Positions 1 to 64,000 of a stretch of 64,000 bases of DNA are shown here, in pieces (the stretch's first letter is position 1; each line of letters begins with the position of its first letter). The stretch is from the NCBI RefSeq assembly GCF_036231945.1, contig NZ_CP109599.1, forward strand, positions 1,550,001 through 1,614,000. The letters are read 5' to 3'. The DNA comes from Streptomyces sp. NBC_01429. GTDB taxonomy: Bacteria; Actinomycetota; Actinomycetes; Streptomycetales; Streptomycetaceae. Both the position numbers and the translations under genes were made by a program. The notes beneath the pieces are model-generated. The model saw only the letters and a program-made list of their open reading frames with translations. It was not told the DNA's origin and did no database searches.

Positions 1-468
1 CAGCCGGTCCTCCACCTCGCCCGCGACCGGCGTCGCGAGCTCCTCGGGCTTCGTCCCCGACCTGAACACCGCGAACGCGGCGTCCCGGGCCGCGCTCTCC
101 TCGGCGTGGACGAGCCACCAGGCGGTGCCCAGGGCCGCCAGCAGCCCGGCGCAGCCCGCGCCCACCACGGTGGACGACCCGCCGGCCAGACCGTAGAGGG
201 CGACGACGACAGCCCCCAGCGCCCCGGCGGACAGCCGGGCCAGCCGGCGGTCCCGGGTGTCGAAGCGCCGTACCGCCGCGGTCGCGTGGCGTACCAGCGC
301 CAGCAGGTTGACGCCGAGCGGCAGGCCCACGGCGGTCATCCGGTCGGCCGTGAACTCCCTGTGCACGTGCCGGGCGAAGTCCTCGTCCAGATGCGCCGAG
401 GCGCAGAGCCGCCGCGTCACCCCGTCCTTCTGATACTGCGGCAACGGTGGCAGCCTTCGGCTCGCCAT
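1..468 (-). CDS. Hypothetical membrane protein, C-terminus cut by window edge
   Basis: An open frame runs from an ATG at 468 to base 1 with no stop, so 156 residues are visible and the C-terminus is missing. A strong ribosome site (GGGGAGGG) ends a few bases before the ATG, which supports this start. The N-terminal ~75 residues are hydrophilic and basic. Two hydrophobic stretches follow at about residues 89-104 (SAGALGAVVVALYGLA) and 107-125 (small and hydrophobic, ending AWWLVHAEE), probably a membrane hairpin. The visible end is acidic. I do not recognise the family. It lies downstream of msrB in the same direction, separated by a terminator-like hairpin, so it is probably a separate transcript. 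Confidence 0.7.
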   Translation of the reverse strand, partial: MASRRLPPLPQYQKDGVTRRLCASAHLDEDFARHVHREFTADRMTAVGLPLGVNLLALVRHATAAVRRFDTRDRRLARLSAGALGAVVVALYGLAGGSSTVVGAGCAGLLAALGTAWWLVHAEESAARDAAFAVFRSGTKPEELATPVAGEVEDRL

Positions 469-566
469 TCACCCTCCCCAGGGGCTCGCGTGCGTCTGCA
501 CGGAGAAACCCTAGGCAACAAGCACCGGTTCTGTCCCGGGGGTTGACGGCGCGTCCCCCGAACGGT

Positions 567-595
567 GAGCGCCGGTCCGCACGGGACCGGCGCTC
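567..595 (-). terminator. Rho-independent-type hairpin after msrB
   Basis: A perfect 12-bp stem (GAGCGCCGGTCC at 567-578 with its complement at 584-595) encloses a 5-nt loop. It lies 45 bp past the msrB stop. There is no T-tract, which is usual for Streptomyces terminators. Confidence 0.7.
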
Positions 596-639
596 GTCGT
601 CCGGGATCGTTCTCCGGCGGGCTGGGCCCGCCGCCGGGC

Positions 640-1047
640 TCAGCCCTCGTCCGGCGCCAGCCGCAGCGAGATGCTGTTGATGCAGTACCGCTGGTCCGTC
701 GGGGTCGCGTAGCCCTCGCCCTCGAAGACGTGCCCCAGGTGGGAGCCGCAGCGGGCGCAGCGCACCTCGACCCGGCGCATGCCGTGGGAGTTGTCCTCGA
801 TCAGCTCGACCGCGTCGGTGTCCTTCGGGTCGTAGAAGGACGGCCAGCCGCAGTGCGACTCGAACTTCGTGTCGGAGCGGAAGAGGTCCGCGCCGCACGC
901 GCGGCAGGAGTAGACCCCGGTCGTCTTCGTGTCCGTGTACTCACCGACGAAGGCGGGCTCGGTGCCTGCCTTGCGGAGCACCTGGTACTCCGCGGGCGAC
1001 AGCTCCGCGCGCCACTGCTCGTCCGGCTTGTCGATGTCGTACGGCAT
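640..1047 (-). CDS. msrB: Peptide-methionine (R)-S-oxide reductase
   Basis: Reduces the R-epimer of methionine sulfoxide in oxidised proteins, a cytoplasmic repair reaction using thioredoxin. The 135-residue product has the full MsrB layout. Two CxxC zinc pairs are present (C48/C51 in CRAC and C97/C100 in CARC). The HCGWPSF block is at 65-71, GHVF at 105-108, and the catalytic cysteine is C122 in RYCINS. C66 is a possible resolving cysteine. The length is normal for a stand-alone MsrB. The start lies 10 bp after the murC stop, so the two genes are probably cotranscribed. The family assignment is secure. Confidence 0.97.
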   Translation of the reverse strand: MPYDIDKPDEQWRAELSPAEYQVLRKAGTEPAFVGEYTDTKTTGVYSCRACGADLFRSDTKFESHCGWPSFYDPKDTDAVELIEDNSHGMRRVEVRCARCGSHLGHVFEGEGYATPTDQRYCINSISLRLAPDEG

Positions 1048-1057
1048 GTCGTTCTCC

Positions 1058-2473
<1,416 letters not shown>

Positions 2474-2531
2474 ACGTGTCTCTCCCAGGGTGCGAGCGGG
2501 ACGCGCGTCAGGTTTTACGCGTCGCCCCAGC

Positions 2532-3002
2532 CTATTCGCTGTGCGCGAAGAGTTTGAGCACCGGTACGCCGACCTTGTGCCGGGCCCGGGAGGCCCAGTC
2601 CCGGTGGAAGAACTCCTCCACGTAGTGCGGCTCGGTGAGCACGATCACCTCATCGGCCCCGGTGTCGTCCACGACCTCCTTGAGCCGGTCGAGCGGATGA
2701 TCCTCGACGACCAGCCCGGTGGCCTCGGTGCCCTGGGCGCGCAGTTCGGCCAGCGAGTGGTTGAGGGCCAGTTCCGCCGGCTGTCTGGCCTGGCCGCCCT
2801 CCGGCTCGTCGCCCTCCCGCGCGGCGTCCCGCAGCTCCCCGACCGCGACGTCGTCGATGGCGCGCAGCAGCAGATCGGCCTGGTCGCCCCGGGGCTGCAT
2901 GAGTACGACGAAGGAGACCGTCTCGTCGCCGTGCAGGGTGGTGACGAATTCGACGTCCTCCGGCGACAGCGGCTTCTCGATCATCAATACGCTTGTGAAC
3001 AC
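2532..3002 (-). CDS. Universal-stress-protein-like alpha/beta protein
   Basis: A 156-residue soluble protein. The C-terminal half reads like a nucleotide-binding alpha/beta fold: TGLVVEDHPLDRLKEVVDDTGADEVIV is not quoted in full, but its key elements are VVEDHPL near residue 98 and GADEVIVLT near 116. The end VPVLKLFAHSE resembles the last strand of UspA-type domains. Homologues from actinobacteria are, in my recollection, often mislabelled indole-3-glycerol phosphate synthase; no TIM-barrel catalytic motif is visible, so I do not use that name. It lies upstream of murC in the same direction with a 58-bp gap. Two hairpins lie just upstream of its start. Confidence 0.8.
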   Translation of the reverse strand: MFTSVLMIEKPLSPEDVEFVTTLHGDETVSFVVLMQPRGDQADLLLRAIDDVAVGELRDAAREGDEPEGGQARQPAELALNHSLAELRAQGTEATGLVVEDHPLDRLKEVVDDTGADEVIVLTEPHYVEEFFHRDWASRARHKVGVPVLKLFAHSE

Positions 3003-3019
3003 GGCACGCGCCCTTCCGC

Positions 3020-3073
3020 TTCAGGGGCCGTCCGGCCCCTGCTGAAACCATCCTTCCCCGTGCCCGCACGGGG
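3020..3073 (-). repeat. Two adjacent hairpins in the leader of the stress-protein-like gene
   Basis: CAGGGGCCG at 3022-3030 pairs with CGGCCCCTG at 3033-3041, and CCCCGTGC at 3056-3063 pairs with GCACGGGG at 3066-3073. Both lie 20-70 bp upstream of the start at 3002, so they are either leader structure or overlapping operators. Confidence 0.4.
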
Positions 3074-3183
3074 TCTCTGGAATTAAGTCTGCCCACAGGA
3101 AGCTAACCGGAACGGCAAATTCCGCTGATTGCCGGACGAGACGGCCGATCGCCGGACGCAACGGTCCTCAGGGGCGGTGGCCC

Positions 3184-3957
3184 TCAGCCGCGGCGGTACC
3201 GGGTGAAGAGGAACCCGTCCTGCTCCAGGAGCGAGGCCAGCGTGAACCGCTCGGGCACGGCGGGGGCCGGGCCGCCCGCGATGCGCTGCGCGGAGCCGGC
3301 GGTCAGGGTCGGCGACACCGTCAGGCACATCTCGTCCAGGACACCCGCCGCCACGAACTGGCCCAGCAGCCGGGGCCCGCCCTCGGCGAGCAGCCTCGTC
3401 AGGCCGAGGCCGGCCAGGGCCCGCAGGGCGCGTACGGGGTCGACGCCGGGCCCGTCCCCGGCGATCGCCACCTCCGCGCCCGCCCGCCGCGCCGCGCGGA
3501 TCCGCTCGGGGGGCGCCGCCGCGCCGGTCAGGACGAGGGTGGGGACCAGCGCTTCGCCGAACAGCGGGGCGGCGAAGTCCAGGTCCAGGCTCGCGCTGAC
3601 CACGGCGATCACCGGCGCGGGCCGCTGGCCGGCCGCCGCCCGCCGCCCGGCGAAGGCGTCCCGGGCGCGGGCCGGCCGGTACCCCTCCAGACGAACCGTT
3701 TCCGCGCCCACCACCACGGCGTCGGCCAGCCCCCGCAAGGTGCCGAAGATCCGCATGTCGGCGGCGGAGGAGAGGAACTGCGAGCGGCCGTCGTGCTGGG
3801 CGGCGCCGTCCAGCGTGGAGACCATGTTGGCGCGCAGCCACACCCCGTTCCCGCCGTCCGGGGCCGGGTAGGCGTACGCGTCCGCCAGTTCGTCGAGCGT
3901 CCATTCGCGATCAGCGGCGGAGGGTGTCTGATCGGTCACAGGGAACAGGCGTCGCAT
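3184..3957 (-). CDS. RibD C-terminal-type pyrimidine reductase family protein
   Basis: Dihydrofolate-reductase-fold protein of the RibD C-terminal (NADPH-dependent riboflavin-pathway reductase) family; 257 residues from the ATG at 3957. Visible signatures are NMVSTLDGAAQHDGRSQFLSS near residues 44-64 (the WLRANMVSTLDG block), the cofactor segment LRGLADAVVVGAETVRLEGY, and the C-terminal LLAEGGPRLLGQFVAAG. It lacks the N-terminal deaminase domain of bifunctional RibD. A longer frame continues upstream, but it runs antisense through zapE and is not credible; an ATG at 3981 is the only other near start. It diverges from zapE with 37 bp between starts. The true substrate is unknown. Confidence 0.88.
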   Translation of the reverse strand: MRRLFPVTDQTPSAADREWTLDELADAYAYPAPDGGNGVWLRANMVSTLDGAAQHDGRSQFLSSAADMRIFGTLRGLADAVVVGAETVRLEGYRPARARDAFAGRRAAAGQRPAPVIAVVSASLDLDFAAPLFGEALVPTLVLTGAAAPPERIRAARRAGAEVAIAGDGPGVDPVRALRALAGLGLTRLLAEGGPRLLGQFVAAGVLDEMCLTVSPTLTAGSAQRIAGGPAPAVPERFTLASLLEQDGFLFTRYRRG

Positions 3958-3980
3958 GTGAAGCAGTCTGGCACGGCGCA

Positions 3981-3995
3981 TAGAGTGATGAACTG
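3981..3995 (+). promoter_or_regulatory. Candidate -10 element for leaderless zapE
   Basis: TAGAGT at 3981-3986 ends 8 nt before the GTG at 3995, so transcription would begin at or within a base or two of the start codon. No Shine-Dalgarno sequence is present. Confidence 0.5.
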
Positions 3996-5095
3996 TGTCG
4001 TCATCCACCGCCGCCTCCGGCCGCACCCCCCTGACCGAAGCGGCCCCGCTCTCCCTCTGCGCACGTGAGCCGCGCGTCCCGGCCGAGCGGCTGGTCGCCG
4101 AAATGGTCCCGCCGCCGCGCTTCGACTCCGTACGGTTCGACACGTACGTACCCGACCCGAACCAGCCCAGCCAGTCCGAGGCCGTCACCGTCCTGAGCGC
4201 CTTCGCGGCCGGGCTCGGCGCGGCGCGTCCGGCCGCCGGGTCCGGGAGCGGCCCGCGGCGCTGGTTCGCCAGGAAGCCGCAGCCGCCCACCGGGCCGCGC
4301 GGGGTGTACCTGGACGGCGGGTACGGGGTCGGCAAGACCCACCTGCTGGCGTCGCTGTGGCACGCGACCCCGGCCGCCCCTGAGGAGAAAGCTTTCGGCA
4401 CATTTGTCGAGCTGACCAACCTGGTGGGGGCGCTGGGCTTCCAGCAGACGGTGAGCACGCTCGGCGGCCACCGGCTGCTGTGCATCGACGAATTCGAGCT
4501 GGACGACCCGGGCGACACCGTCCTCGTCTCCACGCTCCTCGGCAAGCTCGTGGACGCCGGTGTGGCGCTGGCCGCGACCTCCAACACGCTGCCGGGCAAG
4601 CTCGGCGAGGGCCGGTTCGCCGCCGCCGACTTCCTGCGCGAGATACAGGGGCTCTCGTCGCGGTTCCGGCCCCTGCGCATCGACGGCGAGGACTACCGGC
4701 ACCGGGGGCTGCCGGAGGCTCCGCCGCCGTACTCCGACGAGCAGGTGACCAAGGCCGCGTACGCCACCGAGGGCGCCAGCCTGGACGACTTCCCCGGGCT
4801 CCTCGAACACCTGGCCTCCGTCCATCCGAGCCGGTACGGGGCGCTCACGGACGGGGTGCGGGCCGTCTGCCTCACGGACGTCACGGCGGTGCCCGACCAG
4901 TCGACGGCGCTGCGGCTCGTCGTCCTCGCGGACCGGCTGTACGACCGGGAGGTGCCCGTCCTGGCCTCCGGACTGCCGTTCGACCGGCTGTTCAGCGAAG
5001 AGATGCTGAACGGCGGCTATCGGAAGAAGTACTTCCGGGCGATCTCCCGGCTGACGGCGCTGGCGCGGGACGCGAAGGGGCTGATAGCCCAGTAG
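3995..5095 (+). CDS. zapE: ZapE/AFG1-type cell-division ATPase
   Basis: AAA+-like P-loop ATPase of the AFG1/ZapE family, which in E. coli associates with the divisome. The 366-residue protein has Walker A GGYGVGKTH at 108-116, Walker B LLCIDEFEL around 161-169, and the family segment ALAATSNTLP followed by FLREIQGLSSRF (sensor region). The C-terminus FRAISRLTALA is also typical. The first ~40 residues are variable and low in conservation. The GTG start appears leaderless. It is divergent from the RibD-like reductase. The function in a filamentous actinomycete is inferred from the family only. Confidence 0.92.
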   Translation: MSSSTAASGRTPLTEAAPLSLCAREPRVPAERLVAEMVPPPRFDSVRFDTYVPDPNQPSQSEAVTVLSAFAAGLGAARPAAGSGSGPRRWFARKPQPPTGPRGVYLDGGYGVGKTHLLASLWHATPAAPEEKAFGTFVELTNLVGALGFQQTVSTLGGHRLLCIDEFELDDPGDTVLVSTLLGKLVDAGVALAATSNTLPGKLGEGRFAAADFLREIQGLSSRFRPLRIDGEDYRHRGLPEAPPPYSDEQVTKAAYATEGASLDDFPGLLEHLASVHPSRYGALTDGVRAVCLTDVTAVPDQSTALRLVVLADRLYDREVPVLASGLPFDRLFSEEMLNGGYRKKYFRAISRLTALARDAKGLIAQ

Positions 5096-5199
5096 GTTCG
5101 GTGCCGTACCCGCGGGCCCGCGCACGGGCCGGCGGAGACACCGCGCGACCCCCTCATGACCCCCGTCACCCGTTCGAGCAGCAGGAAGAAGGGTTCATC

Positions 5200-5625
5200 A
5201 TGGCCACCACGCGTCAGGCACACACCGTCTGGGAGGGCGACCTCCTCAAGGGCACCGGCACCGTCACCTTCGACTCCTCCGGCATCCCCGACCAGGCGGT
5301 CTCCTGGCCCTCCCGCGCGGAGACCGCGAACGGGAAGACCAGCCCGGAGGAGCTGATCGCCGCCGCGCACTCCAGCTGCTTCTCGATGGCCCTGTCCAAC
5401 GGCCTGGCCACCGGCGGCACCCCGCCGACCCGGCTGACCACCCAGGCGGAGGTCACCTTCCAGCCGGGCACCGGCATCACGGGCATCCACCTCACGGTGC
5501 GCGGCGAGGTGCCGGGGCTGGACGCGGCCGGCTTCGAGAAGGCGGCCCAGGACGCGAAGGCGAACTGCCCGGTCAGCCAGGCGCTCACCGGTACGAACAT
5601 CACCCTGAGCGCGTCCCTCGCCTGA
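5200..5625 (+). CDS. OsmC-family peroxiredoxin
   Basis: Small cytoplasmic thiol peroxidase of the OsmC/Ohr superfamily, which reduces organic hydroperoxides or hydrogen peroxide. The product is 141 residues. The two redox cysteines are C60 in AAAHSSCFSMAL and C123 in KANCPVSQAL, with the usual spacing. The start ATG at 5200 is preceded by GAAGAAGG, a good ribosome site; an upstream extension of the frame is antisense-like and lacks protein character. It sits 104 bp after zapE and is followed by a strong terminator, so it is probably monocistronic. Confidence 0.93.
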   Translation: MATTRQAHTVWEGDLLKGTGTVTFDSSGIPDQAVSWPSRAETANGKTSPEELIAAAHSSCFSMALSNGLATGGTPPTRLTTQAEVTFQPGTGITGIHLTVRGEVPGLDAAGFEKAAQDAKANCPVSQALTGTNITLSASLA

Positions 5626-5661
5626 CCCTCCGGTCACCGGGACGGCCTCCCGGGGACGACG

Positions 5662-5705
5662 ACGGGCCGCCCACCGGATCCGGCCGGATCGGGTGGGCGG
5701 CCCGT
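5662..5705 (+). terminator. Strong terminator after osmC
   Basis: A 14-bp perfect stem (ACGGGCCGCCCACC at 5662-5675 with its complement at 5692-5705) encloses a 16-nt loop, 36 bp after the stop codon. Confidence 0.8.
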
Positions 5706-5763
5706 TGCGGTCGCCCCACGCGACACCAGAGGCTCCTGGTGACCCGCCTGGTTCACGCGTCCT

Positions 5764-5796
5764 GTGTGACGTGCTAGACACGTGCGGGTCACGTCT
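5764..5796 (+). promoter_or_regulatory. Candidate PHO box (three 11-nt direct repeats)
   Basis: Three consecutive 11-nt units (GTGTGACGTGC, TAGACACGTGC, GGGTCACGTCT) share ACGT at unit positions 6-9 with an A/C-rich core. PhoP of Streptomyces is known to bind tandem 11-nt units related to GTTCACC. The repeats end 26 bp before a phosphatase gene. Confidence 0.55.
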
Positions 5797-5822
5797 CCTG
5801 TCCGCCAGCAGGGAGTTGCCTC

Positions 5823-7190
5823 ATGTCAGCGACACGACGTCAGATCCTCGCCCGCACCGGTGCGACCGCCGCCGGAATCGCCTTCACCGGGGCCGTCTCC
5901 GAGCTGTTCGCCGGGTCCAGCGCCGCCGCCCCGCGAACGGGCGGCGGCGGCTACGGGCCGCTGGTCACCGACCCCGACGGGCTGCTCGACCTGCCCCGGG
6001 GCTTCCGTTACAAGGTGCTCTCCAGAGAGGGCGACCCGCTCCTCTCGGGAGAGGGCCGGGTCCCCAGCAACCACGACGGCATGGCCGCGTTCGCGGGCCG
6101 CCGGGGCCGGGTGCACCTCGTACGCAACCACGAGAACCGGGTCACCGCCCCGATCGCCGTACCTGTCGTTCCCGGACTGACCTACGACCCGATGGGCAAG
6201 GGCGGCTGTACGGCGCTCGAACTCGACGGGCGCGGCGATGTCCTCGGCGAGCGCGTGGCCATCGCGGGCACCGCCGTCAACTGCGCGGGCGGCCCGACCC
6301 CCTGGGGCACCTGGCTGACCTGCGAGGAGACCGAGGACCGGGCGGGTACCAACGGGTACACCAAGGACCACGGCTTCATCTTCGAGGTGGACGGCGCCGA
6401 TCCGCACCGCACCGGGGCCGTACCGCTGACCGCCATGGGCCGCTTCCAGCACGAGGCGATCGCGATCGACCCGGACAGCGGCATCGTGTACGAGACCGAG
6501 GACGCGTTCGACCACCCGTTCGGCCTCTTCTACCGCTTCCTGCCGGAGAAGCCGCGCGGCGGCCTCGGGTCGCTGCGCGCGGGCGGCGCGCTGGAGGCGA
6601 TGCGGGTGCCGGGGGTGCCGGATCTCTCGACCATCCAGGAGCCGGGCGCGTCGTTCGACCGTATCGAGTGGGTGCCCGTACCGGACCCGCTCGCGGACGG
6701 GACCCCCATCCGGTACCAGGACTTCGGCCCGAAGGGCATCACCCATGCCCAGAAGCTGGAGGGCTGCTACTGGGGCGAGGGCTGCGTCTACTTCGTCTCC
6801 AGCTTCGCGCACCGCTCGGAGGGCTCGGCGGCGGACCACTACGGCCAGGTGTGGAAGTACGAGCCGCGGCGGCGCCGGCTCACCCTGGTGATCGTCTTCG
6901 GCCCGGACACGGACATCGACCTGCCGGGCGAGTCCCCCGACAACATCTGCCTGGCGCCGAGCGGCGGCCTGATGGTCTGCGAGGACGGGGGCGGCGCGCA
7001 GTACGTCTTCGGCGTGACCCGGCGGGGCGAGGTGTACCCGATGGCGCGGGGCGCGCAGAACGTGGGGACGCCGGAGGAGCCGGAGTGGGGCGAGTTCGCC
7101 GGGGTGACCTTCTCGCCCGACGGCCGGACCATGTACGTGAACTGCTACCACCCGGGGACGACCTTCGCCGTGACCGGCCCCTGGCACTGA
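5823..7190 (+). CDS. Secreted PhoX-type alkaline phosphatase (DUF839), Tat substrate
   Basis: Predicted exported phosphatase of the PhoX/DUF839 family, calcium- and iron-dependent in characterised members, releasing phosphate from organic esters. The 455-residue product opens with a twin-arginine signal: R5-R6 in TRRQIL, a hydrophobic stretch to about residue 28, then an Ala-rich cleavage region near 33-36. Mature-domain landmarks include PSNHDGMAAF, VRNHENR, NCAGGPTPWGTWLTCEE, RFQHEAIAID and the late SPDNICLAPSGGLMVCEDG, all typical beta-propeller segments. The start ATG at 5823 is preceded by AGGGAG. A candidate PHO box lies upstream and a polyphosphate kinase gene 66 bp downstream, so phosphate regulation is likely. 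Confidence 0.9.
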   Translation: MSATRRQILARTGATAAGIAFTGAVSELFAGSSAAAPRTGGGGYGPLVTDPDGLLDLPRGFRYKVLSREGDPLLSGEGRVPSNHDGMAAFAGRRGRVHLVRNHENRVTAPIAVPVVPGLTYDPMGKGGCTALELDGRGDVLGERVAIAGTAVNCAGGPTPWGTWLTCEETEDRAGTNGYTKDHGFIFEVDGADPHRTGAVPLTAMGRFQHEAIAIDPDSGIVYETEDAFDHPFGLFYRFLPEKPRGGLGSLRAGGALEAMRVPGVPDLSTIQEPGASFDRIEWVPVPDPLADGTPIRYQDFGPKGITHAQKLEGCYWGEGCVYFVSSFAHRSEGSAADHYGQVWKYEPRRRRLTLVIVFGPDTDIDLPGESPDNICLAPSGGLMVCEDGGGAQYVFGVTRRGEVYPMARGAQNVGTPEEPEWGEFAGVTFSPDGRTMYVNCYHPGTTFAVTGPWH

Positions 7191-7256
7191 CGGCGGTCCC
7201 GCCAGCGGTCGCCGTACCGGCCGATCCGCCGCACCCTCGAAGGAAGCGACGGGAAG

Positions 7257-8252
7257 GTGCGCGCGGTGGCCAGCTCCGACAAGAAGAAGTCCGGCAAGAG
7301 CGACAACGACAAGAAGAGGACGAAGAAGGCCGGCGCCCAGCAGGACGGCGGTAAGCAGGGCAAGAAGGCGGACCGGGTGGCGGCGGAGCGGCGTGAGCCG
7401 TCGCCCGGCCTGCGTGAGCTGCTGCGCGTCCCCGGCGGCACCCGCCCCGACCTCGCCTCGTACGACACCCGGGCCACCCCGGGCGGTCCCGGCACGCCGC
7501 GGGACAAGGCGGCGGCGCTGGAGGCGGTCGCCCGGTCGGCGGAGCGGCTCGCCGGGCTCCAGGAGCGGCTCTACGCGGCCAGCACCACCGGTGACCGGCG
7601 CCGGGTGCTGCTGGTCCTCCAGGGAACGGACACCAGCGGCAAGGGCGGCACGATCAAGCATGTGATCAGGCTGTTCAATCCGTCCGGCTGTCGCGTGCGG
7701 GCCTTCAAGGCACCGACGGCGGAGGAGCGGAAGCACGACTTCCTCTGGCGGATCAGGCGGGCGCTCCCCGAGCCGGGCGAGATCGGGATCTTCGACCGTT
7801 CGCACTACGAGGACGTCCTGGTCGGCCGCGTCCGCGAGCTGGCGTCCCACCGGGAGCTGGGCCACCGCTACGAGCGGATCAACCGCTTCGAGCAGGAGCT
7901 GGCCGATGACGGCGTGACCCTCGTGAAGGTCTTTCTGCACCTCGGGTACGAGGAGCAGCGCGACCGGCTGCTGGCCCGCCTCGACAATCCGGACAAGCAC
8001 TGGAAGTTCAGCACGGCGGACCTCGACGACCGCGCGCTGTGGCCGGAGTACCAGGCGGCCTACGAGCTGGCCCTGCGCCGCTGCTCCACCGACGCGGCGC
8101 CCTGGTACCTGGTCCCGGCGGACCGCAAGTGGTACCGGAACTGGGCGATCGGCACCCTGCTGCTGGAGCATCTGGAGGCTCTGGCACCCTCGTACCCCGC
8201 GGGAGGCTTCGATCTTGAGAAGAGCCGCAAGAGGCTGTTGGAGGGGGCGTAG
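7257..8252 (+). CDS. Polyphosphate kinase 2 family protein
   Basis: PPK2-type enzyme that transfers phosphate between polyphosphate and nucleotides. The 331-residue protein has Walker A GTDTSGKGG at 123-131, the PPK2 lid and catalytic segment FDRSHYED at 179-186, and the late RNWAIGTLLLEHL block. Residues 1-45 form a Lys/Ser-rich, disordered basic tail (SDKKKSGKSDNDKKRTKK), which may contact polyphosphate; that is inference. GTG at 7257 is used because AAGGAAG lies 9 nt upstream; GTG at 7266 is an equally possible start. The position directly after the phosphatase gene suggests a shared phosphate-economy role. Confidence 0.92.
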   Translation: MRAVASSDKKKSGKSDNDKKRTKKAGAQQDGGKQGKKADRVAAERREPSPGLRELLRVPGGTRPDLASYDTRATPGGPGTPRDKAAALEAVARSAERLAGLQERLYAASTTGDRRRVLLVLQGTDTSGKGGTIKHVIRLFNPSGCRVRAFKAPTAEERKHDFLWRIRRALPEPGEIGIFDRSHYEDVLVGRVRELASHRELGHRYERINRFEQELADDGVTLVKVFLHLGYEEQRDRLLARLDNPDKHWKFSTADLDDRALWPEYQAAYELALRRCSTDAAPWYLVPADRKWYRNWAIGTLLLEHLEALAPSYPAGGFDLEKSRKRLLEGA

Positions 8253-8305
8253 GCGTCATCTTGTGATCGAGCGAGCGCCGCGCACCCCTTCCGGGTAGAT
8301 CATCA

Positions 8306-8320
8306 TATATTTTCCGTGCG
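8306..8320 (+). promoter_or_regulatory. AT-rich -10 element, leaderless start of deacetylase gene
   Basis: CATATATTTT is an AT-rich island in a GC-rich region. TATATT at 8306-8311 ends 8 nt before the GTG at 8320. No ribosome site precedes the GTG, so the mRNA is probably leaderless. No good -35 is seen. Confidence 0.5.
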
Positions 8321-9198
8321 TGACCAGATATGTGCGCGTTCTCGCCGCTCTCGCCGTGCTGAGCGTCGCCCTCACCGGATGCGGTGACGGCGACGGGAAG
8401 CCCTCGGCCGCCGATCCCGCCGCCGCCCGTTCCGCGGCCGCCTCCGCCTCCGCCTCCCCCTCCTCCGGTGCCGGGAGCCGGGGCACTGCGGTGAAGGGGC
8501 CGCCGACCCTGGCCCCCGCGGCGGGCGGACTGACGCCGGTCTTCGAACGCGGCGGCGCGGCGGCGGGAAAGACCGTGGCGCTCACCTTCGACGCCGATAT
8601 GACGGCCGATCAGGGCCCCCGGGCGGCGAGCGGCGAGCGGTTCGACAATCCGTCGCTGATCGCCCTGCTGCGCCGGCTCGACGTACCCGCCACCGTCTTC
8701 ATGACCGGGCGGTGGGCCGAGGAGTACCCGACGCAGGCGAAGGAGATCGGCAACGATCCGCTCTTCGAGATCGCCAACCACTCCTACAGCCACTACGCCT
8801 TCACCGCCGACTGCTACGGGCTGCCGGTCGTCGGCGAGGAGAGCATGGCCTCGGACGTCCAGCGGGCCTTCACGGCGTTCCAGAAGGCCGGGGCGCACAA
8901 CGTCGTGCCGTACTTCCGCTTCCCCGGCGGCTGTTACGACGACAAGGCGCGCCGCGCCCTCGCCCCGGCCAAGGTCACGGCGGTGCAGTGGGACGTCATC
9001 AGCGGCGACGCCTTCGCGACGGACGCGGAGGCGGTCGCGCGGGAGGTGCTGACCGGGGTGAAGCCGGGCTCACTGGTGGTGATGCACTGCACGCGCAGCG
9101 CGGCGCCGGTGACGGAGGACGCCGTACGGCAGATCGTTCCCGAGCTGCGCAAGCGGGGGTACCGCTTCGTCAAGGTCTCCGAGCTGATGAAGCACTGA
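8320..9198 (+). CDS. Lipoprotein polysaccharide deacetylase (NodB domain)
   Basis: Carbohydrate esterase family 4 type deacetylase, expected to remove acetyl groups from N-acetylglucosamine polymers outside the membrane. The 292-residue product has a lipoprotein signal with lipobox LTGC (acylated C21), a Ser/Ala-rich linker at 30-70, then the NodB domain. The TFDADM motif supplies D91 and D93, HSYSH supplies metal ligands H154 and H158, and RFPGGCYDD (about 201-209) is the catalytic-face motif. The length fits a membrane-anchored single-domain enzyme. The GTG start appears leaderless. Confidence 0.93.
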   Translation: MTRYVRVLAALAVLSVALTGCGDGDGKPSAADPAAARSAAASASASPSSGAGSRGTAVKGPPTLAPAAGGLTPVFERGGAAAGKTVALTFDADMTADQGPRAASGERFDNPSLIALLRRLDVPATVFMTGRWAEEYPTQAKEIGNDPLFEIANHSYSHYAFTADCYGLPVVGEESMASDVQRAFTAFQKAGAHNVVPYFRFPGGCYDDKARRALAPAKVTAVQWDVISGDAFATDAEAVAREVLTGVKPGSLVVMHCTRSAAPVTEDAVRQIVPELRKRGYRFVKVSELMKH

Positions 9199-9218
9199 GG
9201 CCCGGCGGGCGGCGGCGG

Positions 9219-9431
9219 TCAGCCCGAACAGGCCGTCCGCTGGGCCTCCTGCCACGCGCAGACGGGACAGAGCGTCGCGCCCCTGACCGTCGCCAGGTGC
9301 TCGGTGGGCTTCCGGCACAGCACGCAGTCGGCGTACGCGGCCCCGGCGGTCCCGGCGGCCTCGTCGGCCGCGCCCGGCCCGGCGACGGTCCCCTCGGTCG
9401 CGCTCTTCTCGGTCGCGCTCTCCTCGGTCAT
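9219..9431 (-). CDS. Small zinc-ribbon-like protein
   Basis: A 70-residue protein. The N-terminal half is acidic and rich in Ala/Gly/Thr. The C-terminal half has two CxxC pairs (C36/C39 in CVLC and C55/C58 in CPVC), which suggests one structural zinc site. The ATG at 9431 is chosen because the sequence upstream loses protein character. It lies convergent to the deacetylase gene with 20 bp between stops, and 98 bp downstream of the AIM24 gene. Function unknown. Confidence 0.65.
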   Translation of the reverse strand: MTEESATEKSATEGTVAGPGAADEAAGTAGAAYADCVLCRKPTEHLATVRGATLCPVCAWQEAQRTACSG

Positions 9432-9529
9432 GTCCGAGAGCGTACTCAGCCGCGCCGCGCGGGACGGCGGCGGGCGGCGCGGCCCCGGTGCCCGCCGCCC
9501 CCGCCGGTCGCCCGCCGGCGCGGACCGGA

Positions 9530-10198
9530 TCAGTGCTCGGTGGGGGTGGCCTCGCTCGGCCTGATGATCACGAAGCCCTCGCCCTGGAGCATGAGCTGGA
9601 CGGCCTCGCCCGAGCCGCCGCGGATCATCGAGCCCACGGACTGCGAACGGTGCAGCGAGGTGGCGAGCTGCGCGCTCCAGCCGACGACCGCGTCCGTGTC
9701 CACGTACACCGGGGCCTGCGCGGTGACCGGGATCACTATGGGGGTGCCCTCGCAGATCACGCCGAGCTTGCCGTAGCCGGTGAAGAGGCTGTTGAACAGG
9801 CCGCCGCCCGCCATGCCCGCGCCCTTCACCGTCTTTATCTCGTAGGAGAGGGTCGGGTCGAAGCAGAGCACGTTGCGGCCGTTGATGGTGAGCGCGTCGC
9901 CCTGCTCCAGATCGACGATGAAACAGTTCGCCGCCTCCTGCGCGAACCACACCTCTCCCTGGCCCCGCACCGCCATCAGCGGCAGGCCCTCGCCGGTCAC
10001 GGCGCGCTTGAGCAGACCGCCGATGCCCTGGCCCTTGCGCTCGAACTGGAGATTTCCGCGGAAGGCGATCATGGATCCCTGCCGCGCGTACATCTCGCCG
10101 CTGACGGCGTACTTGATCGATTTGGAGTTCTGGAGTGTCATCCCGGGGGCGGTGGCGGGCTGCGCCAGGTACTCCGAGGAGAAAAGATCGCTCTTCAT
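9530..10198 (-). CDS. AIM24 family protein
   Basis: A 222-residue member of the AIM24/TIGR00266-like beta-sandwich family, found in bacteria and mitochondria with no settled molecular role. Characteristic segments are EMYARQGSMIAFRGNLQFE near residues 35-53, the central VWFAQEAANCFIVDLEQGDAL, and GEGFVIIRPSEA at the end. No signal peptide or membrane span is seen. An ATG at 10207 (three residues longer) has a possible GGGTGA site and is an alternative start. The gene diverges from the PTH2 gene with 95 bp between the chosen starts. Confidence 0.87.
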   Translation of the reverse strand: MKSDLFSSEYLAQPATAPGMTLQNSKSIKYAVSGEMYARQGSMIAFRGNLQFERKGQGIGGLLKRAVTGEGLPLMAVRGQGEVWFAQEAANCFIVDLEQGDALTINGRNVLCFDPTLSYEIKTVKGAGMAGGGLFNSLFTGYGKLGVICEGTPIVIPVTAQAPVYVDTDAVVGWSAQLATSLHRSQSVGSMIRGGSGEAVQLMLQGEGFVIIRPSEATPTEH

Positions 10199-10293
10199 AG
10201 CGAGCATCGTCACCCGGGGACCCCGCTCCGGCCAAGGAGTCTTCCGAGGTTTCCGCCGCGAAGCGGGGATACGGCGGCTGGCAGACTGGACGC

Positions 10294-11043
10294 GTGAGCA
10301 GCGACAGCACCACCGACAGCCCTTCCCGGTCCGAAGGGACCACCCGTGACGAGGCACCGCAGTTCGTGCTGCCCCTGGTCGTACGGATCGAGAAGCCCGC
10401 TCCCCCGGCCCGCACCGACGCGCTGGAGACGGCGGCCCGCGCCGTGCTCGCGATGCTCTCCGACGAGCGGTCGCTGGGCGAGGGCGAGACCGAGGGTGAA
10501 TGGGCCCGCGCGATCCGGGAGTGGCAGGACGCCCGGATCCGCAAGGTGGTACGGCGGGCGCGCGGCGCGGAGTGGCGCCGCGCGACCGCGCTCCCCGGCC
10601 TCACGCTGAGCGGCACGGGCGCGGACACGGAGACGTCGTCCGCCGCGGAGGTACGCGTCTTCCCGCCCGTCCCGCTCGACGGCTGGCCCAAGGAGCTGGC
10701 CAAGCTCCAGGTCTCCGGCACCGAACTCGACGACCCCGAGCCGCCGCCCGCCCCCGCCCCCGACGTCCCGGTCCTGTGGCTGAGCCCCGACCTCGGCATG
10801 ACGGCGGGCAAAGCCATGGCGCAGGTGGGACACGGCGCCCAACTCCTGTGGTGGGAACTGCCGGACAAGGAACGCGAGGCGTGGCGTGCGGCGGGCTTCC
10901 CCCTCGCCGTACGCACCGCGTCCCCGGCGCACTGGCGCCGACTCATCTCCAGCGAGGTGCCGTTGGTGCGGGACGCGGGCTTCACGGAGATCGCCCCCGG
11001 GCTCACGGTCGCGGCCGAGTGGCGGTCGCCCGCGGCTCCCTAG
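10294..11043 (+). CDS. PTH2-type peptidyl-tRNA hydrolase-like protein
   Basis: A 249-residue protein. Its C-terminal third (about 158-246) matches the PTH2 fold: LWLSPDLGMTAGKAMAQVGHGAQL carries the conserved GK..AQ.GHA pattern, followed by the VPLVRDAGFTEI segment of PTH2. The N-terminal ~150 residues are an actinobacterial extension with no family I recognise. PTH2 enzymes cleave peptidyl-tRNA; whether this fused form does is unproven, since bacteria normally use the unrelated Pth. The GTG start lacks a Shine-Dalgarno; CAGACT a few bases upstream could be a leaderless -10. Its TAG stop overlaps the TAG of the convergent dioxygenase gene. Confidence 0.83.
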   Translation: MSSDSTTDSPSRSEGTTRDEAPQFVLPLVVRIEKPAPPARTDALETAARAVLAMLSDERSLGEGETEGEWARAIREWQDARIRKVVRRARGAEWRRATALPGLTLSGTGADTETSSAAEVRVFPPVPLDGWPKELAKLQVSGTELDDPEPPPAPAPDVPVLWLSPDLGMTAGKAMAQVGHGAQLLWWELPDKEREAWRAAGFPLAVRTASPAHWRRLISSEVPLVRDAGFTEIAPGLTVAAEWRSPAAP

Positions 11044-11906
11044 GCTTTCAGCGGGCCGCCGTTGATCGCGATGCGCCTGCCGTAGCGCGTGTGCGGGTAG
11101 TAGTCGTAGGTCGCGTGGTGCTGGACGCAGCGGTTGTCCCAGAAGACCAGCGTCCGCGGGGTCCAGCGGACGCGGCAGGTGAGCATCGGGCGCTGCGCGA
11201 CGACGGTGAACAGCATCCGCAGCAGCGCGTCGCTCTCGTCCTCGGAGAGCTGGGGGATCCTCGCGGTGTACGCCTGGTTGACGTAGAGGATCGGACGGCC
11301 GGTCTCGGGGTGGCGCACCACCACCGGGTGTTCGTTGACCGGTATCTCGTAGTTCGGCGGCACCGTGTAGCCGCGGAAGCTGTGCTTCCCGTCGTGGATG
11401 CCGGTCAGACCGTCGAGGAGGCCGCGCATCGTGGGTGACAGCATCTCGTACGCCAGGTGCATGTTGGCGAACAGGGTGTCACCCCCGCTGTCGCCCTCCG
11501 GCGTCTCGGTGATGTACAGCATCGAGCCGAGGGAGGGTTCGGCGTCCGCCGTGCCGTCGGCGTGCCAGGCGTTGCCCGCGACGTTGCCGGCCGCCGGGCT
11601 GGTCCTGATCTCCAGGACGTACGGGTCGCCCTCCGGCGGAGGGTTGACCGGGCGCAGGTCGCCGAAGTGGCCGGCGAAGCGCTTGTGGTCGTCCACGGTG
11701 ATCTCCTGGTCGCGGAAGACCAGGACGTGGTGGTCGAGGAAGGCGGTCCCGATCTCGGCCAGTTGCGTGTCGGTGATCCGGGCGAGGTCGACTCCGGAGA
11801 CCTCGGCGCCGATGACGGGCGTCACGGGAGCCACGGAGATCTCCCGGTAGTCTCGCGGCGGCCTGGTGGTGATGGCCTTCAGCGCGTCCAGCTCGTAGGG
11901 CTCCAT
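11040..11906 (-). CDS. TauD/TfdA-family Fe(II)/2-oxoglutarate dioxygenase
   Basis: A 288-residue non-heme iron oxygenase. The facial triad is visible: H115 and D117 in AWHADGT, and H263 in RCVQHHATYDY. R277/R278 near the end probably bind the 2-oxoglutarate carboxylate. The length is normal for TauD. AGGAG precedes the ATG at 11906. It starts 64 bp after the NRPS stop on the same strand, so it is very likely cotranscribed and may hydroxylate or desaturate the NRPS-bound amino acid or the released product. Taurine catabolism is an alternative role, but no sulfonate transporter is nearby. Its stop overlaps that of the convergent PTH2-like gene. Confidence 0.9.
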   Translation of the reverse strand: MEPYELDALKAITTRPPRDYREISVAPVTPVIGAEVSGVDLARITDTQLAEIGTAFLDHHVLVFRDQEITVDDHKRFAGHFGDLRPVNPPPEGDPYVLEIRTSPAAGNVAGNAWHADGTADAEPSLGSMLYITETPEGDSGGDTLFANMHLAYEMLSPTMRGLLDGLTGIHDGKHSFRGYTVPPNYEIPVNEHPVVVRHPETGRPILYVNQAYTARIPQLSEDESDALLRMLFTVVAQRPMLTCRVRWTPRTLVFWDNRCVQHHATYDYYPHTRYGRRIAINGGPLKA

Positions 11907-11970
11907 CGCGTACTCCTGGGTGGTCGTTCCGGCACGGTCGGACAGGGGGGCGTGCGGCGGGCACGCCTGG

Positions 11971-14900
11971 TCATGCCGTTGGCGGGGGCGTGGCGTCGAG
12001 TCGTTCGAACCGGCCGGTGATCAGATCGGCGATGAACGGGACGCTCTCGCCTTCCAGCACATCCCAGTGGCCGCCCTTGACCCGCTCGACGGTGAGGCCG
12101 CCGCGGGCCCGCCGGTGCCAGAAGCCGCGCAGTTCCTCGTCCGCCGCGGCCGCCTCGTCGGGGTCGGGCGCGTCCGATTCGGCCTGTACGAGCAGCAGCG
12201 GGGCGTCCGTCGGGCCGGGCGTGTGGTCGCGGGCCGCGACGCGGTGGTGGTTGTAGATCTGGAAGTACCGGTCGATCTGCGCGTCGTCTATGCCGGGGTA
12301 CATGCCGTTGAAGCGGACGAGTTTCTCGCGGAACTCCGCCGCACCGACCGGCTCGAAGTCCGCGCGCCCGGCCGTGTCGTCGGTGCCGTGCGTGTCGAGC
12401 AGGACCACGGCGGTACGCCGGTGGCCGGCCCGGGCGAGCCTGCGTCCCATCTCGTGCGCGACCAGGCCGCCGAAGGAGAGCCCGACCAGCACCAGGGACT
12501 CGTCGGGGCCGGGCCGTACGAGCGACAGGTAGTGCTCCGCCATGGCCTCCACCGACGGCAGCGGACGCTCACCGGCGTTGATCCCCGGCGCCTGCACTCC
12601 CTGGACGCCGGTCTCCTCCGGCAGAGCCGTGGCCAGCGGCAGGTAGCAGAACGCCGTGCCGCCGGCGGGATGGACACACACCACGCGCCGGCCGTCGCGC
12701 GCCGGGCGGAACTCGATCAGCGCCTCGTCCGTCTCCGCCGGTGTCCTCGTGCGAAGGCGCGCCGCGAGCCGTTCGATCGTGGGGTGCTGGAGGATGTCGC
12801 GGATCGGCAGGGCCGTGCCGAAGTGCTCGTGGACGAGGTGGGAGACCTTGATGGCCGCCAGGGAGGTGCCGCCGACCGCGAAGAAGTCGTCCGTGATGCC
12901 GATGCCGGGATGCACCAGTACCTGCCGCCAGATCCGGTACAGCGACATCTCGACGCGGTCGCGGGGGGCGTGGGTGTTGACCTGGGCGGGCAGCGCCTCC
13001 CTGGCCCGCTCCAGCAGGGCCCGGCGGTCCAGCTTGCCGCTGCGGTTGAGCGGCAGTCGCGGGAACTCGGCGAACAGCGAGGGGATCATGTAGTCCGGCA
13101 GGCGGTCGGCCAGCGCGGCGCGCCACTCGTGGGACCCCCGGGCGGGCCCCTCGGTGCGGCCGATGCCCGCCACGAGGCGCGGTTCCCCGGCCGGGTCGCG
13201 GTCGGCGAGCACGACGGCCTCGGTGACGCCGGGCAGCTCGCGCAGAGCGGCGGCGACCTCCCCGGGCTCGATACGGAAGCCGCGCAGCTTGACCTGGTCG
13301 TCGAGGCGGCCGGCGAACGCGTAGTTCCCGTCGCGGAGCCGGCGTGCCAGGTCTCCGGTGCGGTAGACCCGTTCACCGGGGAGGAAGGGGTCGGGCAGGA
13401 AGCGCTCGTCGGTCAGCTCGGGCCGGTTCAGGTATCCCCGTGCCACGCCGGCGCCGCCGATGAACACCTCCCCCGCGACACCGGGCGGTACGGGGGCGCC
13501 GCGCCGGTCCAGCAGGTAGATACGGGTGTTGTCCACGGGGCGGCCGATCGGGCAGCGCCTGTCCAGGGCCCGGGGATCGTCGTAGGTGATGCTGTAGACG
13601 GTGGTCTCGGTCGGCCCGTACACGTAGCGGACGGACAGCTCCGGCAGGACCTCGCGCATCCGGTGCAGCGCCTTCTCGGGCAGGGGCTCAGCGCCCGTGG
13701 CGAGCTGCCGCAGCGCCAGTCCCGCCAGCCGGGACGCGGGGTCCTCGTCGATCCACGTGACATACGCCGCGGGCAGCCAGGCGTGCACGATCCGGTGCTC
13801 GCGCAGCCAGCCCATCAGCGCCCCGGGGTCGCCGCGCAGGTCCTCGGGGACCAGGTGCAGCACGGCGCCCGTGGTGAGGGGGAGGAAGAGTTCGTGGACG
13901 GAGGCGTCGAAACCGAAGCTCGCCCACGCGGAGGACGCCTCGCCGGGGATGGCGTCGTGGCGGGCCAGCCAGGTGCCGATCAGGTTGGCGACGTTGCCAT
14001 GGGTGACGGCCACGCCCTTGGGGCGCCCCGTGGAGCCCGAGGTGTAGATCACGTAGGCGAGATCGGAGGGGCGGCTCGTGACGCCGGGCGGCTCCTCGCA
14101 CGCCGCCTCGGCCTCCACCTCCCGCAACGACGGCCAGGGGCCGGGCGGTGCCGCGCGGTCGCTGAGGATCACGGCGGGGGCGGCCTCCTCCACGATGACG
14201 CGCAGCCGTCCGGCGGGCTGGCCGGGATCCAGCGGAAGGTATCCGGCGCCCGCCTTCAGCACGCCCCAGATGCCCACCAGGAACTCCGCGGAGCGTCCGC
14301 AGTGCAGGCCGACGACCTGGCCGGGCCGCACGCCCCGGGCGATGAGGGCGTGGGCGAGCCGGTTGGCGCGCCGGTCGAGGGCGGCGTAGGTCAGCTCCGT
14401 ACCGCCGCCCACCACGGCGGGGGCGTCGGGCCGTACCCGGACCTGCTCGCGGAAGCGGTCGAGCGGGCCGGCGGCGGGCTCGGGGGTGATCCGGCCGCGG
14501 CCTTCGGCCAGCAGCCCGCGGCGTTCGTCCTCGTCGAGCAGTTCGAGGTCGTCGATGCTCCGGCCGGGATCGGCGGCGAGCTGCGCCAGCAGGCGTATCA
14601 GGTAGCGGATGTACGCGTGGGCCGTCTCCTCGTCGAACAGCGCGTCGGGGTAGTCCAGGTAGCCGCTGACGCCGCCGTCCTCCCTCGCCAGGGAGAGGGC
14701 CAGGTCGAACATGGCCGATCCGCCGCCGAACTCCAGCGGCTCGACGTCGGCGTCGGGCAGCTCCAGCATGCCCTTGTAGGAGACCACGCCCCACGACAGC
14801 ATCGTCTGGAAGAGCGGGGTGTGGGCCGGGCTGCGCGGCGGGTTGACCGCGCTCACCACCCGTTCCAGCGGCAGCTGCTGATGGTTCAGGGCCGCCCGCA

Positions 14901-15903
14901 GGGACGTGTGGACCCGGCGCAGCGCCTCGGTGCCGCTCAGGCCGCCGGAGAGGTCGACGCGCAGGGCGAGGGAGTTGACGAAGAAGCCGATCACGTCGGC
15001 GGCGTCGGGGCCGGTGCGGCCGGACACGGGGACGCCGACGACGAGGTCCTCCTCGCCGGTGAGGCGGTGCAGGAGGGTGTACCAGCCGGTCAGCAGGGCG
15101 GTGAACAGCGTGGCCCCCTCGCCGTGGGCCAGCGCCCGCAGGTCCGAGGTGACCGAGGGGTCGAGGCGGACCGCGACCCGGCCGCCGGCGTAGCTCTGCT
15201 CGGGCGGACGCGGCCGGTCCGTGGGCAGGGCGAGCAGCGGCGGGGCGCCGGCCAGGGCTTCCCGCCAGTAGCGGGTCTGGGCCTCGGCCTCGTCGCCCTC
15301 GGCCCAGTCCAGATGGCGGCGGGTGTGGGCGGCGAACGGGGTGGGGAGCGGGGGCAGCGGGTCGGCCGCGCCGCGCCGCAGGCCCGCGTAGCTGGCGCCG
15401 AGATCACGCATCATGATCTCCACGGACGTCCCGTCGAAGACGGTGTGGTGCACCGTCACCAGGAGCGCGTGGTGCGCGGGGCCGAGGAGGGCCAGCCGGC
15501 CCCGGGCCAGCGGTCCGCGGGCCAGGTCGAAGGGGGTTTCCCGCTCCTGGCGTTGCAGGCCGGCGAGGCGTGCCTCCGGATCGGCCGCGTCGCTCAGGTC
15601 GACCACGGTCAGGGCGAACCCGGATCCCGGTGGGTCGATCCGCTGCCGGGCCTCGCCGCCGACGCGGGCGAACCGGGTCCGCAGCGACTCCTGCCGGTCG
15701 GCCACCGCGGCCAGGGCCCGGGACAGGGTCGCGCGGTCCAGTGGCCCGCGCACGCGGAAGGCCATCAGGCAGTTGTACGCCGTGCTGGCGTCCTCCGACT
15801 GGGAGATGGCCCACAGCCGCTGCTGTCCGAAGGACAGCGGGAGGAGCTGTTCGGCGTCCTGGGGGTCGTCCGACGGGCCGCGGGGGGTGGTCATCGCCGA
15901 CAA
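11971..15903 (-). CDS. Single-module nonribosomal peptide synthetase (C-A-T-TE)
   Basis: A 1310-residue one-module NRPS. The condensation domain (about 20-450) has an intact HHTVFDG at 152-158. The adenylation domain (about 480-960) shows YTSGSTGRPKG near 620, GFDASVHELF near 664, YGPTETT at 762-768 and the A10 Lys K957 in GKLDR. The carrier domain has GGTS with phosphopantetheine Ser1014. The C-terminal thioesterase has GLSFG with Ser1143 and a late GGHWDV His. My hand alignment reads the specificity residues as D-A-H-W-A-G-V-V-Y-K; I cannot name a substrate. TTG at 15903 has GAGAGGA 5 nt upstream; ATG at 15894 is the alternative start. A TauD gene follows. No MbtH gene or exporter is adjacent. 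Confidence 0.93.
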   Translation of the reverse strand: MSAMTTPRGPSDDPQDAEQLLPLSFGQQRLWAISQSEDASTAYNCLMAFRVRGPLDRATLSRALAAVADRQESLRTRFARVGGEARQRIDPPGSGFALTVVDLSDAADPEARLAGLQRQERETPFDLARGPLARGRLALLGPAHHALLVTVHHTVFDGTSVEIMMRDLGASYAGLRRGAADPLPPLPTPFAAHTRRHLDWAEGDEAEAQTRYWREALAGAPPLLALPTDRPRPPEQSYAGGRVAVRLDPSVTSDLRALAHGEGATLFTALLTGWYTLLHRLTGEEDLVVGVPVSGRTGPDAADVIGFFVNSLALRVDLSGGLSGTEALRRVHTSLRAALNHQQLPLERVVSAVNPPRSPAHTPLFQTMLSWGVVSYKGMLELPDADVEPLEFGGGSAMFDLALSLAREDGGVSGYLDYPDALFDEETAHAYIRYLIRLLAQLAADPGRSIDDLELLDEDERRGLLAEGRGRITPEPAAGPLDRFREQVRVRPDAPAVVGGGTELTYAALDRRANRLAHALIARGVRPGQVVGLHCGRSAEFLVGIWGVLKAGAGYLPLDPGQPAGRLRVIVEEAAPAVILSDRAAPPGPWPSLREVEAEAACEEPPGVTSRPSDLAYVIYTSGSTGRPKGVAVTHGNVANLIGTWLARHDAIPGEASSAWASFGFDASVHELFLPLTTGAVLHLVPEDLRGDPGALMGWLREHRIVHAWLPAAYVTWIDEDPASRLAGLALRQLATGAEPLPEKALHRMREVLPELSVRYVYGPTETTVYSITYDDPRALDRRCPIGRPVDNTRIYLLDRRGAPVPPGVAGEVFIGGAGVARGYLNRPELTDERFLPDPFLPGERVYRTGDLARRLRDGNYAFAGRLDDQVKLRGFRIEPGEVAAALRELPGVTEAVVLADRDPAGEPRLVAGIGRTEGPARGSHEWRAALADRLPDYMIPSLFAEFPRLPLNRSGKLDRRALLERAREALPAQVNTHAPRDRVEMSLYRIWRQVLVHPGIGITDDFFAVGGTSLAAIKVSHLVHEHFGTALPIRDILQHPTIERLAARLRTRTPAETDEALIEFRPARDGRRVVCVHPAGGTAFCYLPLATALPEETGVQGVQAPGINAGERPLPSVEAMAEHYLSLVRPGPDESLVLVGLSFGGLVAHEMGRRLARAGHRRTAVVLLDTHGTDDTAGRADFEPVGAAEFREKLVRFNGMYPGIDDAQIDRYFQIYNHHRVAARDHTPGPTDAPLLLVQAESDAPDPDEAAAADEELRGFWHRRARGGLTVERVKGGHWDVLEGESVPFIADLITGRFERLDATPPPTA

Positions 15904-15985
15904 GGGCGTCCTCTCATCCGTGCTGTGAACGATCGGATCCGTGCGGTGAGGGAGGAGAGCGGGGAAGGCGGGGAGAGCGAGGACA

Positions 15986-16015
15986 ATATTTGGCCTGAGG
16001 TTTTCACCGTGTCAA
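15986..16015 (-). promoter_or_regulatory. Sigma-70-type promoter of the NRPS operon
   Basis: On the minus strand a perfect TTGACA (16015-16010) is followed after 18 nt by AAATAT (15991-15986). It would give a leader of about 75 nt before the NRPS start. The surrounding sequence is locally AT-rich. The rest of the 15904-16267 gap shows no other convincing feature. Confidence 0.65.
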
Positions 16016-16267
16016 TGGCCACTCGGGGCACAACTCGCCCGCGGAACGCCGAGTTGGCCGGATCCGGGCTGTCGCGGAGAGGCCGGGCAGGGGTGACCGG
16101 GAGAGCGCGCCGGGGCCGGTCAGGAGGGCCGGTGATCATCCGGCGCCACGGGACTGAACGCTCCCGCCCTCCCGTACGTATCTCCCTGTACCGCCACGTA
16201 GGTTGAACGGCCGGTCGGCCCAGTGGTTGATTCAGCGGTGTCACAATTCGGTTCGGGAGGCAGCACA

Positions 16268-17062
16268 TTGTTGCGACGCATCAACGGTACGGCGCTCATC
16301 ATCGCGGCATTGGTCGCGACAGTCGCGGCGTTGGCCTTCCCCGTGTGGTCGTACGCCGATCGCTCCGGGACCGGGCAGGCGAACATCGCCGCGTCGACGG
16401 TCTCGACCCAGTGGGGGCCGCTGACCGCGTCCGATCGCGATCTGCTGGTGAAGGTACGGCTGGCCGGGCTCTGGGAGCTGCCGGCCGGACAGCAGGCGAT
16501 CGACCGGGCGCCCAGCCAGGCGATCAAGGACTGCGGTGACCACCTGGTCGTCGGACACACCGACCTGGACAAGCGTGCCATCTCCGTGGCCGCGAAACTC
16601 GGGGTCGAGCTGCCGAACCAGCCGACCGAACAGCAGCAGGGCTGGCTGCGGGAGCTGTCGGAGGCACAGGGCGACGAGTACGAACGGAAGTTCGCGAATC
16701 TGCTGCGCAACGCGCACGGCAAGGTCTTCTCGGCCATCGCGCTGGTCCGGCACACCACCAGGAACGAACTGATCCGGCAGCTGGCGAGTGACGCCAACGT
16801 CACCGTGCTCGACCACATCACCATGCTGGAGGCCACCGGCAAGGTCGACTTCGACGCCCTCGCCAACGAGGCCGCCGGCACCCTGACCGCGAGCCCGAGC
16901 GGCCCGCCGGCGCCCAACGGCAACCTGCCGCCGGCCGCCGTGCCCGTCGAGCCGACCGGGAACGAGACGTTCACCTCCGAGCCCTCGACGCAGCCCGGCG
17001 CGCCGACGGCGATCAACACCAACCGGCCCGACCCGGAGGAGGCGCCGACGCCCTCCCCGTGA
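16268..17062 (+). CDS. DUF4142 family secreted or membrane-anchored protein
   Basis: A 264-residue protein with an N-terminal hydrophobic segment (NGTALIIAALVATVAALAFP, roughly residues 6-25) serving as signal or anchor. A helical DUF4142 domain follows (about 45-200), with LTASDRDLLVKVRLAGLWELPAG at its start and an HVxTDHxxI-like pattern replaced by VLDHITMLEATGKVD at its end. The tail (about 205-264) is Pro/Thr/Ala-rich and probably disordered. TTG at 16268 (or 16271) is preferred because GGGAGG ends 7 nt upstream; an in-frame GTG at 16223 lacks a ribosome site. The role of DUF4142 is unknown. A strong terminator follows. Confidence 0.83.
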   Translation: MLRRINGTALIIAALVATVAALAFPVWSYADRSGTGQANIAASTVSTQWGPLTASDRDLLVKVRLAGLWELPAGQQAIDRAPSQAIKDCGDHLVVGHTDLDKRAISVAAKLGVELPNQPTEQQQGWLRELSEAQGDEYERKFANLLRNAHGKVFSAIALVRHTTRNELIRQLASDANVTVLDHITMLEATGKVDFDALANEAAGTLTASPSGPPAPNGNLPPAAVPVEPTGNETFTSEPSTQPGAPTAINTNRPDPEEAPTPSP

Positions 17063-17095
17063 TGGGCGCGCGCTGACGTTCACGCACGTCCCCGC

Positions 17096-17136
17096 GGCTG
17101 ATCCCTCTCCCCTGGTCCAGGGGGGAGGGATCAGCC
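17096..17136 (+). terminator. Terminator after the DUF4142 gene
   Basis: A 17-bp stem (GGCTGATCCCTCTCCCC at 17096-17112 against 17120-17136, with one G-T wobble) has a 7-nt loop, 33 bp past the stop. Confidence 0.85.
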
Positions 17137-17268
17137 GTTCACGGGCTCGGCCGCGCGCGGGAGAAACCTCAAATCGACCTCTGAACGTCGCCCTTCCCGG
17201 GTTCAGGAGCGCCCGGCTGGGCCATAGCCACTGCATACGGACGGCTGACGGACGGCTGGGGGGAAGCG

Positions 17269-18630
17269 ATGAACGGCACACCGCGCGGGAGTACGGCACG
17301 GCTGGGAGTCGGCATCGGGTGGCGGCCGGAGATCGCCGGCGCGGTGGAGTCGCTGCCCGGTATCGACTGGGTCGAGGCCGTCGCGGAGAACCTCTGTCCC
17401 GACCGGCTGCCCGACTCGCTGGTACGGCTGCGCGAACGCGGCGTCACGGTCGTCCCGCACGGGGTCTCGCTGGGGCTCGGCGGCGCGGACCGGCCGGACG
17501 CGCGACGGCTGGCGGATCTGGCGGAGCGGGCCGAGGCGCTCGGTTCGCCGCTGGTCACCGAGCACATCGCGTTCGTACGGGCGGGCGGTGAGCGCACCGC
17601 TTCGCCGCTGATCGAGGCCGGACATCTGCTGCCGGTGCCGCGCACCCGGGACGCGCTGCGGGTGCTCTGCGAGAACGTGCGGATCGCCCAGGACTCGCTG
17701 CCCGTGCCGCTGGCGGTGGAGAACATCGCCGCCCTGATCTCCTGGCCGGACGAGGAGATGAGCGAGGGCCGCTTCCTGGCGGAGCTGGTGGAACGCACCG
17801 GTGTCCGGCTGCTCATCGATGTGGCCAACCTGCACACCAACCACGTGAACCGGGGCGAGGACCCGGCCCGGGCGCTGGACGAGCTGCCGGTCGAGGCCAT
17901 CGCGTACGTCCATGTCGCGGGCGGGGTCGAGCGCGACGGCGTCTGGCACGACACGCACGCCCACCCGGTGTCCCGGCCCGTCCTCGACGTGCTGGCGGAG
18001 CTGCGCTCGCGGGTGGACCCGCCGGGGGTGCTGCTGGAGCGCGACGACGACTTCCCGCCCGCGGCGGAGCTGGCCGGGGAGCTGACGGCCATCCGCGAGA
18101 CGATCCGGATGACGGAGGCGAAGGGCGCGGCGCGTGCCGCCCGTACGGAGGCGGTGCCCGCCGAGGGCGCGGCCGACGGCGAAGGCGAAGTCAGTGAGGA
18201 CGGCGAGGACGGCTCCACCGACCCCGCCCGCCAGCGCCTCGCCCTCGCCGAGACGTCCCTGCTCTCCGCCCTGGTCGCCGGTACGCCCGTCCCCGAGGGG
18301 TTCGACCGCAGGCGGCTGCGGGTCCAGAGCCGCGCCCTCTCCGTGAAGCGCGCCGGTGTCGTCGCCAAGGTCGCCCCCGAGCTGCCGGAGATCCTCGGCG
18401 CCGGCTACCGCTCGGCGTTCCTCGGCTACGCCGCGAGCCGCCCCATGCGCGCCGGTTACCGCCGCGACGCGCTCGACTTCGCCGAACACCTCCTGGTCGC
18501 CGGGCATCCCGAGAGCCACGCGGCCCGGCGGCGCCTGTCCCTGTGGTGGCAGGAGCGCGCCGGAGCGCGACCGCCCCGCCGGGCGACCCGTCTCGTCCGG
18601 GTGGCGCGTGCCGCGCTCGCGGGAAGGTGA
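17269..18630 (+). CDS. DUF692/MNIO enzyme fused to a partner-like C-terminal domain
   Basis: Residues 10-285 form a TIM-barrel of the DUF692 multinuclear non-heme iron oxidase (MNIO) family, whose known members (MbnB, TglH, BufB) modify cysteine or other residues of peptides. Likely metal ligands are H64 (PHGVSLG), H99 (TEHIAF), E151 (ENI), D184 and H189 (DVANLH), H215 (YVHVAGG), D228/H230 (WHDTHAH) and E257 (LLERDDD). A Glu/Ala-rich linker at 285-320 leads to residues 320-453. That segment reads like the HvfC/BufC (DUF2063) partner domain: [10 protein letters not shown], a [10 protein letters not shown] helix and [17 protein letters not shown] lies before the ATG. No precursor peptide gene is visible next to it. 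Confidence 0.85.
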
Positions 18631-18824
18631 CACCTCCCGTCGACGATGTCGCCGTACTGGCGCTCCACGCGGCCACAGCCCTCTCGTCCCGCGCGCTCCG
18701 CACCGGCGTGCTCGTGACGCGCCGGGACGCGCCCCGGCGTGACCGCCGGGCGCATAGGGGTCATTGGCCCCGACACCGTCCACCGGTCCTTGCTTCGTCC
18801 CCGTGCGCTGCCGACCCTCTGTTC

Positions 18825-18846
18825 TGCGGTTGATCCCACAACCGCA
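18825..18846 (+). promoter_or_regulatory. Inverted repeat just upstream of the peptidase gene
   Basis: TGCGGTTG (18825-18832) and CAACCGCA (18839-18846) form a perfect 8-bp inverted repeat with a 6-nt spacer, ending 4 nt before the AAGGGAA ribosome site. It could be an operator or a leader hairpin. Confidence 0.45.
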
Positions 18847-18863
18847 CGCACGAAGGGAACGCG

Positions 18864-20525
18864 ATGAGAGCAGTTGTGAAGTGCGGGGCTCTGACCGCCC
18901 TCGGCTCCCTGGTCCTGTCGGGGCTCGTCGCCGCCCCCGCGGACGGCGCGACCGCCGGGGCCGGTTCGGCCGCGGACCTGTACGGCGCCGTGCGGGCCCG
19001 CGCCCACGAGACCCGGGGTGTGGCCCGCGCGGCCGAGCGGGCCGGTAGGGCCGGGATCGCGTTCGGTGCCTGTCCCGAGGCCGAGTCGCTGCCCGCCCCC
19101 GTCACCTGCGGCACCGTCGAGGTCCCCCTCGACTACGCGGAGCCCGACGGCCGGAAGATCTCCCTCACCGTCAGCCGCGTCGCGGCGAGCGGTCCGGCCG
19201 GGGAGCGGCAGGGCGCGCTGGTCTTCAACCCCGGTGGCCCCGGCGCCTCCAGCATGTACTTCCCGCTGGCAGCCGAGCTGCCCGAGTGGAAGCGGATCGC
19301 CGGGGCGTACGACATCGTGGGCTACGCGCCGCGCGGGGTCGGCCGCTCGGCGCCGCTCTCCTGCGAGGACCCGGCGGACACCCTGAAGGCCCCCACCCAG
19401 GCCCCGGTGCACCCCTCCGAGTCGTACAAGCGCGAGCGGATCGCGGAGGCCAAGGCGTACGCGCAGGGCTGCGCCGACCACGCGGGGGCGGCGCTCCCGC
19501 ACTACAACTCGCTCAACAACGCCCGCGATCTGGACGTGCTGCGCGCCGCCCTCGGCGAGCAGAAGCTGACGTATCTCGGCGCCTCGTACGGCACCTACTT
19601 CGGCGCGCTGTACGCGACGCTCTTCCCGTCCCACGTACGCCGGATGGTCTTCGACTCGGCGGTCGACCCCGATCCCCGGCAGATCTGGTACCGCAACAAC
19701 CTCGATCAGTCGGCCGCGTTCGAGCGGCGCTGGACGGACTTCCTCACCTGGATCGCCAAGCACGACAGGACGTACCACCTGGGCGGCGACATCGAAGAGG
19801 TGCGGAAGAACTACGAGAAGATGCGCGCCGGGGTCACCCACGAGCCGGCCGGCGGGAAGGTCGGGCCCGGTCAGCTCCAGGGCGTGATGCTCTCCGCCGG
19901 TTACTACGACGACTACTGGGCGATCCGCGCCACCGCGCTCTCCGAGTACGTCAAGGGCAACCCCAAGCCGCTGATCGAGCAGGCCACGCCCCGGCCCGAG
20001 GCCGCCGCCGACAGCGAGAACGGCAACGCCGTGTACACCGCCGTCGAGTGCAACGACGCGCCGTGGCCGACGGACTGGCGGATCTGGGACCGTGACAACA
20101 CCGAACTCGCGCGCACCGCGCCGTTCGAGACCTGGGACAACGCCTTCATGAATCTGCCGTGCGCCTACTGGCCCGCGCCCCGGCAGACCCCGCTCGACGT
20201 CGGCACCCTGCCGGGCGAGCTGCCCCCGATCCTGATCCTGGCGGCGGAACGGGACGCGGCGACCCCGTACGCCGGTGCCCTGGAGCTTCAGCGGCGGCTG
20301 GCGGGCGCGGTGCTGGTGACCGAGAGGGACGCGGGGACACACGGGGTCGCCGGCGGCTCCAACGCCTGTATCGACACCTATCTGGAGGACTACCTGCTGC
20401 TCGGAAAGGCGCCGGTGCGGCACGCGGAGTGCGCGCCCCACCCGGAACCGAACCCGGTCTCGCTCGAACGGGTCAGCAAGAGCGCCGACCCGCACAGAGG
20501 GCTCGGTCCGGCGCCGCGCGTCTGA
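18864..20525 (+). CDS. Secreted alpha/beta-hydrolase, tripeptidyl aminopeptidase-like
   Basis: A 553-residue exported serine hydrolase of the Streptomyces Tap/SlpD/SlpE type, which trims N-terminal tripeptides or acts as a mycelium-associated peptidase. A Sec-type signal peptide covers about residues 1-29. The oxyanion segment is NPGGPGASS, the nucleophile elbow GASYGTYFG, the acid AERDAATPY and the histidine AGTHGV. The nucleophile, Asp and His order and the C-terminal lid-like insertion fit this family. The ATG at 18864 has AAGGGAA upstream. Its 3' end overlaps the convergent glycosyltransferase gene by 53 bp. Confidence 0.92.
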   Translation: MRAVVKCGALTALGSLVLSGLVAAPADGATAGAGSAADLYGAVRARAHETRGVARAAERAGRAGIAFGACPEAESLPAPVTCGTVEVPLDYAEPDGRKISLTVSRVAASGPAGERQGALVFNPGGPGASSMYFPLAAELPEWKRIAGAYDIVGYAPRGVGRSAPLSCEDPADTLKAPTQAPVHPSESYKRERIAEAKAYAQGCADHAGAALPHYNSLNNARDLDVLRAALGEQKLTYLGASYGTYFGALYATLFPSHVRRMVFDSAVDPDPRQIWYRNNLDQSAAFERRWTDFLTWIAKHDRTYHLGGDIEEVRKNYEKMRAGVTHEPAGGKVGPGQLQGVMLSAGYYDDYWAIRATALSEYVKGNPKPLIEQATPRPEAAADSENGNAVYTAVECNDAPWPTDWRIWDRDNTELARTAPFETWDNAFMNLPCAYWPAPRQTPLDVGTLPGELPPILILAAERDAATPYAGALELQRRLAGAVLVTERDAGTHGVAGGSNACIDTYLEDYLLLGKAPVRHAECAPHPEPNPVSLERVSKSADPHRGLGPAPRV

Positions 20526-22035
20526 GCGACCGGCCGACGACCCGTCCGTCCCCGCCGCCCCGGTTCCGCAGGGTGTGGGGGCGGGCGGGTCCGTGCCGTT
20601 CGTACACCGTCACCCGCCGGCCGCGTACCTGCTCGTCCGCCACCACCGTGAAGTGCTCCCTCAGTACGGAGAGCTTCGCCCTGTCCCGCCGTCCCGACAC
20701 CGGCTTCGCCACCGTCGCCGCGTCCGAGACCAGCAGTATCCGCCGATGAGTCAGCATCGCGGCCCGGATCGAGGCGGGCTCGGCCTCCACGCCCTTCAGC
20801 GTCCCCGACGCCTCCGGGGTCGCCGTCAGCGCTATGTCCCGCAGGCCGGTGAAGGCGTCGGGGGAGACCGACTTGGTGTCGCGGCGCGCCGCCGGTACGA
20901 AGAGCACCGCGGCCCCGGTCCCCTTCAGCCGCCGCACGTCCGACGCCACCGCCAGGACGTCGTCCACCCGGCTCGACGGGGACCGCTTGGCCAGTGACTG
21001 CGGCAGCAGGGCCACCATGGCCACGGCGACGACCACGGGGAGCAGCCATGCGGACGCCCTCGGGAACCGCGGCGCGGCCGCCCGCACCGCCACGCCCAGC
21101 GCCACCCCGATCAGCAGCGCCAGACCGAGCAGGCTGAACGCGACGTACCGGTCCAGGAACAGCGGCCGGACCAGCGAGAGACCGATCAGGCAGATCTGCG
21201 GCACCGCCAGCAGGGGCAGCCCGACGGCCGCCACCGACAGCCGGCCGCCGCGCGGCCGCTCCAGCAGGGCCCCGAGGCCGCCGATCGTCAGCAGGACCGC
21301 GGGGCCGATCATCATGTGCCAGGTCAGCGGCGGTATCCAGGACACCTGCTCGGACTGGCCCCCGCTGAACAGGATCAGCGGCAGCACGCCCGCCACGGCT
21401 GCGGCCGACGCCGCCGCCCAGCGCGTCCACACCTCCCGCCCGGCCCGCGACCAGAGGAGGGTGGCCAGGTGCGCGGGCAGGATCAGCAGCGACAGCCAGT
21501 TCAGCAGCCCGCACAGCAGGACCGCGGAGCCGTACCCGACCCAGCGCGCCGCCCGGCCGCGCCCGTCGGCGAGCACCGTCACCAGCAGCAGCGTCGAGAT
21601 CCCGGCCCCGGCCGTGACCAGCGCGTACGGCCGGCCCTCCTGGAGATAGAACTGCACGGCGGGCAGCAGCCCGAACGCCAGCCCACCCCCCAGGCCCGCC
21701 CAGGCCCCGGCCAGCCGGTGGCCGATGGCCGCCACACAGGCCGCCGCCACCGCCATCGCCAGCACGGAGGGCAGCCGCAGAGTCGTGGTGCCGGGCCCGA
21801 ACCCCAGGAAAAGTCCGCGCATCAGCAGGTAGTAGAGCCCGTGCACGGCGTCGATCTGCGCCAGCATGTGCCAGATATCGGCGGTGGACCGCCGGGCCAC
21901 CTGCCAGGTCGCGGCCTCGTCCCGCCACACGCTGTGCTGCCGGGACAGTCCCCACAGGCCGAGGGCGAGGGTCCACACCATCGGTATCAGCCGGACGAGC
22001 AGACCGCGCCGGTGCTGGGCTATGTGGGAGATCAT
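20473..22035 (-). CDS. Polytopic GT-C-fold glycosyltransferase (family 39-like)
   Basis: A 520-residue integral membrane protein with about nine to eleven hydrophobic spans. The first luminal loop carries the acidic motif WRDEAATW (near residue 38), the signature of GT-C enzymes that use lipid-linked sugars, such as protein mannosyltransferases and ArnT. A soluble C-terminal tail follows (about 375-520). The ATG at 22035 is the best start although its ribosome site (GAGGGT) is rather distant; the frame upstream loses protein character. The acceptor and donor are unknown. The gene is convergent with, and overlaps, the peptidase gene. Confidence 0.82.
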   Translation of the reverse strand: MISHIAQHRRGLLVRLIPMVWTLALGLWGLSRQHSVWRDEAATWQVARRSTADIWHMLAQIDAVHGLYYLLMRGLFLGFGPGTTTLRLPSVLAMAVAAACVAAIGHRLAGAWAGLGGGLAFGLLPAVQFYLQEGRPYALVTAGAGISTLLLVTVLADGRGRAARWVGYGSAVLLCGLLNWLSLLILPAHLATLLWSRAGREVWTRWAAASAAAVAGVLPLILFSGGQSEQVSWIPPLTWHMMIGPAVLLTIGGLGALLERPRGGRLSVAAVGLPLLAVPQICLIGLSLVRPLFLDRYVAFSLLGLALLIGVALGVAVRAAAPRFPRASAWLLPVVVAVAMVALLPQSLAKRSPSSRVDDVLAVASDVRRLKGTGAAVLFVPAARRDTKSVSPDAFTGLRDIALTATPEASGTLKGVEAEPASIRAAMLTHRRILLVSDAATVAKPVSGRRDRAKLSVLREHFTVVADEQVRGRRVTVYERHGPARPHTLRNRGGGDGRVVGRSLRRAAPDRALCAGRRSC

Positions 22036-22459
22036 GAACCGGTACAGACCCTCGGGGTGGAGTTGCGGACCGGAGCGAGCGGCCGGCGGACAGGAACGAG
22101 TGCTTCCGGACCGGCCGTTGTGCGGGCGACCCGGCGCGAGCGCCGCAGCGACCCTACCCCCCGCGCCCCGCGCCCACCGTCCCGCCTGTTCCCCGATGGC
22201 CGTGGTGTGCTCCCTCGGGAGCACCGACCCGGGTTCCATCGGCCGCGATCGCGGCGGAACGGGCGGGAGCGGGGAAGGAAGAGATCCTTCCCCGCGATTC
22301 ACCGCGTTTCCGCAGGTCAGCGGCCGATGGGAACCCGGAGCCGAACCCGGTGTCGCTGGACGGCCGTGCGCGCAGCAGGAGACTGCCGCCGGTCGTCTGA
22401 TCTTCCGGGTGGAATGGCCGGGTCCGCGTCTCCGCGGGCCCGGCCACGTCATGTCCGGG

Positions 22460-23176
22460 CTACGCGAGCCCGGCCACCAGATCCGCCACCGACTTGCGGC
22501 GGCCGGTGTAGAACGGCACCTCTTCCCGAACGTACAGCCGCGCCTGGGAGGCGCGCAGATGACGCATCAGGTCGACGATCCGGTACAGCTCGTCGGCCTC
22601 GAAGGCCAGGATCCACTCGTAGTCGCCGAGCGAGAAGGATGCCACAGTGTTGGCCCGTACGTCCGGGTAACCCCTGGCCATCTTCCCGTGGTCCGCGAGC
22701 ATCTTGCGCCGGTCCTCGTCGGGGAGCAGGTACCAGTCGTAGGAGCGGACGAAGGGGTAGACGCTGACATAGTCGCGGGGCGTCTCGTCGGCCAGGAAGG
22801 CCGGCACGTGCGACTTGTTGAACTCGGCGGGGCGGTGCAGCGCCATGTTCGACCAGACGGGCTCCAGCGCGCGGCCGAGCCGGGTGCGCCGGAACCGGTT
22901 GTACGCGTCCTGGAGTTCGTCCGCGGTCTCCGCGTGCCACCAGATCATGACGTCGGCGTCGGCGCGCAGCCCGGACACGTCGTACGTGCCGCGTACGGTG
23001 ATGTCCTTGGCGGCGAGCTGGTCGAACAGCTCCTGGACCTCGTCCGCGTAGCCGGACCGGTCCTCGGGCAGCACCTCGCGCAGTTTGAAGACGGACCACA
23101 GCGTGTAGCGGATGACCTCGTTGAGGTCCTTGGCCTTCTTGCCCGCGTTCGGGGTCTTCTCTGGAGCAGCAGTCAT
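22460..23176 (-). CDS. hemQ: Coproheme decarboxylase (HemQ/ChdC)
   Basis: Chlorite-dismutase-family enzyme that converts coproheme to heme b with hydrogen peroxide, the last step of the coproporphyrin-dependent pathway. The 238-residue length is typical. Landmarks are [18 protein letters not shown] (about 110-127), [16 protein letters not shown] (136-151) with candidate catalytic tyrosine, and H163 in [10 protein letters not shown] as the proximal heme ligand. The start ATG is 23176. It lies 4 bp after the hemY stop, so the two are cotranscribed. The gap to the glycosyltransferase start (22036-22459) holds no convincing gene. Confidence 0.95.
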
Positions 23177-23180
23177 ACGG

Positions 23181-24629
23181 CTATTCTCCCGCGCCCCGGC
23201 CGGTGCCCCGCGCCAGGGTCGACGTGGCGATGATCTCGTCCGCCGCGCGCCGGGCGCTCGCGACACAGGCAGGGATGCCGACGCCGTCGTAGGCCGCGCC
23301 GCAGACCCGCAGACCGGGCAGCGCCGCGACGGCCCCGCGGACCCGCGCGACCCGGTCGGGGTGGCCGACGGGGTACTGCGGCAGGCCGTCGGTCCACCGG
23401 GTCACCTCGGTGGCCACCGGCTTGGCGGCGAGCCCGAACGCGTCCCCCAGGTCGGTCAGGGAGACGTCGACCAGTTCGCCGTCCTCGCGCTGGAGTTGCT
23501 CCTCCTCGCCGTAGCGGCCGACGGAGGTGCGCAGCACGAAGAGGCCGGGCGCGGCGTCCGCGACCCAGCCCCACTTGCGGGTGGAGAAGGTCGCCGCCTT
23601 GATGGTGCGGCCGTCGACCGGCGGTACGAGGAAGCCGCTGCCCCCGGGCAGCGCGGCGCCGAGGTCGTCCTGGCGGAAGGCCATGGTGATCAGCGCCATC
23701 GAGGCGTACTCGACCTCGGCGAGTTCGGCGGCGGCGGCCGGGGACTCCTCGGAGAGCAGCACGGAGGCGGACCAGGCGGGGGTCGCGAGGATCACCCCGT
23801 CGGCGCTCAGCACCCGCCGGTCGGTGCGCACGCGCCAGCCGTCGGAGGCGCGGCTCAGGCCGAGTACGGGCGTCTCCAGGAGGATGTCGCCGCCGCCCGC
23901 CCGCACGGCGTCGGCGACGGCGCCGGGCAGCCGGCCCACGCCGCCCTCGATCCCGGCGAAGACGGCGCCGGTGCCGGGGTTGCGGGCGGCCTTCGCCTGG
24001 ACGTCGCGGACGGCGGCGAGCAGGGAGTCATGGGTTTTTACGGCGTCGAAGAGCTGCGGTACGGCCGCCCGCATGGACAGGCGGTACGCGTCGCCCGCGT
24101 AGACCCCGCCGAGCAGCGGCTCCACCAGCCGGTCGACGACCTCGCGGCCGAGCCGGCGCGCCACATGGCCACCGACCGAGACGTCGTCACCGACCTCGGT
24201 GGGCGGCAGTCCGGGTTCCCCGGCGATCCGGGCGAGCCCCTCGTCGGAGAGCAGCCCGGCGAGTGCGGCGGGGTCGCCCGGTACGCCCATCACATGGCCC
24301 TTGGGCATGGGCCGCAGCGCGCCGCGCGTCCAGACCGAGGCGGTGGTCGCGGTCGGCGGCTGGAGCAGCGCGCCGAGCCCGACGGCCCCGGCCAGCTCGA
24401 CGGCCTCGGGCCGGCGCGCGAGCATCGACTCGGCGCCGAGGTCGACGGGGACGCCCTCGATCTCGCCCGTGCGCAGCTTTCCGCCGAGCCGGTCGGTGGC
24501 CTCCAGCAGCGTCACCCGTACCCCGGTGCCCAGCAGCCGGTGCGCGGCGGCGAGACCGGCGATGCCGCCCCCGATGACGACGACATGGCCGGGACGCGTA
24601 TCCACGTGCTGTGCGCTCGACGACTCCAT
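23181..24629 (-). CDS. hemY: Coproporphyrinogen III (protoporphyrinogen) oxidase
   Basis: FAD-dependent oxidase of the HemG/HemY/CgoX family. Given the adjacent hemQ, it most likely oxidises coproporphyrinogen III to coproporphyrin III. The 482-residue protein begins with the dinucleotide fold [17 protein letters not shown] (about 15-31) and E42 of [12 protein letters not shown]. The C-terminal FAD segment is [26 protein letters not shown]. The frame is open far upstream but runs antisense through the DUF4349 gene, so the ATG at 24629 is used. It is divergent from the DUF4349 gene with 157 bp between starts. Confidence 0.95.
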
Positions 24630-24786
24630 GGCCCCCACTCTCTCAAACGCCCCGCGGTCCCCCGCATCCCCGTTCCGAGTCCGGGTCGTGACCGCTTCGG
24701 AACCGGAAAACGGCAACCCGCCCACCCGTCCCGTACGTCGAACCGGCACCACACCACACGTTCCACATGTTTCAGGGGGGCCGATC

Positions 24787-25782
24787 ATGCGTGCGATGCC
24801 GGCGGTAGCGGCAGCACTTCTCACCGTCTCGCTCGCGCTCGCGGGGTGCAGCGCGGGCGGGGCGTCGGACACGGGCGGGAACAAGAGCGCCGCGAGGGCG
24901 GCCGACGGCGCGCAGGGGTACGAGGGCGGCGGTGCGCAGGACGCCGCGACCGGGGCGCCGGGCGGCAAGGGGAAGGCGGCGGACACCAGGACACCCACGT
25001 CGGCCGGGACGCATGTGATCCGTACGGCCGAGCTGACCGTCCAGGTCAAGAGCGCCCAGAAGGCGTTGGGCACGGCGCGGACCGCGGCCGAGAACGCCGG
25101 GGGGCTGGTGCAGAACGAGACCACCGAGCGGGTCGAGGACGACCAGGTGATGTCGACCGTCGTGCTCCGGGTCCCGCAGGACGCGTACGACGCGGTCCTC
25201 GCCGAACTCGCGGGCACCGGAAAGCTGGTGGCGCGCAAGTCGAGCGCCAAGGACGTCACCGACCAGGTGGTCGACGTGAACAGCCGGGTCGCCTCGCAGC
25301 GGGCGAGTGTGGCGCGGGTGCGGGAGTTGATGGAGCAGGCCACCCAGCTCAGTGATGTGGTGGCGCTGGAGGGCGAGTTGAGTACGCGTCAGGCGGAGCT
25401 GGAGTCGCTGCTCGCCCGGCAGGCGTCCCTCAAGGACCGCACCACCCTGGCCACGATCACCCTGCGGCTCTCCGAGGCGCCGGTGGAGGTGGCGGAGAAG
25501 AAGGACGACGACCCGGGGTTCCTGGACGCGCTCGGCGGGGGCTGGGACGCGCTGGTCGCCACGTTGCGCTGGATCGGAGTGGTGATCGGCGCTGTGGTGC
25601 CGTTCCTCGCCGTGTTCGCGGTGCTCCATCTGCTGTGGCGGCTGGTGCGCGGCCGGCTCCCCCGGTTCCGGACCGCGGCCGTGACGGCGGCCCGGACCCC
25701 GGTGGCGGCCCCGGCGTCCGTGGGAACGCCCGTGGGAGCGCCCGTGGAGACACCCGTGGAGGAGGGACGCGCGCAGGACTGA
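24787..25782 (+). CDS. DUF4349 lipoprotein
   Basis: A 331-residue lipoprotein. The signal ends in lipobox LAGC (acylated C21). A Gly/Ala/Lys-rich linker spans about 22-75. The DUF4349 region (about 78-240) has IRTAELTVQVKSA at its start and a coiled-coil-prone stretch at about 165-215 (SRVASQRASVARVRELMEQA, then ELSTRQAELESLLARQASLKD). A transmembrane helix lies near 263-285, with a Pro/Ala/Val-rich cytoplasmic tail. So it is anchored at both ends, which is usual for the family. AGGGGGG precedes the ATG. Function unknown; an envelope role is inferred. Confidence 0.9.
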   Translation: MRAMPAVAAALLTVSLALAGCSAGGASDTGGNKSAARAADGAQGYEGGGAQDAATGAPGGKGKAADTRTPTSAGTHVIRTAELTVQVKSAQKALGTARTAAENAGGLVQNETTERVEDDQVMSTVVLRVPQDAYDAVLAELAGTGKLVARKSSAKDVTDQVVDVNSRVASQRASVARVRELMEQATQLSDVVALEGELSTRQAELESLLARQASLKDRTTLATITLRLSEAPVEVAEKKDDDPGFLDALGGGWDALVATLRWIGVVIGAVVPFLAVFAVLHLLWRLVRGRLPRFRTAAVTAARTPVAAPASVGTPVGAPVETPVEEGRAQD

Positions 25783-25850
25783 TCCGCCGCGCCCGCGTAG
25801 CGTGCCCCGCGAGACACACGAGCGAGTGAGCACGTCCGGAGGGACACGCG

Positions 25851-27227
25851 ATGGCGGAGCGCATGGTGGTCGTCGGGGGCGACGCGGCGGGGATGTCCGC
25901 CGCGTCGCAGGCCCGCAGGGCGCGGGGGCCCGAGGAGCTGGAGATCGTCGCGTTCGAGCGCGGCCACTTCACCTCGTACTCCGCCTGCGGCATCCCCTAC
26001 TGGGTGGGCGGGGACGTTCCGGAGCGTGCCGCGCTGATCGCGCGCACCCCTCGGGAGCATCGAGAACGAGCCATTGATCTGCGCATGCGCACGGAGGTCG
26101 TGGAGCTGGACATTCCCGGACAGCGGGTACGGGCCCGTGATCTCTCCGACGGCTCCGAGAGCTGGACGGGGTTCGACAAGCTGGTCGTCGCGACGGGCGC
26201 CCGTCCGGTGCGGCCCGCGCTGCCCGGGATCGACGCGCCGGGCGTGCACGGGGTGCAGACGCTGGACGACGGCCAGGCGCTGCTGGACACCCTCGCGCGC
26301 ACGGCGGGCAGGCGCGCGGTGGTCGTCGGCGCGGGCTACATCGGGGTCGAGATGGCGGAGGCGCTGCTGAAGCGCGGCTACGAGGTCACCGTCCTGCACC
26401 GGGGCGAACAGCCGATGGCCACGCTCGATCCGGACATGGGGCGGCTGGTCCACGAGGCGATGGACGGGCTGGGCATCACGACGGTGGGCGGCGCGGCGGT
26501 CACCGCGATCCGCACCGGCGCGGACGGCCGGGTGCGGGCCGTGGTCACCGAGGGCGGCGAGTATCCGGCGGACGTGGTCGTGCTCGGGATCGGCGTCGAG
26601 CCGGAGACGGACCTCGCGGGCGCCGCCGGGCTGCCGCTGGGGGCGCACGGCGGGCTGCTGACCGATCTGTCCCTGCGGGTGCGCGGTCACGGGAACATCT
26701 GGGCGGGCGGCGACTGCGTGGAGGTCCTCGACCTGGTCTCGGGCACGCACCGGCACATCGCGCTGGGGACGCACGCCAACAAGCACGGCCAGATCATCGG
26801 CGCGAACGCGGGCGGCGGCTACGCCACGTTCCCCGGCGTGGTCGGCACGGCGGTCAGCAAGGTCTGCGAGCTGGAGATCGCCCGTACGGGGCTGCGCGAG
26901 CGGGACGCCCGGCGGGCGGGGCTCCAGTACGTGACGGCGACGATCGAGTCCACCAACAGCGCGGGCTACTACCCGGGGGCGGCGCCGATGACGGTCAAGA
27001 TGCTCGCGGAGCGCCGTACGGGCCGGCTGCTGGGGGTCCAGATCGTCGGCCGCGAGGGCGCGGCGAAGCGGGTGGACATCGCGGCGGTGGCGCTGACCGC
27101 GGGGATGACCGTGGAGCGGATGACGACTCTGGACCTGGGCTACGCCCCGCCCTTCTCCCCGGTCTGGGACCCGGTCCTGGTCGCCGCGCGCAAGGCCGTG
27201 ACTGCGGTGCGCGCGGCGGGGGTGTAG
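25851..27227 (+). CDS. CoA-disulfide-reductase/NADH-oxidase-like flavoprotein
   Basis: A 458-residue two-dinucleotide-fold oxidoreductase. FAD binding is at VVVGGDAAGMSAASQARR (about 6-23). The single redox cysteine is C46 in YSACGIPYWVGG, the hallmark of the CoADR/Nox/persulfide-reductase subgroup. The NAD(P)H fold is AVVVGAGYIGVEMAEAL (about 164-180). The second FAD motif is IWAGGDCVEV. A dimerisation domain completes the C-terminus, with YYPGAAPMTVKM typical of the subgroup. GGAGG lies before the ATG at 25851. It ends 16 bp from the convergent hemE stop. The exact substrate (CoA disulfide, oxygen or persulfide) cannot be read from sequence. Confidence 0.9.
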   Translation: MAERMVVVGGDAAGMSAASQARRARGPEELEIVAFERGHFTSYSACGIPYWVGGDVPERAALIARTPREHRERAIDLRMRTEVVELDIPGQRVRARDLSDGSESWTGFDKLVVATGARPVRPALPGIDAPGVHGVQTLDDGQALLDTLARTAGRRAVVVGAGYIGVEMAEALLKRGYEVTVLHRGEQPMATLDPDMGRLVHEAMDGLGITTVGGAAVTAIRTGADGRVRAVVTEGGEYPADVVVLGIGVEPETDLAGAAGLPLGAHGGLLTDLSLRVRGHGNIWAGGDCVEVLDLVSGTHRHIALGTHANKHGQIIGANAGGGYATFPGVVGTAVSKVCELEIARTGLRERDARRAGLQYVTATIESTNSAGYYPGAAPMTVKMLAERRTGRLLGVQIVGREGAAKRVDIAAVALTAGMTVERMTTLDLGYAPPFSPVWDPVLVAARKAVTAVRAAGV

Positions 27228-27243
27228 GTCCTGCCCCGGCGGC

Positions 27244-28308
27244 TCAGCGGGCCGTGCGCTCGTGCACGTACGCCACCAGCCGCGACAGCGCGTCCGGGTC
27301 CATGCTGGGCAGCACGCCGTGGCCGAGGTTGAAGACGTGGCCCTCAAGACCGGCCGCCGCCCGGAGCACCTCGTCGGCCTTGGTCTCCACGACCGACGGC
27401 GGGGCGAAGAGCACGGCCGGGTCCAGGTTGCCCTGGAGGGCCTTGCCGGGGCCGACCCTGCGGGCGGCCTCGTCGAGCGGGACGCGCCAGTCGACGCCGA
27501 CGACGTCCGCGCCCGCCTCGCCCATGGCGCCGAGCAGCTCGCCCGTACCGACGCCGAAGTGGATGCGCGGCACGCCGTACGCGGCGACCGCGTCGAAGAC
27601 CTTCGCCGAGGCGGGCTGGACGGAGCGGCGGTAGTCGGCGGGGGCCAGCGCGCCCACCCAGGAGTCGAACAGCTGGACGGCGCTCGCGCCCGCCTCGATC
27701 TGGACCTTGAGGAAGGCGGCGGTGATGTCGGCGAGCCGGTCCAGCAGGTCGGCCCAGAGCTGCGGGTCGCCGTACATCATGGCCTTGGTGTGCTCGTGGT
27801 TGCGGGACGGGCCGCCCTCCACGAGGTAGCTGGCGAGCGTGAACGGCGCGCCGGCGAAGCCGATGAGCGGGGTCTGACCCAGTTCGGCGGTGAGCAGGCC
27901 CATCGCCTCGGTGACGTACCAGACGTCGTCGGGGGTGAGGTCGCGCAGCCGGGCCAGGTCCGCGCGGGTGCGGATGGGCTCGGCGACGACGGGTCCGACG
28001 CCGGGCTTGATGTCGAGGTCGAGGCCGATCGCCTTGAGCGGGACGACGATGTCGCTGAAGTAGATCGCGGCGTCGACCTTGTGACGCCGTACCGGCTGGA
28101 GCGTGATCTCGGCGACCAGCTCGGGCCGCATGCAGGACTCCAGCATCGGAATCCCTTCGCGCACCTTCAGGTACTCCGGCAGCGAGCGCCCCGCCTGCCG
28201 CATGAACCAGACCGGCGTGTGCGGCACGGGTTCGCGCCTGCACGCCTTCATAAAGGCCGATTCGTACGTCTTCGTCTGCTGGCCCGAAGGGCGGTCAATG
28301 GCACTCAC
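27244..28308 (-). CDS. hemE: Uroporphyrinogen III decarboxylase
   Basis: Decarboxylates uroporphyrinogen III to coproporphyrinogen III, the entry to the branch completed by hemY and hemQ. The 354-residue product carries [16 protein letters not shown] (about 32-47), the invariant arginine-rich substrate motif. It also has [16 protein letters not shown] with the catalytic Asp, [12 protein letters not shown], and [13 protein letters not shown] at the C-terminus. GTG at 28308 (then Ser-Ala-Ile-Asp) is the natural start; the frame upstream is not protein-like. It is divergent from the DUF3000 gene with 91 bp between starts, and separated from hemY-hemQ by two plus-strand genes. Confidence 0.96.
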
Positions 28309-28386
28309 GCCGAGAATCTTCGCACGCACGCGGAAGCCGCGGCCCCGGCCCGGGTGTCCCTCCCTGCGCGCGGCGCGGGTTCCGCC

Positions 28387-28400
28387 TACTCTTCCCCGCA
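28387..28400 (+). promoter_or_regulatory. Leaderless-type -10 for the DUF3000 gene
   Basis: TACTCT at 28387-28392 ends 7 nt before the ATG at 28400, and there is no Shine-Dalgarno. Confidence 0.5.
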
Positions 28401-29089
28401 TGGCTGCGGCTCAGGGACAGTTTTCCGATCATTCCAACGGCACCGAGGGAACAGGCGGCAAGGAGGGTGATTCCGTCCCGCCCGCGTTCCGTTCGGCGGT
28501 CGAGACCTTGCGGGCGGCGCGGCTGCGCCCGGAGATCGAGATCGACCCGACCCCGCCGCCGAAGCGGCTGGCGCCGTACGCGTACGCCCTGGAGGCGGCG
28601 GTCGTGGAGGGCGAGGACGACCTCGCCGACGGCCGGCTCATCCTGCTGCACGACCCCTCGGGCCACGACGCCTGGCAGGGCACCTTCCGGCTGGTCACGC
28701 TCGTACGGGCGGAGCTGGAGCCGGAGATGGCCGCCGACCCGCTGCTGCCCGAGGTGTGCTGGTCCTGGCTGACGGGCGCGCTGGAGGCGCGCGGGCTGTC
28801 CTACGGGGAGGCCAGCGGCACCGTCACCCGCGCCGGATCACACTATTTCGGGGGACTCGCCGAGCGCAGACCGGCGACCCAGATCGAGATCCGGGCGTCC
28901 TGGACTCCGCGCGAGGGGCTGGGCGGGGTGCCCGACTCGGCGGCGCACCTGGCGGCCTGGTGCGATCTGCTCTGCCAGATCGCGGGACTGCCGCCGCTCT
29001 CCGCCGGCACGGCGCCGGGCCCCGGCGAGACCGGAACGGGCGCGGGCGTGGTGTCGCTGCCGCAGCGGCGCGGCCCACAGGTGCCCTGA
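28400..29089 (+). CDS. DUF3000 family protein
   Basis: A 229-residue cytoplasmic protein conserved in actinobacteria, role unknown. The core (about 28-205) includes [42 protein letters not shown] and the highly conserved [25 protein letters not shown]. The N-terminal ~25 and C-terminal ~25 residues are low complexity. The ATG at 28400 appears leaderless. It lies between hemE and whiI, the order I recall for Streptomyces, and is divergent from hemE. Confidence 0.9.
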
Positions 29090-29100
29090 CGGCCCCTCAT

Positions 29101-29139
29101 CACCGGTCCCGCACCGGTCCCGCACCGGTCCCGCACCGG
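29101..29139. repeat. 11-bp tandem repeat, three and a half copies
   Basis: CACCGGTCCCG is repeated exactly at 29101-29111, 29112-29122 and 29123-29133, followed by a partial CACCGG, shortly after the DUF3000 stop. It may be a replication-slippage tract. Confidence 0.85.
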
Positions 29140-29172
29140 GCATCCCGGCGGGGCCCGGAGTGGGGCCACTCG

Positions 29173-29229
29173 TAGGATGATCGATCACGTATCCGAATTG
29201 CCCGAATTGTTACTCATCAATTCGTGATC
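29173..29229 (+). promoter_or_regulatory. whiI upstream control region with several symmetric elements
   Basis: TAGGAT at 29173-29178 could be a -10. The palindrome TGATCGATCA is at 29178-29187. Direct repeats CCGAATTG lie at 29193-29200 and 29202-29209. CGAATTG (29203-29209) with CAATTCG (29218-29224), and GATCACG (29183-29189) with CGTGATC (29223-29229), form two offset dyads. The area is AT-rich for this genome and lies 120-180 bp upstream of whiI. Confidence 0.5.
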
Positions 29230-29350
29230 ATTCTCTAAAGGCGAGCGGGATTGCTGCCGAAGAGGTCAATGACCCTTCCAGCACGGTTCGCCCCGGCTTC
29301 ATCCCCATCCCGGCAGCCGGCTCCGTCCCGCACCTTCCCCAGGAGGCCTG

Positions 29351-30010
29351 GTGTCCGTTCTCCTTGAGCAGCCCGCAAGCCTGGTCGCCTACCGCCCGAA
29401 CAAGCCGACGGCCATGGTCGTCGTGGCCGACCCCCGCGTCCGCTCCACCGTCACCCGCCACCTGTGGGCCCTCGGAGTACGGGACGTCATCGAGGCGTCG
29501 TCCATCGCGGAGGCCCGCCCCCGCGTCGGCAACCCGCGCGACATCTGCGTTGCCGACGTCCACCTGCCCGACGGTTCCGGGCTGACCCTGCTGTCCGAGA
29601 CCCGCGCCGCGGGCTGGCCCAACGGCCTCGCCCTCTCCGCGGCCGACGACATCGGCGCGGTGCGCAACGCCCTCGCGGGCGGCGTCAAGGGCTACGTGGT
29701 AACCGGAACCCGTACGAACATCGGCCACCCCGGCCGCCCCGGCGCCGCCCCCCTGGGCCCGGGACAGCGCATGCACCGCCGCCCGCCCGGCGCCCCGAGC
29801 CACCCCGGTGGCTACCGCGAGCTGTCCGGCCGCGAGGTCGAGGTGCTCCGGCTCGTCGCTGAGGGGCAGTCCAACAAGGCCATCGGAGTCTCGATGGGCC
29901 TGTCCGCACTCACCGTCAAGAGCCACCTCGCCCGGATCGCGCGCAAGCTCGGCACGGGCGACCGGGCCGGAATGGTCGCCGTGGCCCTCCGAACCGGAAT
30001 CATCCACTGA
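29351..30010 (+). CDS. whiI: Sporulation response regulator WhiI
   Basis: Orphan response regulator of the NarL/FixJ type needed for late sporulation in Streptomyces; it is known to act as a heterodimer with BldM. The 219-residue protein has a receiver domain (about 20-125) with D69 in VADVHLPDGSG and K113 in GGVKGYV. The N-terminal acidic pocket has only D27 (VVVADPRV), an atypical feature consistent with phosphorylation-independent action. A linker with MHRRPPGAPSHPGG precedes the LuxR-type HTH (about 155-215), which has LSGREVEVLRLVAEGQSNKAIG. GTG at 29351 follows a perfect AGGAGG. I recall this sequence as WhiI (SCO6029-type). Confidence 0.93.
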   Translation: MSVLLEQPASLVAYRPNKPTAMVVVADPRVRSTVTRHLWALGVRDVIEASSIAEARPRVGNPRDICVADVHLPDGSGLTLLSETRAAGWPNGLALSAADDIGAVRNALAGGVKGYVVTGTRTNIGHPGRPGAAPLGPGQRMHRRPPGAPSHPGGYRELSGREVEVLRLVAEGQSNKAIGVSMGLSALTVKSHLARIARKLGTGDRAGMVAVALRTGIIH

Positions 30011-30024
30011 CCACTTCTCGCCCC

Positions 30025-30062
30025 CGGCGCCCGTCGACGGAACGTTCCGTCGACGGGCGCCG
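30025..30062 (+). terminator. 38-bp perfect palindrome after whiI
   Basis: Nineteen bases (30025-30043) are followed immediately by their exact reverse complement (30044-30062), centred on AACGTT. It begins 15 bp past the whiI stop and ends 24 bp before the rnd start, so it can form a very stable hairpin. Confidence 0.85.
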
Positions 30063-30074
30063 TCCGTTCACAGA

Positions 30075-30087
30075 TACCCTTGACCGG
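30075..30087 (+). promoter_or_regulatory. Leaderless-type -10 for rnd
   Basis: TACCCT at 30075-30080 ends 6 nt before the GTG at 30087, with no ribosome site. Confidence 0.4.
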
Positions 30088-31367
30088 TGACCGACGCCCA
30101 AGACACCGCAGCAGAGCCAGCACTGCGAACCACCGGGGGCGCTCCCCCGGACGACGTCGAATCGGCGCCGATCCCCTTGCTGGAGCCCCGCGAGGGCATT
30201 CCGCCCGTGATCGCCACCGACGAGGCGCTCGCGGAAGTGATCGCGGCCTTCGCCGCGGGCACCGGACCCGTCGCCGTCGACGCGGAGCGCGCGTCCGGCT
30301 ACCGGTACGGACAGCGCGCCTACCTCGTCCAGCTGCGCCGCGCGGGCGCCGGGACGGCGCTGATCGACCCGGTGGGCTGCCCCGACCTCTCCGGCCTCGG
30401 CGAGGTGCTCGCCGACACCGAGTGGATCCTGCACGCCGCCACCCAGGACCTGCCCTGCCTGCGCGAAATAGGCATGATCCCCACCCGGCTGTTCGACACG
30501 GAGCTGGCCGGCCGGCTGGCGGGCTTCCCCCGGGTCGGCCTCGGCGCGATGGTCGAGAACGTCCTCGGGTACGCCCTGGAGAAGGGCCACTCCGCCGTCG
30601 ACTGGTCGACCCGGCCGCTCCCCGAGCCCTGGCTGCGGTACGCCGCGCTCGACGTGGAGCTGCTCGTCGACCTGCGGGACGCGCTGGAGAAGGAGCTGGA
30701 CCGCCAGGGCAAGCTGGACTGGGCCCGCCAGGAGTTCGACGCGATCGCCTCGGCCCCGCCCGCGCCGCCGCGCAAGGACCCCTGGCGCCGTACGTCCGGG
30801 ATGCACAAGGTGCGCCGCCGGCGTCAGATGGCCGTCGTACGGGAGCTGTGGACCACCCGCGACAAGGTCGCGCAGCGGCGCGACGTCTCCCCCGGAAAGG
30901 TGCTGAGCGACACCGCGATCGTCGAGGCGTCGCTCGCCCTGCCCGCGAACGTGCACGCGCTGACCGGGCTGCCGGGCTTCGGCCACCGGATGGGAAGACG
31001 TCAGCTGGAGCAGTGGCAGGCGGCGGTCGACCGGGCGAAGGAGCTGCCGGACAACGAGCTGCCCCAGCCGGGCCAGCCCTTCTCGGGTCCGCCCCCGCCC
31101 CGTTCCTGGGCCGACAAGGACCCGGAGGCGGCGGCCCGGCTGTCCGCCGCCCGTGCGGCGGTCTCGGCGCTCGCCGAGCGGCTCAACATGCCGCAGGAGA
31201 ACCTGATCACCCCGGACACCGTCCGCCGCGTCTGCTGGGAGCCGCCGCACGAGCGGACGGTGGAGAGCGTCGAGGCGGCCCTGGCCGCGCACGGGGCGCG
31301 GGCCTGGCAGGTGGAGCAGGTGGCGCCGCTGCTGACGCGCGCGCTGTCGGCCTCCGCGTCCGCCTAG
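30087..31367 (+). CDS. rnd: Ribonuclease D (DEDD exonuclease with HRDC domain)
   Basis: 3'-5' exoribonuclease acting in tRNA and stable-RNA maturation. The 426-residue protein has the DEDDy exonuclease fold: VAVDAERASG (Exo I Asp/Glu) near 63-72, HAATQDLPCL (Exo II Asp) near 116-125, and YAALDVELLVDL (Exo III Tyr/Asp) near 190-201. An HRDC domain follows at about 240-320 (VVRELWTTRDKVAQRRDVSPGKVLSD) and a C-terminal actinobacterial extension. The first ~35 residues are low complexity. The gene lies between whiI and fadAB. Confidence 0.94.
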   Translation: MTDAQDTAAEPALRTTGGAPPDDVESAPIPLLEPREGIPPVIATDEALAEVIAAFAAGTGPVAVDAERASGYRYGQRAYLVQLRRAGAGTALIDPVGCPDLSGLGEVLADTEWILHAATQDLPCLREIGMIPTRLFDTELAGRLAGFPRVGLGAMVENVLGYALEKGHSAVDWSTRPLPEPWLRYAALDVELLVDLRDALEKELDRQGKLDWARQEFDAIASAPPAPPRKDPWRRTSGMHKVRRRRQMAVVRELWTTRDKVAQRRDVSPGKVLSDTAIVEASLALPANVHALTGLPGFGHRMGRRQLEQWQAAVDRAKELPDNELPQPGQPFSGPPPPRSWADKDPEAAARLSAARAAVSALAERLNMPQENLITPDTVRRVCWEPPHERTVESVEAALAAHGARAWQVEQVAPLLTRALSASASA

Positions 31368-31443
31368 GGCGCGTCGGGCGGACCGGGCGGGGCTGGGCGG
31401 GCAGGGCGGGAGCACAAAAACCGAAGGGGACTGGGCAGGTTGG

Positions 31444-31460
31444 TTACTCGCAAGTAGCAT
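31444..31460 (+). promoter_or_regulatory. Candidate repressor operator and -10 of fadAB
   Basis: The near-perfect dyad TACTCGCAAGTA (31445-31456, 10 of 12 symmetric) overlaps a -10-like TAGCAT (31455-31460), 52 bp before fadA. This arrangement suits a TetR- or GntR-type fatty-acid repressor. Confidence 0.5.
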
Positions 31461-31511
31461 GGGGGCGGAAGCGCACCGCAGTGCCACCCCGCACCCTGGA
31501 GGAGAGCCATC

Positions 31512-32732
31512 GTGCCTCGTACCGTCAGGGATGTCGTCTTCGTCGACGGCGTCCGCACCCCGTTCGGCAAGGCGGGCCCGAAGGGCATGTACCACGAGAC
31601 CCGGGCCGACGATCTCGTCGTGAAGGCGATCCGGGAGCTGCTGCGCCGCAACCCGGACCTCGACCCCGCCCGGATCGACGAGGTCGCCATCGCCGCCACC
31701 ACCCAGATCGGTGACCAGGGGCTCACGCTGGGGCGGACCGCGGGCATCCTCGCGGGGCTGCCCCAGTCCGTGCCCGGGTACTCGATCGACCGCATGTGCG
31801 CCGGCGCGCTGACCGCCGTCACCAGCACCGCGGGGTCGATCGCGTTCGGCGCGTACGACATCGTCGTGGCAGGCGGTGTCGAGCACATGGGCCGCCACCC
31901 GATGGGCGAGGGCGTCGACCCGAACCCGCGGTTCGTCTCCGAGAAGCTCGTGGACGACTCCGCGCTGTTCATGGGCATGACGGCCGAGAACCTGCACGAC
32001 CGCTTCCCGCGGCTGACGAAGGCGCGCGCCGACGAGTACGCGGTGCGCTCGCAGGAGAAGGCCGCCAAGGCGTACGCCAACGGCTCGATCCAGCAGGACC
32101 TGGTGCCGATCTCGATCCGCCGCACCAGCCCGGAGGCCGGCGAGACCGGCTGGGGCCTGGCCACCGCCGACGAGCCCATGCGGCCCGGTACGACGCTGGA
32201 GACGCTGGCCGGCCTCAAGACGCCCTTCCGGCCGCACGGCCGGGTCACCGCGGGCAACGCGGCGGGGCTCAACGACGGCGCCACCGCCTCGCTGATCGCC
32301 GCCGAGGACTTCGCCCGCGAGCAGGGGCTGCCGGTCAGGATGCGGCTGGTCTCGTACGCCTTCGCGGGCGTCGAGCCCGAGGTGATGGGGTACGGGCCGA
32401 TCCCCGCGACCGAGAAGGCCCTCGCCAAGGCGGGGCTCTCGATCTCCGACATCGGTCTCTTCGAGGTCAACGAGGCGTTCGCCGTGCAGGTGCTCGCCTT
32501 CCTCGACCACTACGGCATCGCGGACGACGACGAGCGCGTCAACCAGTACGGCGGCGCGATCGCCTTCGGCCACCCGCTGGCCTCCTCCGGCGTCCGGCTG
32601 ATGACCCAGCTGGCGCGGCAGTTCGAGGCACAGCCGCAGGTCCGTTACGGGCTGACGACGATGTGCGTCGGCTTCGGCATGGGCGCGACGGTCATCTGGG
32701 AGAACCCGCACTTCGACGGAGGCGACAAGTGA
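31512..32732 (+). CDS. fadA: Acetyl-CoA C-acyltransferase (thiolase)
   Basis: Catalyses the thiolytic step of fatty-acid beta-oxidation. The 406-residue protein has all thiolase landmarks: nucleophile C96 in SIDRMCAGALTAV, NEAFAVQ near 323, GGAIAFGHPLASSG with the catalytic His near 359, and the second catalytic Cys in MCVGFGMG near 390. GTG at 31512 is preceded by GGAGGAGAG. Its TGA overlaps the GTG of fadB by 4 bp (GTGA), indicating translational coupling of the two subunits of the trifunctional complex. Confidence 0.95.
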   Translation: MPRTVRDVVFVDGVRTPFGKAGPKGMYHETRADDLVVKAIRELLRRNPDLDPARIDEVAIAATTQIGDQGLTLGRTAGILAGLPQSVPGYSIDRMCAGALTAVTSTAGSIAFGAYDIVVAGGVEHMGRHPMGEGVDPNPRFVSEKLVDDSALFMGMTAENLHDRFPRLTKARADEYAVRSQEKAAKAYANGSIQQDLVPISIRRTSPEAGETGWGLATADEPMRPGTTLETLAGLKTPFRPHGRVTAGNAAGLNDGATASLIAAEDFAREQGLPVRMRLVSYAFAGVEPEVMGYGPIPATEKALAKAGLSISDIGLFEVNEAFAVQVLAFLDHYGIADDDERVNQYGGAIAFGHPLASSGVRLMTQLARQFEAQPQVRYGLTTMCVGFGMGATVIWENPHFDGGDK

Positions 32733-34864
32733 GCACAGCGGAACTCCTGAAGGGCGCGGCCGAGCTGTTCCCCGGCGAGGTCGTCACCCAGGCGCACGTG
32801 CGCCACTTCGAACTCCCGGCGAACGCGGGCAGGTTCGCGCTCATCACGCTGGACAACGGGTTCGACCACAAGAAACCCACCACCTTCGGCCCGCAGTCGC
32901 TGGCCCATCTCGACGCGGCGCTCGACCAGGTCGAGCGGGAGGCGTCCGAGGGCACGATCGTGGGTGTCGGAATCACCGGCAAGCCGTTCATCTTCGCCGT
33001 CGGCGCCGACCTCAAGGGCGTGGAGCTGCTGAAGCGCCACGAGGACGCGCTCGCGATCGGCAGGGGCGGCCACGAGGTCTTCAAGCGCATCGCCTCGCTG
33101 GCCGTGCCGACCTTCGCGTACTACAACGGCGCGGCGATGGGCGGCGGTGTCGAGGTCGGGCTGCACTGCACGTACCGCACGGTCTCGGCGGCCCTGCCCG
33201 CGTTCTCGCTGCCCGAGGTCTTCCTCGGGCTCGTCCCGGGCTGGGGCGGCTGCGCGCTGCTGCCGAACCTGATCGGCGCCGACCGCGCGGTGACGGTCGT
33301 CATCGAGAACTCGCTCAACCAGAACAAGCAGCTCAAGGGCGGTCAGGTCTATGACCTGGGGATCGCTGACGCGCTCTTCGAGGGCGCTGACTTCCTGGAG
33401 CAGTCGCTGATCTGGACCGCGTCCGTACTGAAGGGCGAGGTGGCGGTCGAGCGCCCCGAGGTCGACCGGGGCGAGGCGTGGGACCAGGCCGTCGCGCGCG
33501 GCCGGTTCATCGCGGACTCCAAGGTGCACGGCGCGGCTCCGGCCGCCTACCGCGCGCTGGAGATCATCGAGGCGGCGAAGGACGGTGACCTCCAGGCGGG
33601 CTTCGACGCGGAGGACCGGGCGCTGGCGGACCTGATCATGGGCGGCGAGCTGCGCTCCGGGATCTACGCCTTCAACCTGGTGCAGAAGCGCGCCAAGCGG
33701 CCGGCCGGTGCCCCGGACAAGTCGCTGGCCCGTCCGGTCACCAAGGTGGGTGTCGTGGGCGCGGGGCTGATGGCCTCGCAGCTGGCGCTGCTGTTCCTGC
33801 GCCGTCTTGAGGTGCCGGTCGTGCTGACCGACATCGACCAGGACCGGATCGACAAGGGCGTGGGCTATGTCCACGGCGAGATCGACAAGCTGCTGCTGAA
33901 GTCCCGGATCAACCAGGACAAGGCCAACCGGCTCAAGGGCCTGGTCTCGGGCGTGCTGGACAAGGCCGAGGGATTCGGGGACGCCGACTTCATCATCGAG
34001 GCCGTCTTCGAGGAGATGGGCGTCAAGCAGCAGGTGTTCGCCGAGGTGGAGGCGGTCGCCCCGGCGCACGCGATCCTCGCGACCAACACCTCGTCGCTGT
34101 CGGTCTCCGAGATGGCGTCGAAGCTGAAGAACCCCGAGCGGGTCGTCGGCTTCCACTTCTTCAACCCGGTCGCGATCCTGCCGCTGCTGGAGATCGTGCG
34201 CGGTGAGCTGACCGACGACGCGGCGCTGGCCACGGCGTTCGGGGTGGCGAAGAAGCTGCGCAAGACGGCGGTGCTGGTGAAGGACGCCCCGGCGTTCGTC
34301 GTCAACCGCATCCTCACCCGCTTCATGGGCGAGATCCAGAACGTCATCGACGAGGGCACCCCGGTCGAGGTCGCGGAGCGCGCGGTGGAACCGCTCGGAC
34401 TGCCGATGTCGCCGCTGGTCCTGCTGGAGCTGGTCGGTCCCGCGATCGGGCTGCATGTCTCCGAGACGCTGCACGGCGCGTTCCCGGACCGCTTCACCGT
34501 CTCCGAGAACCTCGCGGCGGTGGTGAAGGCCGGCAAGCGCGGCTTCTACGTGTATGCCGCCGACAACGCTGCGAAGCCGGAGCTGGACCCGGAGGTCGCG
34601 GCGCTGCTGAAGCAGGGCGACACCGTGCTGACCGAGGAGCAGACCCGGGACCGGGTGCTGGACGCGGTGGCGCAGGAGATCGGTCTGATGCTGGACGAGG
34701 GCGTCGTCGCGGAGGCGCAGGACATCGATCTGTGTCTGATCACCGGGGCGGGCTGGCCCTTCCACCTGGGCGGCGTCACGCCGTATCTGGACCGTGAGGG
34801 CGTCTCGGAGCGGGTGAACGGCAAGCCGTTCCTGGCGCCGGGTGTGGCCTCCGTTCCGGCGTAG
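32729..34864 (+). CDS. fadB: 3-hydroxyacyl-CoA dehydrogenase/enoyl-CoA hydratase
   Basis: Bifunctional alpha-subunit of beta-oxidation, 711 residues. The N-terminal crotonase domain (about 1-240) has the oxyanion segment FAVGADLKG, and NGAAMGGGVEVGL and LPEVFLGLVPGWGG with the catalytic glutamates. The dehydrogenase half begins with the NAD fold KVGVVGAGLMASQLALL (about 333-349). Its other blocks are ILATNTSSLSVSEMA, VVGFHFFNPV with the catalytic His, and VVNRILTRFMGE. The C-terminal helical domain is complete. The start GTG at 32729 overlaps the fadA stop. A bidirectional terminator follows. Confidence 0.95.
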   Translation: MSTAELLKGAAELFPGEVVTQAHVRHFELPANAGRFALITLDNGFDHKKPTTFGPQSLAHLDAALDQVEREASEGTIVGVGITGKPFIFAVGADLKGVELLKRHEDALAIGRGGHEVFKRIASLAVPTFAYYNGAAMGGGVEVGLHCTYRTVSAALPAFSLPEVFLGLVPGWGGCALLPNLIGADRAVTVVIENSLNQNKQLKGGQVYDLGIADALFEGADFLEQSLIWTASVLKGEVAVERPEVDRGEAWDQAVARGRFIADSKVHGAAPAAYRALEIIEAAKDGDLQAGFDAEDRALADLIMGGELRSGIYAFNLVQKRAKRPAGAPDKSLARPVTKVGVVGAGLMASQLALLFLRRLEVPVVLTDIDQDRIDKGVGYVHGEIDKLLLKSRINQDKANRLKGLVSGVLDKAEGFGDADFIIEAVFEEMGVKQQVFAEVEAVAPAHAILATNTSSLSVSEMASKLKNPERVVGFHFFNPVAILPLLEIVRGELTDDAALATAFGVAKKLRKTAVLVKDAPAFVVNRILTRFMGEIQNVIDEGTPVEVAERAVEPLGLPMSPLVLLELVGPAIGLHVSETLHGAFPDRFTVSENLAAVVKAGKRGFYVYAADNAAKPELDPEVAALLKQGDTVLTEEQTRDRVLDAVAQEIGLMLDEGVVAEAQDIDLCLITGAGWPFHLGGVTPYLDREGVSERVNGKPFLAPGVASVPA

Positions 34865-34886
34865 GTGTACCGACCGGTGACGGGGG

Positions 34887-34920
34887 ACGGGCCGTACGGG
34901 GATCTCTCCGTACGGCCCGT
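34887..34920. terminator. Bidirectional terminator between fadB and the propeller-like gene
   Basis: A 13-bp perfect stem (ACGGGCCGTACGG at 34887-34899 with 34908-34920) has an 8-nt loop. It lies between two convergent genes whose stops are 34864 and 34923. Confidence 0.85.
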
Positions 34921-34922
34921 TC

Positions 34923-35978
34923 TCAGATCCGGGTCCACGCCTCCAGCGCGAGGCCCGGCTCCGCCTTCTGGCGGGCCACCCGCAGGGCGCCGTCCTCGCC
35001 CATCGCGGCCAGGACCACGCGGCCGGTGCCGTCCAGGGCCAGCGCGGGCGCGCCCGTGCACCGGTCGCCGATGCGGGTCCAGTTGAGGCCCGCGGCCTCG
35101 TCCTCCGTCGGGTAGGCGGCGATGCTGGGGCGGCCGTCGGTGCCGCACTGGGCCAGGATCACGCAGTCGTGGCCGTCGACGGGGGTGCGGAGCACGGCCA
35201 GCGGGCCTATGCCTCGGCCGCCGAGCGGGACGGGCTCGGTCCCGGGCCGCCAGGCGCGGACCGCGCCGTCCTCGGCGTCGCGCCAGAAGTGGGTGAGCCG
35301 GCCGGGGCCGGTGCGCTCGGCGACGAGGGTGCCGGACTCGGCGCGGGCCACCGGTTCGTCGTCGGAACGCACCAGCGCGGAGTCGGACTTGCCGCGGAAC
35401 CAGCGCACGAGGGCGTCGCCCGCCGGGACCAGCAAATCGACCAGACCGTGGTCGGTGAGGGCGGCGGCGGTCTCGCCGGTGAGCGACTTCCCCTTGGGGT
35501 TGGCGCCGCCCCAGGGCTTCCAACGGCCGGTGGCCGCCTGCCGCTTGACGGAGAGTGCGCCGTTCGCGTTCCGCACGAAGAGCTGTACGGAGTCGGTGTC
35601 GTCCACGATGATGGACGGCAGACCGATGGCGGCGCCCTTCTCGTGGTCCTTGCCGTGCGGATTGCCGAGCGAGAACCAGTCGCGCAGCGGCCGGCCCGTC
35701 TGGAACTGGATGGCGTGCACGAGATCGGTGTCCTCGGTGCCGTCGGCCCGTGGCCGCTTCCGTACCGCGAGCAGATGCACGAAGCCCTCGGCGCCGCGGG
35801 CGATGGCCAGATGCGGCAGCAGCCCCTCGGCCGCGAGGAGTTCGGGGCCCGTCCAGTCCGGGCCGCCCGCGCGCAGCTCGGTCCAGCGCAGCACGCCGCC
35901 GGCCGTCGGCGCGTACGCCGTGAGCCTGCCGTCCTTGCCACGCAGCAGCCAGCCGGTGGTCGCGGGGAGCGATGTCAT
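34923..35978 (-). CDS. Beta-propeller-like hypothetical protein
   Basis: A 351-residue protein without signal peptide. It consists of repeated ~50-residue blocks rich in Trp, Gly and Asp-Gly turns. Examples are LLRGKDGRLTAYAP, WTGPELLAAEGLLPHLAIARGAEG, VQLFVRNANGALSV, GRLTHFWRDAEDGAVRAW and VVLAAMGEDGALRVA. Such repeats suggest a 5- to 7-bladed propeller of the kind seen in fucose-lectin-like or PQQ-like proteins. No catalytic motif is seen. ATG at 35978 is used; the frame further upstream overlaps the divergent NYN gene. Function unknown. Confidence 0.75.
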   Translation of the reverse strand: MTSLPATTGWLLRGKDGRLTAYAPTAGGVLRWTELRAGGPDWTGPELLAAEGLLPHLAIARGAEGFVHLLAVRKRPRADGTEDTDLVHAIQFQTGRPLRDWFSLGNPHGKDHEKGAAIGLPSIIVDDTDSVQLFVRNANGALSVKRQAATGRWKPWGGANPKGKSLTGETAAALTDHGLVDLLVPAGDALVRWFRGKSDSALVRSDDEPVARAESGTLVAERTGPGRLTHFWRDAEDGAVRAWRPGTEPVPLGGRGIGPLAVLRTPVDGHDCVILAQCGTDGRPSIAAYPTEDEAAGLNWTRIGDRCTGAPALALDGTGRVVLAAMGEDGALRVARQKAEPGLALEAWTRI

Positions 35979-36056
35979 GGCCTGCTGGCCGCCTTTCCGA
36001 TCCGCCGGAAACTCAGCCACGATAGTACGCGGAGGGTCCGGCGCGGTTCGCTGTGG

Positions 36057-36069
36057 CAGGCTGCCGGTG
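36057..36069 (+). promoter_or_regulatory. Leaderless-type -10 for the NYN-domain gene
   Basis: CAGGCT at 36057-36062 ends 6 nt before the GTG at 36069; there is no Shine-Dalgarno. Confidence 0.4.
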
Positions 36070-36458
36070 TGCTGATGCGGTTGATCGTCGACGCGGCGAA
36101 TGTGGTCGGTTCCGTCCCGGACGGCTGGTGGCGCGACCGGCAGGGTGCCACCGAGCGGCTGCGCGACGCCCTGGTGGCGTACGCCGCCGAGGGCGTGTCC
36201 GGCCATCCGGGGCCCGTCGAGGTGGTGTTGGTGGTGGAGGGCGCGGCCCGGGACGTGGCGCCGGTGGCGGGGGTGCGGGTCGAGGCGGCGGACGGCAGCG
36301 GCGACGACCTGATCACCGAGCTGGCCGGAAGGGCGGCGGCGGACGGCGTCCCGTGCCTGGTCGTCACGGCCGACCGCGAGCTGCGCCGGCGCGTGACGGC
36401 GCACGGTGCGCTGTGCGCGGGGCCCAGGACCGTACGCCGCCGCCCGCTGCCCTCCTAG
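36069..36458 (+). CDS. NYN (PIN-like) domain protein
   Basis: A 129-residue protein of the NYN/YacP-type nuclease fold. The N-terminal strand RLIVDAANVVGSVPDGWWRDR carries the first acidic residue and Asn. The middle has EVVLVVEGAARD, and the later acidic cluster is DGSGDDLITELA followed by VVTADRELRRRV. These are the expected metal-site positions for a PIN-fold RNase. GTG at 36069 appears leaderless; ATG at 36075 is two residues shorter. The TAG stop overlaps the TAG of the convergent permease. The substrate is unknown. Confidence 0.85.
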   Translation: MLMRLIVDAANVVGSVPDGWWRDRQGATERLRDALVAYAAEGVSGHPGPVEVVLVVEGAARDVAPVAGVRVEAADGSGDDLITELAGRAAADGVPCLVVTADRELRRRVTAHGALCAGPRTVRRRPLPS

Positions 36459-37975
36459 GGCTTGTCGGCCGGGGAGGCCGAGGACCGGTCGAGGCGGCTG
36501 TGCCGGCGTCCGTACAGGAAGTACACGACGAAGCCGATGACCATCCAGATGCCGAAGCGCAGCCAGGTCTCGGCGGGCAGGTTGAGCATCAGCCACAGGG
36601 ACGCGAGCACGGACGCGATCGGCACGAACGGCACCAGCGGGGTACGGAACGAGCGCGGCAGGTCGGGGCGTGTCCTGCGCAGGATGATGACGCCGAGCGC
36701 GACGACGACGAAGGCGAAGAGCGTGCCGATGTTGACCAGTTCGGCGAGTTCCTCGATGGAGGTGAAGCCCGCGACGATCGCCACGATCACGCCCAGCAGG
36801 ATGGTCGAGCGGTAGGGCGTGGAAAACCTCGGGTGGACCCGGGAGAAGGTCCTCGGCAGCAGTCCGTCGCGGCTCATCGCGAAGAACACGCGGGTCTGGC
36901 CGAGCAGCAGGATCATGCAGACCGAGGTGAGGCCGACGGCCGCGCCGAAGCTGATCAGCCCGGCCCAGAACGGATGGCCGACCGCTTTGAAGGCGTCGGC
37001 GAGCGGGGCGTCCACGGACAGCTCGGTGTAGTGCTGCATGCCGGTGACGACGAGCGAGACGGCGACGTACAGCACGGTGCAGATGAGCAGCGAGCCGAGG
37101 ATGCCGCGGGGCACGTCGCGCTGCGGGTTGATGGTCTCCTCGGCCGCGGTGGCGACGATGTCGAAGCCGATGAAGGCGAAGAAGACCACGGCGGCGGCGG
37201 TGAAGATGCCCATGACGCCGAAGTCGCTGGGGGTGAATCCGGCCATCAGCTGGATGATCGGCGCGCTCAGTCCCCCGCCGCCGGCGGTCTCCTGGGACGG
37301 CGGGATGAACGGCTTGTAGTTGGCGCCGTTGATGAAGAACGCGCCGACGATGATCACCAGCAGTACCACGGTGACCTTGACGCCCACGATGACGGCGGTG
37401 ATCCGCGAGGAGAGCTTCACCCCGACGACGAGGATCGCGGTCAGGATCAGGACGAGGAGGAAGGCGAGGAGATCGAAGCCGAACGTGCCGTTCTGGGTGC
37501 CGGAGAGGGAGTCCGGCAGACTCAGCCCGGCGTTGCCCATGAGGGAGCGCACATAGCCGGACCAGCCGACCGCCACCACCGCGCAGCCGAGCGCCAGCTC
37601 CAGCACCAGGTCCCAGCCGATGATCCAGGCGGGCAGCTCACCGAGCGAGGCGTACGAGAAGGTGTACGCGGATCCGGCGACCGGCACGGTCGAGGCGAAC
37701 TCGGCGTAGCACAGGGCGGCCAGTGCGCAGACGACCCCGGCGACGATGAAGGCGAGCGCGGTGGCCGGGCCCGCCGTCTGTTTGGCCACCACACCGGTCA
37801 GCACGAAGATGCCGGTCCCGATGATCACCCCGACGCCGAAGACCGTCAGGTCGAGGGCGGAGAGGGACTTTCTGAGCGCGTGCTCGGGATCCTCGGTGTC
37901 CCGGATCGACTGCTCCACGTTCTTGGTGCGGAAGATGCCGTTTCCGGCCGGTCCCGAACCCTGCTGCGTAGTCAC
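36455..37975 (-). CDS. APC-superfamily amino-acid permease
   Basis: A 506-residue proton-coupled amino-acid transporter with about 12-14 membrane helices. The first helix has the APC signature VFGVGVIIGTGIFVLTGVVAK. Helix 3 contains YAEFASTVPVAGSAYTFSYASLGE. Helix 8 contains AFIGFDIVATAAEETINPQRDVPRGI, which marks the cationic amino acid transporter subgroup. GTG at 37975 is preceded by GGAGGT at ideal spacing; a TTG start 11 residues upstream is less likely. The substrate is probably basic amino acids by subgroup resemblance, unproven. The stop overlaps that of the NYN gene. Confidence 0.92.
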   Translation of the reverse strand: MTTQQGSGPAGNGIFRTKNVEQSIRDTEDPEHALRKSLSALDLTVFGVGVIIGTGIFVLTGVVAKQTAGPATALAFIVAGVVCALAALCYAEFASTVPVAGSAYTFSYASLGELPAWIIGWDLVLELALGCAVVAVGWSGYVRSLMGNAGLSLPDSLSGTQNGTFGFDLLAFLLVLILTAILVVGVKLSSRITAVIVGVKVTVVLLVIIVGAFFINGANYKPFIPPSQETAGGGGLSAPIIQLMAGFTPSDFGVMGIFTAAAVVFFAFIGFDIVATAAEETINPQRDVPRGILGSLLICTVLYVAVSLVVTGMQHYTELSVDAPLADAFKAVGHPFWAGLISFGAAVGLTSVCMILLLGQTRVFFAMSRDGLLPRTFSRVHPRFSTPYRSTILLGVIVAIVAGFTSIEELAELVNIGTLFAFVVVALGVIILRRTRPDLPRSFRTPLVPFVPIASVLASLWLMLNLPAETWLRFGIWMVIGFVVYFLYGRRHSRLDRSSASPADKP

Positions 37976-38060
37976 CGGCGTACCTCCGTATGCGCGTTCA
38001 TCCGGCAATGATCGAGAGGCTTGCCGACCCCTCGTACCCGATAACGCCGTATGTCACACG

Positions 38061-38107
38061 GATGGGCCGTTCGGACCACCCGTACAGGGAGGTTCGAACG
38101 GCCCATC
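38061..38107 (-). terminator. Terminator after dxs
   Basis: A 13-bp perfect stem (GATGGGCCGTTCG at 38061-38073 with 38095-38107) has a 21-nt partly structured loop, 29 bp beyond the dxs stop. Confidence 0.75.
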
Positions 38108-38135
38108 GGCGGTCCGGCGGACAGCGCCCGTCGGC

Positions 38136-40103
38136 TCAGTCGCGGGCGACCTCGGCGGGCGCGTCGGCCAGCCGGCCGTCCAGCTTCGCGACCAGGCCGG
38201 TGACCTGGCGCGCGATGTCGGGGGCGGTCAGCCCGATCTCGGCCATGACCTCCTTGCGGGAGGCGTGGTCGAGGAAGCGGGGCGGAATGCCGAAGTCGCG
38301 CAGCGGTACGTCGACCCCGGCGTCGCGCAGCGCCTGGGCGACGGCGGAGCCGACCCCGCCGACCCTGCTGTTGTCCTCGACGGTGACGACGACCCGGTGC
38401 CGCTCGGCGAGCGGGGCGAGCGCCTCGTCGACCGGTTTGACCCAGCGCGGGTCGACGACGGTCGTCGTGATGCCCTGTTTGTCGAGCAGACCGGCGATGT
38501 CGAGGCACATCGGGGCGAGCGCGCCGACGGAGACCAGCAGCACGTCCGCCGTGCCGTCCTCGGTCCTGCGCAGCACGTCCATGCCGCCGGCCTTGGCGAC
38601 GGCGGGTACGGCGGGGCCGACCGCGCCCTTGGAGAAGCGGACCACGGTCGGGGCGTCCTCGACCGCGACGGCCTCGCGCAGCTGGGCCCGTACCTGATCG
38701 GCGTCGCGCGGGGCGGCGATCCGCAGGCCGGGCACGCACTGGAGGATCGACATGTCCCACATGCCGTTGTGCGAGGCGCCGTCGGTACCGGTGATCCCGG
38801 CCCGGTCCAGGACGAACGTGACGCCGCAGCGGTGCAGGGCGACGTCCATCAGCACCTGGTCGAAGGCGCGGTTGAGGAAGGTCGCGTAGACGGCGAAGAC
38901 GGGGTGCACCCCGCCGGTGGCGAGGCCGGCGGCGGAGACCGCGGCGTGCTGCTCCGCGATCCCGACGTCGTACACCCGGTCGGGGAACGCCTTCGCGAAC
39001 TTGTCGAGGCCGACCGGCTGGAGCATGGCCGCCGTGATGGCGACGATGTCCGCGCGCTCCTCGCCGAGCTTGACCATCTCCTCGCCGAACACCGAGGTCC
39101 AGTCGACGCCCGAGGAGGCGATGGGCAGACCGGTGTCGGGGTGGATCTTGCCGACGGCGTGGAAGCGGTCGGCGTCGTCCTGGAGGGCGGGCTGGTAGCC
39201 GCGGCCCTTCTCCGTGATGCAGTGCACGATGACCGGGCCGCCGAAGCCCTTGGCGCGCAGCAGCGCGGACTCCAGGGCCTCCAGGTCGTGGCCGTCGATG
39301 GGGCCGACGTACTTCAGGCCGAGGTCCTCGAACATGCCCTGCGGGGCGATGAAGTCCTTCAGGCCCTTCTTGGCGCCGTGCAGGGTGCCGTAGAGGGGCT
39401 TGCCGACGACGGGGGTGCGCTCCAGGAGGTCCTTGCCGCGGGCCAGGAAGCGTTCGTACCCGTCGGTGGTGCGCAGGGTCGAGAGGTGGTTCGCGAGGCC
39501 GCCGATGGTCGGCGCGTACGAGCGCTCGTTGTCGTTGACGACGATGACGAGCGGACGGTCCTTGGCGGCGGCGATGTTGTTCAGCGCCTCCCAGGCCATG
39601 CCGCCGGTGAGCGCGCCGTCACCGATCACCGCGACCACGTGGTCGTCCTTGGCCAGGACCTCGTTGGCCTTGGCGAGGCCGTCCGCCCAGCCGAGGACCG
39701 TCGAGGCGTGCGAGTTCTCGATGATGTCGTGGTCGGACTCGGCGCGGGACGGGTATCCCGAGAGTCCGCCCTTGCTCTTGAGCCGGGAGAAGTCCTGACG
39801 GCCGGTGAGCAGCTTGTGCACGTACGACTGATGGCCCGTGTCGAAGAGGACCTTGTCCTTCGGGGACTCGAAGACCCGGTGCAGGGCGATGGTCAGCTCG
39901 ACGACACCCAGATTGGGGCCGAGGTGGCCGCCGGTCTTGGAGACCGCGTCCACGAGAAAGGACCGGATCTCCCCGGCCAGCTGCTCCAGCTGCTCCGGTC
40001 CGAGCCGGTCCAGGTCGCGCGGTCCCTGGATCCGGGTCAGCAACTCCCCCTCGTCGCCGGTCGCCGTCCCTGCCCGACGCGCTTCGCGCGGCACCTGCGT
40101 CAC
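38136..40103 (-). CDS. dxs: 1-deoxy-D-xylulose-5-phosphate synthase
   Basis: Thiamine-diphosphate enzyme joining pyruvate and glyceraldehyde 3-phosphate, the first step of the non-mevalonate isoprenoid pathway. The 655-residue protein has the full DXS order: [36 protein letters not shown], the ThDP motif [36 protein letters not shown], the transketolase-like Glu in [17 protein letters not shown], and [18 protein letters not shown] at 40103 follows AAGGAGG by 4 nt; an upstream ATG at 40121 would place that ribosome site inside the gene and is less likely. A terminator follows. Confidence 0.95.
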
Positions 40104-40318
40104 TGTGCCTCCTTGCTGCATTTGGAACTGGTCGAGCCTGCCGATCCGCCGAGTCTAATGTTCCACTCGCGCGGGTGGACGGCGGGCTGTGCGTTGTACG
40201 TCACCCGTTCGGCGGTATGTACGTCATATTGACGCCTCTCGGGACGCGGCCGTGCCCGACACCCCGGTGAAGGGGTGCCGGGCACGGCCGGCCGGTCCGG
40301 AGAACCGCGGCGGAGCGC

Positions 40319-41650
40319 TCAGGCGCGGCCGGCGGTCTTCTGGGTCTTCCGGGTGACGGCGTCGATCAGGACGGTGGCCAGCAGCACCGCGCCGGTGATC
40401 ATGTTCTGGACCGCGGAGGCGACGCCCTGGAGGGCGAGACCGTACTGGATCGAGATGATCACCAGCACACCGAGCAGCGCGTTCCAGGTGCGGCCGCGGC
40501 CGCCGAAGAGGCTCGTACCGCCGATGACGGCCGCCGCGATGGCGTTCATCAGCAGCTCACCGGCGCCCGCGCTCTGGTTGGCCGAGGCGATCTTCGAGGC
40601 GATGAAGAGACCGCCGATGGAGGCGAACGTACCGGCGATCGCGAAGACCGAGATCCGTACCAGGGTGACGTTGATACCGGCGCGGCGGGACGCCTCGACG
40701 CTGCCGCCGAGCGCGAAGACCTTGCGGCCGTACGCGGTGCGGCGCAGTACGAAGTCGGTCACGACGAGCATCGCCAGGAAGATGACGACCGCGAGCGGCA
40801 GCCCCTTGTACTGGTTGTAGACGATCGCCACGGCGAAGGCCAGGACCGCGAGCAGGGCCGTACGGAGCACGATCTCGTTGAGCGGCCTGGACGGGACGCC
40901 GAGCACCTGCCGGCGGCGGTTCTCCAGGAAGGTCGTCAGGAAGAACACCACGACGGCGACGACGGCGAGGCCGTAGGCGGCGGCGACGTCGGTGAAGTAG
41001 TAGCTGGTGAGCTTGACGACGATGCCGTCGGAGTCCAGGTTGATGGTGCCGTTGTCACCGAGGATCTGGAGCATGAAGCCGGACCAGAACAGCAGTCCGG
41101 CCAGGGTGACGGCGAAGGCGGGCGCGCCGACCCGGGCGAAGAAGAAGCCGTGGATCGCGCCGATGACGGTGCCGCTGACGATCGCGATCAGCACCGCCAG
41201 CCACTCGTTCACGCCGTGGGTGACGCTCAGTACGGCGACGATCGCGCCGGAGACACCGCTGACCGAGCCGACGGACAGGTCGATCTCACCGAGCAGCAGG
41301 ACGAAGACGATACCGACGGCGATCATGCCGGTGCCGACCATCGCCACGGAGATGTCGGAGAGGTTGCCCGCGGTGAGGAAGTTCGAGTTGAGGCTCTGGA
41401 AGATGCCCCAGATGACGATCAGGCCGATGACGACCGGGATGGCGCCCAGGTCGCCCCCGCGTATCTTGCGCCGGAACTCGGAGACGTAGCCCGCGAACCC
41501 CTGCTCGCGCACGAGCAGCCGGGGGTCGACCACGGTGACCGCGCCCGCGGCGGCGGGCGGCGCGTCGACCGGGGCGGGGACTTCCCCGTCCTTGGCCCCG
41601 GTGGCCTTGCCGGCCTCGTCCAGCGGCGTGGAGGACTTGTCCGTACTCAC
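40319..41650 (-). CDS. xylH: Xylose-type ABC transporter permease
   Basis: Inner-membrane permease of a ribose/xylose-class (CUT2) ABC importer. The 443-residue protein has an ~80-residue hydrophilic N-terminus and about 10-12 helices. Family landmarks are LLLGEIDLSVGSVSGVSG near 140-157, FLARVGAP-like FFARVGAPAFAVTLAG, RRTAYGRKVFALGGSVEASRRAGI and AAAVIGGTSLFGGRGRTWNALLGVLVI. GTG at 41650 overlaps the xylG stop by 4 bp (GTGA). It lies last in xylFGH, next to rok7B7, the arrangement I recall for SCO6008-6011. Confidence 0.9.
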   Translation of the reverse strand: MSTDKSSTPLDEAGKATGAKDGEVPAPVDAPPAAAGAVTVVDPRLLVREQGFAGYVSEFRRKIRGGDLGAIPVVIGLIVIWGIFQSLNSNFLTAGNLSDISVAMVGTGMIAVGIVFVLLLGEIDLSVGSVSGVSGAIVAVLSVTHGVNEWLAVLIAIVSGTVIGAIHGFFFARVGAPAFAVTLAGLLFWSGFMLQILGDNGTINLDSDGIVVKLTSYYFTDVAAAYGLAVVAVVVFFLTTFLENRRRQVLGVPSRPLNEIVLRTALLAVLAFAVAIVYNQYKGLPLAVVIFLAMLVVTDFVLRRTAYGRKVFALGGSVEASRRAGINVTLVRISVFAIAGTFASIGGLFIASKIASANQSAGAGELLMNAIAAAVIGGTSLFGGRGRTWNALLGVLVIISIQYGLALQGVASAVQNMITGAVLLATVLIDAVTRKTQKTAGRA

Positions 41651-42426
41651 TTCTGAACCTCCACAGTGCGCGACGCGCGGCGGGTCACGGCGTTGTCCGT
41701 GGCACCGGTGATGGCGGCGATGATCTCTTCCTGGCTGGTGCCCGCGACATCGAAGACACCGTTGTTGCGGCCGAGCCTGAGCACCGCCACCTTGTCGGCG
41801 ACGGCCTTGACGTCGGCCATGTTGTGGCTGATGAGGAGTACGGCGAGACCGCGTTCCCGCAGCCGCTCGACCAGGTCGAGCACCTGGGCGGTCTGCTCGA
41901 CGCCCAGCGCGGCCGTCGGCTCGTCGAGGATGACGAGCTTGGGCTCGCCGAGCATGGACCGGGCGATGGCCACGGTCTGGCGCTGGCCGCCGGAGAGCGA
42001 GGCGATCGGGATCCGGACGCTCGGGATCCGGATCGACAGGGTGGTGAGCAGCTCGCGCGAGCGGCGCTCCATCTCGACCTCGTCGAGCACGCCCCAGCTG
42101 CGCAGTTCGCGGCCGAGGTAGAGGTTGCCGACGACATCGAGGTTGTCGCAGAGCGCGAGGTCCTGGTAGACGGTCGCGATGCCCAGTCCCTGGGCGTCCT
42201 GCGGGCGGCCGACCGTGACGGGGCCGCCTTCCCACTCGATGACTCCGTCATCGATGGGGTGTACGCCGGCGATGGTCTTCACCAGCGTGGATTTACCGGC
42301 GCCGTTGTCGCCGACGAGGGCGACCACCTCACCGGGGTGGACCTCAAGCTCTACATCGGTGAGCGCCTGGACGGCACCGAATCGCTTGGAGACCCCTCGC
42401 AACGCCAGCACGGGCGTAGCGGTCAC
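41647..42426 (-). CDS. xylG: Xylose-type ABC transporter ATP-binding protein (single domain)
   Basis: ATPase of the CUT2 sugar importer. The 259-residue product has Walker A GDNGAGKST, the Q-loop YQDLALCDNL, signature LSGGQRQ, Walker B LVILDEPTAALG and the H-loop ISHNM. Unlike E. coli XylG or RbsA, which carry two fused ABC domains (~500 residues), it has only one, so it must homodimerise. GTG at 42426 is chosen because AAGGAG lies 9 nt upstream; an ATG at 42435 directly abuts that site. It is separated from xylF by 347 bp of GC-rich hairpin sequence and is coupled to xylH by an overlapping stop. Confidence 0.9.
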   Translation of the reverse strand: MTATPVLALRGVSKRFGAVQALTDVELEVHPGEVVALVGDNGAGKSTLVKTIAGVHPIDDGVIEWEGGPVTVGRPQDAQGLGIATVYQDLALCDNLDVVGNLYLGRELRSWGVLDEVEMERRSRELLTTLSIRIPSVRIPIASLSGGQRQTVAIARSMLGEPKLVILDEPTAALGVEQTAQVLDLVERLRERGLAVLLISHNMADVKAVADKVAVLRLGRNNGVFDVAGTSQEEIIAAITGATDNAVTRRASRTVEVQK

Positions 42427-42595
42427 GTGAACCATCTCCTTCGCCGCCTGACCGGCGGGGATGCCGCGCCGGGGGTGGCGCGGAGGTCGAGCAGAAGAGA
42501 ACGGGAGGGCAAGGGTGCCCGGTGCGGCGGTGGGCGGGTCCCGTCCGTCCGCTTCCGCGTGGTCGGCGCGGGCGGTCCGGGCGGGGCCTGTCGTG

Positions 42596-42647
42596 CGTCC
42601 GGCACCCCGCCCCAGCTGCGGGGCGTGGACGGGCGGGGTGCCGGACG
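42596..42647 (-). repeat. Large intercistronic hairpin between xylF and xylG
   Basis: A 16-bp perfect stem (CGTCCGGCACCCCGCC at 42596-42611 with 42632-42647) encloses a 20-nt loop. A second 9-bp inverted repeat (GGGCCGGCC at 42663-42671, GGCCGGCCC at 42722-42730) lies closer to xylF. The 42427-42773 gap holds no gene. Confidence 0.75.
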
Positions 42648-42773
42648 GGCTTCACCGGGACGGGGCCGGCCGGGGCGGGCCCGGGGCCGCCTCCTCGCGG
42701 AGCGCGGGCCCGGACGGGCCTGGCCGGCCCGGCGGCGGTGTCCGCCCGCTGGGGCGCGCACCGCCGCGCGGTG

Positions 42774-43886
42774 CTACTTGAGGCCGATCTTGTCGCAGGC
42801 GGTCTTGAACTTGCCGCTGCAGATCTCGCCGACGGTGTAGAAGCCGTCCTTGATGACCGTCTCGTTGATGTTGTCCTTGGTCAGGGAGACGACCGGGACG
42901 AGCACGGTGGGGATGCCCTTGACGGAGTCGCTGTCGACGCTGTCCTTGGCGATGGAGTCGAGCTTCTCGCCCTTGGCGAGCGCGACGGCCATCTCGGCGC
43001 CGATCTCGGCCTCCTGCGGGTACGACTTGTAGACGCTCATGAACTGCTCGCCGTTGACGATGCGCTGCACACCGGCCAGCTCGGCGTCCTGTCCGGTGAC
43101 CGGCGGAAGCTTGGCGTAGCCCGCGCCCTTGAGCGCGGTGACGATGCCGCCCGCCATGCCGTCGTTGGCCGAGTAGACACCGATGATCTTGTTCTTGCCC
43201 AGCGCGGAGATGGCGCCTTCCATGTTGGCGTTGGCGTTGTCCGGCTTCCACTCCTTGGTGTCGTACTCCTTCCCGATGTTCACCTTGCCGTCGAGGGCGG
43301 AGTGCGCGCCCTTCTTGAACAGGGCTGCGTTCGGGTCGGTGACGGCGCCGTTCATCATGACGATGTCGCCGGACTTGGCCTTGTCGCCCAGCTCTTCGAG
43401 GAGGGCCTTGCCCTGGACCCGGCCGACCTCTTCGTTGTCGAAGGAGGTGTACGCGTCGATGGGGCCTTCGGCGAGCCGGTCGTAGGCGACGACGGGTATG
43501 CCCGCCTCCTTGGCCTTCTGGACCGAGCCCCTGATCGCCTTGGCGTCGACCGCGTCGATCATCAGGACGCTCACCTTGTTGGTGATCATCGTGTCGACCT
43601 GCTGGTTCTGGGTCGTCGCGTCCTGCTTGGCGTTGGCGTAGACGACCTTGCCGGTGCCGTCGGTCAGCTCGCTGACCTTCTTCTCGATCAGCGGCTTGTC
43701 GAACTTCTCGTACCGGGCTGTCTGGTTCTCCGGGAGAAGCAGGCCGACCGTGATCGGGCCCTTGCTGTCCGACTTGGACGCTTCGGCCTTGTCACCGGAT
43801 TCCTTCGCGCTGCCACAGGCGGCGAGGGAAACGGCCATCGCTGTTGCGGCCGTGGCCACGGCGGCGCGACGCATCGTTGCGTTCAC
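42774..43886 (-). CDS. xylF: Xylose-type sugar-binding lipoprotein
   Basis: Periplasmic-binding-protein-type receptor of the CUT2 importer, lipid-anchored. The 370-residue product has a lipobox LAAC after a short signal (C24). A Lys/Ser/Glu-rich linker precedes the two-lobed type I fold: ITVGLLLPENQTARYEKFDKP, DAVDAKAIRGSVQKAKEAGIPVVAYDR, ANDGMAGGIVTALK and VTGQDAELAGVQRI, all XylF-like. GTG at 43886 follows GGGAGG by 8 nt; ATG at 43874 is the alternative. It is transcribed away from rok7B7's stop, with an operator-like region between them. Xylose specificity rests on context and resemblance. Confidence 0.9.
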   Translation of the reverse strand: MNATMRRAAVATAATAMAVSLAACGSAKESGDKAEASKSDSKGPITVGLLLPENQTARYEKFDKPLIEKKVSELTDGTGKVVYANAKQDATTQNQQVDTMITNKVSVLMIDAVDAKAIRGSVQKAKEAGIPVVAYDRLAEGPIDAYTSFDNEEVGRVQGKALLEELGDKAKSGDIVMMNGAVTDPNAALFKKGAHSALDGKVNIGKEYDTKEWKPDNANANMEGAISALGKNKIIGVYSANDGMAGGIVTALKGAGYAKLPPVTGQDAELAGVQRIVNGEQFMSVYKSYPQEAEIGAEMAVALAKGEKLDSIAKDSVDSDSVKGIPTVLVPVVSLTKDNINETVIKDGFYTVGEICSGKFKTACDKIGLK

Positions 43887-43963
43887 TTCAAAAACCTCCC
43901 TGACGAGGCCGCGTCGTTGCGGCCGAGGTGGCAGGAAGTCAACTCGGCCACAGGGCCAGCGTC

Positions 43964-44006
43964 AAGGAGTAAATCCTTAACGAGATGACAACGGTGCCAT
44001 TCGTTA
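43964..44006 (-). promoter_or_regulatory. Candidate operators upstream of xylF
   Basis: Two dyads lie between the rok7B7 stop and xylF: AAGGA (43964-43968) with TCCTT (43974-43978), and TAACGA (43978-43983) with TCGTTA (44001-44006). The AT-rich patch fits a repressor site, with Rok7B7 the natural candidate. Confidence 0.45.
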
Positions 44007-44007
44007 T

Positions 44008-45207
44008 CTAAGTGAAGGCAGGAAGCCCGGTGGGGAGGGCGCTCTCCAACAGGGTGGAATCCCCCATCTCGCTCAGTACGAGAGCCAGCGCGCCGAGCAC
44101 CTCCGCCCGGCCGCCCAGCGCCCCGGGCAGCACCGACAGCTGCCGGGCCGCGCTCGGGATCGAGTACCGGGCGACCGACTCCCGTATCGGCGCGAGCACC
44201 AGCTCACCGGCCTCCGCGAGGTCTCCGCCGAGCACCACCCGGCTGGGGTTGAGCAGGTTGCACAGATTGGCCACCCCGCTGCCGACATGGCGGCCGACGT
44301 CGGCGATCACCCGGCGGCAGCCCGGGTCGCCCTCCCTGGCGAGCTGGACGACCCGTTCCATGGTCAGGTCCGGCCCGTGGTTGGAGCGCAGCAGCGGCAG
44401 GACGTAGCGGGCCGCAGCGAAGGTCTCCAGGCAGCCCCGGTTGCCGCAGCGGCACACCGGACCCGACTCGTCCAGCGTGATGTGGCCGATCTCGCCCGCC
44501 GTGCCGCCGGGTCCCCGGTAGATCTGGCCGGCGATCACCAGCCCGGCGCCGACGCCGCTGGCGACCTTGATGTAGGCGAGGTCCTGGACGCCGCGCCCGC
44601 TGCCCCAGACCAGCTCGCCCAGCGCGCCGAGGTTGGCGTCGTTGTCCACGTACACCGGCACGCCGAGGCGCCCGGCCAGCTCGTCGCCGGGGTTGATCCC
44701 GGACCAGCCCGGCAGGATCGAGGTGGAGCCGAGCGTGCCCGACTCGACGTCGATCGGGCCCGGGACGCCGAGCCCGACACCGATCACCTTCTGACGGCTG
44801 ACGCCGGTGGTCACGATCAGCCGCTCGACCAGTTCCTCGGCCCGGCCGAAGCCCTGGGCGGACGAGGCGTCCACGTCGAGCGGCTCCGACTCCTCCGCGA
44901 GCACCTGGTGGGCGAGGTTGCCGACCGCCACCCGTAGATGCGTATGGCCGAAGTCCACCCCGACGACGATGCCGGCGTCCCCGCTCAGCGAGACGCTGCG
45001 GGCCCGCCGTCCGCCCGCCGAGGTGGGCGTGACCTGGACCGTTCCGCCGTCCTTCAGCTCACGGACGATATTGGAGACCGTGGCCGCCGACAGTCCCGTG
45101 GACCTGGCGATCTCCGCCTGGGTGAGGGAACCGGCCATACGCACCGCGCGTACGACCCGTTCGAGGTTGGCCCGGTGCAGCGAAGACTGCGACCCTGGAG
45201 TCTCCAC
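44008..45207 (-). CDS. rok7B7: ROK-family transcriptional regulator Rok7B7
   Basis: Sugar-responsive regulator known in S. coelicolor to affect xylFGH, carbon catabolite repression and antibiotic production. The 399-residue protein has an N-terminal winged HTH (about 10-75; GSLTQAEIARSTGLSAATVSNIVREL). The ROK kinase-like domain starts at VVGVDFGHTHLRVAVG, with VYVDNDANLGALGE. The ROK zinc signature is GHITLDESGPVCRCGNRGCLE, its residues read in two parts: H in GEIGHIT and the Cys trio in CRCGNRGC. GTG at 45207 is the only reasonable start. Position beside xylFGH and ngcEFG supports the name. Confidence 0.9.
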   Translation of the reverse strand: METPGSQSSLHRANLERVVRAVRMAGSLTQAEIARSTGLSAATVSNIVRELKDGGTVQVTPTSAGGRRARSVSLSGDAGIVVGVDFGHTHLRVAVGNLAHQVLAEESEPLDVDASSAQGFGRAEELVERLIVTTGVSRQKVIGVGLGVPGPIDVESGTLGSTSILPGWSGINPGDELAGRLGVPVYVDNDANLGALGELVWGSGRGVQDLAYIKVASGVGAGLVIAGQIYRGPGGTAGEIGHITLDESGPVCRCGNRGCLETFAAARYVLPLLRSNHGPDLTMERVVQLAREGDPGCRRVIADVGRHVGSGVANLCNLLNPSRVVLGGDLAEAGELVLAPIRESVARYSIPSAARQLSVLPGALGGRAEVLGALALVLSEMGDSTLLESALPTGLPAFT

Positions 45208-45405
45208 GAATCATCCACTCCTGCCCTTGGCGGACGGCGCGACCACCGTCCCCGGCCGGGGCCGCCACGATGAGACCCCGACGTATCTCCAACTTGTGAA
45301 CCCTAAGCTCAGCCTTTCGGTCAGCTTCCCGTCAAGACCTTGAGCGAGTACGCGTACGGATGAGCGCGGTTCACGCCATCGCTCCGGCCGGGCACGGACC
45401 ATGAC

Positions 45406-45440
45406 AAAACCGCCCGCCGGCCGGGGCCGACGAGCGGTTT
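45406..45440 (-). terminator. Terminator after ngcG
   Basis: A 7-bp stem (AAACCGC at 45407-45413 with GCGGTTT at 45434-45440) around a GC-rich inner hairpin. On the minus strand the descending arm ends in TTTT. It lies 27 bp past the ngcG stop. Confidence 0.65.
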
Positions 45441-45466
45441 CGCGGGATGTCCGGCGGGACGGCCGG

Positions 45467-46402
45467 CTACTTCAGCGCCCCCGCCGTCAGGCCCGCCACG
45501 ACCTGCCGCTGGAAGACGATGTACGCGGCGAGGACCGGGAGCATGGCCATCACCAGCCCGGCGAAGAGCCCGGACCAGTCGCCCTTGTACCCCTGGCTGA
45601 CCGCGAGCTGCACCAGCCCCTGGGAGAGCACCTTGTGGTCCGCGTCCGTGTTCAGCACCGTCGGCAGCAGGTACTGGTTCCACTGCCCGAGGAAGTTGAA
45701 GATGCCCACGCTGATCAGCCCCGGCTTGGCCATCGGCAGCATCACCTGGAAGAACGTCCGGGTGTGCGAGGCGCCGTCGATGAGGGCCGCCTCCGCGATC
45801 GAGGTGGGCAGCGTCCGGAAGAACGAGGTCAGGAAGAAGACCGTGAACGGCAGCGAGTAGGCGATGTAGACCAGGATCAGGCCGTGGAAGGTGTTCAGCA
45901 GACCCACGTTCTTCATCACGAAGAACAGCGGCACCAGCGCGAGGATGATCGGGAAACTCATCCCGCCGATGAACAGGTAGTAGATGAAGCGGTTGCCGGG
46001 GAACTCGAAGCGCGCCAGTACGTAGGCGGCCATCGAGCCGAGCAGCAGGGTCCCGAACAGTGAACCGGCCACCACCAGGATGGTGTTGAGGAAGTAGTCG
46101 CTCATGTGCGCCTGGGTCCAGGCACGCGACCAGTTCTCGAAGTGGAGCTTGTCCGGAAGCGCCCAGGGCGAGGTGAAGATGGACCGGTCGTCCTTGAAGG
46201 ACGTCATGACGGCCCACAGCAGCGGCAGGGTGACCAGCAGGGCCCAGATCACCAGCACGCCGTGCGAGAAGACGTTGAGTACGCCGCCGCCGCGCGACTC
46301 CGCGGCGGGCGGCGCGGGCGCCGGGGGCGCGGCGGGCCGGACCGTGACCGTGCCGGCCGTCGGCGGGGTGTCGGCGGGCGGAGGGGTGTCGGTGGTCTTC
46401 AT
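45467..46402 (-). CDS. ngcG: Chito-oligosaccharide ABC permease NgcG
   Basis: MalG-type (CUT1) permease, 311 residues, six predicted helices after a Pro/Ala-rich cytoplasmic N-terminus (1-40). The EAA loop that contacts the ATPase is EAALIDGASHTRTFFQVMLPMAKPG. The conserved LALVPLFFVMKNVGLLNTFHGLIL segment is present. The ATG at 46402 overlaps the ngcF TGA by one base (TGATG), so translation is coupled. No ATPase gene is in the operon; CUT1 systems in Streptomyces usually share MsiK, encoded elsewhere. Confidence 0.88.
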   Translation of the reverse strand: MKTTDTPPPADTPPTAGTVTVRPAAPPAPAPPAAESRGGGVLNVFSHGVLVIWALLVTLPLLWAVMTSFKDDRSIFTSPWALPDKLHFENWSRAWTQAHMSDYFLNTILVVAGSLFGTLLLGSMAAYVLARFEFPGNRFIYYLFIGGMSFPIILALVPLFFVMKNVGLLNTFHGLILVYIAYSLPFTVFFLTSFFRTLPTSIAEAALIDGASHTRTFFQVMLPMAKPGLISVGIFNFLGQWNQYLLPTVLNTDADHKVLSQGLVQLAVSQGYKGDWSGLFAGLVMAMLPVLAAYIVFQRQVVAGLTAGALK

Positions 46403-47325
46403 CAGTACTCCAGCCGCTCGCGTCGGCCCAGCCGCATCACGATGGCCGCGAAGGCCAGCGTGACGACGAGGAGGGCGACACCGATCGTGGTCGCATAACC
46501 GGCCTGACCGTCACGGAACGCCTTCTGGTAGACGAGCAACGTCAGAACATTGGTGGATTCCGCGGGACCGCCGGGCCCCACGGTCATGATCTGGACGACC
46601 GCGAACGACTCCGCGCCCAGGGCCAGGATGCCCATGTAGACCCAGCCGGACTGCACGGTGTCCCAGAGCAGCGGCAGGGTGATCCGGAAGAAGGTGGTCA
46701 CCCGGCTCGCGCCGTCCAGCAGCGCCGCCTCGTAGAAGTCCTTGGGGATGGAGGCCATGCCCGCCGAGAACAGCACCACGAAGAAGCCGGTCGTGGACCA
46801 GACCAGCACGGCCATCACACACCACAGCGCCAGCTTCGGATCGCCCAGCCAGATCGGCTGCACGCTCCCCAGACCGACCGCCGAGAGCGCGGAGTTGATG
46901 GCGCCGCTGTTCGGGTTGTACGCGAACTGGAAGAGCAGCGCGACGATCGCGATCGACAGCACCTGCGGGAAGAAGTACACGATCTTGTAGAAGCCGGAGC
47001 CCCGTACCCCGGCGACCGCCGCGCCCTTCCGCCGGCGCCCGCCGACGTTCAGCATGAACGCGAAGAACAGCGCGAGCCCGAGCACCACCACCGGCAGCAG
47101 CAGCGCGAAGGCCAGGCTGTGCCGCAGGGCGCTCCAGAAGGTGCTGTCGTCGAGCATCCGGCTGTAGTTGTCGAAACCGACCATCGTGAAGTCCGGGCTG
47201 AGTCCGGTCCAGTTCGTGAACGAGTAGTAGATGGACTGGACGAACGGCCATATGACGAACAGCGCGTAGAGCGCCAGCGGGCCGATCAGGAAGCCCACGA
47301 TGAACCGGTACTTGCCGTGTTGCAT
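46402..47325 (-). CDS. ngcF: Chito-oligosaccharide ABC permease NgcF
   Basis: MalF-type (CUT1) permease, 307 residues with six helices. The first helix and loop are GFLIGPLALYALFVIWPFVQSIYYSFTNW, the typical MalF/UgpA opening. The EAA loop is EAALLDGASRVTTFFRITLPLLWDT. The first periplasmic loop has GFDNYSRMLDD. GGAG lies just before the ATG. The 112-bp gap to ngcE contains two hairpins, and the stop is fused to the ngcG start. Confidence 0.88.
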   Translation of the reverse strand: MQHGKYRFIVGFLIGPLALYALFVIWPFVQSIYYSFTNWTGLSPDFTMVGFDNYSRMLDDSTFWSALRHSLAFALLLPVVVLGLALFFAFMLNVGGRRRKGAAVAGVRGSGFYKIVYFFPQVLSIAIVALLFQFAYNPNSGAINSALSAVGLGSVQPIWLGDPKLALWCVMAVLVWSTTGFFVVLFSAGMASIPKDFYEAALLDGASRVTTFFRITLPLLWDTVQSGWVYMGILALGAESFAVVQIMTVGPGGPAESTNVLTLLVYQKAFRDGQAGYATTIGVALLVVTLAFAAIVMRLGRRERLEY

Positions 47326-47372
47326 GTCTCCGACCCCGAATCTCCGGCGAAAGCCGCCGTACTGCCATGGGG

Positions 47373-47414
47373 CGGCCCGTCGGACGGGCCGGAACCGGAA
47401 GCCCCGGCGGGGCT
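47373..47414 (-). repeat. Two hairpins between ngcE and ngcF
   Basis: CGGCCCGT (47373-47380) pairs with ACGGGCCG (47384-47391), and AGCCCC (47400-47405) with GGGGCT (47409-47414). Such structures after a binding-protein gene often protect its mRNA and lower permease expression. Confidence 0.6.
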
Positions 47415-47437
47415 CCCGGTCACTGTGTCCGCAGCGC

Positions 47438-48883
47438 CTACTGGTGCTTGTAGTGCTTGATCGAGTCGTCCTTGGCCGCGGCGTCCGCGAACTCCTGGCA
47501 CTTCTTGACGGCTTCCGCGGGCGTCATGCGGCCGGCCATCATCTCGCCGAGCGCGCCCGAGCCGATCTTCTCCTTCTGGAGGGCCACGTACCAGTCCTGG
47601 AGGCGCGGGTTGAGCACGTTGTCACCGGCCTTGGCGAGCGCGTCGACGCCCGCCTGGAGCGCGGTGGAGAGGGTGAGTCCGTCCGTACCGCCGTTGAAGG
47701 CGCTGAGGGACTTCACCTTGGAGGTGAAGTTCTTCGAGGACTCCTCGCTCAGCATGATGCGCAGCTGCTCCATGCCGCCTTCGGGGTTCTTGGCGTTGGC
47801 AGGCACGATGAACGGCTCGCCTCCCGACGCCCAGATCGTGCCGAACGGCAGCTTGTCGGAGCTGTCGAGGCCGGAGGGCGCCGACACCTTCATCTGGAAG
47901 TCCTCGGGCGTCGTCTTGGCCGCCTCGTTCTCCACCCACGAACCGTTCGGGATGAACAGCGCCTTGCCCTCGGTCCACGCCGTCTGCGACTGGATGTGGT
48001 CGAGCCCCGGGGTGCCCTTGAGGATGTAGCCCTTCTGGAACAGCTCGTAGTACGCCTCGAAGGCGGCCTTGACCGCCGGGTGCTTCCAGGCGTTCGGCTC
48101 CAGGTTGTCGATGGAGTCGAGGACCTCGCGGCCACCGATCTTGCCGATGAACGGGTAGAGCGAGAAGGGCAGGTAGTACGGGTACTTGCCCGCGTACGTC
48201 CAGCCCGCGATGCCCTTCTTCTTGGCCTTCGCGCACAGGGCCAGCATCGCGTCCCAGTCCTCGGGGTACTGCGCGTCGAGCTTGTCCAGCGCGGTCTGCG
48301 AGTACCAGACGCCGTAGACCGTGTACGCGTAGTACATGATCCACACCGGGTCGCCGTCGAGCCGGCCCATTTCGAGGACCCCGGGGCGCAGCGTGTCGCG
48401 GACCTTCTTGGCCGGGTCGTCGTAGGAGGGGGCGTCCATCAGCGCGGTGAAGTCGGCGAGCTGCTTCTTGCCGGCGAGGACGCCCATGTCCATCTGTTCG
48501 GCGCCCGAGTTGTCGATCAGGTCGGGCGGGGTGCCGCCGTTGAAGCGCGGCTGAAGCTCGGTCTGGATCTTCTGCGTCGGGGTGAACGTCACCTTCGCCC
48601 CGGGGAACGCCTTCTCGTACTGCTTGACGGCGTCGGTGGCGTACTCCGTGCCGAACCCGCCGTCGAACAGGACGAAGTCGAGCGGTGCGCTCTTGTTCAC
48701 CCCGAGCGGGTTCTTCGCGGACTTCTCGCCCTTCTCGGCCTTCTCGCCGCCACCGCTGTCGCTGCTGGCGCACGAGGCCAGGAAGCTCATGGTGGGAACG
48801 GTGATCAGCCCGATCGCGGCGGACCGCTTGATCACATCTCGACGGCCGAGGCCCCCGTCGTGCCGAGCGGAGGTGGATCCCAT
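47438..48883 (-). CDS. ngcE: N-acetylglucosamine/diacetylchitobiose-binding lipoprotein NgcE
   Basis: Extracellular receptor for chitin-derived sugars in the NgcEFG importer. The 481-residue protein has a twin-arginine-type signal (GRRDVIKRSAAIGL) followed by lipobox LASC, so it may be a Tat-exported lipoprotein. The mature fold is a large CUT1 binding protein with Trp/Tyr-rich ligand contacts (VWIMYYAYTVYGVWYS, AWTEGKALFIPNGSWVENE). ATG at 48883 has GAGGA 7 nt upstream; a TTG two codons upstream is less likely. The Ngc name comes from resemblance and from the position I recall (SCO6005-6007); another oligosaccharide is possible. Confidence 0.85.
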   Translation of the reverse strand: MGSTSARHDGGLGRRDVIKRSAAIGLITVPTMSFLASCASSDSGGGEKAEKGEKSAKNPLGVNKSAPLDFVLFDGGFGTEYATDAVKQYEKAFPGAKVTFTPTQKIQTELQPRFNGGTPPDLIDNSGAEQMDMGVLAGKKQLADFTALMDAPSYDDPAKKVRDTLRPGVLEMGRLDGDPVWIMYYAYTVYGVWYSQTALDKLDAQYPEDWDAMLALCAKAKKKGIAGWTYAGKYPYYLPFSLYPFIGKIGGREVLDSIDNLEPNAWKHPAVKAAFEAYYELFQKGYILKGTPGLDHIQSQTAWTEGKALFIPNGSWVENEAAKTTPEDFQMKVSAPSGLDSSDKLPFGTIWASGGEPFIVPANAKNPEGGMEQLRIMLSEESSKNFTSKVKSLSAFNGGTDGLTLSTALQAGVDALAKAGDNVLNPRLQDWYVALQKEKIGSGALGEMMAGRMTPAEAVKKCQEFADAAAKDDSIKHYKHQ

Positions 48884-48933
48884 GCTCAAGTCCTCGCCTT
48901 CTTCAGGACTCAGGCGGTGTACCGGTCACCCGT

Positions 48934-48954
48934 CCTTCTCACTTGAGGAGAAGG
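48934..48954 (-). promoter_or_regulatory. Inverted repeat in the ngcE leader
   Basis: CCTTCTC (48934-48940) and GAGAAGG (48948-48954) form a 7-bp dyad about 50 bp upstream of ngcE. The 48884-49378 gap otherwise holds promoter-like sequence for the two divergent genes and no ORF I trust. Confidence 0.4.
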
Positions 48955-49287
48955 GCCCCCGCCACCGCGGTCAGAATGAAGCTGGTCGTGCCGGATTGCC
49001 GTGCAGGATCGATGTGTCCGGATAATGCCCGGCGCGCTCGGGCAGAGCCCTCCCCGCCGTCCTCCGTCCCCCCGCACGGAGCGTCCGCCGGGCCTTCCGG
49101 ACCGCCCGGGGCGGACGCCGACAGGTATAGTCCACTTCCCGCCGACTGAGCAAGATCGAAAGCAGGTTTGGGCGGCAGTCTTTCCCTAGTTGAGACCTCG
49201 TGGATATCTGAGCCGGTCCTGCTGTCATTCGATCATGTCAATCACTCCCGGGCGATACATTCCGGACACGCCGTCGCGTCAACACCC

Positions 49288-49348
49288 TTGACACCAATCG
49301 CCACTTGGCTCCTACTGGACCCTGCGCTTCTCGTTTGACAACGTTGTC
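49288..49348 (+). promoter_or_regulatory. Promoter and LacI-type operator of the GH92 gene
   Basis: TTGACA at 49288-49293 is followed after 19 nt by TACTGG (49313-49318). Just downstream lies the perfect 12-bp palindrome GACAACGTTGTC (49337-49348). The ACAACGTTGT core resembles LacI-family operators, placed to block transcription. Confidence 0.5.
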
Positions 49349-49378
49349 CAACTGGGTAAGCAGGAGGAAAAGCTCGCC

Positions 49379-52300
49379 ATGCAGCAGAGAACCGGAACCC
49401 GGAGCAGACAATGGCATACGGCCGCCCTGGTGGCGGCTGCCTCACTGCTCGTCGTGACAGCCCAATCCGCCGCTATAGCACAGCCCGCTCAACCCCGTCC
49501 GCCACAAAAGGAATTCATTTCGTCTTTCGAGGAGGACGATCCCCAGCCGGACTGGCGCAATACCGTCGAAGTGGGGCCCGGTGGAGAGAAGCGGGCATCC
49601 GGTGTCGACGGCGGCTTCAGCAGTGGAATTCCGGGCAATATCACCGACCGTGTGGTGGAACTGCGCGCCAGCGACGAGAACACGTCCGGCGGTGAGACCA
49701 AGGAGAATCTGGTCGATGTCGAGCCGTCCACCAAATGGCTCGCCTTCCGGCCCACCGGCTGGGTCGAGTTCGACCTCGACGGACCGGCCAAGGTCGTCAC
49801 GTACGCCCTGACCTCGGCGAACGACCACCCGGAGCGCGACCCCCGGGACTGGACGCTCCAGGGCTCGGTGGACGGCAAGGAGTGGAAGGACCTGGACCAC
49901 AGGACGGGCGAGACCTTCGGGCAGCGCTTCCAGACCAAGTCCTACGACGTGGCCGCGTCGGCCGCCGCGGCCTACCCGCACTACCGGCTGGACATCACCG
50001 CGAACAACGGCGCCACCGACGCGACCCAACTGGCCGATGTGCAGTTCTCCGACGGCGATACGAGCACCCCGGCGCCCCGCGACATGCGCACCCAGACCGA
50101 CCGCGGCCCCACCGGCTCCCCGACCGCCAAGTCCGGTGCCGGGTTCACGGGCAGGAACGCCCTGAAGTACGCGGGCACGCACGAGCCGGCCGGGCGCGCG
50201 TACTCGTACAACAAGGTCTTCGACGTCGATCTGCCGGTGCGTCCCGACACGGCGCTCTCGTACCGGATCTACCCCGCGCTCCCGGCGCAGCCCGAGGCCG
50301 ATCTCACCTACCCCGCCACGAACGTGGCCGTGGACCTCGCCTTCACCGACGGCACCTATCTGAGCGGCCTCAAGGCCACCGACGCGCACGGCGGAGCGCT
50401 CACTCCGCAGGGACAGGGCGACGCCAAGCGGCTCTACGTCAACCAGTGGAACCAGGTCGACGCCCGGATCGGCGCGGTCGCGGCCGGCAAGACCGTGGCC
50501 CGGATCCTGGTGGCGTACGACTCGCGCAAGGGGCCCGCGTCCTTCCAGGGCTGGATCGACGACATCAGCCTGAAGCCGAAGCCGGTGGAGAAGCCGCTGG
50601 CGCACCTCTCGGACTACGCCTCCACCACCCGGGGCACCAACTCCAGCGGCTCCTTCTCGCGCGGCAACAACTTCCCCGCGACCGCGGTGCCCAACGGGTT
50701 CAACTTCTGGACGCCGGTGACCAACGCCGGTTCCAACAGCTGGCTGTACGAGTACAGCCGCGCCAACAACGCCGACAACCTGCCCACCGTGCAGGCGTTC
50801 AGCGCCAGCCACGAGCCGAGCCCCTGGATGGGCGACCGGCAGACCTTCCAGCTGATGCCCTCGACGGCCGCGGGAACGCCCGACGCCTCCCGTACGGCCA
50901 GGGCGCTGCCCTTCCGGCACGAGAACGAGACGGCCAGGCCGCACTACTACGGTGTGACCTTCGAGAACGGCCTCAAGACCGAGATGGCCCCGACCGATCA
51001 CGCGGCGATGGTGCGTGTCACCTATCCGGATGACAACGCCAGCATGATCTTCGACAACATCTCCAACGCGGGCGGTCTGACCCTCGATCCGGCGACCCGC
51101 TCCTTCAGCGGCTACTCGGACGTCAAGAGCGGACTGTCCACCGGCGCGACGCGCCTTTTCGTATACGGCGTCTTCGACGCGCCCGTCACCGCGAGCGGCA
51201 AGCTGAGCGGGGGCGGCGGGGCGGACGTCACCGGCTATCTGCGCTTCGACGCGGGCAAGAACCGCACCGTCACCCTGCGGCTGGCGACCTCGCTGATCGG
51301 TCTCGACCAGGCGAAGAAGAACCTCGCCGACGAGATCCCGGCCGCCACCCGCTTCGAGCAGGTCGAGAACCGCGCCCAGCGCGCCTGGGACGACATCCTG
51401 GGCAGGGTGCGGGTCGAGGGGGCCACCCAGGACCAGCTGACCACGCTCTACTCCAACCTCTACCGGCTCTACCTGTATCCCAACTCCGGCTTCGAGAACA
51501 CCGGTACGAAGGCCCGCCCGAAGCAGCAGTACGCCAGCCCCTTCTCCCCGCAGACCGGACCCGACACCCCGACGCGGACGGGCGCGAAGATCGTCGACGG
51601 TGAGGTCTACGTCAACAACGGTTTCTGGGACACGTACCGCACGACCTGGCCCGCGTACTCCCTCCTCACGCCGAAGAAGGCGGGCAAACTGGTGGACGGC
51701 TTCGTCCAGCAGTTCAAGGACGGCGGCTGGACCTCGCGCTGGTCCTCCCCCGGCTACGCCGACCTGATGACCGGCACCAGCTCGGACGTCGCCTTCGCCG
51801 ACGCGTACGTCAAGGGCGTCGACTTCGACGCGAAGGCCGCGTACGAGGCTGCGGTGAAGAACGCCACGGTGGTCGCGCCGCGTTCGGGCGTCGGCCGCAA
51901 GGGCATGGAGACCTCGACCTTCACCGGCTACGCCTCCACCGCCACCCACGAGGGCCTGTCGTGGTCGCTGGAGGGATACCTCAACGACTACGGCATCGCG
52001 CGGATGGGCGAGCAGCTGGCCAAGAAGACCAAGAACAAAAGGGACAAGGCGCGTTACGAGGAGGAGTCCGCGTACTTCCTCAACCGGGCCCGGAACTACG
52101 TCTCCCTCTTCGACGAGAAGGCCGACTTCTTCCAGGGCCGCGACACGAAGGGCGACTGGCGGGTGGACTCGGAGAAGTTCGACCCGAGGGTGTGGGGCTA
52201 CGACTTCACCGAGACGAACGGCTGGGGATACGCGTTCACGGCGGTCCAGGACAGCCGGGGACTGGCCAACCTGTACGGCGGGACGGCGGGGCTGGCGAAG

Positions 52301-53245
52301 AAGCTGGACACCTTCTTCTCGACGCCCGAGACGGCCACGGCCGAGTTCAAGGGCTCGTACGGCTCGGTCATCCACGAGATGACGGAGGCCCGCGACGTAC
52401 GGATGGGCATGTACGGCCACTCCAACCAGCCGTCCCACCACATCCCGTACATGTACGACGCGGCCGGGCAGCCGTGGAAGACCCAGGAGAAGGTACGCGA
52501 GGTGCTGAGCCGCCTCTATGTCGGCAGCGAGATCGGCCAGGGCTACCCGGGCGACGAGGACAACGGCGAGATGTCCGGCTGGTACCTCTTCTCCGCGCTC
52601 GGCTTCTACCCGCTGGTGATGGGCAGCGGTGAGTACGCGATCGGTTCGCCCCTCTTCACGAAGGCGACCGTCCGCATGGACAACGGACGCACGCTGGAGA
52701 TCAAGGCGCCCAAGAACAGCGCGCGGAACATCTACGTGCAGGGCCTCAAGGTCAACGGCAAGTCCTGGAACTCCACCGCGCTCCCGCACGACGTGCTGGC
52801 GCGCGGCGGCCGGCTGGAGTTCGCGATGGGTCCGGCCCCCTCGTCGTGGGGCACGGGCAAGAAGGCGGGCCCCGTCTCCCTCACCCAGGACGACAAGGTC
52901 CCCTCACCCCGTACGGACGCCCTGACGGGCCCCGGAGCCCTCTTCGACGACTCGGCCGCGACCCGGGCACCGGTCGAATCGGTCGACCTGCCGGTCGCCT
53001 CGGCGACCAGGGCGGTCCAGTACACCCTGACCTCGGGGACGGCGGACCGGGCGCCGACGGGCTGGAGGCTGGAGGGCTCGGCCGACGGCACATCCTGGAA
53101 GACGCTGGACACCCGCTCCCAGGAGTCCTTCACCTGGGACAGCCAGACCCGCGCCTTCACGATCGCCAAGCCCGGTACGTACGCCAACTACCGCCTGGTG
53201 AGCGACGCCCCGGCGACCCTGGCGGAGGTGGAGCTGCTGCGGTAG
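49379..53245 (+). CDS. Secreted GH92 alpha-mannosidase with carbohydrate-binding modules
   Basis: A 1288-residue exported glycoside hydrolase of family 92, calcium-dependent exo-alpha-mannosidases that trim mannans and N-glycans. A Sec signal covers about residues 1-34. An F5/8-type (CBM32-like) module spans about 95-225 (KWLAFRPTGWVEFDLDGPAK). The GH92 catalytic part spans about 410-1150, with TSSDVAFADAYVKG, WGYDFTETNGWGYAF, GHSNQPSHHIPYMYD and GDEDNGEMSGWYLFSALGFYP (from residue 1058, the acid/base region). A second discoidin-like module ends the protein (about 1170-1288). AGGAGG precedes the ATG at 49379. The nearby sugar importers suggest uptake of its products, but that is inference. 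Confidence 0.92.
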   Translation: MQQRTGTRSRQWHTAALVAAASLLVVTAQSAAIAQPAQPRPPQKEFISSFEEDDPQPDWRNTVEVGPGGEKRASGVDGGFSSGIPGNITDRVVELRASDENTSGGETKENLVDVEPSTKWLAFRPTGWVEFDLDGPAKVVTYALTSANDHPERDPRDWTLQGSVDGKEWKDLDHRTGETFGQRFQTKSYDVAASAAAAYPHYRLDITANNGATDATQLADVQFSDGDTSTPAPRDMRTQTDRGPTGSPTAKSGAGFTGRNALKYAGTHEPAGRAYSYNKVFDVDLPVRPDTALSYRIYPALPAQPEADLTYPATNVAVDLAFTDGTYLSGLKATDAHGGALTPQGQGDAKRLYVNQWNQVDARIGAVAAGKTVARILVAYDSRKGPASFQGWIDDISLKPKPVEKPLAHLSDYASTTRGTNSSGSFSRGNNFPATAVPNGFNFWTPVTNAGSNSWLYEYSRANNADNLPTVQAFSASHEPSPWMGDRQTFQLMPSTAAGTPDASRTARALPFRHENETARPHYYGVTFENGLKTEMAPTDHAAMVRVTYPDDNASMIFDNISNAGGLTLDPATRSFSGYSDVKSGLSTGATRLFVYGVFDAPVTASGKLSGGGGADVTGYLRFDAGKNRTVTLRLATSLIGLDQAKKNLADEIPAATRFEQVENRAQRAWDDILGRVRVEGATQDQLTTLYSNLYRLYLYPNSGFENTGTKARPKQQYASPFSPQTGPDTPTRTGAKIVDGEVYVNNGFWDTYRTTWPAYSLLTPKKAGKLVDGFVQQFKDGGWTSRWSSPGYADLMTGTSSDVAFADAYVKGVDFDAKAAYEAAVKNATVVAPRSGVGRKGMETSTFTGYASTATHEGLSWSLEGYLNDYGIARMGEQLAKKTKNKRDKARYEEESAYFLNRARNYVSLFDEKADFFQGRDTKGDWRVDSEKFDPRVWGYDFTETNGWGYAFTAVQDSRGLANLYGGTAGLAKKLDTFFSTPETATAEFKGSYGSVIHEMTEARDVRMGMYGHSNQPSHHIPYMYDAAGQPWKTQEKVREVLSRLYVGSEIGQGYPGDEDNGEMSGWYLFSALGFYPLVMGSGEYAIGSPLFTKATVRMDNGRTLEIKAPKNSARNIYVQGLKVNGKSWNSTALPHDVLARGGRLEFAMGPAPSSWGTGKKAGPVSLTQDDKVPSPRTDALTGPGALFDDSAATRAPVESVDLPVASATRAVQYTLTSGTADRAPTGWRLEGSADGTSWKTLDTRSQESFTWDSQTRAFTIAKPGTYANYRLVSDAPATLAEVELLR

Positions 53246-53278
53246 GTCAGCGGTAGGCAGGTCCCGAACGGTTACGGG

Positions 53279-53312
53279 GGGCGGGGCACCGGACGACACC
53301 GGTGCCCCGCCC
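53279..53312. terminator. Bidirectional terminator after the GH92 gene
   Basis: A 14-bp perfect stem (GGGCGGGGCACCGG at 53279-53292 with 53299-53312) has a 6-nt loop. It lies between the convergent stops at 53245 and 53324. Confidence 0.85.
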
Positions 53313-53323
53313 TCTCCGTACGA

Positions 53324-53572
53324 TCATCCGGGGGGCGCCTCAGCCTGCGCCAGCCCCCGCTCGACGCGCTCGCGCGCGGCCGCCGCCCGGGGGTCGTCGT
53401 AGCCGTCGAGCAGCCGCAGCGCCCGCGTCCAGTGGCGCAGCGCCGCGGCCGGGTCGTCGTCGAGCCGGGCGGCCGCGAGGCCGTCCAGGGCCTGCGCCTC
53501 CTCCCAGCTCTCGCCCAGCTCCCGGTGGGCCGTGGCGGCCAGCCGATGGAGTTGCCGTGGTGTGAGGCTCAT
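53324..53572 (-). CDS. Small TPR-like protein
   Basis: An 82-residue, Ala/Leu/Arg-rich helical protein. It resembles two tetratricopeptide-like helix pairs (HRELGESWEEAQALDGLAAA and ALRHWTRALRLLDGYDDPRA) such as end AfsR/SARP-type regulators. It could be a free-standing small protein or a remnant of a larger TPR gene. A strong ribosome site (GGGAGGATTC before ATG) supports real translation from 53572. Function unknown. Confidence 0.6.
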   Translation of the reverse strand: MSLTPRQLHRLAATAHRELGESWEEAQALDGLAAARLDDDPAAALRHWTRALRLLDGYDDPRAAAARERVERGLAQAEAPPG

Positions 53573-53658
53573 GAATCCTCCCTCACCCTGCGGGTGGTGC
53601 CCATGGAAGTGAATTCCTCCGGTGACGATTCCGGCCTGTGCGACATCACGGGAAGCCC

Positions 53659-53685
53659 CCGACAGGTCGTTCCGCGACCTGTCGG
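53659..53685 (-). terminator. Hairpin downstream of the DUF6879 pseudogene
   Basis: An 11-bp perfect stem (CCGACAGGTCG at 53659-53669 with 53675-53685) has a 5-nt loop, 35 bp past the pseudogene stop. Confidence 0.6.
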
Positions 53686-53719
53686 AGTAGTTCTCGCCGC
53701 TACTGGACTCGCTGATCGC

Positions 53720-54347
53720 CTAATCCGCCTTCGTCGCCGGAGGAGGAAGGTGCGCCACCTCGCGGTCGAAATAGCTCATCACGTCCTCACCCACCCGGTA
53801 GAGTTCCTTGATGTAGCTTTCCCAGCCGCCGATCACTTCGGGATCGGTATGGCGGATCGCACCGTCCGGGACGCCGGACTCGGTGTAGAGCACCTCGTAC
53901 AGCACGTCTCCGCCGAGAACGATCAGTTCCGGGAGGGGGCCGTCGCCCTCCGACGGGGTCACCACCGGCGCCGACCACACGGACCCGCATTCCGCATTCT
54001 GCCTGCTGGCGCAGCGAGTTCAGCTCCCATTGCAGATACGGCGTCAGCGGCTGCTCGACCACCCTGACCCGGTGGAATACGGAGTTGCGGCGCTCGTCCT
54101 CGCGTGCGGCGGCGCGAATATTCTCGCGCCGCTCTTCCATGAGTCGCAGTGATTCCGCCCAGTCCCCCCGGGAGAGTGCGTCACGGCTGGGACTGCCCTG
54201 TTCCTCGAAATGCTGCCGTCGCTCCAGTTTCCACGAAGCCCGGTCGTGGATCGCCGCGTCCCGCTCCCGGAATTCCCGCTTGTAGACCTCTCGTACGAGC
54301 CTCTCACCCTGCCCGGCGAGGAGAGCCGGCGCGCGCAGGTCAAGCAT
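53720..54347 (-). pseudogene. DUF6879 family gene broken by a single-base frameshift
   Basis: The ATG at 54347 overlaps the stop region of the upstream gene (ATGCTTGA) and opens a frame reading MLDLRAPALL, then the family segments FRERDAAIHDR, VFHRVRVVEQPLTPYLQWELNSLRQQAECG. This frame then turns into basic nonsense. The neighbouring frame continues the family exactly: PSEGDGPLPELIVLGGDVLYEVLY, RHTDPEVIGGWESYIKELY and YFDREVAHLPPP, ending at 53720. The two frames join if one base is removed near 53956 (the run GGCGCCGGTGG). It is either a recent inactivating insertion or a sequencing error. Intact relatives are about 200 residues, often beside XRE regulators; role unknown. Confidence 0.75.
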
Positions 54348-54609
54348 CGGCGATGTCCGGTTTCGCCGCGCTGAGCATGTTCCCGGGAATGACGACGAGC
54401 CGTTCGTCCGGCGCGAGAGCAACGCCCTCCGGCAGCCGGGGCGCGTAGTGGGAGGTGAGATCCCTGCCGATCACGGCGATATCGCCGTTGTCCAGCTGCC
54501 AGATGTCCGGGCACTCGTCTTTTCCGTCGGAATTCCCCAATTCCTTCGCCGACTTCCCCAGCCGACGGGAGAATAACGCCGACGGGTCGGCCTCCCAGGC
54601 ACGCTCCAT
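54340..54609 (-). CDS. Small conserved hypothetical protein upstream of the DUF6879 gene
   Basis: An 89-residue protein. The C-terminal half has DIWQLDNGDIAVIGRDLT, then LPEGVALAPDERLVVIPGNML, a pattern I recall from small Streptomyces proteins encoded next to DUF6879 and XRE genes. The ATG at 54609 is chosen because GGAGG lies 5 nt upstream; a GTG at 54621 would overlap that site. It overlaps the next gene by 8 bp, so the pair is translationally coupled. Function unknown. Confidence 0.75.
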   Translation of the reverse strand: MERAWEADPSALFSRRLGKSAKELGNSDGKDECPDIWQLDNGDIAVIGRDLTSHYAPRLPEGVALAPDERLVVIPGNMLSAAKPDIADA

Positions 54610-54627
54610 CGCTGCCTCCACTCAATT

Positions 54628-54656
54628 GGTTGAGCACACAACCGGTGTCCATTGTA
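54628..54656 (-). promoter_or_regulatory. -10 element and small dyad upstream of the hypothetical gene
   Basis: On the minus strand TACAAT (54656-54651) is a good -10. The dyad GGTTG-N6-CAACC (54628-54643) lies between it and the ribosome site, as an operator would. Confidence 0.4.
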
Positions 54657-54720
54657 TATGCGGTTGATTACACAGAGCAACGCACGGCGGGGGCAAGTTC
54701 CCGCCAACCGGGGCCCGCGC

Positions 54721-54774
54721 ACGGCTGAGGGCCGTGTGCCGTACGCGTACGTACGGAACACGGCCCTCAGCCGT
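54721..54774 (-). terminator. Very strong terminator after acnA
   Basis: A 17-bp perfect stem (54721-54737 with 54758-54774; left arm ACGGCTGAGGGCCGTGT) is extended by an inner 6-bp stem (CCGTAC/GTACGG) after one mismatch, 27 bp past the acnA stop. Confidence 0.9.
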
Positions 54775-54801
54775 TCAGCGTCCTGCGTCCTGCCCGCGCG
54801 G

Positions 54802-57582
<2,781 letters not shown>

Positions 57583-57583
57583 C

Positions 57584-57602
57584 TAAGGTAAGGCTTAGTT
57601 AG
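57584..57602 (-). promoter_or_regulatory. Candidate DtxR/IdeR-type iron box upstream of acnA
   Basis: The 19-mer TAAGGTAAGGCTTAGTTAG matches 13 of 19 positions of the iron-box consensus TTAGGTTAGGCTAACCTAA. A dyad GGTAA-CCC-TTACC (57602-57614) adjoins it. It lies 68 bp upstream of the chosen acnA start. Confidence 0.5.
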
Positions 57603-57644
57603 GTAACCCTTACCGATTGGCGGCCGCGGTACGCCCTCGGCAGA

Positions 57645-57662
57645 TATCTCGATGTCGAGATA
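57645..57662. promoter_or_regulatory. Operator copy 1, TATCTC-N6-GAGATA (acnA side)
   Basis: TATCTCGATGTCGAGATA is an inverted repeat with 8-bp arms and a 2-bp centre, about 130 bp upstream of acnA. The outer half-sites and spacing are identical to the copy at 57965-57982. Confidence 0.7.
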
Positions 57663-57740
57663 ACTCTAGTACATGACCGCTTCCCGGTCATGCCCGGGCC
57701 CGGTCGCGCCGCGCCCCCGGCGGCCGATCGATGCCCCGAT

Positions 57741-57832
57741 GGCCGACAGGCTCGACCGACAGGTCCGACCGACAGGTCCGGCCGACAAGTTTCGGCCAAC
57801 CGGTTCGACCGAGAGGCTCGGCCGACAGGTCC
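57741..57832. repeat. Seven 13-bp tandem repeats in the acnA-murA intergenic region
   Basis: Units start at 57741, 57754, 57767, 57780, 57794, 57807 and 57820. The fourth is 14 bp. The consensus is GRCCGACAGGYYC; units two and three are identical (GACCGACAGGTCC). Each unit holds a small dyad, GACC-N4-GGTC or a variant. Confidence 0.85.
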
Positions 57833-57964
57833 GCGAGCGCCGGAGCGGCGCCACCGCTTCGCCCGTTCGGCCGCGCGGCGATTGCCGAGGCGACTTCGGG
57901 CACCGACGATCGGATGGACGGGCGGCGGTGGCGACACACCGACGGCCCACCCCAGCAAGGCCCT

Positions 57965-57984
57965 TATCTCATCGATGAGATAAT
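57965..57984. promoter_or_regulatory. Operator copy 2 and -10 element of the HTH-MurA gene
   Basis: TTATCTCATCGATGAGATAA (57964-57983) is a perfect 20-bp palindrome containing TATCTC-N6-GAGATA. It overlaps a -10-like GATAAT (57979-57984) that ends 8 nt before the ATG, so a bound protein would block a leaderless transcript. Confidence 0.75.
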
Positions 57985-57992
57985 CTGACGCC

Positions 57993-59522
57993 ATGGAAGA
58001 CGACTACCTCGCACGCATCGGCAAGCTCATCCGCGACGCCCGTCAGCATCGGGGCTGGACGCAGAGTCAACTCGCCGAGGCGCTGGCCACCAGCCAGAGC
58101 GCCGTGAACCGTATCGAGCGCGGCAACCAGAACATCAGCCTTGAGATGATCGCGCGCATCGGTGAGGCGCTCGACAGTGAGATCGTGTCGCTCGGTTACG
58201 CCGGGCCCATGCATCTGCGGGTCGTCGGCGGACGCCGGCTCTCCGGGTCCATCGACGTCAAGACGAGCAAGAACGCCTGCGTGGCGCTGTTGTGCGGCTC
58301 GCTGCTCAACAAGGGCCGTACGGTACTGCGCCGGGTCGCGCGGATCGAGGAGGTCTTCCGGCTGCTGGAGGTGCTGGGCTCCATCGGCGTACGCACGCGC
58401 TGGATCAACGACGGCGTGGACCTGGAGATCGTGCCGCCCGCCGAGCTGGACATGGAGGCCATCGACGCGGAGGCGGCCCGCCGTACCCGCTCGATCATCA
58501 TGTTCCTCGGTCCGCTGCTGCACCGGATGGACACCTTCCGGCTGCCGTACGCGGGCGGTTGCGACCTCGGCACGCGCACCATCGAGCCGCACATGATCGC
58601 GCTGCGCCGCTTCGGTCTGGACATCGCGGCGACCGAGGGCCTCTACCACGCCCAGGTCGACCGCTCGATCTCGCCGGACCGCCCCATCGTGCTGACCGAG
58701 CGCGGCGACACCGTCACCGAGAACGCGCTGCTGGCCGCCGCCCGCCACGACGGCACGACCGTCATCCGCAACGCCTCGTCCAACTACATGGTGCAGGACC
58801 TGTGCTTCTTCCTCGAAGCGCTGGGGGTACGGGTCGACGGCATCGGCACGACCACCCTGACCGTGCACGGCGTGCCCTCCATCGATGTCGACGTCGACTA
58901 CTCCCCCTCCGAGGACCCGGTCGAGGCGATGAGCCTGATCGCCGCCGCCGTGGTGACCGAGTCCCAGCTGACCATCCGCCGCGTGCCGATCGAGTTCCTG
59001 GAGATCGAGCTGGCGGTCCTGGAGGAGATGGGGCTCGACCACGACCGTACGACCGAGTACTGCGCCGACAACGGCCGTACGCGGCTGGTCGATCTGACCG
59101 TACGGCCGTCCAAGCTGGAAGCGCCGATCGACAAGATCCACCCGATGCCGTTCCCCGGGCTGAACATCGACAACGTGCCGTTCTTCGCGGCGATCGCGGC
59201 GGTGGCGCAGGGGCAGACGCTGATCCACGACTGGGTCTACGACAACCGCGCCATCTACCTCACCGACCTCAACCGCCTCGGCGGCCGCCTCCAACTCCTC
59301 GACCCCCACCGCGTCCTGGTCGAGGGCCCCACCCGCTGGCGCGCGGCCGAAATGATGTGCCCGCCCGCGCTGCGGCCCGCCGTGGTCGTGCTGCTGGCGA
59401 TGATGGCGGCGGAGGGGACGTCCGTACTGCGGAACGTCTATGTCATCAACCGGGGGTACGAGGACCTGGCGGAGCGCCTGAACTCGGTGGGCGCGCAGAT
59501 CGAGATCTTCCGGGACATTTGA
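57993..59522 (+). CDS. murA: UDP-GlcNAc 1-carboxyvinyltransferase-like protein with N-terminal HTH
   Basis: A 509-residue fusion. Residues 5-66 are an XRE/Cro-type HTH (GWTQSQLAEALATSQSAVNRIERGNQNISLEM). Residues 72-509 are an EPSP-synthase/MurA fold. MurA catalytic residues appear kept: K93-N94 in KTSKNAC and the loop cysteine C190 in YAGGCDLGTR. MurA adds enolpyruvate to UDP-GlcNAc, the first committed peptidoglycan step. The HTH suggests the protein also binds DNA, probably the palindrome at its own start. ATG at 57993 has no ribosome site and appears leaderless. Streptomyces usually has a second, plain MurA, so this one may be regulatory or specialised. Confidence 0.9.
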   Translation: MEDDYLARIGKLIRDARQHRGWTQSQLAEALATSQSAVNRIERGNQNISLEMIARIGEALDSEIVSLGYAGPMHLRVVGGRRLSGSIDVKTSKNACVALLCGSLLNKGRTVLRRVARIEEVFRLLEVLGSIGVRTRWINDGVDLEIVPPAELDMEAIDAEAARRTRSIIMFLGPLLHRMDTFRLPYAGGCDLGTRTIEPHMIALRRFGLDIAATEGLYHAQVDRSISPDRPIVLTERGDTVTENALLAAARHDGTTVIRNASSNYMVQDLCFFLEALGVRVDGIGTTTLTVHGVPSIDVDVDYSPSEDPVEAMSLIAAAVVTESQLTIRRVPIEFLEIELAVLEEMGLDHDRTTEYCADNGRTRLVDLTVRPSKLEAPIDKIHPMPFPGLNIDNVPFFAAIAAVAQGQTLIHDWVYDNRAIYLTDLNRLGGRLQLLDPHRVLVEGPTRWRAAEMMCPPALRPAVVVLLAMMAAEGTSVLRNVYVINRGYEDLAERLNSVGAQIEIFRDI

Positions 59523-59529
59523 CACGAAG

Positions 59530-59588
59530 ATGCCGCCGCACCCCGTCTGACCTGCTATTTAGCGGGTCAGGGAGGGGTGCGGCGGCAT
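59530..59588. terminator. Compound hairpin after the HTH-MurA gene
   Basis: A 15-bp perfect outer stem (ATGCCGCCGCACCCC at 59530-59544 with 59574-59588) encloses an inner stem CTGACCTGCT-ATTT-AGCGGGTCAG. It ends the murA transcript and may also end the convergent integrase transcript. Confidence 0.8.
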
Positions 59589-59589
59589 G

Positions 59590-59610
59590 TCTGGGACTTC
59601 TCTGGGACTT
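59590..59610. repeat. Direct repeat at the element boundary
   Basis: TCTGGGACTT occurs at 59590-59599 and again at 59601-59610, between the murA terminator and the integrase stop. Short direct repeats here could be integrase arm sites or part of the attachment site. Confidence 0.45.
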
Positions 59611-59658
59611 TGGGCCTGCGCCGGGCTACGAGCCACGCTCCCAGCGGACCGGTCGCGG

Positions 59659-60906
59659 CTACGCGAAGATCGCGTCGATGGCGGCGCTACCTCGTGCGCC
59701 TGCGCGGGGCAGGAAGTGGGAGTACTTCCGCAGTGTGAACCCGGGGTCGGAGTGGCCCAGCCAGCGTGCCAGGGAGACGACCGATTCGCCGGCCTCCAAC
59801 TCCTCGGAGGCGAAGAAGTGGCGCAGGGCGTGGAAGCCGTGTTCCCGGGACGGCTCCCACACGCGAGCGCCGTCGGCGCTGCCCTCCTCCAGCGCGGCGA
59901 TCACACCGGCCGTGGCCAAAGCGGGCTTCCACACGTAGGAGTTGAAGTAGTTCCGGTTGATAGCCTTCCGCTCTCGTCCTGTCACCAGGAGGGTGTAGGT
60001 CCTCGGCCGTCGGTGCTTGGCCTCCAGCGGCGTCTTGGCCGGAGTCGGGTCGTCCCATGGCAGCGTGACCGGCACCGGCGCGAACTGCTCCATGTGCTGC
60101 CGGATGGTCCGGGCCACGCTGGCCGGCAGCGGCACGTCCCGGACCTTGCGGCCTTTCGGAAGCGCGAAGCACAGTTTCGCTCGCACCATCTTGATCTGCC
60201 GCCGGACGTGGACGACTTCCTTCTCGAAGTCGATATCGTCCGCGGAGAGACCGAGCGCTTCCCCCTGACGGAGCCCGAGACCTGCTCCGATCACGAGGAG
60301 TATCCGGTAGCGGTCCGGCAGGGCCGCCCGAACCGCCAGGACCCGTTCGGGCGGCCACGCCTCAACCCTGCCAGGGGCCGCGGGCGGAGGCCCGACCGTG
60401 CTGGACCGGCATGGGTTGCGTCCGAGGCGACGGTCCTCGACCGCGGCCTGAAGGACGCTGGAGAGCGTCGCCCAGACCAGTCGGATCGAGGTCGGACCGA
60501 GGTCCTTCTCCAGCCGCTTCTTCCAGTGCCGCAGGACTTCCGTGCCGATGGCGTTGAGCGGCTGAGCACCCAGGTGGGGAACTATGTGGCGGCGTACCCT
60601 CTGCTCGATCCGCTCGATCGTGGACGGATCACCGCTCTGGGTGGGCCACCAGTGGGTCGCGATGTAGTCCTTGAGGGAGATGGCCCCGTCGCGGGGATCG
60701 ACGAACTCGCCTCGGCGTGCATCGGTCTGGGCCTGGGCGAGCCAGGTCTTGGCGTCCTGGAGGGCGTCGAAGGAACGGTCCTTGACGCCGGGGATGCCCT
60801 TGACCCGGTAGCGGGTGCACTTGCCGTACATGGCGGTGCGGTCGCGTTTGCCGGTTCTCGGGTTCGGGCGCTTCTTCAGCCATCGGTCTTCTATGTAGCC
60901 GGCCAG
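59659..60906 (-). CDS. Tyrosine-type site-specific integrase
   Basis: A 415-residue tyrosine recombinase of the actinobacterial phage/ICE type. An N-terminal AP2-like arm-binding region precedes the SAM-like core-binding domain (TIERIEQRVRRHIVPHLG) and the catalytic domain. The catalytic Arg is in GLGLRQGEALGL, the H-x-x-R box in HGFHALRHFF, the second His in WLGHSDPGFT, and the nucleophile Tyr in LRKYSHF. All are intact. The likely start is CTG at 60906: AAAGGAG lies 6 nt upstream, the product then begins (M)AGYIEDRWLKKRPNP as in relatives, and no ATG, GTG or TTG exists before the next upstream stop. ATG at 60831 is the fallback. Confidence 0.92.
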   Translation of the reverse strand: MAGYIEDRWLKKRPNPRTGKRDRTAMYGKCTRYRVKGIPGVKDRSFDALQDAKTWLAQAQTDARRGEFVDPRDGAISLKDYIATHWWPTQSGDPSTIERIEQRVRRHIVPHLGAQPLNAIGTEVLRHWKKRLEKDLGPTSIRLVWATLSSVLQAAVEDRRLGRNPCRSSTVGPPPAAPGRVEAWPPERVLAVRAALPDRYRILLVIGAGLGLRQGEALGLSADDIDFEKEVVHVRRQIKMVRAKLCFALPKGRKVRDVPLPASVARTIRQHMEQFAPVPVTLPWDDPTPAKTPLEAKHRRPRTYTLLVTGRERKAINRNYFNSYVWKPALATAGVIAALEEGSADGARVWEPSREHGFHALRHFFASEELEAGESVVSLARWLGHSDPGFTLRKYSHFLPRAGARGSAAIDAIFA

Positions 60907-60962
60907 GTGGAACTCCTTTGTGATGAGGGTGACGGCGGCGTTCTACGGCGCAGGAAGCCGTG

Positions 60963-61265
60963 TCAGGCGGTGGTAAAGCGGGCGGAACGCCCCTGCGGCC
61001 GGACGCTGAGCGGGTTGAGGGCGGGATTGGAGCGGGAGTCGGCCTGCTCCTGTTCGCGGACCCAGGCGTCGAGGGCTTCCACTCGGTACATGACACGACC
61101 GCGGGGGCCCATGCGGAAGCTCGGCGGTCCCTGACGGCGGTGGCGCCAGACGTAGAGGGTGTGGGGTGAGAGGCCGAGGTAATCGGCGGCGTCCTTCACG
61201 GTCAGGAACGCCGCGCGTACCGCCGTGGAGGAAGCAGTGGGGGCAGGCAAGGGTCGTGCAGGCAT
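60963..61265 (-). CDS. Excisionase-like HTH protein
   Basis: A 100-residue protein with a MerR/excisionase-type winged helix. FLTVKDAADYLGLSPHTLYVWRHRRQGPPSFRMGPRGRVMYRVEALDAWV (about residues 20-69) is given here by its key parts: DAADYLGLS, LYVWRHRRQG and RVEALDAWV. Such Xis proteins bend DNA and direct excision by the adjacent integrase. ATG at 61265 is used; an in-frame ATG at 61319 is possible. The gene lies 56 bp upstream of the integrase in the same direction, the usual xis-int order. Confidence 0.85.
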   Translation of the reverse strand: MPARPLPAPTASSTAVRAAFLTVKDAADYLGLSPHTLYVWRHRRQGPPSFRMGPRGRVMYRVEALDAWVREQEQADSRSNPALNPLSVRPQGRSARFTTA

Positions 61266-61388
61266 CTGGAGGTTCTCTGTGAGGGACGGGAGAGGCGAAC
61301 CTGGCTGGGCGGAAACCATTGGTCCGCCCAGCCGTTGCCTGTCGTGAGGCAGGCACGAATCGCGGACAAGCCGCGACCCGGTGTGCCG

Positions 61389-62087
61389 CTACGGACGCCG
61401 TGCGGTCGAAGTCGACTGGCTCAGCTCAGGAAGGGCCAAGGCGGCTTCGAGTCGATTCCAAGGGATTTCATCCCGGGTCGGCTTGCGAAGGCAGTTCGCG
61501 AAGCGTTCGGCGAGGCGAGGAGCGCTCATTCCGGCGCATTCGGCCACCGCAAGGATGTGGCCCGCAGTCTGGTCGCCGTTCCTCAGCCACGCCGCGATGC
61601 GCGCGTCACGGAGAGCCGAGACATGCCTACCGAGCGGCGAGTGCAGTTCATGTGCTTGCAGGGCTGCTGCTCGCGCCTGCTGCCAAACCTTTCGGTAGAC
61701 CTGGGCGGTCAGCGGTCGTCCGTTGTCGAGGAGAAATATCGCGTCATCGGGGCCGAGATCGCGCCGGGTGGTCTCCGCCTGCATGATCGCCGCCAACTCG
61801 CGGCAGACGGGAACACGCCGTATGGCGCCGGCGCTGTCCGAATCCTCCTCGCGGCGCTCTTGTGCCTGAGGGTGGACCACGAGCCAACCGGTGCCATCGT
61901 CCGCGAGTTCCACGTCTCGCACGCGCAGCACCCGGGCCTCCTCCGGACGCAGAGCGGCGAGAGCGATGGAAGCCAGGAAGGCTCGCAAGGCGAGGCCGTT
62001 CTGCAAATCTTCGCTGGCCCGGTCCAGGATCGCGAAGCACTGCCGATCGGACAGATAAGACGTTTGTTCATTGACGACTGCGGTCAT
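61389..62087 (-). CDS. Degenerate tyrosine-recombinase-like protein
   Basis: A 232-residue protein aligned to the catalytic domain of tyrosine recombinases. Box I Arg is kept (R47 in AALRPEEARVL) and R160 in SALRDARIAAWL. The following His is D161, the GH/W position is M187 (ECAGMSAP), and the nucleophile Tyr is F196 (ERFANCL). It should therefore bind DNA but not cut it. AAGGAG precedes the ATG, which overlaps the upstream gene's TGA (ATGA). It may be an accessory or regulatory factor of the element, or a decaying paralogue. Confidence 0.75.
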   Translation of the reverse strand: MTAVVNEQTSYLSDRQCFAILDRASEDLQNGLALRAFLASIALAALRPEEARVLRVRDVELADDGTGWLVVHPQAQERREEDSDSAGAIRRVPVCRELAAIMQAETTRRDLGPDDAIFLLDNGRPLTAQVYRKVWQQARAAALQAHELHSPLGRHVSALRDARIAAWLRNGDQTAGHILAVAECAGMSAPRLAERFANCLRKPTRDEIPWNRLEAALALPELSQSTSTARRP

Positions 62088-62344
62088 GGCAGAACTCCTT
62101 GAGGGTGAGGCTTGGATAGACACGGCAGTCCGGCCATCCCAGGCGAATCGCACGGCGACCGAACACCATCAATACTCCGAAGAATCGCCGGTTTGGGTAA
62201 CCGGCGATCCCGTGCTACCTTGCGCCGCTCTCGCACACTCTTCCGCAGCTGATCTAGGTTCGCTTGCTTCAGCGCACGATTCCAGTCTTTGCCCGGGCCA
62301 ATGTGTCTGCCATCGGCGAACCACCATGCTGGCGCCGGAATCAC
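62084..62344 (-). CDS. Small hypothetical protein coupled to the recombinase-like gene
   Basis: An 86-residue ORF from GTG 62344. The N-terminal half has helix-forming sequence (WWFADGRHIGPGKDWNRALK, then QANLDQLRKSVRERRK). Its TGA overlaps the ATG of the next gene (ATGA), and that gene's AAGGAG lies inside this ORF, which argues that both are translated. The C-terminal half is less protein-like. I do not recognise the family. Confidence 0.5.
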   Translation of the reverse strand: MIPAPAWWFADGRHIGPGKDWNRALKQANLDQLRKSVRERRKVARDRRLPKPAILRSIDGVRSPCDSPGMAGLPCLSKPHPQGVLP

Positions 62345-62499
62345 AAAGGTCAGCCTGTCGAATAGTCAGCCCTGAACGAGTGGAAGCACCGGAACAGAGC
62401 AGGTGTCTTCTAAGCACCTGGCCTATTCTGCGAAGCTCTACTCGGCGTCTGAGCGCCAATACGCTCCTGTCGCAGTACATCTCCGCGTACCTGCGTGCC

Positions 62500-62700
62500 A
62501 TGTCGGTACCGCCTCGCAGACCGGATCACCCCCGCGTCGGCAGGGAGAACGCAGACGGCATTGCCCGCAGCATCATCCGCTTCGTCGAGAACGTCATCCC
62601 CGGCCACCACGGAGACACCCACGCCACCCTGAAGGCCATGCACAACAAGCACCTGGTGCTCACGCACGCGACGCACTCCGCACCCGGTGGTCACCACTGA
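62500..62700 (+). CDS. Small hypothetical ORF before a long inverted repeat
   Basis: A 66-residue ORF. Residues 19-50 look protein-like (ADGIARSIIRFVENVIPGHH, then GDTHATLKAMHNKHL) with many His. The frame is open further upstream but without clear start or family. The long inverted repeat 40 bp downstream could be its terminator. The rest of 62345-62946 shows no other gene. Confidence 0.3.
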   Translation: MSVPPRRPDHPRVGRENADGIARSIIRFVENVIPGHHGDTHATLKAMHNKHLVLTHATHSAPGGHH

Positions 62701-62739
62701 CCGCACCACTCGGTGATGCGGTCAATGGAGGCTATGAGG

Positions 62740-62794
62740 CGGTGCGTTTCTCCTTGACCTGAGCCCTGAGCCGAGGTCAAGGAGAAACGCACCG
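62740..62794. terminator. 21-bp perfect inverted repeat
   Basis: Twenty-one bases at 62740-62760 (including GTTTCTCCTTGACCT) are repeated inverted at 62774-62794, with a 13-nt loop. Placed between facing genes, it fits a bidirectional terminator. Confidence 0.7.
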
Positions 62795-62822
62795 GGTGGA
62801 GGCGCGACCCCGCGCCCCTCGA

Positions 62823-62860
62823 TGGAGTCCGCTCCCGGCCGGTGGACTCCACTCAGTGGA
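62823..62860. repeat. Overlapping alternative hairpins
   Basis: TGGAGTCC (62823-62830) can pair with GGACTCCA (62844-62851), while TCCACT (62848-62853) can pair instead with AGTGGA (62855-62860). The two structures exclude each other, as in an attenuator, but no leader peptide is seen. Confidence 0.4.
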
Positions 62861-62946
62861 GCGGCCACCCGACATCGACGGTGCGCACCACCACACCGTC
62901 CATGCTGAAGCGGGAACGGCTAGGTGGGTCTTCACGCTGCTGCAGG

Positions 62947-64000
62947 TCAGGTCAAATGGGTCTCAATTCCGAACTGGTTGATAAGACCTGACGCAAGGGA
63001 TTGCGCAGCAGCTTGTAGATCCACAATGCCGGCGAGGGGGGCCAGCTCGTACGGGACCTGTCGGATTGTGACGGGGCATCGGCAGTCCTTAGGGACGTCG
63101 AGGAATCCTCGATGCTGCTCTAGGACCGCAACGAATCCGGGGAATCTGCCAGCGGTCCCCACTTTGTGCAGGTCGTTGTCACAGACGATGGTGCTTAGGA
63201 GATCGGACGATGAGCTCAGATGTTGAGCACGCGCCACTTCGTGGATCAGGGCGATGGCGTCACAAACTCCGTTCTGTACGACCTGCACCTCGACGGGGAC
63301 CTTCGGGCCGACATCCACCTTCTGCCTATGTACGAGGCGTGAGACGTCTACGGCGTATACGACGGTGCCGTCGTGGTGGAGTTCCACCATGGCGAGGCGC
63401 CCCCGGTGTGGTCCTCCTGCGGGGGTAAGGAAGTTCCCGTCGACCCAACGCCGCAGACCGACTCGCGGACCGCCGGTCAACGCATCGCGCATGGGGCTGG
63501 GTCCTGCGAAGTCACCCCGGATCTTGGCCGCCGTGGACAGCGCTGCGCTCATGGCTGCGGATGCTTCGTGGCGCTGTGGGTCGGGTACCAGGAGCGGAAG
63601 TGGGCGGGAGGGGCGGGACACCACGATCAGCCATGCTGCGGTGTGGTCTCCTTCGCCGAGAACTGCCGCGCTCGTTTCAGTCACGTGCCGCTCCAGCGCC
63701 TTGCCAGCGTCTTCCTGGCGTGCGAAGCGGTCTCGGTAGGCGCGTTCTACCTCGTGTTCCGAGAGCCAGGTGGTGTGATCGGTGAAGCGGGCAGGCACGG
63801 CGAACGCCTGCTGTTCCTTGTCGCGGGACGAGGTTCCCAACACGAAGTGCGGGGCCATTGTGCTGGCCGGGACATCGACGACAAGGACTGTTTTTGTTGT
63901 GTCTGGGCACTGCAGGGGGAATATGTCGACCCCGCCGACGAAGGGCTGGGTGTGGGCACGTAGCCACTTGTACAGGTGCTCTGTAGGTGCATCCTGGGGA
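62947..64000 (-). CDS. AlbA_2/Schlafen-like protein, N-terminus beyond window
   Basis: The frame is open from 62947 to the window edge, giving 351 codons with no start in view that is clearly real; an internal ATG at 63858 would cut a conserved segment. The stretch before that ATG (GGVDIFPLQ, then TKTVLVVDVPAS) followed by MAPHFVLG, FAVPARFTDHTTWLSEHEVERAYRDRF is typical of the end of AlbA_2 (divergent AAA-4/Schlafen) domains. The remaining ~230 residues are a mixed alpha/beta region I do not recognise. Such proteins occur in mobile elements, some in defence or regulation. Confidence 0.7.
   Translation of the reverse strand, partial: PQDAPTEHLYKWLRAHTQPFVGGVDIFPLQCPDTTKTVLVVDVPASTMAPHFVLGTSSRDKEQQAFAVPARFTDHTTWLSEHEVERAYRDRFARQEDAGKALERHVTETSAAVLGEGDHTAAWLIVVSRPSRPLPLLVPDPQRHEASAAMSAALSTAAKIRGDFAGPSPMRDALTGGPRVGLRRWVDGNFLTPAGGPHRGRLAMVELHHDGTVVYAVDVSRLVHRQKVDVGPKVPVEVQVVQNGVCDAIALIHEVARAQHLSSSSDLLSTIVCDNDLHKVGTAGRFPGFVAVLEQHRGFLDVPKDCRCPVTIRQVPYELAPLAGIVDLQAAAQSLASGLINQFGIETHLT

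Follow-up and report, generated by a model that had tools for sequence, protein, structure and literature searches.

A natural one-chain MNIO-partner fusion in Streptomyces and the deletion of its TIGR04222 neighbour gene in one strain

The closest described systems are the TIGR04222-MNIO clusters of Actinomycetota, in which an MNIO gene lies beside a gene for a TIGR04222 membrane protein with a Gly/Ser/Cys-rich tail, and in which the PME-type 2 partner is without the DUF2063 signature (Antoine et al. 2025; PMC12452194). According to that survey, TIGR04222 proteins are proposed as MNIO substrates for a subset, more than a quarter of TIGR04222 proteins are without a C-proximal Cys, and a third of the TIGR04222 genomes are without MNIO genes. 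The HvfBC pair has an RRE-bearing partner, HvfC, on which the mixed-valent iron state depends, and a substrate with a Sec signal; a direct laboratory fusion of HvfB to HvfC was highly active (PMC13419390). TglHI comprises two chains whose substrate is TglA-Cys, with the C-terminal domain of TglI lying outside the interface (PMC10880893). In MovX, an extra domain fused to the MNIO enzyme, called a winged helix-turn-helix or an RRE, is thought to replace the partner (PMC12452194, PMC13419390).

Here we describe an MNIO gene of Streptomyces sp. NBC_01429 within a stretch of 64,000 nucleotides (64 kb; hereafter the window). A preliminary description had proposed that enzyme and partner-like domain are joined in one chain, and this is what we find: the N-terminal part matches PF05114 and the C-terminal domain is related to DUF2063. 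The locus resembles the TIGR04222-MNIO clusters in its actinomycete host and in a partner without the DUF2063 signature; it differs in that the partner is fused to the enzyme and in that, where those clusters have an adjacent TIGR04222 gene, the window has only a remnant. With HvfBC it shares an MNIO enzyme and a partner, joined in one chain in the laboratory construct, but that construct is artificial, whereas the fusion in the window is natural and has no predicted RRE strands. With TglHI it shares the nine iron-ligand positions, and residues 2-160 of the TglI chain are the top structural match of the fused domain. The plan of an MNIO enzyme with an extra fused domain recalls MovX, although the extra domain is DUF2063-like and helical here. 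A second kind of natural fusion occurs on plasmid p4 of Rhizobium bangladeshense, where one annotated CDS (WP_207604143.1; L217:3-1163, L251) carries both PF05114 and PF09836; unlike the window gene, it stands in a bufferin-type setting, with a DUF2282 gene before it and a DoxX gene after it, and its DUF2063 part scores above the cut-off. A literature search that covered few subscription papers found no earlier report of an MNIO-partner fusion.

The open reading frame of the fusion was confirmed (Table 1). PF05114 (MbnB/TglH/ChrH) matches its N-terminal part at 261.9 bits against a cut-off of 25, the single match to this family in the whole genome (one contig, 8.08 Mb), and the fusion protein was matched in 57 of 60 relatives from the same genus. 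A full-length AlphaFold2 model, built from 29 sequences, has a mean pLDDT of 85.6, and the best PDB matches of its MNIO domain are TglH (Foldseek E 1.1e-16), HS_1138 and MbnB (E 4.4e-13). In TglH, the ligands are His71, His107, Glu151, Asp184, His216 and Glu258 for Fe1/Fe2, and Asp184, Asn187, Asp229 and His231 for Fe3, as reported (PMC10880893). Their counterparts in the structural match alignment are H64, H99, E151, D184, H215 and E257 for Fe1/Fe2, and D184, N187, D228 and H230 for Fe3. All nine positions are retained, and they are invariant in the 111 of 111 fused proteins compared, near-copies included. A tri-iron site had been suggested beforehand as something for structure prediction to look for; ligand positions for Fe1/Fe2 and for a third iron are all present in the sequence. 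Among the named NCBIfam MNIO subfamilies (BufB, HvfB, ApyH, ChrH, MbnB) no curated cut-off is reached, the top score being 179 bits for MNIO_BufB against a cut-off of 310. By family and fold the protein is a genuine MNIO enzyme, predicted to bind iron. The MNIO domain is followed by a linker whose residues 292-316 have pLDDT below 50 and whose length and sequence vary among aligned relatives.

Table 1. Features of the fusion locus and its surroundings in the window.
Feature	Position	Strand	Basis
DUF4142 protein, upstream neighbour in many relatives	16223..17062	+	Pfam
MNIO-partner fusion gene	17269..18630	+	open reading frame, 453 aa; PF05114; AlphaFold2 model; relatives
MNIO TIM-barrel domain, residues 13-278	17305..18102	+	Pfam, PDB matches, mapped ligands
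Variable low-confidence linker, about residues 292-318	18142..18222	+	pLDDT, sequence and length variation
DUF2063-like helical partner domain, about residues 319-431, PME-type 2-like	18223..18561	+	model, PDB matches, hhalign, Pfam in homologues, MNIO context
5'-end remnant of deleted TIGR04222 (putative substrate) gene, start codon not preserved	18632..18734	+	ungapped alignment to L105
Retained 3' flank of deleted gene, upstream region of hydrolase gene	18736..18863	+	alignment to L105
TAP-like alpha/beta hydrolase, frequent downstream neighbour	18864..20525	+	Pfam, synteny

The identity of the C-terminal part required several lines of comparison. A search with the DUF2063 profile, proposed with the preliminary description, gave a divided answer: the C-terminal 141 residues of the window protein itself gave no match at E<=1 to any family of Pfam or NCBIfam, PF09836 (DUF2063) included, while 13 of 49 homologues of the domain, scanned singly, match PF09836 (best E 2.5e-4), the next family being matched by 2 of the 49. 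A model of the isolated domain (49 sequences, mean pLDDT 88.2) is helical with zero strands, and both models show this part as helices only, with low confidence for the final ~20 residues. Foldseek returned 17 weak matches among 350,542 PDB chains, in which chains from the TglHI and MbnABC entries hold ranks 2 and 4 (E 5.8 and 7.0, probability 0.10); these we take to be TglI and MbnC, judging by their lengths and by which other chains of the same entries are the MNIO enzymes. The re-aligned list is led by the TglI chain (Z 6.1, rmsd 6.5, 122 aligned), with the MbnC chain second (Z 5.4, rmsd 3.6, 83 aligned) and an NF90-NF45 chain at Z 4.8, tied with MbnC in that list; a Z near 6 is by itself indecisive for helical domains. 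A PDB sequence search of the C-terminal part gave a response-regulator chain as its best match (E 0.44), which we judged to be chance.

Because few genomes of the phylum have DUF2063 (3 of 149 match it, 1 of them above the cut-off), proteins for a profile comparison were taken from plasmids, and all ten members of this set match PF09836. Against these, hhalign aligned 64 helical-core columns of the partner profile with a score of 24.7, which 0 of 500 column shuffles reached (mean 12.6, maximum 22.2; reversed control 15.6) under hhalign's own reproduced local setting; in an earlier control with other settings 2 of 200 shuffles were as high as the real score, and hhalign's own calibration gives the comparison a probability of 5.9%. 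Genome context provides evidence that is independent of structure and profile comparison. A profile of the domain matched 38 of 197 genomes of the class, 23 of them outside the genus, and at 15 of 15 loci examined outside Streptomyces (from 15 of those 23 genomes, the other 15 of 30 loci belonging to the window's genus) an MNIO frame lies directly upstream of the domain, overlapping or in frame with it.

It is very improbable, on this evidence, that the C-terminal part is an unrelated helical extension: the window copy has no Pfam or NCBIfam match and the Foldseek E-values are weak, as such an extension would have it, but that reading has to contend with DUF2063 matches in more than a quarter of the homologues, a profile signal above all 500 shuffles, TglI and MbnC at the head of the structural list, an MNIO frame alongside at every locus examined, and separate partner genes directly 3' of MNIO in seven loci. 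Taking the homologue matches, the shuffled-profile signal, the structural list and the genome context together, we therefore regard the C-terminal ~115 residues as a predicted partner domain that is DUF2063-like and lies near PME-type 2 (PMC12452194). Its relationship to DUF2063 and TglI comes without a Pfam signature, and it is encoded directly after the MNIO part, as for PME-type 2; those partners are separate proteins, whereas this one is fused, and the PF09836 signature of PME-type 1 is absent from the window protein. The domain had earlier been likened to HvfC/BufC. The DUF2063 relationship behind that comparison stands, but the domain is not HvfC or BufC itself: it is without the Pfam signature, and the models, which are of low confidence over the last ~20 residues, have no β-strands at the position of the RRE wing, as would fit PME-type 2.

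Among 121 loci compared, the partner is fused to the enzyme in 113, encoded by a separate gene in 7 (L071-L077) and not found in 1 (L079). The first 40 relatives were partly picked for lacking TIGR04222, and frequencies are therefore quoted only from 80 named Streptomyces loci. These were taken as the best 80 matches and so form a non-random sample, and some species occur in both collections; the fusion is present in 80 of 80. In all seven separate pairs, an ATG or GTG just 5' of the MNIO stop opens the partner frame, so that the two genes overlap by a few bases. A tree of MNIO domains from chosen rows gathers 36 of 38 fused rows in one group (support 93/81) and leaves the separate forms outside it. 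Two fused rows, L201 and L078, also lie outside the main group, L078 on a long branch, and the fusion trait needs two changes on this tree; a single fusion by bypass of the MNIO stop, plus either one more or a misplaced row, would fit. The most likely origin of the fusion would be an overlapping MNIO/partner gene pair of the kind that persists in some Streptomycetales. The survey reports many TIGR04222-MNIO clusters as apparently lacking partner genes (PMC12452194), and in Streptomyces the fusion accounts for such an absence.

The neighbourhood survey for a recurring TIGR04222-type protein, another check suggested at the outset, had a clear outcome. Of the 80 named loci, 59 have near the fusion gene, usually immediately 3' of it, a gene for a TIGR04222 membrane protein whose tail is rich in Gly, Ser and Cys; 9 others have only a TIGR04222 protein scored as tail-less, 6 have none (L141, one of these, borders an assembly gap) and 6 are interrupted by the end of a contig. 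Among all 121 loci, 5 end within the TIGR04222 gene and 4 end too early, the tail-less class of 13 rows includes two proteins just outside the tail rule (L071 with 3 Cys, L115 with 4 Cys in the last 90 residues), and L078, scored as having none, has a TIGR04222 gene upstream; L141 and L078 were left out of the ligand-conservation, dN/dS and trait-change analyses. The coupling to the fusion gene is tight, in that 67 of the 81 Cys-tailed reading frames in the 121 loci start no more than 20 nt from the fusion stop, as placed by tblastn. It is mainly for this reason that we consider the Cys-tailed TIGR04222 protein the likely, if putative, substrate of the fused enzyme in these relatives.

The TIGR04222 genes also vary among themselves. 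A second, shorter gene without the Cys tail is often found 3' of the Cys-tailed one (L069:10348-11130, L067, L068 and others), and some loci keep only the short tail-less form, preceded by a DUF4142 gene. At L141 (Streptomyces sp. AcH 505) the enzyme looks fused to the hydrolase, but a run of N after the partner domain makes this doubtful.

The preliminary description had seen no precursor near the gene in the window, and no reading frame with a Gly/Ser/Cys-rich tail passed our filter anywhere in the 64 kb. It is corrected on one point: the relatives carry a conserved candidate precursor next to the fusion, and in the window that gene has been deleted. The 103-nt stretch 18632-18734 aligns without gaps, at about 75 identical positions, to the start of the TIGR04222 gene of L105 (genome G264), the closest relative to keep it, and 0 of 1000 dinucleotide shuffles reach this score. 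With the more distant L126 and L107 as reference, one scoring scheme has 46 and 14 of 1000 shuffles as high as the real alignment, and the other has 913 and 885; the signal is clear against L105 only. From position 18736, the DNA aligns to L105 at +1032 to +1161 past the MNIO stop, with a score of 137, whereas the highest of 200 shuffles scored 41. Since a single base separates the remnant from this 3' flank, the alignments are best read as one deletion of about 930 nt, relative to L105, that left only ~100 nt from the 5' end of the TIGR04222 gene. The hydrolase gene starts at +234 past the fusion stop in the window. Where a single Cys-tailed TIGR04222 gene is present and the hydrolase was matched (21 loci), its start lies between +1107 and +1491; in TIGR04222-less rows in which the hydrolase was matched, it lies between +171 and +511 or, if a DUF4142 gene intervenes, at +1136 and +1537. 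Searches for a TIGR04222 gene anywhere in the 8.08-Mb genome, one of them without its own positive control, found none. In S. corynorhini (L125), the sister of the window strain, the gene is missing as well, and the spacing differs.

Two readings are left for the enzyme of this strain: it has a second substrate, or it is an orphan. A plain orphan would have lost its substrate recently and be functionless here, with decay still to come. The recognisable remnant and the near-seamless junction do point to a fairly recent loss in this lineage, and G264, whose enzyme is 85-86% identical, still has the TIGR04222 gene. Yet S. corynorhini also lacks the gene by genome search, while the MNIO-domain dN/dS between it and the window is 0.24, and larger TIGR04222-less groups hold similarly low values; we regard a plain orphan as a genuine possibility, though one with clearly less than an even chance.

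Candidates for another substrate were sought in the window and the genome. No DUF2282 bufferin was found in the genome. Twenty reading frames of at most 150 aa in the window pass a filter on Cys and GC3, of which one is a SelR-domain gene and the others, judged by eye, resemble frames that lie within or opposite to other genes; none was kept as a candidate. The DUF4142 protein was likewise set aside: its gene occurs upstream within 3 kb 53 times among the 121 loci, beside enzymes with and without TIGR04222, and no Cys column is present in at least 30% of rows.

Several other genes of the window were recorded. The SelR-domain gene (methionine sulfoxide reductase B type) lies at 640-1047 (-). 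A single-module NRPS with condensation, adenylation, carrier and thioesterase domains is encoded at 11971-15903 (-), and a TauD-family dioxygenase gene on the same strand at 11040-11906 (-). Genes for HemQ (22460-23266, -) and uroporphyrinogen decarboxylase (27244-28401, -), both of haem biosynthesis, lie near the fusion, and HemQ is found near it in many of the relatives examined.

The enzyme is kept widely where TIGR04222 is not found. In a sample of 392 genomes of the genus, 376 match the enzyme and 338 match TIGR04222 (both 331, enzyme only 45, TIGR04222 only 7, neither 9), where a few of the enzyme matches are fragments or remote and the TIGR04222 survey scored only 7 candidates per genome. 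Twelve genomes picked as TIGR04222-less were confirmed as such, 12 of 12, with all first-look candidates scored and the control G264 matching, and all 12 keep the fused enzyme. The iron-ligand positions are intact in every row without TIGR04222. In a single quick tree, built from 105 distinct fused proteins of which 97 were scored, presence of the adjacent TIGR04222 gene changes at least 8 times, a count that gives no direction of gain or loss, and clades of several species lack the gene.

Selection on the enzyme was compared by NG86, a simple method, on pairs with dS of 0.05-0.5. The median MNIO-domain dN/dS is 0.187 without a Cys-tailed neighbour (51 pairs) and 0.196 with one (979 pairs), where the pairs are not independent, part of each branch predates the TIGR04222 losses, and 12 rows of the group without a Cys tail do have a TIGR04222 neighbour, one scored as tail-less. 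By nearest neighbours, the medians are 0.213 without the Cys-tailed gene and 0.187 with it, and for the partner domain they are 0.387 and 0.330. Within these limits, the dN/dS values give no clear sign that the enzyme decays in the absence of its presumed substrate.

These data bear on the reading that selection has kept the enzyme after TIGR04222 loss for a second substrate elsewhere, or for a function that does not involve TIGR04222, the neighbour being one substrate among others. The 45 enzyme-only genomes and the 12 confirmed ones, the intact ligands, the low dN/dS without a Cys-tailed neighbour, the repeated trait changes and the multi-species clades without the gene all speak for it; the failure of DUF2282, of Cys-tailed reading frames in the window and of DUF4142 as candidates speaks against it, as do the limits of the dN/dS pairs, the slightly higher nearest-neighbour values and the slightly less constrained partner domain. 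We place this reading just short of an even chance. Since the enzyme looks maintained in genomes for which the TIGR04222 search was negative, its substrate may be distant, as the preliminary description had envisaged, or not of TIGR04222 type. A more specific form, which we put forward tentatively and hold at somewhat lower probability, is that of an enzyme conserved across the genus and acting on two or more types of substrate, for which the TIGR04222 neighbour is dispensable and repeatedly lost, while selection acts through another substrate that is encoded elsewhere or is not a TIGR04222 protein.

The explanation that we prefer, and consider quite probable, is that the gene encodes a natural one-chain MNIO holoenzyme that likely oxidises the Cys tail of its TIGR04222 neighbour, and that the cis-encoded substrate gene has been deleted in this strain. 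In this holoenzyme an iron TIM barrel with Fe1/Fe2 and a third site would be joined through a variable linker to a DUF2063-like helical partner domain, would bind two or three irons and, if catalytically active, would use O2 to oxidise Cys of the TIGR04222 tail. The partner domain would presumably maintain the active, mixed-valent form of the iron cluster, in the way that HvfC serves HvfB. Because no RRE-like β-wing is predicted, the substrate may be brought in by its folded TIGR04222 part and not by a leader peptide. The ~930-nt deletion leaves the enzyme of Streptomyces sp. NBC_01429 without a cis-encoded substrate.

A recent survey of MNIO enzymes leaves open which of them work alone (PMC12452194, 2025). 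In Streptomyces the partner is fused, not missing, and the system is therefore testable with one enzyme gene and one substrate gene. The fusion is a natural counterpart of the laboratory HvfBC fusion used for study of the iron cofactor. Genomes that have the enzyme but are without TIGR04222 are a place to seek a second class of MNIO substrate; if the two-substrate proposal is true, a one-chain MNIO enzyme without a leader-binding RRE wing would recognise its second substrate by a route other than that of known RiPP precursors.
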